Origin: Nocardioides sp.
GTDB lineage: Bacteria; Actinomycetota; Actinomycetes; Propionibacteriales; Nocardioidaceae
Direction of reading: 5' to 3'
DNA: 32,803 nucleotides
Assembly: GCA_025964985.1 (NCBI GenBank)
Contig: JAOPXU010000193.1
Span: forward strand, 1-32,803
Under the pieces are notes generated by a model. That model saw nothing but the letters and a program-made list of their open reading frames with translations. It searched no databases and was not told where the DNA came from. Made by a program: the position numbers and the translations under genes. Below, one piece after another: positions 1 through 32,803 of this stretch; position 1 is the first letter of the stretch; every line of letters starts with the position of its first letter.

Positions 1-928
1 CGGCGGCGAGGACGTCCGGGGCAAGAGCGAGACCGCCCTGCGCCGCGAGATCGGCTACGTCATCCAGGGCGGCAGCCTGTTCCCGCACATGACGGTCGAG
101 AAGAACATCGCGATCGTGCCCAAGCTGTTGGGCTGGGACCGCGGCCGCATCGACCAGCGCGTCGACGAGCTGCTCGACCTCGTCAGCCTCGACCCGGCCA
201 AATACCGCGGCCGCTACCCGCGCGAGCTGTCCGGCGGGCAGCAGCAGCGCGTCGGCGTCGCGCGCGGCCTCGCCGCGGACCCGCCGGTGCTGCTGATGGA
301 CGAGCCCTTCGGCGCCGTCGACCCGATCACCCGGCAGCGGCTGCAGGACGAGCTGCTCTCGATCCAGCGTGAGCTGCGCAAGACGATCGTCTGCGTCACC
401 CACGACATCGACGAGGCGATCAAGCTCGGCGACCGGATCCTGATCCTCCAGGAGGGTGCGCACATCGCGCAGTACGACACCCCCGAGGTCGTCCTCGGGG
501 CGCCGGCCGGCGAGTTCGTCGAGGACTTCATCGGCTCCGGCTCCTCCCTCAAGCAGCTCAGCCTGGCCCGCGTCTCCGAGGTCGAGCTGCGCACGCCGAC
601 GACCGCCACCGTGGGCGAGAGCCTCGCCGAGGTACGCCGTCGGGCCGAGGCCAACGGCGACCGCTCGGTCATCGTGCTCGACCAGCGCGGCCGTCCGGTC
701 GGCTGGCCGTGGCTGCGCCAGCTCAAGGGCGACACCGTGCTGCAACCGGTCGAGGACCTCGTCCACATCGACCAGCGCGCCACCCTCAACGACGCTCTCG
801 ACACGATGCTGAGCTCGAGCCACGGCGGCGCCGTGGTCACCGGTGACCGCGACCAGTACCTCGGCGTCGTGGTGTTCGACGCCGTCACCGAGCACATCCG
901 CTCGCTGGAGGAGCAGGCCGGTGACTGA
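1..928 (+). CDS. Osmoprotectant ABC transporter ATP-binding subunit (OpuCA-like), 5' partial
   Basis: ATPase of a glycine betaine/carnitine/choline importer, acting on the inner face of the membrane. The gene enters from before the window; the reading frame is open from base 2, so the ATG at 89 is internal and the Walker A motif is lost upstream. Visible motifs in order are the Q-loop (VIQGGSLFPH, bases 61-88), the ABC signature LSGGQQQRVGVAR, Walker B VLLMDEPFGAVDP, and the switch histidine in VCVTHDIDEA. The last ~120 residues look like a CBS-domain pair, the regulatory tail of OpuA/OpuC-type ATPases that senses ionic strength in characterised members. The stop overlaps the permease start by 8 bp, so the subunits are probably translationally coupled. 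Family assignment is strong; the exact substrate cannot be read from the sequence. Confidence 0.93.
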   Translation, partial: GGEDVRGKSETALRREIGYVIQGGSLFPHMTVEKNIAIVPKLLGWDRGRIDQRVDELLDLVSLDPAKYRGRYPRELSGGQQQRVGVARGLAADPPVLLMDEPFGAVDPITRQRLQDELLSIQRELRKTIVCVTHDIDEAIKLGDRILILQEGAHIAQYDTPEVVLGAPAGEFVEDFIGSGSSLKQLSLARVSEVELRTPTTATVGESLAEVRRRAEANGDRSVIVLDQRGRPVGWPWLRQLKGDTVLQPVEDLVHIDQRATLNDALDTMLSSSHGGAVVTGDRDQYLGVVVFDAVTEHIRSLEEQAGD

Positions 929-1721
929 CCTCGCCGCGGCCCCGGTCGGCACCGAGCAGGCGACGCCCACGCGCGTCCGCAAGCTGCCGCGGCTCGATCG
1001 CGAGACCCGGCTGCTGCTGGTCGTGCCGCCGCTGCTCGTGGCGCTCGTCCTCGCCGGCTTCGTCTGGTGGCGGCTGACCGCCGACCTCAGCGCCGGCGAG
1101 CTCGAGCAGCTCGCCTGGCCGAAGTTCTGGACCCTGATGGGCCAGCACGTGCGGCTGACCGTCGTGGCCTCCGCCCTCGTCGTGCTCATCGCCGTGCCGC
1201 TGGGCATCGCCCTCACCCGCGGCCCGGTCCGCACGTTCTCCCCGTTCGTGGTGGCGTTCGCCAACGCCGGCCAGGGTGCCCCCGCGGTCGGGCTCATCGT
1301 GCTGCTGGCGATCTGGCTCGGCTACGGGTTCTGGACCGCGATCATCGCCCTGACGCTCTACGGCCTGCTGCCCGTGCTGCGCAACACCATCACCGGGCTC
1401 GACGGGGTGGACCGCACGCTCGTGGAGGCCGGCCGGGGGCTCGGCATGTCGTCGGCCTCCGTGCTGCTCCGCATCGAGCTGCCGCTGGCGCTGCCGGTCA
1501 TCATGGCCGGCGTCCGCACCGCGCTGGTCCTGGTCGTGGGCACGGCGACGCTGGCGACCTTCATCGCGGCCGGCGGCCTGGGCGACATCATCCAGGCCGG
1601 GATCTCGCTGGCCCTGCCGCGGCTGATGATCGCCGGCGCGGTGCTCGTCGCGACGCTGGCCCTGCTCATCGAGTGGCTCGGCCGCGTGCTCGAGCTCGTC
1701 GCCCGACCGAAGGGGATCTGA
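921..1721 (+). CDS. Osmoprotectant ABC transporter permease (OpuCB/OpuBB-like)
   Basis: Integral membrane subunit of the importer, 266 residues. I chose the GTG at 921 because it overlaps the ATPase stop by 8 bp and leaves a short hydrophilic N-terminus (MTDLAAAPVG) before the first membrane segment around residues 30-50. Several further hydrophobic helices follow, and the BPD_transp_1 coupling loop is visible as VEAGRGLGMSSASVLLRIELP at 1423-1485, with the conserved EA...G of ABC permeases. The substrate-binding protein starts 1 bp after this stop. OpuC systems often have two permeases; only one is inside the window, so a second would have to lie upstream or the system uses a homodimer. Confidence 0.92.
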   Translation: MTDLAAAPVGTEQATPTRVRKLPRLDRETRLLLVVPPLLVALVLAGFVWWRLTADLSAGELEQLAWPKFWTLMGQHVRLTVVASALVVLIAVPLGIALTRGPVRTFSPFVVAFANAGQGAPAVGLIVLLAIWLGYGFWTAIIALTLYGLLPVLRNTITGLDGVDRTLVEAGRGLGMSSASVLLRIELPLALPVIMAGVRTALVLVVGTATLATFIAAGGLGDIIQAGISLALPRLMIAGAVLVATLALLIEWLGRVLELVARPKGI

Positions 1722-1722
1722 C

Positions 1723-2691
1723 ATGCGGCGCTGGCCCGCTCTCGCCCTCGCGGGCGCGCTCCTGCCCGTGACCGCCGGCTGCGGCCTCGGGACCGCCGGC
1801 GGCGCCGTACCGGACGCGACGCTCGCCGGGCCCCTGGAAGGTGTCGAGCGCCTCGACGGCGCCGAGATCGCCGTCGGGTCCAAGAACTTCTCCGAGAACG
1901 TCCTGCTCGGCAAGATGACGCTGATCCTGCTCAAGGCCGCCGGCGCCGAGGTCACCGACCTGACCAACATCCCCGGCAGCGCGCCCGCCCGCCAGGCCCA
2001 CGTCGAGGGCGAGGTCGACGCGATGTGGGAGTACACCGGCACCGGGTGGCTCGTCTACCTCGGTCGGCCGAAGCCGGTGAAGGGCAAGGAGGCGCAGTAC
2101 GACGCCGTCCGCGAGGCCGACCTGCAAGAGAACGACCTCACCTGGCTGCCGCCCGCGCCGATGAACAACACCTACGCCTTCGCCATCACGCAGGCCAGCG
2201 CGGACAAGTACGGCATCACCAAGCTGTCCGAGATCAAGAAGGTCCCGAAGGCCGAGCGCACGTTCTGCATCGAGTCCGAGTTCGCCAACCGCTCCGACGG
2301 CCTGCCCGGGATGCTCGAGACCTACGGCGTCGGTGGCGACGAGGTGCCGGGCGCCAACCGGCAGGTCTACCAGACCGGCGCCATCTACGACGCGACCGCC
2401 AAGGGGGAGTGCACCTTCGGCGAGGTCTTCACCACCGACGGGCGCATCATCGCCCTTGACCTCCAGGTGCTCGAGGACGACAAGGGCTATTTCCCCAACT
2501 ACAACGTCTCGCTCGTCGTGCGCTCGGCCGTCGCCGAGCGCTACCCCGAGATCGGGGCGATCACCGCGCCCGTCGCCGAGAAGCTCACCGACGACGTGAT
2601 GTCGCGGCTCAACGCGCAGATCGACGTCGAGGGACAGGAGCCCGAGGACGTCGCGCTGGCCTGGCTGCAGGACGAGGGCTTCGTCGAGTGA
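1723..2691 (+). CDS. Glycine betaine/osmoprotectant substrate-binding lipoprotein (OpuAC family)
   Basis: Extracytoplasmic receptor of the importer, 322 residues. The N-terminus is a lipoprotein signal: MRRW, a hydrophobic stretch, then the lipobox VTAGC with the lipidated cysteine at residue 20. The mature part begins with the typical family segment AEIAVGSKNFSENVLLGKM and contains the region MWEYTGTGWLVYLG, usual for choline/betaine/carnitine receptors whose ligand sits in an aromatic box. A purine-rich Shine-Dalgarno-like run (GAAGGGGA, about 1709-1716) precedes the ATG. Start and lipobox agree, so the start is secure. It is the last gene of the operon; short inverted repeats follow 40-100 bp downstream. 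Confidence 0.93.
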   Translation: MRRWPALALAGALLPVTAGCGLGTAGGAVPDATLAGPLEGVERLDGAEIAVGSKNFSENVLLGKMTLILLKAAGAEVTDLTNIPGSAPARQAHVEGEVDAMWEYTGTGWLVYLGRPKPVKGKEAQYDAVREADLQENDLTWLPPAPMNNTYAFAITQASADKYGITKLSEIKKVPKAERTFCIESEFANRSDGLPGMLETYGVGGDEVPGANRQVYQTGAIYDATAKGECTFGEVFTTDGRIIALDLQVLEDDKGYFPNYNVSLVVRSAVAERYPEIGAITAPVAEKLTDDVMSRLNAQIDVEGQEPEDVALAWLQDEGFVE

Positions 2692-2955
2692 GCCACCTCA
2701 CCGCCGTTCCGGGACGTGTCACCGAACCGTGGAGGTCGTGTGGCAACGACGTGGACGACCTGAGAACCAGAGCCTCGTAGTCTTCTGGTTGTCGGCGAAC
2801 GAAGGCCACGGACCGGAGACGGAACGGGGCGCGCGGGGTCGACTGACATCGGTAGGACCTGTTCGGCCCGTCTGGGGGGATGGCGCCTTGAGCGGGTCCT
2901 CCTGTCATTTTTCACCGCCCTCGGACCGCGCTCGCGCGGGCCGAGATCCAGGCGG

Positions 2956-3128
2956 GGAGGTCGAGGAGGGCAACACAGACCGGAGCGCAGCGACGGGGTG
3001 CGTTGACCGTCTCGAGACCCAGCGGTCCGGGAGCGCAGCGAGCGGACCGAGAAGCTGCGAGGAGGTCGAGGAGCGCGGGCACGCCGGAGCGCAGCGACGG
3101 AGTGCCCGCAGCGTCTCGAGACCCAGCG
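2956..3128. repeat. Tandem REP-like hairpin array with conserved loop and variable stems
   Basis: Two long copies, 2956-3024 and 3061-3128, share their left end (GGAGGTCGAGGAG), centre (CGGAGCGCAGCGACGG) and right end (GTCTCGAGACCCAGCG), while the segments between differ. A shorter third unit lies between them. All three carry GGAGCGCAGCGA in the loop (2982-2993, 3030-3041, 3086-3097). The stems differ but pair: 2968-2977 with 2999-3008 (8 of 10 pairs), CGGTCCG 3023-3029 with CGGACCG 3043-3049 (7 of 7), GCGGGCAC 3075-3082 with GTGCCCGC 3102-3109 (8 of 8). This is REP-like architecture; whether it is dispersed in the genome cannot be seen from one window. Confidence 0.8.
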
Positions 3129-3248
3129 AGCTGAGACCAGTGGCCGGTCCGATGCCCCTGGCCCTGCGGTGATGTGGTCTCGTGACGGTTCCTAGCGGAA
3201 CCTCCTCGACCGACGTGTGGTCGGCCGCGGTGTCTCCGTGCGGACTAC

Positions 3249-3264
3249 CTAGAACACGTTCTAG
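3249..3264 (+). promoter_or_regulatory. KstR-type operator
   Basis: CTAGAACACGTTCTAG is an inverted repeat with 7-bp arms around a 2-bp centre. Bases 3250-3263 match the published KstR consensus TNNAACNNGTTNNA at every fixed position. KstR is the TetR-family repressor of steroid catabolism in mycobacteria and rhodococci. The site ends 9 bp before the -10 box of the downstream operon, so bound repressor would cover the -35 region. Confidence 0.8.
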
Positions 3265-3272
3265 TCCTGCGT

Positions 3273-3278
3273 TAGCCT
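3273..3278 (+). promoter_or_regulatory. Leaderless-type -10 box (TAGCCT) for the DUF35-thiolase operon
   Basis: TAGCCT ends 6 nt before the GTG at 3285, placing the expected transcription start on the start codon. It lies immediately downstream of the KstR-like site. Confidence 0.65.
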
Positions 3279-3284
3279 GACCCG

Positions 3285-3758
3285 GTGACCACCACCTCGA
3301 GCCCGGCCGTCGACGGCTGGTTCACCACCGGCGCGGAGCCTCGGCTCCTCGCGTCGCGGTGCACCACCTGCGGCGACGTCGTCTTCCCGCCGGCCCCGGC
3401 CGGCGCTGCGGCGTACTGCCGCAACCCGCGCTGCGACGGCGACACCGTCGAGCCGGCCGAGCTGTCGCGCCGCGGGACGGTGTGGTCCTACACCGACGCG
3501 CAGTACCAGCCGCCCGAGCCCTACGTCGCCCCGCAGGCCGAGGGGGCGGCGTACGCGCCGTTCGCGCTGGCCGCGGTCGAGCTGCCCGAGGGCATCGTCG
3601 TGCTGGGCCAGGTCGCTGCCGGCTACGGCGTCGGCGACCTGCGCGTGGGTGCCGAGGCCGAGCTGGTCGTCGAGACCCTCTACGCCGACGAGACCGGCGA
3701 CCGCACGATCTGGCGCTGGAAGCCGGTCGTCGAGATGGGCGAGGAGGCCGACCAGTGA
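3285..3758 (+). CDS. DUF35 zinc-ribbon/OB-fold protein (acyl-CoA-associated)
   Basis: 157-residue protein of the DUF35 family. The N-terminal rubredoxin-like zinc ribbon has C26-x2-C29 and C45-x4-C50; the rest (about residues 58-150) is the OB-fold with the typical start RRGTVWSYTDAQYQ. DUF35 proteins pair with thiolase-superfamily partners. In steroid side-chain degradation the DUF35 domain of ChsH2 is required by the aldolase Ltp2, and as I recall Rv3521 next to ltp3/ltp4 in M. tuberculosis has the same layout and lies in the KstR regulon. Here the partner gene overlaps the stop by 4 bp (GTGA), and a KstR-like operator lies upstream. That makes a role in steroid or related CoA-ester catabolism likely, but the exact substrate is inference. 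Confidence 0.88.
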   Translation: MTTTSSPAVDGWFTTGAEPRLLASRCTTCGDVVFPPAPAGAAAYCRNPRCDGDTVEPAELSRRGTVWSYTDAQYQPPEPYVAPQAEGAAYAPFALAAVELPEGIVVLGQVAAGYGVGDLRVGAEAELVVETLYADETGDRTIWRWKPVVEMGEEADQ

Positions 3759-4948
3759 GCGGCAACGGCGTGGTCGTGGCCGGGGTGGGCATGCACCCGT
3801 GGGGCAAGTGGGGCAAGAGCTTCGTGCAGTACGGCGTCCACGCGGCGCGCGCCGCGCTCACCGACGCCGGCGTCGCCTGGGACGACGTCGAGCTGGTCGT
3901 GGGTGGTGAGACCGTGCGCAACGGCTACGCCGGTTACGTCGCCGGGTCGACGTTCGCGCAGGCGATGGGCTGGAACGGCGCGCGCGTCGCGACGTCGTAC
4001 GCCGCCTGTGCCACCGGCTCGCAGGCCATCGACACCGCGCGCGCGCGCATCATGGCCGGGCTGTGCGAGGTCGCGCTGGTCGTCGGCGCCGACACGACCC
4101 CCAAGGGCTTCCTCAAGCCCAACGCGGGGGAGCGGTGGGACGACCCCGACTGGCTGCGGTTCCGGCTGCTCGGCATGACCAACCCGATGTACTTCGCGCT
4201 CTACGCCCGCCGGCGCATGGACCTCTACGGCGCGACCCAGGAGGACTTCGCCGCGGTCAAGGTCAAGAACGCCCGGCACGGGCTGGCCAACGACAACGCG
4301 CGCTTCCGCAAGGAGTCGAGCGTCGAGGACGTCCTGGCCTCGCCGGTCGTCAGCGACCCGCTGCACCTGCTCGACATCTGCGCGACCTCCGACGGCGCCG
4401 CCGCGGTGGTGCTCGTCAGCGAGGCCTACGCCGCCAGGCTCGGCCTGAGCGACCCGGTGCGGGTGGCCGCGGTGTCGACGGTGACGCCGACGTTCCCCAA
4501 CACGGTGATGGACATGCCGATGCTGGCGACGGACTCGACCGCGGCGGTCCAGGCGGCCGACGAGACGTTCAAGGAGTCGATCGCGCTGGCGGCCTACGAG
4601 GAGGCCGGCATCGGTCCCGACGACGTCGACGTCGCCGAGGTCTACGACCTCTCGACCGCCCTCGAGCTCGACTGGATCGAGGACCTCCAGCTCTGCAAGC
4701 GCGGCGAGGCCGAGTCGCTGCTGCGCGCCGGCGACACGACCATCGGCGGGCGGATCCCGGTCAACCCCTCGGGCGGGCTGGCCTGCTTCGGCGAGGCCGT
4801 GCCGGCCCAGGCGCTCGCGCAGGTCTGCGAGCTCACCTGGCAGCTGCGCGGGCAGGCCACCGGCCGCCAGGTCGAGGGCGCCCGCGTCGGCATCACCGCC
4901 AACCAGGGCCTCTTCGGCCACGGCTCCTCGGTGGTGCTCGCGCGCTGA
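3755..4948 (+). CDS. Thiolase-superfamily lipid-transfer protein (Ltp/SCP-x-like), probable steroid side-chain enzyme
   Basis: 397-residue cytosolic enzyme with the thiolase fold. The GTG at 3755 overlaps the DUF35 stop by 4 bp and gives the expected N-terminus (VVVAGVGMHPWGKW). The nucleophile-loop cysteine is present (C85 in SYAACATGSQA). The canonical GHP histidine motif is not: the matching segment reads CFGEAVPAQ, with E347 where His is expected, and the C-terminal Cys-x-Gly motif is replaced by GLFGHGS. Such changes occur in Ltp-type members, some of which (Ltp2) are retro-aldolases rather than thiolases. With a DUF35 partner and a KstR-like operator, a step in cholesterol/steroid side-chain removal is the best reading; thiolysis versus aldol cleavage is open. 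Confidence 0.85.
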   Translation: MSGNGVVVAGVGMHPWGKWGKSFVQYGVHAARAALTDAGVAWDDVELVVGGETVRNGYAGYVAGSTFAQAMGWNGARVATSYAACATGSQAIDTARARIMAGLCEVALVVGADTTPKGFLKPNAGERWDDPDWLRFRLLGMTNPMYFALYARRRMDLYGATQEDFAAVKVKNARHGLANDNARFRKESSVEDVLASPVVSDPLHLLDICATSDGAAAVVLVSEAYAARLGLSDPVRVAAVSTVTPTFPNTVMDMPMLATDSTAAVQAADETFKESIALAAYEEAGIGPDDVDVAEVYDLSTALELDWIEDLQLCKRGEAESLLRAGDTTIGGRIPVNPSGGLACFGEAVPAQALAQVCELTWQLRGQATGRQVEGARVGITANQGLFGHGSSVVLAR

Positions 4949-4959
4949 GCGGGTCCCGA

Positions 4960-4965
4960 TAGCCT
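4960..4965 (+). promoter_or_regulatory. Leaderless-type -10 box (TAGCCT)
   Basis: TAGCCT ends 7 nt before the GTG at 4973 and lies just after the thiolase stop, giving the next gene its own probable promoter. Confidence 0.6.
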
Positions 4966-4972
4966 CGGGCCG

Positions 4973-5782
4973 GTGATGCCGCCGCCGCCCGAGGTGCTCG
5001 ACCTCTTCGCCGTGCCGGACGCACCGGAGCCGCTGCCCGGCGGCCAGGGCACGAGCTTCCGCGCCGGTGACCTCGTGCTGGCCCCCGGACGCGACCCCCA
5101 GGTGGCGGCCTGGCTCAACCCGCTGCTGGCCCGCCTCGCCGTCCAGCTCGACGAGGAGCCCAGGCGCCGTCGCCGCGACCTGCGGGTGGCGCTGCCGGTG
5201 CCCGCGCGCGACGGCTCCTGGGTCGTCGACGGCTGGGGGGCCACCCGGCACGAGCCCGGCGCGACGCCGTGCGAGGACCTCGAGGTCACGCTCGCGGCCG
5301 GGCGCGTGCTGCACGCCCGGTTCGCCGCGAGCATCCGCTCCCGACCGCCCGGCCTGGCCGGCCGCACCGACCGCTGGGCCCACGCCGAGCGGCTCGTCTT
5401 CGGCCCCGCGCACGCCCTGCTGGCCGCGGCCGCCGGCACTCCCGCCGCCGCCGTGGTGCGGACGGCTGAGCGCCTGCTCGACGACCGCGACCTCGGCCCC
5501 GACCAGCTCGTCCACGCCGACCTGGCCGGCAACGTGCTCCTCGACGCCCACGGCGCCCCGGTCGTCATCGACGTCGCACCCGCGTGGCGGCCGCTGCGCT
5601 GGGCCGAGGCGGTGTGCGTGCTCGACAGCGTCGTCTGGCACGACGCCGACCGCGACGCGCTGCTGCCGTGGACGACGGGCGCGCGCCAGCAGGCCATGCT
5701 GCGCGCGATCGCCTGGCGGGCGCTGGTCGACCAGGTCGACGGCTTCTACGACGAGGCGCTGTCCGTCGTCGCCTCGACGTAG
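4973..5782 (+). CDS. TIGR02569-like actinobacterial protein with aminoglycoside-phosphotransferase-like core
   Basis: 269 residues, of unknown function. Length and overall character match TIGR02569, a family I know only from actinobacteria. The C-terminal half carries an APH-like signature: HADLAGNVLL fits the catalytic-loop pattern H-x-D-x4-N, followed by VIDVAPAWRP where kinases of this fold have the metal-binding Asp. No clear Gly-rich loop is visible in the N-terminal half, so kinase activity is unproven. Start could be GTG 4973 or ATG 4976; I prefer GTG because the -10 box is 7 nt upstream. The 3' end overlaps the minus-strand gene by 37 bp. Confidence 0.8.
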   Translation: MMPPPPEVLDLFAVPDAPEPLPGGQGTSFRAGDLVLAPGRDPQVAAWLNPLLARLAVQLDEEPRRRRRDLRVALPVPARDGSWVVDGWGATRHEPGATPCEDLEVTLAAGRVLHARFAASIRSRPPGLAGRTDRWAHAERLVFGPAHALLAAAAGTPAAAVVRTAERLLDDRDLGPDQLVHADLAGNVLLDAHGAPVVIDVAPAWRPLRWAEAVCVLDSVVWHDADRDALLPWTTGARQQAMLRAIAWRALVDQVDGFYDEALSVVAST

Positions 5783-6123
5783 AACCAGCGGCCCGCGCGC
5801 CGTGCGAACACGCTGCGCTCGTGCATGCTCCCCGGCGACCCGAGCCGCTCGAAGCGGGCGGTGAACTCGACCTCGTCGCCCCCTGCCTCGTGCACCACCA
5901 GCCCGGTCCACCGCACGTCGGGGTCGGGCGTGACGCTGAGCGGGCGGGTGCGCGGGTGCCAGGTGCGCCAGACGTAGTCGGCGTCGCGGACGGCGTACGC
6001 CGCGTAGCGCGAGCGCATCAGCTCTTCCGGTGTCTCGGCCTGCGCGGCGCCGCGGTGCAGCCGGCCGCAGCAGGCGTCGTACGACGTGCCCGAGCCGCAG
6101 GGGCAGTCCTGGGCGCCGATCAC
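5746..6123 (-). CDS. YchJ/UPF0225-family SEC-C motif protein
   Basis: 125 residues. The N-terminus holds the SEC-C zinc motif CPCGSGTSYDACC (C7, C9, C18, C19), followed by the YchJ-type domain with the segments ELMRSRYAAYAVRDADYVWRTWHP and FERLGSPGSMHERSVF. The SEC-C motif binds zinc, as in the SecA tail; the function of YchJ proteins is not established. The GTG start overlaps the stop of the upstream cyclase gene by 4 bp (GTGA), so the two are probably one transcript. The 3' end runs 37 bp into the convergent TIGR02569-like gene. Confidence 0.9.
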   Translation of the reverse strand: MIGAQDCPCGSGTSYDACCGRLHRGAAQAETPEELMRSRYAAYAVRDADYVWRTWHPRTRPLSVTPDPDVRWTGLVVHEAGGDEVEFTARFERLGSPGSMHERSVFARRAGRWFYVEATTDSASS

Positions 6124-6944
6124 CGGGTGACGACCCGGTAGACGGTGTGCTCGCCGGGCAGGCCCTTGAGCTCGACGTCACCCATCTCGACGAGCTCGAC
6201 GGCGGCGTCGTCGTCGAGCGCCTCGGCGACCGCCGCGGTCGCGAGCACCTCGCCGCCGGTGGCCAACGCCCCGACCCGGGCGGCCATCGCGACGTTGCGG
6301 CCGAAGTAGTCGTTGTCCTTGCTGACCACCGGACCGGTGTGGATGCCGATGCGCACGCGCACCGGCGCGACCACCCGCAGCATCGGGTCAAGCGTGCGGC
6401 GCAGGTCCTTCTGCACCCCGACCGCCGCGCGGCAGGCCGCCTCGCAGTCGCGGAAGGCGATCATGAACCCGTCGCCGAAGCTCTTCACCACCTGGCCGCG
6501 GTAGCGCTCGACCCGGCTGCGCACCAGCGCGTCGTGGGCGGCCAGCACCCGCACCCACGTGTCGTCGCCGAGTCGCTCGTTGAGGGCGGTCGAGTCCTCG
6601 ATGTCGGAGAAGACGATCGTCACCCGCCCGTCGACGTCGGCCATCGAGAGGATCTCCTGCTGCTCCGACGCAGCCCACGACTGCAGGTCGTCGATCGAGC
6701 TGGCCAGCAGCCCCGACAGCCCGTGCTCGCGCACCTTGCTGGCCGTCTTGACCACGCGGCGTACGGCTCTCTCGGCGGCGGTCGTGGCCGGCCGCGGTCG
6801 CAGCGCCGTCGTCAGGTCGGCCTCGAGCTGCTCGATGCGCGCGTGCTGCGCCTCGACCGTGGCCTGCTGGCGCTTCAGCCGGAGCGCCAGGACGGCGACC
6901 GTCGCGGCCAGCGCCACGCTCACCACCAGCAGCACCCAGACCAC
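6120..6944 (-). CDS. Membrane-anchored class III adenylate/guanylate cyclase
   Basis: 274 residues: one N-terminal membrane helix (about 1-22), a charged coiled-coil-like stretch (about 23-50), a linker, then a cyclase homology domain (about 108-270). Metal-binding aspartates are present as D114 (IVFSDIEDST) and D158 (KSFGDGF). K154 and D212 (NDYFG) fit the adenine-specifying pair, which favours cAMP as product. The transition-state arginine R223 is present, but the usual Asn of the VN-x-AAR motif is Ala (VAMAAR), with an Asn two residues earlier. This variant is frequent, from memory, among actinobacterial cyclases, but activity cannot be assumed. The GTG start has a TACAGT box 6 nt upstream. 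It forms a unit with the YchJ-like gene. Confidence 0.87.
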   Translation of the reverse strand: MVWVLLVVSVALAATVAVLALRLKRQQATVEAQHARIEQLEADLTTALRPRPATTAAERAVRRVVKTASKVREHGLSGLLASSIDDLQSWAASEQQEILSMADVDGRVTIVFSDIEDSTALNERLGDDTWVRVLAAHDALVRSRVERYRGQVVKSFGDGFMIAFRDCEAACRAAVGVQKDLRRTLDPMLRVVAPVRVRIGIHTGPVVSKDNDYFGRNVAMAARVGALATGGEVLATAAVAEALDDDAAVELVEMGDVELKGLPGEHTVYRVVTR

Positions 6945-6950
6945 GTCGGC

Positions 6951-6956
6951 ACTGTA
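6951..6956 (-). promoter_or_regulatory. Leaderless-type -10 box (TACAGT) for the cyclase
   Basis: On the minus strand TACAGT is followed by 6 nt and the GTG at 6944. Confidence 0.6.
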
Positions 6957-7017
6957 GCGACCGGGCGGGTGGCCGGAGGCCTACGGCGCCCCGCGGTGCG
7001 GCCGGGAGCCCGGCGAC

Positions 7018-8442
7018 CTAGTCGATGCCCGCCACGCCGTACGCCGCCTCGAGCCGCTCCAGCTCCTCGCCGGAGTAGACGGCGATGCGCTGCAGGCTGG
7101 GGACGGAATCGCGGCAGCCGGTGAAGCCGATGCCGAACTCGCCGGCGTAGCTGACGGCGGTGATGTTGAGGGCCTGGCCGTTGAACAGCAGGCTGACGGG
7201 GAAGATCTCCTCCATCGGCGAGCCGTCGAGGTAGCGCTGCTCGGCGGGGCCGGGGACGTTCGAGATCACGAGGTTGGCGGCCGGGCGGCCGCGGCCGCCG
7301 ATGCCGAGCAGGGCCTCGGACAGGAACGGCAGCATCAGGACGGCGGTGTAGGCGTCCATGGCGTTCTGGCCGACCTGGGGCAGCCGGGCCTTGCCGAGCC
7401 GGGTGGAGGCCTTGATGGCCTCGAGACGGGCCTTGGGGTCGTCCTCGTCGGTGCCGAGCTTGGCGAAGAGGAACGTGACGGCGTTGCCGACCCTGGCGCC
7501 CTCGTGGGCGCGCACCGAGACCGGCACGTTGGCGGTCAGCGAGGTGCTGGGCAGCTGGCCGGACTCCTGCAGGTAGCGGCGCAGCGCGCCGCCGCAGATG
7601 GCCATGAAGATGTCGTTGAGGCTGGCGTCGGCGGCGCGGGCCAGGGTCTTGAGCCGGTCGATCGAGTAGTGCTGGGTCGCGAAGCGGCGCGGGGTGTGGA
7701 TGCGGCCGTTGAGGATCGAGCGCGGCGCGAGGAACGGCGCGGTGCGGTCGGTCTCGGTGCGCCCGGTGAAGGTCTCGGCGTAGGTGCGCACGAGCGACCC
7801 GGCGACGGTGGCGCCGCTGCGCACACCGGCGCCGACGAGCTCGGTGAGACCACCGGCGGGGGCCTTCTCGATCGCGGTGCTGGCCTTGCGCGGCGGGGTG
7901 CCGGACTGGTCGGGGCCGTCGGTGCCGACCGCCCAGGGCGGGAGCATGCCGCGGGCGTCGGGGTCGGTGGACAGCATCCGGCGCAGCAGGCGGATGCCGC
8001 CGACGCCGTCGACCTGGGAGTGGTGGGCCTTGATGTAGAGCGCCCAGCGGTCGCCGCCGTCGTCGTGGAGGCCCTCGATGACGTGGCACTCCCACAACGG
8101 GTAGCGGCGGTCCATGCGCGAGGAGTGCAGCCGCGAGACCAGGATGCCGAGCTCGCGCTGGCTGCCGGGAGCGGGCAGCGCCGAGTGGCGGAGGTGGTAG
8201 TCGAGGTCGATCGCCTGGTCGGGCAGCGCGGCCCAGCTCGGCACGGGCAACTTCTTGAAGAGCAGGTTGAACGGTGACTCGAACTGGTGGACCCCCCGCC
8301 AGCGCGACACCAGGTCGGCGACGAACGTCGGCCGGTCGTCCGGCACCCGGAACGTCGCGAGCATCCCCACCTGCATGGGGGTGCGCTCGGTCTCGGCGAA
8401 CAGCCACGACGAGTCGTTGATCTTGAGCAGCTTGCGGGCCAT
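7018..8442 (-). CDS. Wax ester synthase/diacylglycerol acyltransferase (WS/DGAT)
   Basis: 474 residues, the usual length for the bacterial WS/DGAT family that transfers acyl-CoA to diacylglycerol or fatty alcohols to make triacylglycerol or wax esters. The catalytic motif HHxxxDG is intact at residues 140-146 (HHSQVDGVGG). Other family segments are the N-terminal SSWLFAETERTPMQVG, LNDIFMAICGGALRRYL in the middle and NLVISNVPGP in the C-terminal half. The ATG is supported by a strong Shine-Dalgarno (AGGGGGA) 4 nt upstream, unlike most genes here. It is divergent from the AAA+ gene and likely monocistronic. Expected role: storage lipid synthesis at the inner membrane. Confidence 0.95.
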   Translation of the reverse strand: MARKLLKINDSSWLFAETERTPMQVGMLATFRVPDDRPTFVADLVSRWRGVHQFESPFNLLFKKLPVPSWAALPDQAIDLDYHLRHSALPAPGSQRELGILVSRLHSSRMDRRYPLWECHVIEGLHDDGGDRWALYIKAHHSQVDGVGGIRLLRRMLSTDPDARGMLPPWAVGTDGPDQSGTPPRKASTAIEKAPAGGLTELVGAGVRSGATVAGSLVRTYAETFTGRTETDRTAPFLAPRSILNGRIHTPRRFATQHYSIDRLKTLARAADASLNDIFMAICGGALRRYLQESGQLPSTSLTANVPVSVRAHEGARVGNAVTFLFAKLGTDEDDPKARLEAIKASTRLGKARLPQVGQNAMDAYTAVLMLPFLSEALLGIGGRGRPAANLVISNVPGPAEQRYLDGSPMEEIFPVSLLFNGQALNITAVSYAGEFGIGFTGCRDSVPSLQRIAVYSGEELERLEAAYGVAGID

Positions 8443-8446
8443 GTGG

Positions 8447-8475
8447 TCCCCCTATGTCGGCCTGGGCCGAGGATA
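8447..8475 (-). promoter_or_regulatory. -10 box and Shine-Dalgarno of the WS/DGAT gene
   Basis: Minus-strand TATCCT at 8475-8470 implies a start about 21 nt before the ATG, and AGGGGGA at 8453-8447 is a strong ribosome site. This gene therefore appears to have a short leader, in contrast to the leaderless pattern of its neighbours. Confidence 0.55.
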
Positions 8476-8531
8476 GTCCGTGATGTGTGGCGCGCGTCAC
8501 GCGTCCCACCCTGGTGGTCACCGACCGTGAG

Positions 8532-8537
8532 TAGCGT
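8532..8537 (+). promoter_or_regulatory. Leaderless-type -10 box (TAGCGT) for the AAA+/vWA operon
   Basis: TAGCGT is followed by 6 nt and the GTG at 8544. Confidence 0.62.
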
Positions 8538-8543
8538 GGAGAC

Positions 8544-9932
8544 GTGACCTCCGCACCCTCCGCCCGCACCGTCGCCCAGCTGCGCGAGTCGGGCCACGTC
8601 GCCAAGACGCTCCGCACCGAGATCCGGGACAACCTGCTGGCCAAGCTGGCCGCCGGCGAGGACCCCTGGCCCGGCCTGCACGGCTTCGAGAACACCGTCG
8701 TCCCGCAGCTCGAGCGGGCGCTCATCGCCGGGCACGACATCGTCCTGCTCGGTGAGCGCGGGCAGGGCAAGACCCGCCTGCTGCGCACCATGGTCGGCCT
8801 GCTCGACGAGTGGACGCCGGTCATCGCCGGCTCCGACCTCGGCGAGCACCCCTTCGAGCCGATCACCCACGAGTCCAAGCGCCGCGCCCTCGAGCTCGGT
8901 GACGACCTGCCCGTCGAGTGGCGCCACCGCGACGAGCGCTACGCCGAGAAGCTCGCCACGCCCGACACCTCCGTGGCCGACCTGATCGGTGACGTCGACC
9001 CGATGAAGGTCGCCGAGGGACGCTCGCTCGGCGACCCCGAGACCATCCACTTCGGCCTGATCCCGCGCTCGCACCGCGGCATCGTGGCGATCAACGAGCT
9101 GCCCGACCTCGCCGAGCGCATCCAGGTGGCGATGCTCAACGTGATGGAGGAGCGCGACATCCAGATCCGCGGCTACGTGCTGCGGCTGCCGCTCGACGTC
9201 CTCGTGGTGGCCAGCGCCAACCCCGAGGACTACACCAACCGCGGGCGCATCATCACCCCGCTCAAGGACCGGTTCGGCGCCGAGATCCGCACGCACTACC
9301 CGCTCGAGCTCGAGGCCGAGATCGCGGTCATCCGCCAGGAGGCCGACCTGGTCGCCGACGTCCCCGACTACCTCGTCGAGATCCTGGCCCGCTTCACCCG
9401 CCAGCTGCGCGACAGCTCGGCCGTCGACCAGCGCTCGGGCGTCTCGGCCCGCTTCGCCATCGCCGGCGCCGAGACGATCGCGGCCGCCGCGATCCACCGC
9501 GCGACCGTGCAGCGCGAGGACGAGGCCGTCGCCCGCGTCGTCGACCTCGAGACGGCCGTCGAGGTGCTCGGCGGCAAGATCGAGTTCGAGACCGGCGAGG
9601 AGGGCCGCGAGGACGAGATCCTCACCCACCTGCTGCGCACCGCGGTCGCCGAGACGGTCCGCGCCCACTTCCGCGGTCTCGACTTCGGCCTGCTCGTCGA
9701 CCGCATCGAGGCCGGCGTCATGGTCACCACCGGCGAGCAGGTGACGGCCCGCGACTTCCTGACCGGCCTGCCCGTGCTCGGCGAGTCCGACCTCTACGAC
9801 CAGGTCTGCGAGCGGCTCGGCGCGACCAACGACGGTCAGCGCGCCGGTGCGATCGAGCTGGCCCTCGAGGGCCTCTACCTCGCCCGCAAGATCGGCAAGG
9901 ACACCGACGGCTCGGAGACGGTCTATGGCTAG
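8544..9932 (+). CDS. AAA+ ATPase, Mg-chelatase/MoxR-like
   Basis: 462 residues. Walker A is GERGQGKT (residues 70-77). The Walker B region reads VAINELPDL with N184-E185, so Asn stands where Asp is usual, as I recall for this family. It is followed by VASANPEDYTNRGR and PLKDRFGAEIRTHY (sensor 1/arginine-finger region). The proteins are annotated as magnesium chelatase-like, but no chlorophyll genes are present; MoxR-type ATPases paired with vWA proteins act as chaperone-like machines that insert metals or remodel partners. The next gene encodes exactly such a vWA partner and overlaps by 8 bp. From memory Rv0958/Rv0959 of M. tuberculosis are the same pair. Target unknown. Confidence 0.9.
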   Translation: MTSAPSARTVAQLRESGHVAKTLRTEIRDNLLAKLAAGEDPWPGLHGFENTVVPQLERALIAGHDIVLLGERGQGKTRLLRTMVGLLDEWTPVIAGSDLGEHPFEPITHESKRRALELGDDLPVEWRHRDERYAEKLATPDTSVADLIGDVDPMKVAEGRSLGDPETIHFGLIPRSHRGIVAINELPDLAERIQVAMLNVMEERDIQIRGYVLRLPLDVLVVASANPEDYTNRGRIITPLKDRFGAEIRTHYPLELEAEIAVIRQEADLVADVPDYLVEILARFTRQLRDSSAVDQRSGVSARFAIAGAETIAAAAIHRATVQREDEAVARVVDLETAVEVLGGKIEFETGEEGREDEILTHLLRTAVAETVRAHFRGLDFGLLVDRIEAGVMVTTGEQVTARDFLTGLPVLGESDLYDQVCERLGATNDGQRAGAIELALEGLYLARKIGKDTDGSETVYG

Positions 9933-12003
9933 GACCCGCGAGAACCGGTTCAAGAAGTACGACGGCGGCGACCCGCTCGCGCCGCCCGTCGACCTGGCCG
10001 AGGCGCTCGACGCCATCGGCGAGGACGTGATGGCCGGCTACAGCCCCGAGCGGGCGATGCGCGAGTTCCTGCGCCGCGGCGGTCGCGACCAGGCCGGCCT
10101 CGACGAGCTCGCGCGCAAGGTGGCCGAGCGCCGCCGAGAGCTGCTGCGGGAGAACGACCTCAACGGCACGCTGCGCGAGGTCAAGGAGCTGCTCGACACG
10201 GCGGTGCTGGAGGAGCGCAAGCAGCTGGCGCGCGACGCGATGATGGACGACGCCGACCGTGCCTTCCGCGAGATGCAGCTCGACAACCTCTCCCCGTCGA
10301 CCGCCGCCGCGGTCAGCGAGCTGAAGGACTACGACTGGCAGAGCCCCGAGGCGCGGGCGGCGTACGAGGAGATCAAGGACCTCCTGGGCCGCGAGCTGCT
10401 CGACCAGCGGTTCAAGGGCATGAAGGACGCCCTCGAGAACGCCACCGACGCCGACCGGGCCGCGATCAACGAGATGCTCGGCGACCTCAACGAGTTGCTC
10501 GCCAAGCACGCGCAGGGCGAGGACACCCCCGAGGACTTCGCCGAGTTCATGGACAAGCACGGCGACTACTTCCCGGAGAACCCCCAGAGCATCGACGAGC
10601 TCCTCGACGCCATGGCCCAGCGCGCCGCGGCCGCCCAGCGGATGCTCAACTCGATGAGCGCCGAGCAGCGCCGCGAGCTCATGGAGCTCAGCGCCCAGGC
10701 GTTCGGCTCGCCCGAGCTCATGGACCAGCTCGGTCAGCTCGACGCCAACCTCCAGGCCCTGCGCCCGGGTGAGGACTGGTCGGGCTCGGAGGACTTCGGG
10801 CAGGGGCAGGGGCAGGGGACCGGAGTGGGCCTCGGTGACGGCACCGGCGTCCTGCAGGACCTCGCCGACCTCGACGCGCTCGCCGAGCAGCTGGCCCAGT
10901 CCTACAACGGGTCCCGCATGGACGACGTCGACCTCGACAAGCTCGCGCGCCAGCTCGGCGACGAGGCGGCGGTCGACGCCAAGACCCTGCAGCAGCTCGA
11001 GAAGGCGCTGCGCGACAGCGGCACCCTCAAGCGCGGCTCCGACGGCCAGCTCAAGCTCTCGCCCAAGGCGATGCGCCAGCTCGGCAAGGCCCTGCTGCGC
11101 GACGTCGCTCAGCGGATGAGCGGGCGCCAGGGCCAGCGCGACATGAACAAGGCCGGTGCCGCAGGCGAGCGGTCGGGTGGCACCCGCGAGTGGCAGTTCG
11201 GCGACACCGAGCCCTGGGACCTGCCCCGCACGGTCCTCAACGGCGTCACGCGTCAGGCCACCGAGCGCGGCGGGCCGCTGCTGGCCATCGGCGACGTCGA
11301 GGTGCAGGAGACCGAGGCCCGCACCCAGGCCTGCGTCGCGCTGCTCGTCGACACGTCGTTCTCGATGGCGATGGACGGGCGGTGGGTGCCGATGAAGCGC
11401 ACCGCGCTGGCCCTGCACACGCTGATCAAGAGCCGCTTCCGCGGCGACCACCTGCAGCTGATCGGCTTCGGGCGCCACGCCGAGGTGATGGACATCGAGC
11501 AGCTCACCGCGCTCGACGCCCGGTGGGACAAGGGCACCAACCTCCACCACGCCCTGCTGCTCGCCAACCGCCACTTCCGCAAGCACCCCAACGCCCAGCC
11601 GGTGCTGCTGATCGTCACCGACGGCGAGCCGACCTCGCACCTCGAGGCCAGCGGCGACGTCTACTTCTCCTACCCGCCGCACCCGGTGACGGTCGCCCAC
11701 GCCGTCCGTGAGCTCGACAACTCACGCCGGATGGGCGCCCAGACGACGTTCTTCCGCCTCGGCGAGGACCCCGGCCTGGCGCGCTTCATCGAGCAGATGG
11801 CCCAGCGTGTCGACGGCCGGATGGTCAGCCCCGAGCTCGACGACCTCGGGGCCGCGGTGGTCGGGTCCTACCTCGGCTCGCGCGACGCCGGGCGGCCCGG
11901 CGGCACGACGGGTGGCTCGAGCGGGCTGTCGGCCATGCGCTCGGCCTACGGCGACGTGTTCGGCGGCTTCGGCGGGGGCCGCGGCTACTGGGTCGACGAG
12001 TAG
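9925..12003 (+). CDS. vWA (MIDAS) domain protein, partner of the AAA+ ATPase
   Basis: 692 residues. I chose the ATG at 9925 because it overlaps the ATPase stop by 8 bp and begins a natural N-terminus (MARTRENRFKKYDGGDP). The first ~460 residues are charged and largely helical, with a Gly/Gln-rich linker (GQGQGQGTGVGLGDGTG, about residues 293-310). The vWA domain follows with a complete metal-ion-dependent adhesion site: D476-T-S478-F-S480, T538 and D566 (VTDGEP). There is no signal peptide, so it should act in the cytosol with the ATPase. The C-terminus is Gly-rich (FGGFGGGRGYWVDE). The stop overlaps the convergent minus-strand gene by 19 bp. Confidence 0.9.
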   Translation: MARTRENRFKKYDGGDPLAPPVDLAEALDAIGEDVMAGYSPERAMREFLRRGGRDQAGLDELARKVAERRRELLRENDLNGTLREVKELLDTAVLEERKQLARDAMMDDADRAFREMQLDNLSPSTAAAVSELKDYDWQSPEARAAYEEIKDLLGRELLDQRFKGMKDALENATDADRAAINEMLGDLNELLAKHAQGEDTPEDFAEFMDKHGDYFPENPQSIDELLDAMAQRAAAAQRMLNSMSAEQRRELMELSAQAFGSPELMDQLGQLDANLQALRPGEDWSGSEDFGQGQGQGTGVGLGDGTGVLQDLADLDALAEQLAQSYNGSRMDDVDLDKLARQLGDEAAVDAKTLQQLEKALRDSGTLKRGSDGQLKLSPKAMRQLGKALLRDVAQRMSGRQGQRDMNKAGAAGERSGGTREWQFGDTEPWDLPRTVLNGVTRQATERGGPLLAIGDVEVQETEARTQACVALLVDTSFSMAMDGRWVPMKRTALALHTLIKSRFRGDHLQLIGFGRHAEVMDIEQLTALDARWDKGTNLHHALLLANRHFRKHPNAQPVLLIVTDGEPTSHLEASGDVYFSYPPHPVTVAHAVRELDNSRRMGAQTTFFRLGEDPGLARFIEQMAQRVDGRMVSPELDDLGAAVVGSYLGSRDAGRPGGTTGGSSGLSAMRSAYGDVFGGFGGGRGYWVDE

Positions 12004-12860
12004 GACTCGGCGCGGCTCGCGGCCAGCACCGCGGCGAGCTCCTCGACGCCGTCGACCAGCCGCGGGCCGGGGCGCGCCCACATGCCGTCGGCGTCGACGG
12101 CGTGCACGAGCACCCCGGCCGGCAGCAGGCCGTCGGCGACCAGCTGGTCGGCCTGGGCCTGCGCGCCGGCCCGGTCGTAGCCGCAGGGCGCGACGACGAC
12201 CACGTCGGGCCGGGCCTCGTGGACGGCGTCCCACAGCACCCGCGTCGACTTCTCGCCCGCGGCGCCCAGCACGCACTCGCCGCCGGCCAGCTCGACCATC
12301 TCAGGGATCCAGTGGCCCGGGGCGTACGGCGGGTCGGTCCACTCGAGCACGACGACCCGGGGGCGCGGGCCCTCGCCGACGCCACGGCGCACGACGTCGA
12401 GGCGCTCGTGCAGCGACGCGACCAGCGCAGCCGCCTCGGGCGCGCGGCCGACGGCCTCGCCCAGCGTCGAGACCGACTCGAGCACCTCGCCGACCGTGTG
12501 CGGGTCAAAGGTCAGCACGTCGGCGGTGCATCCCAGGTGGGCCAGGGCGTCGTCGACGACCGAGACGTCGACCGCGCAGACGGCGCACAGGTCCTGGGTG
12601 ACGACCAGGTCGGCGTCGAGGCCGCCCAGGGCGCCGGCGTCGAGGCCGTAGAGGTCCTCGCCGCGGGCCAGCGCGGCGGCGACGTAGGCGTCGATCTCGG
12701 CCGGCGTCAGGCCCGCGGGCATCGAGGTGGTCGACACGATCGTGCGGCTGCGGGCCTCGGCCGGCTCGTCGCACTCGAAGGTGACGCCGACGACGTCGTC
12801 GCCGGCGCCGATCGCGAAGAGGATCTCGGTGGTGGACGGGAGCAGGGAGACGATGCGCAC
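11985..12860 (-). CDS. Cobalamin-binding/BtuF-like helical-backbone protein without signal peptide
   Basis: 291 residues of the periplasmic-binding protein family PF01497 (vitamin B12/iron-siderophore receptors). The N-terminus MRIVSLLPSTTEILFAIGAGD is directly the first beta strand of the domain, so no signal peptide or lipobox exists. Family segments include DLVVTQDLCAVCAVD (with a CxxC), VVVLEWTDPPYAPGHWIPEM and RPDVVVVAPCGYD. Such leaderless BtuF-like proteins are usually annotated as cobalamin-binding proteins; a cytosolic corrinoid-handling role is possible but unproven. No ABC partner lies next to it. The GTG start has a TACGGT box 6 nt upstream. Confidence 0.85.
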   Translation of the reverse strand: MRIVSLLPSTTEILFAIGAGDDVVGVTFECDEPAEARSRTIVSTTSMPAGLTPAEIDAYVAAALARGEDLYGLDAGALGGLDADLVVTQDLCAVCAVDVSVVDDALAHLGCTADVLTFDPHTVGEVLESVSTLGEAVGRAPEAAALVASLHERLDVVRRGVGEGPRPRVVVLEWTDPPYAPGHWIPEMVELAGGECVLGAAGEKSTRVLWDAVHEARPDVVVVAPCGYDRAGAQAQADQLVADGLLPAGVLVHAVDADGMWARPGPRLVDGVEELAAVLAASRAESYSSTQ

Positions 12861-12866
12861 CGGTCC

Positions 12867-12872
12867 ACCGTA
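12867..12872 (-). promoter_or_regulatory. Leaderless-type -10 box (TACGGT) for the BtuF-like gene
   Basis: On the minus strand TACGGT is followed by 6 nt and the GTG at 12860. Confidence 0.6.
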
Positions 12873-12885
12873 GGTGGGCGGCCCC

Positions 12886-12891
12886 TACGCT
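12886..12891 (+). promoter_or_regulatory. Leaderless-type -10 box (TACGCT) for the TSUP gene
   Basis: TACGCT is followed by 6 nt and the GTG at 12898. It lies only 13 bp from the divergent -10 box on the other strand. Confidence 0.62.
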
Positions 12892-12897
12892 GATCCG

Positions 12898-13677
12898 GTG
12901 CCCGACCCGTCGTTGACCGTCCTGGCACTGCTGGCCCTGGCGGCCCTGACCGCGGGCTACGTCGACGCGGTCGTCGGCGGGGGAGGGCTGATCCAGCTGC
13001 CGGCCCTGCTGCTCGGCCTGCCGAGCGCCGCGCCGGTGGAGATCCTGGCCACCAACAAGCTCGCGTCGTTCGCCGGCACGACCGTCAGCTCGGTCACCTA
13101 CTACCGCCGCGTGCGCCCCGACCCCCGCACGTTCCTGCCCCTCATGGCGCTGGCCTTCGCCGGCTCGGTCGCCGGCGCGCTGGTCGCCAGCCAGATCCCG
13201 CGCAGCGCGTTCGACCCGATCGTGCTGGTCGCGCTCATCGTCGTCGGCGCCTACGTGGTGCTCAAGCCCGACCTCGGCGGCGAGACCGAGCTGCGGTTCT
13301 CGGGGCGCCGGCACACCTCGATCGCCATGCTCACCGGCGCGATCATCGGCTTCTACGACGGCGCGCTCGGGCCCGGCACCGGCAGCTTCCTGGTCTTCGC
13401 GCTCGTCGGCTTCATGGGCTACGGCTTCCTCGAGGCCAGCGCCAAGGCCCGCCTGGCCAACTGGGCCACCAACCTCGCCGCGCTCTGCGTGTTCATCCCG
13501 CAGGGCGCCGTCCTGTGGCACGTCGCACTGGTCATGGGCGCGGCCAACGTGGCCGGCGGCTACCTCGGGGCCCGTACGGCGGTCGCGCGCGGCGCCGGGT
13601 TCGTGCGGGGGCTCTTCATCGTCGTGGTCGGGGCGTTCGTCGTGCGGATCGGCGGCGGGCTGGTCGGCCTCTGGTGA
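12898..13677 (+). CDS. TSUP (TauE/SafE) family membrane permease
   Basis: 259 residues with about 7-8 hydrophobic segments. Family hallmarks are VDAVVGGGGLIQLPALL near the N-terminus, ATNKLASFAGT in the first repeat, and YDGALGPGTGSFLVFALV with NLAALCVFIPQG in the second. TSUP proteins export or import sulfite, sulfoacetate, taurine or other organic anions; the substrate cannot be told from sequence. I place the start at GTG 12898 rather than further upstream because the -10 box sits 6 nt before it and an upstream start would overlap that box. Confidence 0.9.
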   Translation: MPDPSLTVLALLALAALTAGYVDAVVGGGGLIQLPALLLGLPSAAPVEILATNKLASFAGTTVSSVTYYRRVRPDPRTFLPLMALAFAGSVAGALVASQIPRSAFDPIVLVALIVVGAYVVLKPDLGGETELRFSGRRHTSIAMLTGAIIGFYDGALGPGTGSFLVFALVGFMGYGFLEASAKARLANWATNLAALCVFIPQGAVLWHVALVMGAANVAGGYLGARTAVARGAGFVRGLFIVVVGAFVVRIGGGLVGLW

Positions 13678-13690
13678 CGCGCCGCGTCGC

Positions 13691-13696
13691 TACGGT
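13691..13696 (+). promoter_or_regulatory. Leaderless-type -10 box (TACGGT)
   Basis: TACGGT is followed by 6 nt and the ATG at 13703. Confidence 0.6.
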
Positions 13697-13702
13697 GGGC
13701 CC

Positions 13703-14014
13703 ATGAGCGTCCCCGTCGCGATCGACCGACTCGCCGAGACCCTGGCCGACTTCGACGCCGGCTTCCTGCTCAGCACCGACGGGACCCGGGTCAAGGCCGT
13801 CAGCGTCGACCCGGTGCACGCCGACGGCGTGCTGAGGGTGAGCGCCCCGGGACGCGGCAGCCTCGCCAACGTGGCCGCCAACCCCGTGGTCACCCTGCTC
13901 TTCCCGCCCCGCCAGGCGCCGGCGATGAGCCTGCTCGTCGACGGCACCGCGTCCGTCGAGGGCGACGACGTCGTCGTCACCCCGACCGGGGCCGTGCTGC
14001 ACAAGCCGGCGTGA
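13703..14014 (+). CDS. Small pyridoxamine 5'-phosphate oxidase-like (FMN split-barrel) protein
   Basis: 103 residues, short for the PNPOx-like family (commonly 130-150). The beta-strand pattern fits the split barrel: DFDAGFLLSTDGTRVKAVSV, then VLRVSAPGRGSLANVAANPVVTLLFPP, the usual RxSxxNxxxNPxVTL type of segment in the flavin/F420-binding half. The C-terminal strands expected in longer members are missing, although the gene is not visibly frameshifted. The next gene overlaps its stop by 4 bp, so the two are coupled. Enzymatic role unknown. Confidence 0.78.
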   Translation: MSVPVAIDRLAETLADFDAGFLLSTDGTRVKAVSVDPVHADGVLRVSAPGRGSLANVAANPVVTLLFPPRQAPAMSLLVDGTASVEGDDVVVTPTGAVLHKPA

Positions 14015-14763
14015 GCGCCCGCACCGAGCCGTTCTGGCTCTCCGCGTTCCTGGACATCGCCGCTGCGGATCACCAGCGCACGTTGACGTTCTGGGCCGCG
14101 GTCACCGGCAGCACCGTCTCACCGGCCCGCGGCGACGACGGCGAGTTCGCGACCCTCGAGCCGCCCGACGGCGACGCCCACCTCAAGGCGCAGCGCCTGG
14201 CCGACGCCGCCTCCCGCGTCCACCTCGACCTCCACGTCGTCGGCCCCCACGCGGCCGCCGCGCGCGCCGTCGACCTCGGCGCCACGGTCGTCGTCGACCA
14301 CGCCGACCTCGGCTACGCGGTGCTGCGCTCGCCGGCGGGCCTGACCCTCTGCCTGGTCTCCCACCCCGCGGCACGGCGATCCTCGCCGCTCGCCTGGCCC
14401 GGCGGCCGCTCGCAGGTCGACCAGGTCTGCCTCGACGTCGGCCCGGCGGCGTACGACGCGGAGTGGGGGTTCTGGCGCGAGCTCACCGGCTTCGAGCCCA
14501 CGCCCACCGACCCGCCCGACGGCGAGTTCCGACGGCTCGACGGCGCCGGCCCGCTGCGCCTGCTGCTGCAGCGCCTCGACGAGGACCGCGAGCCCGGCTA
14601 CCACCTCGACCTGTCGGCCGACGACCGCGGCGCCGAGGTGGCCCGTCACGTCGGGCTCGGCGCCACCGTGCTCGCCGAGCACGGGCAGTGGACGGTCCTG
14701 GCCGACCCGGCCGGGACGGCGTACTGCATCACGGACCGCACTCCGGTACCTGCGGACGGCTGA
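14011..14763 (+). CDS. VOC-superfamily protein with two glyoxalase-like domains
   Basis: 250 residues built as two similar halves (about 8-118 and 128-243), each with the VOC pattern of a helix with a Phe-Trp pair (LTFWAAVTG; WGFWRELTG), a GEF segment after a short loop, and a C-terminal edge strand (VLRSPAGLTLCLV; VLADPAGTAYCIT). Two VOC modules in one chain form a complete metal-binding barrel in enzymes such as dioxygenases and glyoxalases; the metal ligands cannot be assigned with confidence here. The GTG start overlaps the preceding stop by 4 bp. Confidence 0.83.
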   Translation: MSARTEPFWLSAFLDIAAADHQRTLTFWAAVTGSTVSPARGDDGEFATLEPPDGDAHLKAQRLADAASRVHLDLHVVGPHAAAARAVDLGATVVVDHADLGYAVLRSPAGLTLCLVSHPAARRSSPLAWPGGRSQVDQVCLDVGPAAYDAEWGFWRELTGFEPTPTDPPDGEFRRLDGAGPLRLLLQRLDEDREPGYHLDLSADDRGAEVARHVGLGATVLAEHGQWTVLADPAGTAYCITDRTPVPADG

Positions 14764-14779
14764 GCGGTACCTCGGACGG
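14744..14779 (+). repeat. Short direct repeat at the end of the VOC gene, upstream of a promoter
   Basis: CGGTACCTGCGGACGG at 14744-14759 and CGGTACCTCGGACGG at 14765-14779 differ by one inserted base, and their starts are 21 bp apart, two helical turns. The second copy ends 23 bp before the -10 box at 14803. This could be an activator or repressor site, or chance in a GC-rich region. Confidence 0.4.
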
Positions 14780-14802
14780 AGGTCCGCACGTCCGGCGCTG
14801 CC

Positions 14803-14808
14803 TAGCGT
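14803..14808 (+). promoter_or_regulatory. Leaderless-type -10 box (TAGCGT)
   Basis: TAGCGT is followed by 6 nt and the ATG at 14815. Confidence 0.6.
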
Positions 14809-14814
14809 GGAGGC

Positions 14815-15435
14815 ATGAGCACCCCGACCCTCGCGACCACGCGCCCCACCACCCGCGACACGAGCGCCCTGCTGGCCCAGGCGGCCGGGATCGGCCTCGT
14901 GCTGGGCGTCGGTGACCTGCTGCTGATCCACCTGCTGCCCTACCCGCTGGCCGACCTGGCCAACTCCTCGGCGATGTGGGCGCTGGCGGCGTTCGTGCTC
15001 GGCCGGGTGCTGCGGGTGACGCCCGCGGTCTCGGCGGCCGCGGGGGCGGTGCTCCTCGTGGTGGCCGTCGAGTCCTACTACGTGGCCGCCGCCGTCGTCG
15101 ACCTCGCCTCGCTCGGCTCGCTGGTCACCTCCACCACGATCGCGTGGTGCGTGATGGCGGTGCTGGCCGGTGCGGCGTTCGGTGCCGCCGGCGCCTGGTC
15201 GCGCGAGGAGGGTGCCTGGCGCTCGGCCGGGGCCGTCGCGCTGGTCGCCGGGGTGCTGCTGGCCGAGGCCTGGCTGCGCCGCGGACTCACCGACACCTCG
15301 CTGCTCACCGCCGCGGTCGGCGTCGTCGTCCTGGTCAGTGCCTCGCGCGGCCCGGCCGAGGCGGCCCGGGCCGGCCTGCTCGTCCTGCCGCTCGCAGCCC
15401 TGTGCGTCGGCGGGTTCGCCGTCGCGGGGTTCTAA
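14815..15435 (+). CDS. Hypothetical integral membrane protein
   Basis: 206 residues with six likely membrane helices (about 22-42, 49-64, 68-93, 100-123, 134-150 and 158-203, the last region probably two). The N-terminus is Thr/Pro-rich and polar (MSTPTLATTRPTTRDTS). I do not recognise a family; it resembles small actinobacterial DUF-type membrane proteins. It has its own leaderless-type promoter and is followed by a perfect 8-bp inverted repeat, so it is probably transcribed alone. Confidence 0.75.
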   Translation: MSTPTLATTRPTTRDTSALLAQAAGIGLVLGVGDLLLIHLLPYPLADLANSSAMWALAAFVLGRVLRVTPAVSAAAGAVLLVVAVESYYVAAAVVDLASLGSLVTSTTIAWCVMAVLAGAAFGAAGAWSREEGAWRSAGAVALVAGVLLAEAWLRRGLTDTSLLTAAVGVVVLVSASRGPAEAARAGLLVLPLAALCVGGFAVAGF

Positions 15436-15436
15436 G

Positions 15437-15453
15437 CGGACGACAGTCGTCCG
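15437..15453. promoter_or_regulatory. Perfect inverted repeat: operator or hairpin
   Basis: CGGACGAC-A-GTCGTCCG has 8-bp perfect arms and a single central base. It starts 2 bp after a stop codon and ends 10 bp before the -10 box of the next gene. No T-tract follows and the loop would be too tight for a hairpin, so an operator for the DinB-GNAT unit is more likely than a terminator. Confidence 0.5.
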
Positions 15454-15463
15454 GGTGCCCGGC

Positions 15464-15469
15464 TAGCGT
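15464..15469 (+). promoter_or_regulatory. Leaderless-type -10 box (TAGCGT)
   Basis: TAGCGT is followed by 7 nt and the GTG at 15477. Confidence 0.58.
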
Positions 15470-15476
15470 CGCCCCG

Positions 15477-16019
15477 GTGACCACCGACGACGCACCCGGC
15501 CGCACCGACCCGCCGTACGCCGCCGACGAGGTGACGATGCTGCGCGGCTACCTCGACTACCAGCGCGCGACGTTCCGCTGGAAGACCAGCGGCCTGACGC
15601 AGGCCCAGCTGGGGACCGCGCACCCGCCGTCGACGCTGACGCTGGCCGGCCTGGTCAAGCACATGGCGCTGGTCGAGGACTGGTGGTTCGGCGTCACCCT
15701 GCGCGGTGCCACCGCCGTCGAGCCGTTCACCCACGTCGACTTCGACGCCGACCCCGAGTGGGAGTTCCGCACCGCGGTCGACGACACCCCCGAGCAGCTG
15801 CACGGCCTCCTCGCGTCCGTCGTGGCCGCCTGCGACGCCCACCTCGACGCCGCCGTCGCCGAGGGCGGGGCCGAGGCGGTCGCCGTACGACGCGACCGGC
15901 GCACGGACGAGGGCATCACCCTGCGCTGGATCCTGGTCCACATGGTCGAGGAGTACGCCCGCCACAACGGTCACGCCGACCTCATCCGCGAGGCCGTCGA
16001 CGGGACGACCGGCGAGTGA
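15477..16019 (+). CDS. DinB-like (DUF664) protein
   Basis: 180 residues with the four-helix-bundle pattern of DinB/DUF664: YLDYQRATFRWKTSGLTQAQL, LAGLVKHMALVEDWWFG, a middle helix, and LRWILVHMVEEYARHNGHADLIRE. Histidines in the second and last helices match the metal triad of the family, whose members include thiol-dependent (mycothiol) transferases, though most are of unknown function. The start at GTG 15477 is supported by the -10 box 7 nt upstream. The GNAT gene overlaps the stop by 4 bp, so both are one unit. Confidence 0.85.
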   Translation: MTTDDAPGRTDPPYAADEVTMLRGYLDYQRATFRWKTSGLTQAQLGTAHPPSTLTLAGLVKHMALVEDWWFGVTLRGATAVEPFTHVDFDADPEWEFRTAVDDTPEQLHGLLASVVAACDAHLDAAVAEGGAEAVAVRRDRRTDEGITLRWILVHMVEEYARHNGHADLIREAVDGTTGE

Positions 16020-16519
16020 GCACTGCTCTCGCGATCCGGCCGATGACCGACGCCGACTGGCCCGCGGTCTTCGCGTTCTGGCACGAGACGGTCGAGGCGG
16101 GGGAGTCCTACGCCTTCCCGCTCGGCCTGGGCAGCGACGAGGCCCGCGGCTGGTGGGACGAGCGGCCGCCCGGCGCCACCGTGGTCCTCGAGGAGGACGG
16201 CGTCGTCCTCGGCAGCGCCAAGATGGGTCCCAACCGCCCCGGTCGCGGCAGCCACGTCGGCACCGCGTCATTCATGGTCGCGCCGGCGGCGCGCGGCCGC
16301 GGCGTCGGGCGCCGGCTCGGCGAGCACGTCGTGCGCTGGCACCGCGAGCAGGGCTACGCCGCCATCCAGTTCAACGCGGTGGTCGAGACCAACACCGCCG
16401 CCGTTCGGCTGTGGCGCAGCCTCGGGTTCGAGGTCGTCGGCACGGTGCCGGAGGCCTTCGACTCAGCGGCGCACGGCCGCGTCGGGCTGCACGTGATGCA
16501 CCTGCGGCTCGAGCGCTAG
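16016..16519 (+). CDS. GNAT-family N-acetyltransferase
   Basis: 167 residues. The GTG at 16016 overlaps the DinB-like stop (GTGA) and gives the usual N-terminal strand ALAIRPMTDADWPAV. The acetyl-CoA pyrophosphate loop is AARGRGVGRRLGEHV (motif A), followed by AVVETNTAAVRLWRSLGFEVVG (motif B), both standard for GNAT enzymes of the phosphinothricin/protein acetyltransferase type. Substrate unknown. The TAG stop shares the palindrome CTAG with the stop of the convergent ABC1 gene, so the genes overlap by exactly 4 bp. Confidence 0.9.
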   Translation: MSTALAIRPMTDADWPAVFAFWHETVEAGESYAFPLGLGSDEARGWWDERPPGATVVLEEDGVVLGSAKMGPNRPGRGSHVGTASFMVAPAARGRGVGRRLGEHVVRWHREQGYAAIQFNAVVETNTAAVRLWRSLGFEVVGTVPEAFDSAAHGRVGLHVMHLRLER

Positions 16520-17850
16520 GACGCGGCGAAGCCCGGGAGGTACTCGTCGAGGATCGCCCGGAACGGCACGTCGGCCTCGAGCTGGCTGAGTACGCCGATC
16601 CCACCGATCCAGGTGCGGTGGATGAGCATGTAGGACGGCGGCAGGTTGATCTTGACCGCGATCGTGTACGAGGGCGCGCGCGGGTTGTTGATGCGCTCGA
16701 ACTGCTCGCGCATCCAGGCCCGGTTGAACTGGAAGCGCACCGCCATCGTGGGCTCGACGAACGGCGCGAGGTAGTCGACGAGCAGCTGCGGGTCGAGCTT
16801 GACCTTGTCGCGGATGAAGCCCTCGGCGCGCAGGCCCTCGAGCACCTGGTCGCCGTCGCCCGTGGCGCACACCCGCATCAGGTGGCCGATGGACTCGGGC
16901 AGCTTGCCCTCGGGCAGGCGCGCCACCGCACCGAAGTCGAGGACGCCGAGGCGGCCGGGGGTGCCGTCCTCGTTGGGGATGATGCGGAAGTTGCCGGGGT
17001 GCGGGTCGGCGTGGAGCATGCCGGTGCGCGCCGGGCCGGAGAACAGGAACCGGACCAGCAGCTCGCCGTAGTGGTTGCGCTCCTCGACGGTGCCGTCGCG
17101 GATGATCGCGGCCAGCGACGAGGTGGAGTCCATCCACTCGGTGACGATCACGGCGCCACCCACTGCGACCACGCCGGGCACGACGATCTCGGGGTCGTCG
17201 GCGAAGGCCTCGTGGAAGGCGCGCTGGCCGTCGGCCTCGAGCTCGTAGTCGAGCTCGTCCTCCGCGCGGGCACGGACCTCCTCGATCAGCGGCTTGATGT
17301 CGAGGCCGGGGAACAGCGGGCCGATGGTGCGGGCCACCCGGGCGAGCTGCTTGAGGTCGGCGCGCAGGGCGTCGCCGGCGCCGGGGTACTGCACCTTGAC
17401 CGCCACCTCGCGGCCGTCGTGCCAGCGCCCACGGTGGACCTGCCCGATCGAGGCGGAGGCGGTCGGGCCGCCGTCGAGCCAGACCAGGCGCTCGGCCCAG
17501 TCGGGCCCCAGGTCGCGGGCCAGCGTCTCGCGGACGGTCTGCGTCGGCATGGGCGGCGCGGAGTCCTGCAGCTTGGTCAGCTGCTCGCGGTAGGGGGCGG
17601 CGGCCTCCTCGGGCAGCGCGGCCTCGAAGATCGACAAGAGCTGGCCGAACTTCATCGCCCCGCCCTTGAGCTCGCCCAGCGTGCGGAACAGCTGCTCGGC
17701 CGTGCGCTGCTGGATGTCGCTCATCACCGCCTCGGCGGGAGCACCACCGATCCGGCGTCCGAACCCGACGGTCTTGCGGCCGGCGTAGCCCAGCGGCAGC
17801 GCGGCCAGCCGGGCCGTGCGGGCGGCTGCCTTGCGAGGGAGTTCGGCCAT
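16516..17850 (-). CDS. ABC1/UbiB (AarF)-family atypical kinase
   Basis: 444 residues with all ABC1 hallmarks in order: the KxGQ motif (GGAMKFGQLLS), the Ala-rich nucleotide loop (TASASIGQVHRG), the VAVK lysine (EVAVKVQYPG), ExD (EDELDYE), the catalytic loop HADPHPGNF and DFG (LDFGAVAR). UbiB/COQ8 relatives are ATPases or kinases linked to quinone and isoprenoid lipid handling; actinobacteria use menaquinone, so the substrate is open. No membrane helices at the C-terminus are obvious. The ATG has a GGAG 3-6 nt upstream. The HtrA-like gene lies 87 bp upstream on the same strand. Confidence 0.93.
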   Translation of the reverse strand: MAELPRKAAARTARLAALPLGYAGRKTVGFGRRIGGAPAEAVMSDIQQRTAEQLFRTLGELKGGAMKFGQLLSIFEAALPEEAAAPYREQLTKLQDSAPPMPTQTVRETLARDLGPDWAERLVWLDGGPTASASIGQVHRGRWHDGREVAVKVQYPGAGDALRADLKQLARVARTIGPLFPGLDIKPLIEEVRARAEDELDYELEADGQRAFHEAFADDPEIVVPGVVAVGGAVIVTEWMDSTSSLAAIIRDGTVEERNHYGELLVRFLFSGPARTGMLHADPHPGNFRIIPNEDGTPGRLGVLDFGAVARLPEGKLPESIGHLMRVCATGDGDQVLEGLRAEGFIRDKVKLDPQLLVDYLAPFVEPTMAVRFQFNRAWMREQFERINNPRAPSYTIAVKINLPPSYMLIHRTWIGGIGVLSQLEADVPFRAILDEYLPGFAAS

Positions 17851-17937
17851 GGCTCCAGTCTCTCAGTCCGTACCGAACGGCGTGCCACCCCACCGGTGCC
17901 CGCCCGGGCGGATCCGGCCCGCGCGGCCGCCACGGGC

Positions 17938-19110
17938 TCAGTCGGGGCGGACGCCGAAGACGACCGTGACCTCCTCGGTACCGCCACCCTCCTCGACCAC
18001 CCCGAGCAGCACCTCGGTACCGGGCTCACGCTCACGCACCTGCGCGACCAGCGAGAGCGCGTCGGGCACCGCCTCGCCGTCCACCTCCGTGATCGCGTCG
18101 CCCGCCCGCAGGCCCGCGCGGCCGGCCGGGGTGCCTGGCGCCACCTCGACGATGCCCGCCGCCTGGCGGCGTACGCCGTCGACCTCGACGACCGCGTCCT
18201 GCGGGGTCACACCGAGGTAGGAGTGCTGCACCCGGCCGTCCTCGATGAGCGCCTGGGCGACCCAGCCGGCCTCGGCCACGGGGATGGCGAAGCCGAGCCC
18301 GATGCTGCCGGTCTGGTTACCGTCGCTGCCGCCCACCGTGGCGATGGAGGAGTTGACGCCGACCAGCCGGCCCTCGGCGTCGACCAGGGCGCCGCCGGAG
18401 TTGCCGGGGTTGACCGCGGCGTCGGTCTGGATGGCGTTGGTGACGACCGGCGTCGGGGCCAGCCCGCCCTCGGCGGTCGACTCGGCGGCGGTCGTCACCG
18501 GGCGGTCGAGCGCGCTGACGATGCCGACCGTCGAGGTGTTGGACAGCCCCAGCGGATTGCCGAGCGCCATGACCGGCTGGCCGACGCGCAGCGACGTGGA
18601 GTCACCGAGCTCGATGGGGGAGACCGCCGGCGGCGGGTCGAGGGACAACACGGCCAGGTCGGTCGCGGGATCGCTGCCGACGAGCTCGGCCTCGAGGACG
18701 GTCGCGTCGGTGAGCACGACCTGCAGCGACCCGCCGCTGCCGGCGTCGGCGACCACGTGGGCGTTGGTCAGGACGTGGCCTTCCTCGTCGATGACCACGC
18801 CCGAGCCCTGGGCGCTGCCGGCCGGACCCTCGACGAGGATGCTGACCACGCTGGCGCTCGCCTCTTCCGCGACCGAGGTCCAGTCGACGGCCGTCCCGGC
18901 CGAGCCCAAGGTCGAGGTGGAGTCCGTCGAGCCGGACGACGACGACGAACTGCCCTGGTCGGCGGCCGCCGTCGGTGTCTGCTCGGCCGGGGTCTGCGAC
19001 ATCCCGCTCTCGGTGGAGCAGGCCGTCACCCCCAGCCCGAGGACGACGACCGTTGCCGCCGTCCCCCTTCGCGCCGCCCGTCCTCTGGTCCGCCAGCCCT
19101 GTGCTCGCAC
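17938..19110 (-). CDS. HtrA/DegP-type trypsin-like serine protease with PDZ domain, lipoprotein
   Basis: 390 residues from the GTG at 19110. Order: signal peptide with arginine-rich start (RGRAARRG), hydrophobic core and lipobox GVTAC (Cys31); Ser/Thr-rich linker (about 32-75) with a six-serine run; protease domain with triad H118 (LTNAHVVAD), D151 (ATDLAVLSL) and S238 (NPGNSGGAL); and a C-terminal PDZ domain (about 295-385). It should degrade or chaperone misfolded envelope proteins outside the membrane. The frame stays open upstream to 19476, but those residues look non-coding. An ATG at 19194 is the main alternative; I prefer 19110 because it puts a normal-length signal peptide at the start. 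Confidence 0.88.
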   Translation of the reverse strand: MRAQGWRTRGRAARRGTAATVVVLGLGVTACSTESGMSQTPAEQTPTAAADQGSSSSSSGSTDSTSTLGSAGTAVDWTSVAEEASASVVSILVEGPAGSAQGSGVVIDEEGHVLTNAHVVADAGSGGSLQVVLTDATVLEAELVGSDPATDLAVLSLDPPPAVSPIELGDSTSLRVGQPVMALGNPLGLSNTSTVGIVSALDRPVTTAAESTAEGGLAPTPVVTNAIQTDAAVNPGNSGGALVDAEGRLVGVNSSIATVGGSDGNQTGSIGLGFAIPVAEAGWVAQALIEDGRVQHSYLGVTPQDAVVEVDGVRRQAAGIVEVAPGTPAGRAGLRAGDAITEVDGEAVPDALSLVAQVREREPGTEVLLGVVEEGGGTEEVTVVFGVRPD

Positions 19111-19474
19111 GTGCCTGTCCTGTCCCGACTCGCGGTGCCGGGGTCCTGCTCCCTCGGCGCCTGCGGGCCGGTGCCCAACCGCCGCACGCTGCATGCGGCC
19201 TAGCCAGGGCGCGGTTACCGCGGCAGGGGGCTGAGAACTCTGGTCCGCCCGCACAGCTGACGGTCCAAGTGCGTCAGAAGGCTTTCCTGGCCCAACATCG
19301 TCGATGCTGAGCGGACTTGCCCCATCACTTCTGCGGATCAGACCGACGATCACTCGCGCGCCGTCGGCTGCGTGGCCGGACGGAGCCCGCTGCCGACCAA
19401 TTCCGAAGAGGGAGGCTGCTGTCGTATTCCTACTTCGCCGATCTGCGCCACCGAGCCGACCTAGGATCCGTCGC
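19111..19474. other. Divergent intergenic region, about 364 bp, no gene recognised
   Basis: Lies between the starts of the HtrA-like gene (minus) and the DUF2510 gene (plus). The plus gene's -10 box is at 19462. From about 19230 on the sequence is visibly less GC-biased than the rest of the window, with segments such as 19296-19340 rich in A and T. I see no coding sequence or strong repeat. The minus-strand promoter was not identified. Confidence 0.55.
19462..19467 (+). promoter_or_regulatory. Leaderless-type -10 box (TAGGAT)
   Basis: TAGGAT is followed by 7 nt and the ATG at 19475. Confidence 0.6.
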
Positions 19475-20287
19475 ATGAACAGTCAGCAGGCCGCGCCGGG
19501 GTGGTACCCCGTCGATGGAGGGCAGCGCTACTGGGACGGTGCGGCCTGGACCGAGCAGTTCCAGCCTTTCTCCGCCCCCGGGCCCTCCTCCTCCACCGTC
19601 CGGCGCGCCGCAAGTCGGTTCACGTCCAACGAGATGGAGGTCCCTGAGGGGACGATCTGGTCCGCAGTCGGCAAGGGTGTCGGTGGCATGACAACGGGTC
19701 GATACCGGATGGACGCGGAGTACCTGCACTTCGAGAAGGGCACGCTGAGGACTGCTGCCCAACAGGTGCACATGGGCGATGTCTACAACGTCGATGTGAA
19801 GCAGTCCATGACGCAGAAGGCACGCGGTGTCTACACGGTGACCGTGCACAGACACGGCGGGCCACCTGTGCTCCTGGAGGACGTCCCGGACGGGCCTGGC
19901 GTTCAACGCACGGTCACCGACACCTTCCGCAAGGCGTACCTGACCCGACAGCACCGGCAGATCCAGATCGATGGTGCGCGGCACCAGGCGACCAACACGA
20001 CACGCCAGGAGATCGCTTACGGGGGAATGCCGCCTGGCGGATTCGCGCCGTCTGCACCTGCTCCGGGAATGCCCATGGGAGTCGTCCCGGCGGCGGGCCT
20101 GCCGCCGGTTGCCCAGCCATCTGCACTCGCCCCGGCCCACAACTCCGCTGAGGTCATCGACGCCGAGGTGGTCGCGTCGCCTGACCCGATAGCGCAGCTC
20201 AAGGAACTCGGTGCGCTCCGCGACGCGGGCATCCTGACGGAGGACGAGTTCTCGGCGAAGAAGGCCGACATCCTGAGTCGCATCTAG
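19475..20287 (+). CDS. DUF2510 - (PH-like) - SHOCT domain protein
   Basis: 270 residues. Residues 8-31 are a DUF2510 motif (PGWYPVDGGQRYWDGAAWTE). Residues about 48-170 form a beta-rich domain that resembles bacterial PH folds (YRMDAEYLHFEKG, then HMGDVYNVDVKQS). A Pro/Ala/Met-rich linker follows, and the C-terminus (about 236-270) is a SHOCT helix pair (DPIAQLKELGALRDAGILTE). SHOCT is an oligomerisation module found at protein ends; function unknown. Codon use stands out: many AGT, GAT, GGA, CCT and TCT codons that neighbours avoid, suggesting later acquisition. Start supported by the TAGGAT box 7 nt upstream. Confidence 0.87.
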   Translation: MNSQQAAPGWYPVDGGQRYWDGAAWTEQFQPFSAPGPSSSTVRRAASRFTSNEMEVPEGTIWSAVGKGVGGMTTGRYRMDAEYLHFEKGTLRTAAQQVHMGDVYNVDVKQSMTQKARGVYTVTVHRHGGPPVLLEDVPDGPGVQRTVTDTFRKAYLTRQHRQIQIDGARHQATNTTRQEIAYGGMPPGGFAPSAPAPGMPMGVVPAAGLPPVAQPSALAPAHNSAEVIDAEVVASPDPIAQLKELGALRDAGILTEDEFSAKKADILSRI

Positions 20288-20318
20288 ATGGTGCGCCCTG
20301 CCGCCAGGGTTCGCGAGG

Positions 20319-21302
20319 TCAGCCGCGCCGGCCGACCACCGGGTTGAGGTCGGAGACAGCGAGGCCGCCCGGCTCGACGCCGGGCAGGAACTCGCGCCAC
20401 GTGCCGCTGATCAACGTCGGCGACGTCACGACCCGGGCGCCGTCGGCGAAGTAGGTGGTGGCCAGGGCCCGCCGGGGCTGGGTGGTCAGGTTGGGGCCGG
20501 CGGTGTGGAAGCACAGCGCGGAGTGGAACGACACCTCGCCCACCGCGAAGGGCCCGGCCTCGACCTCGACCCCGCGCTCGGTGAGGCGCTCGGCGACTGC
20601 GACGTCGTAGGTGGTGCCGACCTTGTCGAACTCGAGGTCGTCGAGCTCGTCGAGCACCCGCACCCCGCGGGCGAAGGACAGGGGACCCATCCGGCCGGGG
20701 ATCGCCGACATCGGCATCCACGCGGTCACGGCCTGGGTGGTCTGCAGCGGGAAGTGCTCGGCGTCGTGGTGCCACGGCGTGCGCCCGCAGCCGGGCTCCT
20801 TGGACAGGGCGTTGTCGTGGTAGATCCGCACGCCCGGCTCGCCCAGCAGTGCGGCGGCCAGCCCGCCGATCCGCGGGGACAGCGCGACCTCGCGCATCAG
20901 CTCGTCGTGGAGCCACATCTGCTCGAGCGCGGTGAACCGGCCGGCGACGTCGGACCCGTGCTCGGCGACCAGCAGGTCCTCGAGCCGGCCGGCGAGGCGG
21001 CGTACGACGGCGGGGGAGAGGACGCCGGGCAGCTTGACGAAGGCGTCGCGGGCGAAGGACTCGACCGCGGCCGGGTCGAGGTCGTAGGGCTCGGCCAGCT
21101 CGCGGGCGAGCTGCTCGTCCGAGGCCGGCTCGACGTCGGGGAGTCCGGGGCCCTCGACGAGGTCGACGGGGGCGGCGTCGTTGGCGGCGAGGGTGACGTA
21201 CCAGTCCCACCAGTCCTGGTCGTCGCCCGCCCAGTCCTGGTCGAGGCCGCCGGTGCGGTTGGCCGCGGGCAGGAGCGGGTTCTCGGGGTTGGTCAGAGCC
21301 AC
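20319..21302 (-). CDS. Phytanoyl-CoA dioxygenase-family Fe(II)/2-oxoglutarate enzyme
   Basis: 327 residues with the PhyH fold. The iron facial triad is visible as H178-x-D180 (TPWHHDAEHFPL) and H266 (CFHTAGPN), and a downstream Arg in QPRRALATTYF fits the 2-oxoglutarate ligand. The family hydroxylates small molecules such as phytanoyl-CoA, ectoine and many natural products. The start is taken as GTG 21302, overlapping the methyltransferase stop by 10 bp; the frame is open further up but there it only shadows the methyltransferase. The N-terminal ~60 residues (Trp/Asp-rich DQDWAGDDQDWWDWYV) are unusual. Co-translation with the methyltransferase suggests a shared small-molecule pathway; substrate unknown. 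Confidence 0.85.
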   Translation of the reverse strand: MALTNPENPLLPAANRTGGLDQDWAGDDQDWWDWYVTLAANDAAPVDLVEGPGLPDVEPASDEQLARELAEPYDLDPAAVESFARDAFVKLPGVLSPAVVRRLAGRLEDLLVAEHGSDVAGRFTALEQMWLHDELMREVALSPRIGGLAAALLGEPGVRIYHDNALSKEPGCGRTPWHHDAEHFPLQTTQAVTAWMPMSAIPGRMGPLSFARGVRVLDELDDLEFDKVGTTYDVAVAERLTERGVEVEAGPFAVGEVSFHSALCFHTAGPNLTTQPRRALATTYFADGARVVTSPTLISGTWREFLPGVEPGGLAVSDLNPVVGRRG

Positions 21303-22111
21303 AGCAGGGCCGCCTCGTGGGAGAAGGTGTAGGAGCCGCTCGCGTCGCGGCAGGAGGCGAGGTAGTCGCCGAGGACGGGAGCCGCCTCCATCTCCTCCAA
21401 CGACACCGCGTCGTCGAACGCGCAGCGCTGCAGGAACCCCTCGACCACGGCGCGGTCGGACGTTCCGGTGCTGTAGCTGACCCGCTGCTCGCGCACGTCG
21501 GCGCCGGCGCGCACGAGTGCGTCGCGCACCTGCTCGGCCGACGTGTACGGCGTCGCCTCGCGCACGCCGGCGCGGAAGGCGTCGTAGAAGGCCAGGTAGT
21601 GCGAGGTCGAGGTGGCCTGCGCGACCAGGCCGAGCCCACCGGGGGCCAGCGCGGCGACGAACCGCTCGGCCGCGGCGTCGAGCTCGGCGGGCGGCAGGGC
21701 GTAGAGGGCGTGGGTGGCCCACACGACGTCGTAGCCGTCGCGCTCGTCGGGCAGGTCCTGCAGCGTCATCACGAGGTCGTGGCGGGCCACGAACGGCGGG
21801 GCGAGGACGCCGCGGGCCTCGGCGACCGAGAACGCCGAGGGGTCGAGCAGGTCGTAGGCGAGGTCGGGCAGGGCGGCCGCGTCGAGGCCGGCGTGACGCA
21901 GCAGCGCGGTGGGGAACTTTCCGCTGCCGCACGCGACGTCGAGCAGCGACCAGCCCTCGTGGGCGTGCTGGGTCAGCAGGGCCGGCCAGTCGGCGGCCAG
22001 GGCGAGCTGGCGGTAGTCCTCGGTGGCGAGGGCGTAGAACGCCTCCATGCCGGTGCGCCCGGCCTCGCTCCAGTGCGCCAGGCTGCGCTCGGCGGTGTCT
22101 CCGGTCGTCAC
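21293..22111 (-). CDS. Class I SAM-dependent methyltransferase
   Basis: 272 residues. Motif I is LLDVACGSGKF (D58-G64 region), followed by DLAYDLLDPS and the motif-IV-like YDVVWATHALYALPP; the second half has VAALAPGGLGLVAQATS, the usual post-motif strand. The N-terminal 50 residues are helical. The GTG start lies 72 bp from the divergent second methyltransferase. The stop overlaps the dioxygenase start. No substrate can be assigned; small-molecule methylation is more likely than nucleic acid because no target-recognition domain is present. Confidence 0.87.
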   Translation of the reverse strand: MTTGDTAERSLAHWSEAGRTGMEAFYALATEDYRQLALAADWPALLTQHAHEGWSLLDVACGSGKFPTALLRHAGLDAAALPDLAYDLLDPSAFSVAEARGVLAPPFVARHDLVMTLQDLPDERDGYDVVWATHALYALPPAELDAAAERFVAALAPGGLGLVAQATSTSHYLAFYDAFRAGVREATPYTSAEQVRDALVRAGADVREQRVSYSTGTSDRAVVEGFLQRCAFDDAVSLEEMEAAPVLGDYLASCRDASGSYTFSHEAALLWL

Positions 22112-22183
22112 GACGGCTGCTCCCTAGGTCGGAATCACCCCTTCGGGCGGGGCGGGGCGCCCGTGCCTGGTTGACTCCCGTCA

Positions 22184-23071
22184 GTGCCCAACCTAGCCCG
22201 GACGCTCACCCCTTCGGATGACCTGTCGGGCTCGGTGCTCGCCGCCGCGCTCCTGGACGTCCTGCGGACGGCCCGCGTCGGCTCGCCGCCGCTGCCCGAG
22301 CTGCCGCCCGCCACCTACGCGCAGGGGCACGCGGCGTTCGAGCTGCTCTCCGACCAGCGCCGCTTGATCACCGAGCACCTGACCGGGCGCCTGCTGCGGC
22401 GTCCGGCCGGCCCGGTCGCGGTCTTCTCCGCCGGGTGCGGCGACGGCACGCTCGACGCCCGGCTGGCCGCGACGCTGTGCGACGCCGAGCCCGACCGCGC
22501 CGTCCGCTACGTCGGCGTCGACCCCTACGCCGCGAGCGCACGCGCCTTCGCCGCCGCCCTGCACGGTCTCGACCGGCCGGGCCTCGACGTCGACGTACAC
22601 ACCTCCACGTTCGACGACGCCCCGCTGGGCGCCGGCTTCGACGTCGTGACCTTCGTCCACTCGATGTACTACGTCCCCGACGTGGCCCGCACGCTCCAGG
22701 CCGCCTACGACCTGCTGCGTCCCGGCGGCGAGCTGCTGGTGCTCAGCGCCCCGCGCGCCGAGCTCAACGCGCTGGTCGAGGTGCTGGCACCCCCGATCGC
22801 GGGCCACGAGCAGTGGTTCAGCGACGACGTCGAGCTCGCCCTGCTGCAGGCCGGCCTCGACGCCGAGGCGCCGCTGACCCTCGAGGCGCGGTGGGACGCC
22901 ACCGCGGCCGACGACGGCGCGCTCGACTTCGCCGTGCAGGCCCTGCTCACCGACGACCTGCGGCCGGTGGTGCGTGCCTACCTCGACGCCGTCGCCGTGC
23001 CCGACCCCGCGTCGTACGCCGGGGTGCGGGTGCCGCACCCGGTCGACGTCTACCGCGTCGTCCGCAGCTGA
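22184..23071 (+). CDS. Class I SAM-dependent methyltransferase, divergent partner
   Basis: 295 residues. Motif I is VFSAGCGDGTLD (G84-G88), then VGVDPYAASARAFAA (motif II acidic residue in VDP) and FDVVTFVHSMYYVPDVARTL, followed by LLRPGGELLVLSAP. The HSMYYVPD segment and the tail after it recall histamine N-methyltransferase-type enzymes, a weak resemblance from memory. The start is GTG 22184; no TANNNT box lies at leaderless distance. It shares a 72-bp divergent intergenic region with the other methyltransferase, so the two plus the dioxygenase may be co-regulated. Substrate unknown. Confidence 0.85.
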   Translation: MPNLARTLTPSDDLSGSVLAAALLDVLRTARVGSPPLPELPPATYAQGHAAFELLSDQRRLITEHLTGRLLRRPAGPVAVFSAGCGDGTLDARLAATLCDAEPDRAVRYVGVDPYAASARAFAAALHGLDRPGLDVDVHTSTFDDAPLGAGFDVVTFVHSMYYVPDVARTLQAAYDLLRPGGELLVLSAPRAELNALVEVLAPPIAGHEQWFSDDVELALLQAGLDAEAPLTLEARWDATAADDGALDFAVQALLTDDLRPVVRAYLDAVAVPDPASYAGVRVPHPVDVYRVVRS

Positions 23072-23080
23072 ACCGTCGGG

Positions 23081-23731
23081 TCAGGTGGTCGCTGGGAACT
23101 TCACGCCGGTGCTGGCGTGGCAGCGGTAGCCGTGGGGGTTCTTGGCGAGGTACTGCTGGTGGGCGTCCTCGGCGTAGAAGTAGGGCACGTCGGCGGCCGG
23201 GCGGATCTCGGTGGTGATGTCGCCGAGGCGGCGCCGGGACAGCTCGTCGCCGTAGACCTTGGTCAGGTCGCGGGCGACCTGCTCCTGCTCGGGCGTCGTC
23301 CAGTAGATCGCGGAGCGGTACTGCGTGCCGACGTCGTTGCCCTGGCGCATGCCCTGCGTCGGGTCGTGGACCTCGAAGAACGTCTTGACCAGGTCGGCGA
23401 AGGCGACGACGGCGGGGTCGAAGACGATGCGCACGGCCTCGGTGTGACCGGTGCGGCCGCTGCAGACCTCGTCGTAGGACGGGTGCTTGGTGTGCCCACC
23501 GGCGTAGCCGACCGACGTGGACCACACGCCGGGCACCTGCCAGTAGATCTCCTCGGCGCCCCAGAAGCAGCCGAGGCCGAAGACGGCGACCTCGTGGCCC
23601 TCGGGGACGTCGTCGGAGACGACGGGGGTGCCGAGCACGCGGTGCGTGCCGGAGCGCTGGAAGGGGTCGCTGTCGCGACCGGGGAGGGCGTGCTCGGCGT
23701 CGACGAGCGTGGTCTTGTGCCGGGAGAACAT
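23081..23731 (-). CDS. msrA: Peptide methionine-S-sulfoxide reductase MsrA
   Basis: 216 residues. The catalytic motif GCFWG is at residues 54-58 with C55 the nucleophile, and the other family segments are all present: STSVGYAGGHTKHPSYDEVCSG, GHTEAVRIVFDP, DVGTQYRSAIYW and the C-terminal CHASTG. It reduces methionine-S-sulfoxide in proteins using thioredoxin in the cytosol. The ~45-residue N-terminal extension before the catalytic domain is common in actinobacterial MsrA. A GGAGG sits only 1 nt before the ATG, too close for a normal ribosome site, while GATGAT 6 nt upstream fits a minimal NANNNT -10 box, so this start may be leaderless too. It is divergent from metB. Confidence 0.96.
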   Translation of the reverse strand: MFSRHKTTLVDAEHALPGRDSDPFQRSGTHRVLGTPVVSDDVPEGHEVAVFGLGCFWGAEEIYWQVPGVWSTSVGYAGGHTKHPSYDEVCSGRTGHTEAVRIVFDPAVVAFADLVKTFFEVHDPTQGMRQGNDVGTQYRSAIYWTTPEQEQVARDLTKVYGDELSRRRLGDITTEIRPAADVPYFYAEDAHQQYLAKNPHGYRCHASTGVKFPATT

Positions 23732-23799
23732 GCCTCCATCATCCCAGGTCGCACAATCGGGGCTCCAGTACGCCGAGCGGGGACGGCCCTCGGCCTGGG

Positions 23800-23805
23800 T
23801 AGGCT
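23800..23805 (+). promoter_or_regulatory. Leaderless-type -10 box (TAGGCT) for metB
   Basis: TAGGCT is followed by 7 nt and the GTG at 23813. It probably drives metB and the overlapping genes behind it. Confidence 0.6.
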
Positions 23806-23812
23806 CGTGCGG

Positions 23813-24994
23813 GTGACCGACCAGCAGCAGTCCTCCCACCGCGAGGGCCACCTCAAGGGCGGCTTCGAGACGCGTGCGATCCACGCCGGCTACGAGCCCG
23901 ACCCCACCACCGGTGCGGTGATCGCCCCGATCTACGCGACCTCCACCTACAAGCAGGACGGCGTGGGCGGCCTGCGCGGCGGCTACGAGTACAGCCGCTC
24001 GGCCAACCCCACCCGCACCGCCCTCGAGGGCGCGCTGGCGGCCGTCGAGGAGGGGGAGCGGGCCTTCACGTTCTCCTCCGGCCTGGCCGCCGAGGACACC
24101 CTGGTCCGCGCCACCTGCCGCCCCGGCGACCACGTGGTCCTGCCCGACGACGCCTACGGCGGCACCTTCCGCCTCTTCGACAAGGTCGAGCAGGCCTGGG
24201 GTGTCGAGCACACGCCCGCCCCGGTCACCGACGTCGACGCCGTGCGCGCGGCCATCCGCCCCGGGCAGACCAAGCTGGTGTGGCTGGAGACCCCGACCAA
24301 CCCGCTGCTCAACATCGGCGACATCGAGGCGCTGGCCGCCGTCGCCCACGAGGCCGGCGCCCGCCTGGTCGTCGACAACACCTTCGCGTCTCCCTACCTG
24401 CAGCAGCCGCTGACCCTGGGCGCCGACGTCGTCGTGCACTCCACGACCAAGTACGTCGGCGGCCACTCCGACGTCGTCGGTGGCGCGCTCGTGGTGCGCG
24501 ACCTCGACCTCGCCGAGCAGCTCGTCTTCCACCAGAACGCCATCGGCGCGGTGCCCGGGCCGTTCGACTCCTTCCTGACCCACCGCGGGCTCAAGACGCT
24601 CGCGGTGCGCATGGAGCGCCACTGCGACAACGCCGAGGCCGTCGTCGAGTTCCTGACCCGCCACCCGTCGGTCGTCCAGGTGATCTATCCCGGTCTCGAG
24701 GAGCACCCCGGCCACGCCGTGGCCGCCAAGCAGATGAAGCGGTTCGGCGGCATGGTCGCGTTCCGCGTCGCCGGCGGCGAGCAGCAGGCGCTGTCGGTGT
24801 GCGAGCGCGCGGAGGTCTTCACGCTCGCCGAGTCGCTGGGCGGCATCGAGTCGCTCATCGAGCACCCCGGCCGCATGACCCACGCCAGCGTGGCCGGCAC
24901 CGAGCTCGAGGTGCCCGCCGACCTGGTGCGGCTGTCTGTCGGCATCGAGACCGTCGACGACCTGATCGCCGACCTCGACCGCGCGCTTGGCTGA
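23813..24994 (+). CDS. metB: Cystathionine gamma-synthase (or gamma-lyase), PLP-dependent
   Basis: 393 residues, the standard length of the Cys/Met metabolism PLP family. It starts ETRAIHAGYEPDPTTGAV and shows the phosphate-binding Tyr-x-Arg (YEYSRSANPTR) and the PLP lysine K213 in VHSTTKYVGGHSD. It condenses an activated homoserine ester with cysteine to cystathionine, toward methionine; gamma-lyase activity (the reverse direction) cannot be excluded from sequence. I chose GTG 23813 because the -10 box is 7 nt upstream, although the frame is open earlier. The next gene starts 8 bp inside its 3' end. As I recall, metB near greA and mca is conserved in actinobacteria. Confidence 0.9.
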   Translation: MTDQQQSSHREGHLKGGFETRAIHAGYEPDPTTGAVIAPIYATSTYKQDGVGGLRGGYEYSRSANPTRTALEGALAAVEEGERAFTFSSGLAAEDTLVRATCRPGDHVVLPDDAYGGTFRLFDKVEQAWGVEHTPAPVTDVDAVRAAIRPGQTKLVWLETPTNPLLNIGDIEALAAVAHEAGARLVVDNTFASPYLQQPLTLGADVVVHSTTKYVGGHSDVVGGALVVRDLDLAEQLVFHQNAIGAVPGPFDSFLTHRGLKTLAVRMERHCDNAEAVVEFLTRHPSVVQVIYPGLEEHPGHAVAAKQMKRFGGMVAFRVAGGEQQALSVCERAEVFTLAESLGGIESLIEHPGRMTHASVAGTELEVPADLVRLSVGIETVDDLIADLDRALG

Positions 24995-26333
24995 GCGCCC
25001 GCCCCGCGCGGGCCTCCGCGTCTGCGTCGACGTCGGCTCGACGTTCACCAAGGCGACCCTGGTCGACCTCGACGGCGGCACCGTCGTCGGCCTCGCGGAG
25101 CACCGCACCACGCTCGAGACCGACGTCCTCGACGGCGTCGACGCCTGCGTGGCCGCCCTCGACGCCCACGACGTCCCGCTGCTGGTGTGCTCGAGCGCGG
25201 GCGGCGGCCTGCGCATCGCCGTCGTCGGTGCCGAGGAGCTCGTCACCGCCGAGGCCGGACGCCGGGTGGCCCTGTCCAGCGGCGGCAAGGTCGTCTCGGT
25301 CGTGGCCGCCGCCGCCCGCGGCTTCGGCGTCGACGACCTGGCCGAGCCCGACGTCGTGCTGCTGACCGGCGGCACCGACGGCGGCAACACCGAGGTCGTC
25401 GTCGCGGCCGCCCGCACCCTGCACGCGTCGGGCTGGCGCGGACCCGTCGTCGTGGCCGGCAACGCCGACGCCGCCGACGAGCTCGTCGCCGTGCTGGCCG
25501 ACCTGCCCGTGGTCCTGGCCGACAACGTCGTCCCGCAGATCGGCGTGCTGCGGCCCGAGGGCGCGCGCGCCGCGATCCGCGAGGTCTTCCTGTCCCACGT
25601 CATCGGCGGCAAGCAGCTCAGCGCCCGCGACGACGGCGCGGCGTTCGTCTCGCTGGTGCGCGGTGCCACCCCCGACGTGGTGCTCACCGGCGTCGAGGTG
25701 CTGGCCCGCGAGCACGGCCAGGACGTCGTGGTCGTCGACGTCGGGGGTGCGACCACCGACGTCCACTCCGTCGTCGAGCTCGACCCCGAGGACGCCGGCC
25801 TCGCCCGCGACGTCGTCGCCCCCACCTCGCTGACCCGCACCGTCGAGGGCGACCTCGGCATGCGCTGGTCGGCGCTGACGACCGTCGAGGCGGGGGAGCG
25901 GCCCGACCTCCTGCCGGCGGCCCGCGCCCGGGCCGAGCGGCCGTCGTACGTGCCGGAGAGCGAGGGAGACCGCGACGACGACGAGGCCATCGCCCGGCTC
26001 GCCGTCGGGCTCGCGCTGCGCCGCCACGCCGGTCGGTCCCGCGTCGTCGTCGGTCCCGAGGGGCGCGTCGTCGAGCGCACCGGGACCGACCTGCGCGAGG
26101 TCGGCCTCGTCGTCGCCTCCGGCGGCGTGCTGCGCCACGGCCGTGCCGGGGTGGCCGACCGGGTGCTCGAGGGCAGCCTCGGCACCGACGTCGAGGGCGG
26201 CTGGCAGCTGCCGGAGCACCCGCACGTCGTCGTCGACGGCGACTACGTGCTCGCCGCGGTCGGACTGCTGGCCGCCACACACCCCGACGTGGCCTGCCGC
26301 CTGGCCCGCACGGTCCTTAGGCTGGGCCGGTGA
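24987..26333 (+). CDS. GlmL/MutL-type ASKHA-fold protein (glutamate mutase L family)
   Basis: 448 residues with the actin/Hsp70/hexokinase ATPase fold of the GlmL (MutL) family, PF13941. Phosphate-1 motif DVGSTFTKATLVD (residues 15-27), SSAGGGLRIAVVG, VLLTGGTDGGNTE, phosphate-2 motif VVDVGGATTDVHSVVE and the adenosine motif VASGGVLRHG are all visible. Characterised relatives sit in operons of the B12-dependent glutamate mutase and are proposed to protect or reactivate it. No mutase subunit is in the window, so the client is unknown. The only in-frame start near the N-terminus is TTG 24987, which overlaps the metB stop by 8 bp. The AI-2E gene overlaps its end by 4 bp. Confidence 0.88.
   Translation: MAERPPRAGLRVCVDVGSTFTKATLVDLDGGTVVGLAEHRTTLETDVLDGVDACVAALDAHDVPLLVCSSAGGGLRIAVVGAEELVTAEAGRRVALSSGGKVVSVVAAAARGFGVDDLAEPDVVLLTGGTDGGNTEVVVAAARTLHASGWRGPVVVAGNADAADELVAVLADLPVVLADNVVPQIGVLRPEGARAAIREVFLSHVIGGKQLSARDDGAAFVSLVRGATPDVVLTGVEVLAREHGQDVVVVDVGGATTDVHSVVELDPEDAGLARDVVAPTSLTRTVEGDLGMRWSALTTVEAGERPDLLPAARARAERPSYVPESEGDRDDDEAIARLAVGLALRRHAGRSRVVVGPEGRVVERTGTDLREVGLVVASGGVLRHGRAGVADRVLEGSLGTDVEGGWQLPEHPHVVVDGDYVLAAVGLLAATHPDVACRLARTVLRLGR
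26318..26323 (+). promoter_or_regulatory. Leaderless-type -10 box (TAGGCT) inside the end of the GlmL gene
   Basis: TAGGCT is followed by 6 nt and the GTG at 26330. It is read in the GlmL frame as CTT-AGG-CTG; CTT and AGG are rare codons in this DNA, which supports selection on the promoter. Confidence 0.6.
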
Positions 26334-27757
26334 CCCCCCACGAGCCCGACGCACCCGAGGTCGCGGCGCACCCGGCCGAGGGCGAGGACCACGAGCGACG
26401 CCGGCTCGGACGGCGTACCCGCCACCACGACGAGGACCGCGCCGCCGAGAAGCGCGAGCGCGAGCGCGAGGACCGGGTCCTGGCCCGGATCACCGCCCAG
26501 TGGGTGCAGATGCGCGAGGAACGCCGTCACGAGGCGCTGCCCACGCCCACGCCGACCGTGTCGGCCGGCACCTCCAACTTCAGCCGGGCCCAGGTGCCGT
26601 GGGGCGTCGACCTCGCGGCCGCGTGGGGCTGGCGACTGCTGGTCATCGCCGCCGCCACCTACCTGCTGCTGTGGCTGGTCGCCTACTTCGCCATGATCAC
26701 GCTCCCCGTGGCGATCGCGCTGCTGCTCGCGGCGCTGACCAGCCCGGTGGTGCACGGGCTGCGCCGCATCGGGGTGCCCAACAGCCTCGCGGCCGTCACG
26801 GTCGTCCTGGGCCTCATCGGCTTCGTCGCGATGCTGCTGACCTTCGCCGGCCAGCAGGTCGCCAGCGGTGCCGAGGACCTCGCCGACTCGACCGTGCGCG
26901 GTCTCGACGAGATCCGCGACTGGCTCAAGAACGGACCGCTGCACGCCAGCGAGTCGCAGATCAACGGCTACATCCAGCAGGCACAGGACGCCATCACCGA
27001 GCGGTCCTCGGGCGACTGGCTCGGCCAGGCCGGGCAGGTCGGCAGCGCGCTCGGACAGGTGCTGGCGGCGTTCTTCATCATCCTGTTCGCCACCTACTTC
27101 TTCCTCGCCGACGGCGAGCGCATCTGGTCGTGGCTGGTGCGCATCGCCCCCCGCGCCGCGCGCCAGCGCATCGACAGCTCGGGCCGCGTCGCGTGGATCT
27201 CGCTGACCCAGTTCGTCCGGGCCACCGTCATCGTGGCGGCGGTCGACGCCATCGGCATCATGATCGGTGCCGCGATCCTGCAGGTCCCGTTCGTGATGGC
27301 GATCGGCGTCCTGGTCTTCCTCGGCTCGTTCGTGCCGCTCATCGGCGCCACCGTCGCCGGCGCCGTCGCGGTCCTCGTCGCCCTCGTCGACCAGGGCCCG
27401 ATCACCGCGCTGATCATGCTCGCCGTCGTCCTGGGCGTGCAGCAGCTCGAGGGACAGGTGCTGCAGCCGTTCCTCATGGGCCGCTTCGTCTCGCTGCACC
27501 CGCTCGCCATCATCGTGGCCATCACCGGCGGCGTCCTCGTCGCGGGCGTGGCCGGCGCCCTGGTCGCCGTACCGCTCGCCGCGGCCGTCAACGCCGTCGT
27601 CGAGCACCTCGCGGCCCACACCGCCGTCGGCGACGACCCGCAGGAGGAGCTCGCCGAGGACTACGCCGAGCTGCACGCGAGCAACCCCGTGGACGACATC
27701 GACGACATCAAGGCCGAGGGCCTCGACGACCCGACGTCACCGCGGGGCGACGGATGA
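26330..27757 (+). CDS. AI-2E (YdiK/TqsA/PerM-type) family membrane transporter
   Basis: 475 residues. An ~85-residue hydrophilic, highly charged N-terminus (rich in Arg/Glu, e.g. EKREREREDRVLARI) precedes about seven or eight membrane helices in the order typical of PF01594: two or three at about 100-165, an amphipathic extracellular or periplasmic stretch (about 170-240), then paired helices to about 425, with the family segment LEGQVLQPFLMGRFVSLHPL. The acidic C-terminus ends in repeated DDIDD. Members export autoinducer-2 or act as Na+/H+ antiporters, and most are untested. The start overlaps the GlmL stop by 4 bp, and ilvA overlaps its own stop by 4 bp. Confidence 0.92.
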   Translation: MTPHEPDAPEVAAHPAEGEDHERRRLGRRTRHHDEDRAAEKREREREDRVLARITAQWVQMREERRHEALPTPTPTVSAGTSNFSRAQVPWGVDLAAAWGWRLLVIAAATYLLLWLVAYFAMITLPVAIALLLAALTSPVVHGLRRIGVPNSLAAVTVVLGLIGFVAMLLTFAGQQVASGAEDLADSTVRGLDEIRDWLKNGPLHASESQINGYIQQAQDAITERSSGDWLGQAGQVGSALGQVLAAFFIILFATYFFLADGERIWSWLVRIAPRAARQRIDSSGRVAWISLTQFVRATVIVAAVDAIGIMIGAAILQVPFVMAIGVLVFLGSFVPLIGATVAGAVAVLVALVDQGPITALIMLAVVLGVQQLEGQVLQPFLMGRFVSLHPLAIIVAITGGVLVAGVAGALVAVPLAAAVNAVVEHLAAHTAVGDDPQEELAEDYAELHASNPVDDIDDIKAEGLDDPTSPRGDG

Positions 27758-28971
27758 GCCCGAGCGAGGAGCCCGTCGGCCTGGCCGACATCCAGGCCGC
27801 GCGCGAGGTCCTCGCCGGCGTGGTCATCGAGACGCCGATGGAGGAGTCGCGCTGGCTGTCCTCGGTGGTCGGCGGCCCGGTCTACCTCAAGTGCGAGAAC
27901 CTCCAGCGCACCGGCTCCTTCAAGGCCCGCGGCGCCTACGTGCGGATCTCGAGGCTCAGCGACGAGGAGCGCGCCCGCGGCGTCGTTGCGGCCTCGGCCG
28001 GCAACCACGCCCAGGGCGTCGCCCTGGCCGCCCAGCGCCTCGGCATCAAGGCCACCGTCTTCATGCCCGAGGGCGCGCCGATCCCCAAGGAGAAGGCCAC
28101 CCGCGGCTACGGAGCCGACGTCGTTTTTCACGGGCGCTACCTCGAGGACTCGCTCGTCGCCGCCCGCGAGTACGCCGAGCGCACCGGCGCCGTCCTCATC
28201 CACCCCTTCGACCACGCCGACGTCATGTCGGGTCAGGGCACCGTCGGTCTCGAGGTCCTCGAGCAGGTCCCCGACGTCGAGACGGTCGTCGTCCCGACCG
28301 GCGGTGGGGGACTGCTCGCCGGCGTGGCCATCGCCGTCAAGGCGCTGCGTCCCGACGTCGCGGTCATCGGCGTGCAGGCCAAGGGCGCGGCCGCCTACCC
28401 CGGCTCGTTGCAGTCCGGCGCCCCGGTGCCGCTGACCCAGATGAAGACCATGGCCGACGGCATCGCCGTGGGCCTGCCCGGCGAGCTCACGTTCGCCGCC
28501 GTCCGCGACTTCGTCGACGAGATCGTCACGGTGACCGAGGAGGAGATGTCGCGGGCCCTGCTCGCCCTCGTCGAGCGCGCCAAGATGGTCGTCGAGCCCG
28601 CCGGCGCGGCTGCGGTCGCGGCCCTGCTGGCCCGCCCCACGGCGTACCGGACGCCGGCGGTGGCGGTCCTCTCCGGCGGCAACATCGACCCGATCCTGCT
28701 CGGCAAGGTCATCCAGCACGGCATGGCCGCCGCCGGGCGCTACCTCAACCTGCACGTCAACATCCCCGACGTCCCCGGCGGCCTGGCCCGGCTGCTCGGC
28801 GAGGTGGGCGAGACCGGCGCCAACGTGCTCGAGGTCGCCCACGAGCGCATCTCACCCTCGCTGCACCTCGACGAGGTCGACGTCCACCTGCAGCTCGAGA
28901 CCCGCGGTTATCCGCACGCCGAGCTCGTCATGGCCCGGCTGCGCGAGCGCGGCTACCGGGTGCTCGAGTAG
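27754..28971 (+). CDS. ilvA: Threonine ammonia-lyase (dehydratase) with ACT domain
   Basis: 405 residues. PLP lysine K57 in GSFKARGAY, the GGGGLLAG phosphate loop (TGGGGLLAG, around residue 183), and a C-terminal ACT domain (about 325-405: LHVNIPDVPGGLARLLGEVGETGANVLE). It deaminates threonine to 2-oxobutanoate, the first step to isoleucine; the single ACT domain is the TdcB/TIGR01127-like arrangement, so a catabolic or dual role is possible. The ATG overlaps the AI-2E stop by 4 bp (ATGA). A short T run in the codons at 28124-28128 is unusual in this GC-rich frame but does not break it. Convergent with greA. Confidence 0.94.
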   Translation: MSPSEEPVGLADIQAAREVLAGVVIETPMEESRWLSSVVGGPVYLKCENLQRTGSFKARGAYVRISRLSDEERARGVVAASAGNHAQGVALAAQRLGIKATVFMPEGAPIPKEKATRGYGADVVFHGRYLEDSLVAAREYAERTGAVLIHPFDHADVMSGQGTVGLEVLEQVPDVETVVVPTGGGGLLAGVAIAVKALRPDVAVIGVQAKGAAAYPGSLQSGAPVPLTQMKTMADGIAVGLPGELTFAAVRDFVDEIVTVTEEEMSRALLALVERAKMVVEPAGAAAVAALLARPTAYRTPAVAVLSGGNIDPILLGKVIQHGMAAAGRYLNLHVNIPDVPGGLARLLGEVGETGANVLEVAHERISPSLHLDEVDVHLQLETRGYPHAELVMARLRERGYRVLE

Positions 28972-28989
28972 GTCCCACCCGCCTCGGGA

Positions 28990-29061
28990 TTCACCGGCCG
29001 GCCGGTGAAACCCTCACTTGGCCGATGAAGTTCCATCGGCCAAGCACCAGGTTCATCGGCC
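28990..29061. repeat. Cluster of five TTCAYCGGCC 10-mers in both orientations
   Basis: TTCACCGGCC 28990-28999 and its complement 29000-29009 form a perfect 20-bp palindrome. A complement copy GGCCGATGAA is at 29020-29029, a copy with one inserted C (TTCCATCGGCC) at 29031-29041, and TTCATCGGCC at 29052-29061. Copies three and four also build an 11-bp stem, CTTGGCCGATG 29017-29027 with CATCGGCCAAG 29034-29044, around a 6-nt loop. It lies just after ilvA, between convergent genes, so it may act as a two-way terminator or be a dispersed repeat. Confidence 0.75.
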
Positions 29062-29161
29062 CAGTACGCGCCCGTGCACGGACTTCCAGTCAACGCGCGC
29101 CAGGGCGCTCGAGCAGTTGTACCCATCGAGGCGCGCCGCGCGGGCGTCTGGACTGAGGAGC

Positions 29162-29200
29162 GGGTGCGTCCGGAGCGAGGTACGAGCGGAGGGCGTGCCC
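29162..29200. repeat. REP-like hairpin, same layout as the 2956-3128 array
   Basis: GGGTGCGTCC 29162-29171 pairs with GGGCGTGCCC 29191-29200 (seven Watson-Crick and three G-U pairs). The 19-nt loop begins GGAGCG and ends AGCGGA, close in style to the GGAGCGCAGCGA loops at 2956-3128; one of those loops is also 19 nt. Confidence 0.5.
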
Positions 29201-29216
29201 GAGACGAGGGAAGACG

Positions 29217-29232
29217 GCCGCAAGCCGGCGGC
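29217..29232 (-). terminator. Possible greA terminator hairpin
   Basis: On the minus strand GCCGC and GCGGC pair around a 6-nt loop, 42-57 nt past the greA stop, followed by a pyrimidine-rich stretch (CGTCTTCCCTC). The stem is short, so this is tentative. Confidence 0.3.
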
Positions 29233-29273
29233 GCGCCCCGCGCGAAGCGGAGCGAGCGCCGACAGGGGAGCAA

Positions 29274-29780
29274 TCAGTCCACGTACGGCTTCGCGTCGAG
29301 GACGACGACCTGGAGCGTCTTGCCGGTGGGTGCCTCGAAGGCGACGGTGTCGCCCTTGGTGGCTCCGAGCAGCGCCTCGCCGAGGGGGGCCTGGGGGGAG
29401 TAGACGTCGACGTCGACGTAGTCCTCGTTCTCGCGGGCGCCGAGCAGGAAGGTCTCGGCCTCGTCGTCGGAGTCGCCCTCGAACTTGTAGGTGACGACCT
29501 TGCCGACGGTCACGACGCCGTCGTCGGCGGGCTGGTCGGAGACGGCCTTGAGGAGGACCTCCTCGAGCTGGCGGATCTGGCCCTCGTTCTTGCCCTGCTC
29601 CTCGCGAGCGGCGTGGTAGCCGCCGTTCTCCTTGAGGTCACCCTCGTCGCGGGCCTCGCTGATGCGGGTGACGATCTCGTCGCGCACGGGACCCTTGAGG
29701 TGCTCGAGCTCCGCCTTGAGCTTCTCGTGAGCACCGCTGGTCAGCCAGATGGTGCTGCTCTGGTCGGTGGACTGCGACAT
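29274..29780 (-). CDS. greA: Transcription elongation factor GreA
   Basis: 168 residues. The N-terminal coiled coil carries the tip signature DEGDLKENGGYHAAREEQG with the acidic residues that enter the RNA polymerase secondary channel, and the C-terminal FKBP-like domain ends YSPQAPLGEALLGATKGDTV. It stimulates cleavage of backtracked RNA. The ATG is preceded by AGGAGT (minus strand 29790-29785), a clear Shine-Dalgarno, so it has a leader. From memory, greA followed by a DUF4307 gene and divergent mca matches Rv1080c-Rv1081c-Rv1082. Confidence 0.97.
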   Translation of the reverse strand: MSQSTDQSSTIWLTSGAHEKLKAELEHLKGPVRDEIVTRISEARDEGDLKENGGYHAAREEQGKNEGQIRQLEEVLLKAVSDQPADDGVVTVGKVVTYKFEGDSDDEAETFLLGARENEDYVDVDVYSPQAPLGEALLGATKGDTVAFEAPTGKTLQVVVLDAKPYVD

Positions 29781-29918
29781 GGGTACTCCTGAGTGGTGCT
29801 CGACGATGGTGCACGGGTGGGTGCTGCCCGAGCGTGGTGGGCCCGAGCGGGGGTACGGCGCCCGCCTGACCGGGGGCGCCGAAAGAGCGACCCTAGCAAG
29901 TCCGGGGCGCGGGGAGGG
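29781..29918 (-). promoter_or_regulatory. greA upstream region: -10 box, leader hairpin and Shine-Dalgarno
   Basis: Read on the minus strand: TAGGGT at 29895-29890 (possible -10), then an inverted repeat GGCGCCC/GGGCGCC (29880-29874 with 29863-29857, 10-nt loop), then AGGAGT 4 nt before the ATG. The hairpin may instead be the terminator of DUF4307, whose stop is 38 nt upstream; it has no T-tract. Confidence 0.4.
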
Positions 29919-30326
29919 TCAGCGCGGGCGGTTCTGCCCGGGAGCGGTGCAGCCGAGCAGCTCGAGGCTGACCGCCTTGCGCTCGGTCGCGACGGCCTGC
30001 TCGACGCGGGTCGTGCCGCGCGGGACGGTGAAGGTGAGGCTGCCGACGGTCGTGCGGTCCTTGGCCAGGGCCTTGAGCGTGCAGGTGGCCTCGACGACGT
30101 CGTCGGCGATGTCGACGGTGAAGCTGCCGGTGATCTCGTTGTCGGTGGTCGCCTCGTCGTCCCAGGTGAGGTTGCCGGAGGCGACGTCGGGGTCGGCCTG
30201 GACCACGGTCACCCACGCGAGCCAGCCGCCGAAGAGGAGGACGAGGGCCGCGACCGCGCCGACCACCCAGCGGCGCGACGTCGGCGCGTGGGTCCCGTAG
30301 CGCTGGCTCAGGTCGGTGGTGCTCAC
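29919..30326 (-). CDS. DUF4307-family membrane-anchored protein
   Basis: 135 residues from the GTG at 30326, chosen because a TACGAT box lies 6 nt upstream; an ATG at 30362 in the same frame would sit inside the divergent mca promoter. One membrane helix (about 19-41, RRWVVGAVAALVLLFGGWLAW) is followed by an extracytoplasmic beta-rich domain with two cysteines (TCTLKALA and LLGCTAPGQ) that could form a disulfide. This is the DUF4307 layout; function unknown. It lies between greA and mca as in other actinobacteria (Rv1081c position, from memory). Confidence 0.88.
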   Translation of the reverse strand: MSTTDLSQRYGTHAPTSRRWVVGAVAALVLLFGGWLAWVTVVQADPDVASGNLTWDDEATTDNEITGSFTVDIADDVVEATCTLKALAKDRTTVGSLTFTVPRGTTRVEQAVATERKAVSLELLGCTAPGQNRPR

Positions 30327-30332
30327 GAGTCG

Positions 30333-30338
30333 ATCGTA
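30333..30338 (-). promoter_or_regulatory. Leaderless-type -10 box (TACGAT) for the DUF4307 gene
   Basis: On the minus strand TACGAT is followed by 6 nt and the GTG at 30326. Confidence 0.6.
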
Positions 30339-30347
30339 GGCCGCTCC

Positions 30348-30353
30348 TAGGAT
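30348..30353 (+). promoter_or_regulatory. Leaderless-type -10 box (TAGGAT) for mca
   Basis: TAGGAT is followed by 7 nt and the ATG at 30361. The upstream ATG at 30352 overlaps this box, which argues against using it as the start. Confidence 0.62.
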
Positions 30354-30360
30354 GGATCCC

Positions 30361-31287
30361 ATGCCGCACGACGCCCGGACCGCTGCGCCCCGCGCGGGCT
30401 ACCGGTTGATGCACGTCCACGCCCACCCCGACGACGAGTCGAGCAAGGGGGCGGCGTCGACGGCCAAGTACGTCACCGAGGGCGTCGACGTCCACGTCGT
30501 CACCTGCACCGGTGGCGAGCGCGGGTCGATCCTCAACCCCAAGATGGACCGCCCTGACGTCCTCGAGAACATGACCGAGATCCGCCGCCAGGAGATGGAG
30601 CGCGCCCGAGACATCCTCGGGGTGCGCCAGGACTGGCTCGGCTTCATCGACTCCGGCTGGCCCGAGGGCGACCCCAAGCCCCCGCTGCCCGAGGGCTGCT
30701 TCGCGCTGGTGCCGCTCGAGGAGTCCACCGAGCGGCTGGTGCGCTTCATCCGCTCGTTCCGTCCCCACGTGATGACGACGTACGACGAGCGCGGCGGCTA
30801 CCCCCACCCCGATCACATCCGCTGCCACGAGGTCAGCGTGGCGGCGTTCGAGGCCGCTGCCGACCCCGAGCGCTACCCCGACGCCGGCGAGCCGTGGCAG
30901 GTCCTCAAGCTCTACTACCACCACGGCTGGAGCTACACGAAGATCACCTCGCTGCACCAGGCGATGCTCGACCACGGCCTCGAGTCGCCCTACGAGGAGC
31001 GGCTCAAGGAGTGGAAGCCCGAACCCGAGTGGGACGAGCGGATCACGACGCGCGTCGAGTGCGGCGACTACTTCGGCGTGCGCGACCAGGCACTGCTGGC
31101 GCACGCCACCCAGATCGACCCCGACGGCTTCTGGTTCGCCATCCCGCGCGAGATCCAGACGTCGGTGTGGCCGACCGAGGACTACGAGCTGGTCAGCAGC
31201 CACGTCGGCGACACCGTGCCCGAGACCGACCTGTTCGCCGGGATCACCCTGGAGGACGAGGCCGTTTCGGATCGGGTGGGAGACTAG
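30361..31287 (+). CDS. mca: Mycothiol S-conjugate amidase
   Basis: 308 residues of the LmbE-like zinc hydrolase family. The first zinc motif is HAHPDDES near the N-terminus and the second HPDH in [26 protein letters not shown] is also typical. Mca cleaves mycothiol S-conjugates to a mercapturic acid and GlcN-Ins, the detoxification step of mycothiol, the actinobacterial thiol. MshB (mycothiol synthesis) is a close relative, but the neighbourhood with greA and DUF4307 and the long C-terminal part favour Mca. I prefer ATG 30361 over ATG 30352 because of the -10 box. A small membrane protein gene follows after 4 bp. Confidence 0.94.
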
Positions 31288-31291
31288 AAGC

Positions 31292-31576
31292 ATGTCGCTG
31301 CTGAGCATGCTCGTGATGGCCGCTCCCGAGGAGGAGGACGTCGTCGCCGGCTGGACCGCCTTCGGGCTGTTCGGGCTGGGCGCGCTCGCGGTGGTGCTGC
31401 TCGGCTTCAGCCTCACCAAGCGCCTCAAGAACGTCGAGAAGGCCGCCGAGGCGGGCCTCTACGACCCCAGCGACCCCCGTCGCGAGGACCGCACGCCTCG
31501 CGGTCTCGCGGCCGCACGCGAGATGCGTGAGCAGGCCGCCGCCGAGGACGCCGCGCGCGAGGCCCGCGACCGCTGA
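31292..31576 (+). CDS. Small membrane protein downstream of mca (Rv1083-like)
   Basis: 94 residues: a short hydrophobic start, one clear membrane helix (about 19-40, AGWTAFGLFGLGALAVVLLGF), then a charged helical tail rich in Arg, Glu and Ala (KRLKNVEKAAEAG ... EQAAAEDAAREARDR). The start codon is 5 bp after the mca stop, so they are probably co-transcribed. From memory a similar small protein follows mca in Mycobacterium (Rv1083). No function known. Confidence 0.8.
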   Translation: MSLLSMLVMAAPEEEDVVAGWTAFGLFGLGALAVVLLGFSLTKRLKNVEKAAEAGLYDPSDPRREDRTPRGLAAAREMREQAAAEDAAREARDR

Positions 31577-31611
31577 CCCCTCGACGACGGTCTGACAGCC
31601 GTCTCGAACCG

Positions 31612-31628
31612 TGACAGCACTGCTGTCA
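31612..31628. promoter_or_regulatory. Perfect inverted repeat upstream of the GMC gene, likely operator
   Basis: TGACAGCA-C-TGCTGTCA, 8-bp perfect arms with one central base, ends 17 bp before the -10 box at 31646, over the -35 position. An extra half-site TGACAG is at 31593-31598, 19 bp from the start of the first arm. Size and position fit a TetR- or GntR-like dimer; the regulator is not in the window. Confidence 0.6.
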
Positions 31629-31645
31629 TCCTCAGGTCCGTGCAG

Positions 31646-31651
31646 TACGTT
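31646..31651 (+). promoter_or_regulatory. Leaderless-type -10 box (TACGTT) for the GMC gene
   Basis: TACGTT is followed by 6 nt and the GTG at 31658. Confidence 0.62.
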
Positions 31652-31657
31652 CGGCCT

Positions 31658-32803
31658 GTGACCCAGCCCACTCGAAGCGACACCTACGACTACGTCGTCG
31701 TCGGCGCCGGCAGCGCCGGAGCGGTGCTCGCCGCCCGCCTGACCGAGGACCCCTCCACCACCGTGCTGCTCGTCGAGGCGGGGGGTGCGCCGGAGGTCGA
31801 CGAGGTGACCATCCCGGCCGCGTTCGTCGGCCTCGTCCAGACCAAGTGGGACTGGAACTACCAGACGACCGAGCAGAAGCAGCTCCACGGGCGGCGTACG
31901 ACGTGGCCCCGGATGAAGGCCCTCGGTGGCTGCTCGGCGATGAACGCGATGATCTACATCCGCGGCAACGCCGCCGACTACGACGGCTGGCGCGACCAGT
32001 ACGGCGCGGCCGGCTGGGGCTACGACGACGTCCTGCCCTACTTCAAGAAGGCCGAGGGCAACACCCGCCTCGGCGGGCGCTACCACGGCACCGACGGCCC
32101 CCTGGTCGTCGAGGACCGCCGCTACAGCCACGAGCTGACGACCGCGTGGGTCGAGAGCGCCGTGTCCTCGGGCCTGAAGCGCAACGACGACTTCAACGGC
32201 GCCGAGCAGGAGGGCGCCGGCGCCTACCAGGTCACGTGCAACGGCGGCCAGCGCTGGTCGACCTACGACGCCTACCTCAAGCCCGCGATGACCCGGTCCA
32301 ACCTCACGGTGGCCACGGGCGCGCTCGCGGCCCGCATCGAGATCGAGGGCGCCGCCGGCCAGAGCCGGGCGACCGGGCTGACCTTCCGCCAGGGCGGTCG
32401 CGAGCACACCGTGCACGCCCGGCGCGAGGTGCTGCTCAGCGGTGGCGCCATCAACAGCCCGCAGCTGCTGATGCTCTCGGGCGTCGGCCCGGGCTCCCAC
32501 CTGGCCGAGCACGGCATCACCGCCAAGGTCGAGCTGGCCGGCGTCGGCGCGGGGATGCAGGACCACCCCTACACGCCGATGCTCTGGCACACCAAGGACA
32601 CCTCCGACCTGGCCGACCTCAACACGCTCACCAACTTCGTGATGTGGAAGGCTCGCAAGAAGGGCCCGCTCACCTCCAACGTCGCCGAGACCGGCGGCTT
32701 CTGGCACTCCCGCGACGGGCTGCCGGCGCACGACCTGCAGGCCCACGTGCTGCCCACCGGTCTCTACGGCGACGGCAAGGTCGAGCCGACCACCCGCATG
32801 GTC
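31658..32803 (+). CDS. GMC-family FAD oxidoreductase (choline dehydrogenase-like), 3' partial
   Basis: 382 codons are visible and the gene runs off the window; full family members are about 510-560 residues. The GTG start has a -10 box 6 nt upstream. The Rossmann FAD motif is VVVGAGSAGAVLA (G16, G18, G21), followed by LVEAGG; the GMC signature 1 region is GGCSAMNAMIYIRGNAADYD and signature 2 is GAINSPQLLMLSGVGP. The family oxidises choline, sugars, sterols or aliphatic alcohols; residues deciding the substrate lie mostly in the missing C-terminal part, where the catalytic His is also expected. Choline dehydrogenase would fit the osmoprotectant importer at the window start, but the distance makes that only a suggestion. 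Confidence 0.9.
   Translation, partial: MTQPTRSDTYDYVVVGAGSAGAVLAARLTEDPSTTVLLVEAGGAPEVDEVTIPAAFVGLVQTKWDWNYQTTEQKQLHGRRTTWPRMKALGGCSAMNAMIYIRGNAADYDGWRDQYGAAGWGYDDVLPYFKKAEGNTRLGGRYHGTDGPLVVEDRRYSHELTTAWVESAVSSGLKRNDDFNGAEQEGAGAYQVTCNGGQRWSTYDAYLKPAMTRSNLTVATGALAARIEIEGAAGQSRATGLTFRQGGREHTVHARREVLLSGGAINSPQLLMLSGVGPGSHLAEHGITAKVELAGVGAGMQDHPYTPMLWHTKDTSDLADLNTLTNFVMWKARKKGPLTSNVAETGGFWHSRDGLPAHDLQAHVLPTGLYGDGKVEPTTRMV

What the first reader, a model, noticed from the sequence alone, without database searches (positions are those of the whole stretch)
20319..23071. Dioxygenase plus two divergent methyltransferases: possible small-molecule tailoring cassette
An Fe/2-oxoglutarate dioxygenase overlaps one methyltransferase by 10 bp, and a second, unrelated methyltransferase diverges from a 72-bp shared region. 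Hydroxylation and methylation pairs are typical of metabolite tailoring. No core biosynthetic gene is adjacent, so a modified osmolyte, amino acid or cofactor is more likely than a polyketide or peptide.
Basis: inference. Interest (0 to 1): 0.5.

Follow-up and report, generated by a model that had tools for sequence, protein, structure and literature searches.

The report
Histidine-betaine tailoring gene cassette
Three neighbouring genes, an iron-dependent oxygenase and two methyltransferases resembling the enzyme that methylates histamine, form a unit that recurs in distant bacteria, in some of them with the gene that makes histidine betaine, so they probably make an undescribed histidine-derived metabolite.

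Summary
In detail: a PhyH-type Fe/2-oxoglutarate oxygenase (DIOX, 20319-21302 -), a methyltransferase overlapping it by 10 bp (MT1, 21293-22111 -) and a divergent methyltransferase (MT2, 22184-23071 +) after 72 bp.

The set is a real unit. Of 80 loci fetched with DIOX alone, 58 carry DIOX+MT1+MT2 and 75 at least one cassette methyltransferase, from Actinomycetota to Proteobacteria and Myxococcota. The genes co-diverge (r 0.88-0.91). In four Nocardioides genomes they are the only genes shared within 8 kb.

Histamine N-methyltransferase is MT2's best profile match (8e-20) and MT1's best fold match.

The new lead is EgtD, the histidine trimethylase that makes hercynine. It lies within about 4 kb of DIOX in 9 of 80 loci, in several distant lineages, is present in 46 of 49 cassette genomes, and in four Methylophilaceae assemblies occurs without an EgtB match.

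Best reading: an unreported branch from hercynine to a hydroxylated, probably ring-N-methylated histidine betaine. Substrate and product are inferred, not shown.

The parts
20319..21302 (-). DIOX: Fe(II)/2-oxoglutarate oxygenase of the PhyH family, with an N-terminal extension W24...WWDWY; iron triad H178, D180, H266, and R277 (2OG anchor)
   Evidence: Pfam PF05721 67.4 bits; profile best PDB SnoK 1.4e-21, SnoN 8.6e-19, MysH 7.7e-15; residues W24, W31, W32, W34, Y35, H178, D180, H266, R277 identical in 57 of 57 rows of A5; AF2 model pLDDT 94.3. Roles of the triad and R277 are from general knowledge of the superfamily.
21293..22111 (-). MT1: class I SAM methyltransferase with HNMT-like fold; overlaps DIOX by 10 bp
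   Evidence: AF2 model pLDDT 93.4; Foldseek rank 1 human HNMT, TM 0.70; VIA-align Z 18.5-20.1 for HNMT chains, next JHAMT 17.6; homologous to MT2, HHalign E 8.6e-13.
22184..23071 (+). MT2: HNMT-like class I SAM methyltransferase, divergent from MT1; true start may be 22184 or further in (e.g. 22235)
   Evidence: Profile A7 best PDB match HNMT 1jqe, E 7.8e-20, positions 28-263 on 12-268; start doubt.
22112..22183 (.). 72-bp intergenic region between the divergent starts
   Evidence: Gap of 39-111 bp in 52 of 55 divergent loci.
22171..22199 (+). Conserved promoter-like element on the MT2 strand: TTGACT (22171-22176), 17-bp spacer, TAGCCC (22194-22199), overlapping the annotated MT2 start
   Evidence: GA[GT]TCAA[CG] (its complement) 5-6 nt from the MT2 start in 17 of 54 divergent loci, background 0.067 per kb; aligned 5' regions. 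Function not shown.

Best explanation
The three genes are a self-contained, horizontally transferred biosynthetic cassette that branches from hercynine (histidine betaine, the first ergothioneine intermediate). EgtD, encoded elsewhere in this genome and beside the cassette in several other lineages, trimethylates the alpha-amino group of histidine. DIOX hydroxylates the betaine, most plausibly at the side-chain carbon next to the ring. MT2, or its substitute MTalt in Alphaproteobacteria and Methylophilaceae, is a histamine-N-methyltransferase-like enzyme that methylates an imidazole nitrogen. MT1, absent in some lineages, adds one more methyl group (second ring nitrogen or the new hydroxyl). 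The product would be a hydroxylated, ring-methylated histidine betaine.

Shown by computation: the unit, its conservation, the folds, the conserved iron triad, the EgtD linkage and EgtD's conserved histidine-binding residues. Inferred: hercynine as substrate, reaction positions, order of steps, product and role.
For: Unit: 58 of 80 DIOX loci hold DIOX+MT1+MT2 and 75 of 80 at least one cassette methyltransferase; identity matrices correlate at r 0.88-0.91 over 40 rows, 0 of 500 permutations reach it. Among 13-21 genes called within 8 kb in each of four Nocardioides genomes, only DIOX, MT1 and MT2 match between genomes at 1e-5.

Methyltransferases: HNMT is MT2's best profile match (7.8e-20 against 6.3e-10 for the next protein) and MT1's best fold match. 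HNMT pocket residues Glu28 and Gln143 (named in PMC9867436, passages seen) align by my reading with Q58 (45 of 45) and H159 (43 of 45, Q in the other 2).

Hercynine: EgtD in the fetched stretch of 9 of 80 loci, beside DIOX in G320, and in G450 in the order MT2/MT1-DIOX-MFS-EgtD. Four local EgtDs were tested with TIGR03438 directly and exceed the equivalog cut-off (350-416 against 290.9). Histidine contacts Y39, Y56, N166, Y206, E282, S284 of EgtD (residue numbers in PMC8593015, passages seen; offset of 2 to the chain inferred) are kept in 11 of 11 local EgtDs. EgtD is over cut-off in 46 of 49 cassette genomes. Genomes with DIOX carry EgtD in 4 of 4 Nocardioides (61 of 147 overall), 3 of 3 in the family of G188, Methylophilaceae (17 of 120) and 4 of 4 in the family of G212, Haliea (60 of 140); Fisher-combined p 2e-4. 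No EgtB match in G187, G188, G192, G199.

Betaine transport: an OpuAC-type ABC transporter lies next to MT2 in L158-L161 (Pfam run on the L159 gene).
Against: EgtD is local in a minority of loci (9 of 80), and most cassette genomes tested also have EgtB (28 of 42 over cut-off), so there EgtD is explained by ergothioneine. Three cassette genomes show no EgtD (G185, G203, G205); all are MAGs by title, and G203 has EgtB. MT1 is absent at E 1e-10 from 9 cassette genomes tested. HNMT Glu28 is Gln in MT2. MT1's sequence profile does not hit HNMT; only its fold does. DIOX's nearest solved relatives act on antibiotic sugars and mycosporines, not on histidine. The co-occurrence p-values ignore phylogeny, all three groups were centred on a genome known to carry DIOX, and one of the four DIOX genomes in the G212 family (G464) matches only residues 71-324; without it that p is 0.076. 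No ligand was docked and no chemistry was observed.
Confidence: 0.5

Rival explanations
1. The cassette modifies ergothioneine itself (for example S- or ring-N-methylation plus oxidation) rather than hercynine.
For: Most cassette genomes tested have EgtB (28 of 42 over cut-off); the own genome has EgtB and EgtD side by side on C7.
Against: Methylophilaceae G187, G188, G192, G199 and the Frankiaceae genome G183 carry EgtD beside the cassette and have no EgtB match at E up to 0.001. All are draft assemblies, and a sulfur-inserting enzyme of another type was not searched for.
Confidence: 0.15
2. The substrate is another amine, amino acid or betaine; EgtD and betaine transporters are neighbours only because such organisms handle many methylated amines.
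For: EgtD is local in 9 of 80 loci only; class I methyltransferases of this fold accept many substrates (next fold match JHAMT, an O-methyltransferase).
Against: EgtD linkage in Frankiaceae (L114), Methylophilaceae (L118, L119, L123, L131, L211), gammaproteobacteria (L150, L152, L156, L209) and L122; HNMT as best relative for both methyltransferases.
Confidence: 0.25
3. A degradative or detoxifying cassette: DIOX oxidatively cleaves or demethylates a quaternary amine, and the methyltransferases mask toxic imidazoles or amines.
For: 2OG oxygenases can cleave C-N bonds (general knowledge); uptake-type OpuAC transporter next to MT2 in L158-L161. A loose cluster of short-chain dehydrogenases occurs in 15 of 82 clustered loci, in five Mycolicibacterium/Mycobacterium loci 0.6-1.5 kb from DIOX.
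Against: A methyl-adding EgtD beside the cassette points to synthesis; the dehydrogenases are of mixed strand and distance outside those five loci. Genes of trimethylamine handling were not searched for.
Confidence: 0.08
4. Chance neighbours or a tailoring fragment of a larger natural-product cluster.
For: DIOX homologues without the methyltransferases exist in Streptomyces, Kitasatospora and Amycolatopsis genomes (L031 and L149, L151, L153, L155).
Against: Conserved unit in 58 of 80 loci; no other gene family is in more than 15 of the 82 loci clustered.
Confidence: 0.02

Closest known systems
Ergothioneine pathway (EgtD, EgtB and others)
   Same: Starts from histidine via EgtD to hercynine; EgtD sits beside the cassette in several lineages and passes the TIGR03438 cut-off where tested.
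   Different: No EgtB in the window (in this genome it is on C7); PhyH oxygenase and HNMT-like methyltransferases instead of sulfur insertion; four Methylophilaceae assemblies have no EgtB match.
Histamine N-methyltransferase (HNMT, human)
   Same: Best profile match of MT2 and best fold match of MT1; aligned YY motif.
   Different: Bacterial, low identity (10-12% for MT1), Glu28 replaced by Gln in MT2, in a gene row with an oxygenase.
SnoK/SnoN (nogalamycin) and MysH (mycosporine) Fe/2OG oxygenases
   Same: Nearest solved relatives of DIOX: Z 24.3-25.3, rmsd 2.5-2.8 A over 228-239 residues.
   Different: DIOX has a conserved aromatic N-terminal extension (W24, W31, W32, W34, Y35 in 57 of 57) outside the part spanned by those alignments (model residues about 71-325); different gene neighbours.
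Ectoine hydroxylase EctD
   Same: A PhyH-fold enzyme that hydroxylates an osmolyte (fold Z 19.6-20.5; one EctD row, 4mhr, has a model range starting at residue 19).
   Different: Lower Z than SnoK, SnoN and MysH; ectoine genes were not searched for, and none was noticed by eye among the neighbours.

Membership tests
PhyH family Fe/2OG oxygenases (DIOX) | Pfam PF05721 over gathering score | tested here: met
   67.4 bits against 22
PhyH family Fe/2OG oxygenases (DIOX) | HxD...H iron triad and distal Arg | tested here: met
   H178, D180, H266, R277 in 57 of 57 rows; that these are the triad is from general knowledge
Histamine N-methyltransferase family (MT2) | Full-length sequence homology | tested here: met
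   Profile A7 to 1jqe, E 7.8e-20, positions 28-263 on 12-268
Histamine N-methyltransferase family (MT2) | Polar pocket residues Glu28 and Gln143 | tested here: inconclusive
   Aligned positions are Q58 (45 of 45) and H159 (43 of 45; Q in 2): conserved but changed
Histamine N-methyltransferase family (MT2) | Methyl transfer to an imidazole nitrogen | not testable with these tools
   Needs an enzyme assay
Histamine N-methyltransferase family (MT1) | HNMT-like fold | tested here: met
   Foldseek ranks 1, 2, 4, 5 and 6; VIA-align ranks 1-4, Z 18.5-20.1, rmsd 3.2-3.4 A over 249-255 residues
Histamine N-methyltransferase family (MT1) | Sequence profile match to HNMT | tested here: not met
   HNMT not among the 21 matches at E up to 0.1; related to it by sequence only through MT2
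EgtD, L-histidine N-alpha-methyltransferase (cassette-local copies) | TIGR03438 equivalog cut-off 290.9 bits | tested here: met
   L114 350, L150 413, L152 414, L156 416 bits; Methylophilaceae G187, G188, G192, G320 361-368 bits and G199, cut by the contig end, 339; G450 398; G191 348
EgtD, L-histidine N-alpha-methyltransferase (cassette-local copies) | Histidine-contact residues Y39, Y56, N166, Y206, E282, S284 | tested here: met
   Kept in 11 of 11 local copies (residue numbers from PMC8593015, mapped through)
Ergothioneine biosynthesis cluster | EgtB (TIGR03440) in the gene row | tested here: not met
   In the own genome the only EgtB match is on C7, not on the window's contig; 8 of 42 genomes have no match at E up to 0.001
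Mycosporine-like amino acid cluster (MysH) | MysA, MysB, MysC core genes adjacent | not tested
   No such model was run

The most novel reading that the evidence does not exclude
A widespread second fate of hercynine: bacteria of several phyla, including small-genome Methylophilaceae, make an undescribed hydroxylated histidine betaine whose imidazole is methylated on one or both nitrogens. If both, it would carry a 1,3-dimethylimidazolium ring like that of the marine betaine norzooanemonin, and this cassette or a relative of it could be a bacterial route to such imidazolium betaines.
Probability: 0.3. Interest if true: 0.78.

Novelty: new variant of a known kind. Interest (0 to 1): 0.6.

Why it matters
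Hercynine is usually treated as an intermediate of ergothioneine. A conserved, horizontally spread cassette that apparently takes hercynine elsewhere would open a second branch of histidine-betaine metabolism in bacteria of several phyla, and would give HNMT-like bacterial methyltransferases a testable role. It also makes a question of marine chemistry, the source of methylated imidazole betaines, open to direct test with a few genes in E. coli.

Tried and rejected
Plasmid searches with MT1 and MT2 gave nothing of use (no match for MT1, one weak Calothrix match for MT2). DIOX matched 14 plasmid records; the two neighbourhoods opened have no such methyltransferases. NCBIfam gave no equivalog over its cut-off for any of the three proteins. 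One search aligned a wrongly chosen 10-base stretch; its alignment A1 was not used. Model coordinates were not found in the Python box, so whether the N-terminal aromatic cluster of DIOX forms a betaine cage over the iron could not be tested; that idea is a guess. The Glu283/Ser285 numbering I first looked up for EgtD does not occur in the paper, which uses Glu282/Ser284. Halogenase rejected: the Asp taken as the triad residue is kept in 57 of 57 rows. The Nocardioides genome G118 has an isolated MT2 homologue without DIOX or MT1.

Literature: ten searches of the held library. No listed paper, judged by title and abstract start, concerned a hercynine branch with a PhyH oxygenase or this cassette; the library lacks most subscription journals. 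Apart from passages of PMC8593015 and PMC9867436, only listings were seen. Norzooanemonin as 1,3-dimethylimidazolium-4-carboxylate is from the abstract start of PMC11342128 in a listing.

Rows dropped: of 80 DIOX loci, 56 plus the window went into A5; of 68 MT1 hits, 50 plus the window into A6; of 62 MT2 hits, 44 plus the window into A7 (redundant, truncated or DIOX-only rows left out). The 80 loci are not 80 independent genomes: L135/L140 and L141/L145 share an assembly by title, L082 and L110 agree in contig length with G099 and G155, and many are Rhodococcus. One search took 50 of the 80 loci; one search took 39 of those 50 genomes plus G000, G099 and G119. The genus and family samples were drawn from larger groups where the tool says so.
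Full report
WHAT IS THERE. The coordinates of the finding are right. On the minus strand MT1 (21293-22111) runs into DIOX (20319-21302) with a 10-bp overlap; MT2 (22184-23071) leaves in the other direction after 72 bp. DIOX is a PhyH-type Fe/2OG oxygenase (PF05721, 67.4 bits). MT1 and MT2 are class I SAM methyltransferases. The window lies in a draft assembly of 426 contigs, 89.74% complete and 6.19% contaminated.

THE SET IS A UNIT. Of 147 sampled genomes of the same genus (own included), close homologues of DIOX and of MT1 occur in the same four: own, G099, G119, G155; the other matches are weak (E above 1e-7). MT2 is in those four and alone in G118. The four share the divergent layout; among the 13 to 21 genes called within 8 kb in each, only DIOX, MT1 and MT2 match between genomes at E 1e-5. 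A scan of genome contigs with a DIOX alignment gave 91 relatives; the 80 best were kept. With cut-offs of 1e-35 for DIOX, MT1 and MT2 and 1e-50 for EgtD and MTalt: DIOX+MT1+MT2 in 57, plus 1 with EgtD as well; DIOX+MT1+MTalt in 7, plus 1 with EgtD; EgtD+DIOX+MTalt in 3; EgtD+DIOX+MT2 in 3; DIOX+MT1 in 2 (L113, L140; both near a contig end); DIOX+MT2 in 1; DIOX+EgtD in 1 (L131, cut by the contig end); DIOX alone in 4 (L149, L151, L153, L155). Pairwise identity matrices of the three proteins over 40 rows correlate at 0.91, 0.91 and 0.88; none of 500 permutations reached these values. Host phylogeny contributes to this. In the DIOX tree Nocardioides is split: the window lies in a group of 14 with Williamsia and Rhodococcus (98/94), Nocardioides AX2bis in a group of 5 with Frankiaceae (95/86), so the cassette seems to move between orders.

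THE METHYLTRANSFERASES. Profile A7 (45 MT2 rows) finds human histamine N-methyltransferase first (7.8e-20, nearly full length; the next protein 6.3e-10). Profile A6 (51 MT1 rows) finds no clear solved relative by sequence (best 5.8e-4), but its AF2 model (pLDDT 93.4) has HNMT first by Foldseek (TM about 0.70) and by VIA-align (Z 18.5-20.1; JHAMT next at 17.6). MT1 and MT2 profiles match each other (97.8%, E 8.6e-13). MTalt, which takes the place of MT2 in Alphaproteobacteria and Methylophilaceae (11 loci, none with MT2), also matches the MT2 profile (95.9%, E 6.3e-9). HNMT pocket residues Glu28 and Gln143 (PMC9867436, passages) correspond by my reading of the alignment to Q58 (45 of 45) and H159 (43 of 45), followed by an invariant YY. 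A shared fold does not prove an imidazole target.

THE OXYGENASE. The iron triad H178, D180, H266 and R277 are identical in 57 of 57 rows, as are W24, W31, W32, W34 and Y35 of an N-terminal extension. Its nearest solved relatives are SnoK, SnoN and MysH; the aligned ranges of these start at residue 71 or later, past the extension.

THE LINK TO HERCYNINE. Neighbour clustering showed a gene that passes the TIGR03438 EgtD cut-off next to MT2 in L114, L150, L152 and L156. A further EgtD lies between MTalt and DIOX in L119 and in L118 and L123, at the contig end in L131, and about 4 kb from DIOX in L122. In G450, of the family of the Haliea genome G212, the order is MT2 (divergent), MT1, DIOX, a transporter that looks like the MFS protein of L137, and EgtD; in G320 (family of the Methylophilaceae genome G188) EgtD sits beside DIOX. 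Histidine-contact residues are kept in 11 of 11 local EgtDs (residues from PMC8593015, passages, mapped through). Across genomes EgtD is over cut-off in 47 of 50, that is 46 of 49 without the DIOX-only Kitasatospora genome. DIOX-bearing genomes have EgtD in 4 of 4 Nocardioides (61 of 147 overall), 3 of 3 in the G188 family (17 of 120, 14 over cut-off) and 4 of 4 in the G212 family (60 of 140, 57 over cut-off; one of the four, G464, has a DIOX match without the N-terminal part). Hypergeometric p 0.028, 0.0024 and 0.032 (0.076 without G464), combined 2e-4, without correction for phylogeny or for the choice of centre genomes. EgtB (TIGR03440) is over cut-off in 28 of 42 genomes tested and has no match at E up to 0.001 in 8, among them the Methylophilaceae G187, G188, G192 and G199. 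If that absence is real, EgtD there cannot feed the usual EgtB route, and the genes beside it are the cassette. All four are draft assemblies, and other ergothioneine synthases were not searched for.

TRANSPORT. L158-L161 have an OpuAC-type betaine ABC transporter next to MT2 (Pfam on the L159 gene). L137 and L141 have an MFS transporter in the gene row (Pfam); L125, L154 and G450 have one that looks alike by eye. Both fit a small betaine-like substrate or product.

RESULTS AGAINST. EgtD is local in 9 of 80 loci only. Three cassette genomes show no EgtD (G185, G203, G205). MT1 is missing at E 1e-10 from nine cassette genomes tested (G187, G188, G192, G199, G209, G210, G212, G216, G320), so it is not essential to the chemistry. 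Glu28 of HNMT is changed. A loose cluster of short-chain dehydrogenases is near the cassette in 15 of 82 loci, conserved in place only in five Mycolicibacterium/Mycobacterium loci. Nothing here shows chemistry.

VERDICT. A real, widespread and, as far as the ten searches of the held library show, undescribed small-molecule cassette. The most likely mechanism is EgtD to hercynine, then hydroxylation by DIOX and N-methylation of the ring by HNMT-like enzymes, held at about 0.5 as a whole; that the genes work as one pathway I hold at about 0.95.

Noticed in passing
window 22171-22199: A promoter-like element (TTGACT, 17 bp, TAGnnC) conserved in much of the Nocardioides/Williamsia/Rhodococcus clade lies across the annotated MT2 start and keeps CTA/ATA codons that are rare in such genomes (rarity from general knowledge); either the start is further in or the element has another role.
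   Followed up: partly
window 2-2691: An OpuA/ProVWX-like betaine ABC transporter (ATPase, permease, binding protein; named by eye) about 17.6 kb from DIOX; its permease and binding protein cluster with the transporter beside MT2 in L158-L161. Probably coincidence.
   Followed up: partly
L118 5346-6236, L119 5834-6724, L130 2481-3365 and eight more loci: MTalt, a different methyltransferase that matches the MT2 profile, takes the place of MT2 in Alphaproteobacteria and Methylophilaceae; no locus holds both.
   Followed up: partly
G450:C1:1732271-1732851: Besides the cassette EgtD, G450 has two weak partial EgtD-like matches (175 and 54 bits) next to each other elsewhere on the chromosome.
   Followed up: no
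L031 11812-12864; L149, L151, L153, L155: DIOX homologues in Streptomyces, Kitasatospora and Amycolatopsis (L031 is 46% identical) without the cassette methyltransferases; L031 lacks the WWDWY extension and lies near a GMC oxidoreductase.
   Followed up: no
G118:C1:1383331-1384146: An isolated MT2 homologue (54% identical) without DIOX or MT1 in a Nocardioides genome that has EgtD.
   Followed up: no
L112: A contig titled Candidatus Melainabacteria carries the cassette, but its DIOX groups with a Frankiaceae sequence (96/96); the bin may be misnamed or contaminated.
   Followed up: no
L085 and L090: treekit labels two Rhodococcus records as Cyanobacteriota, apparently a name-resolution slip in the tool rather than biology.
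   Followed up: no
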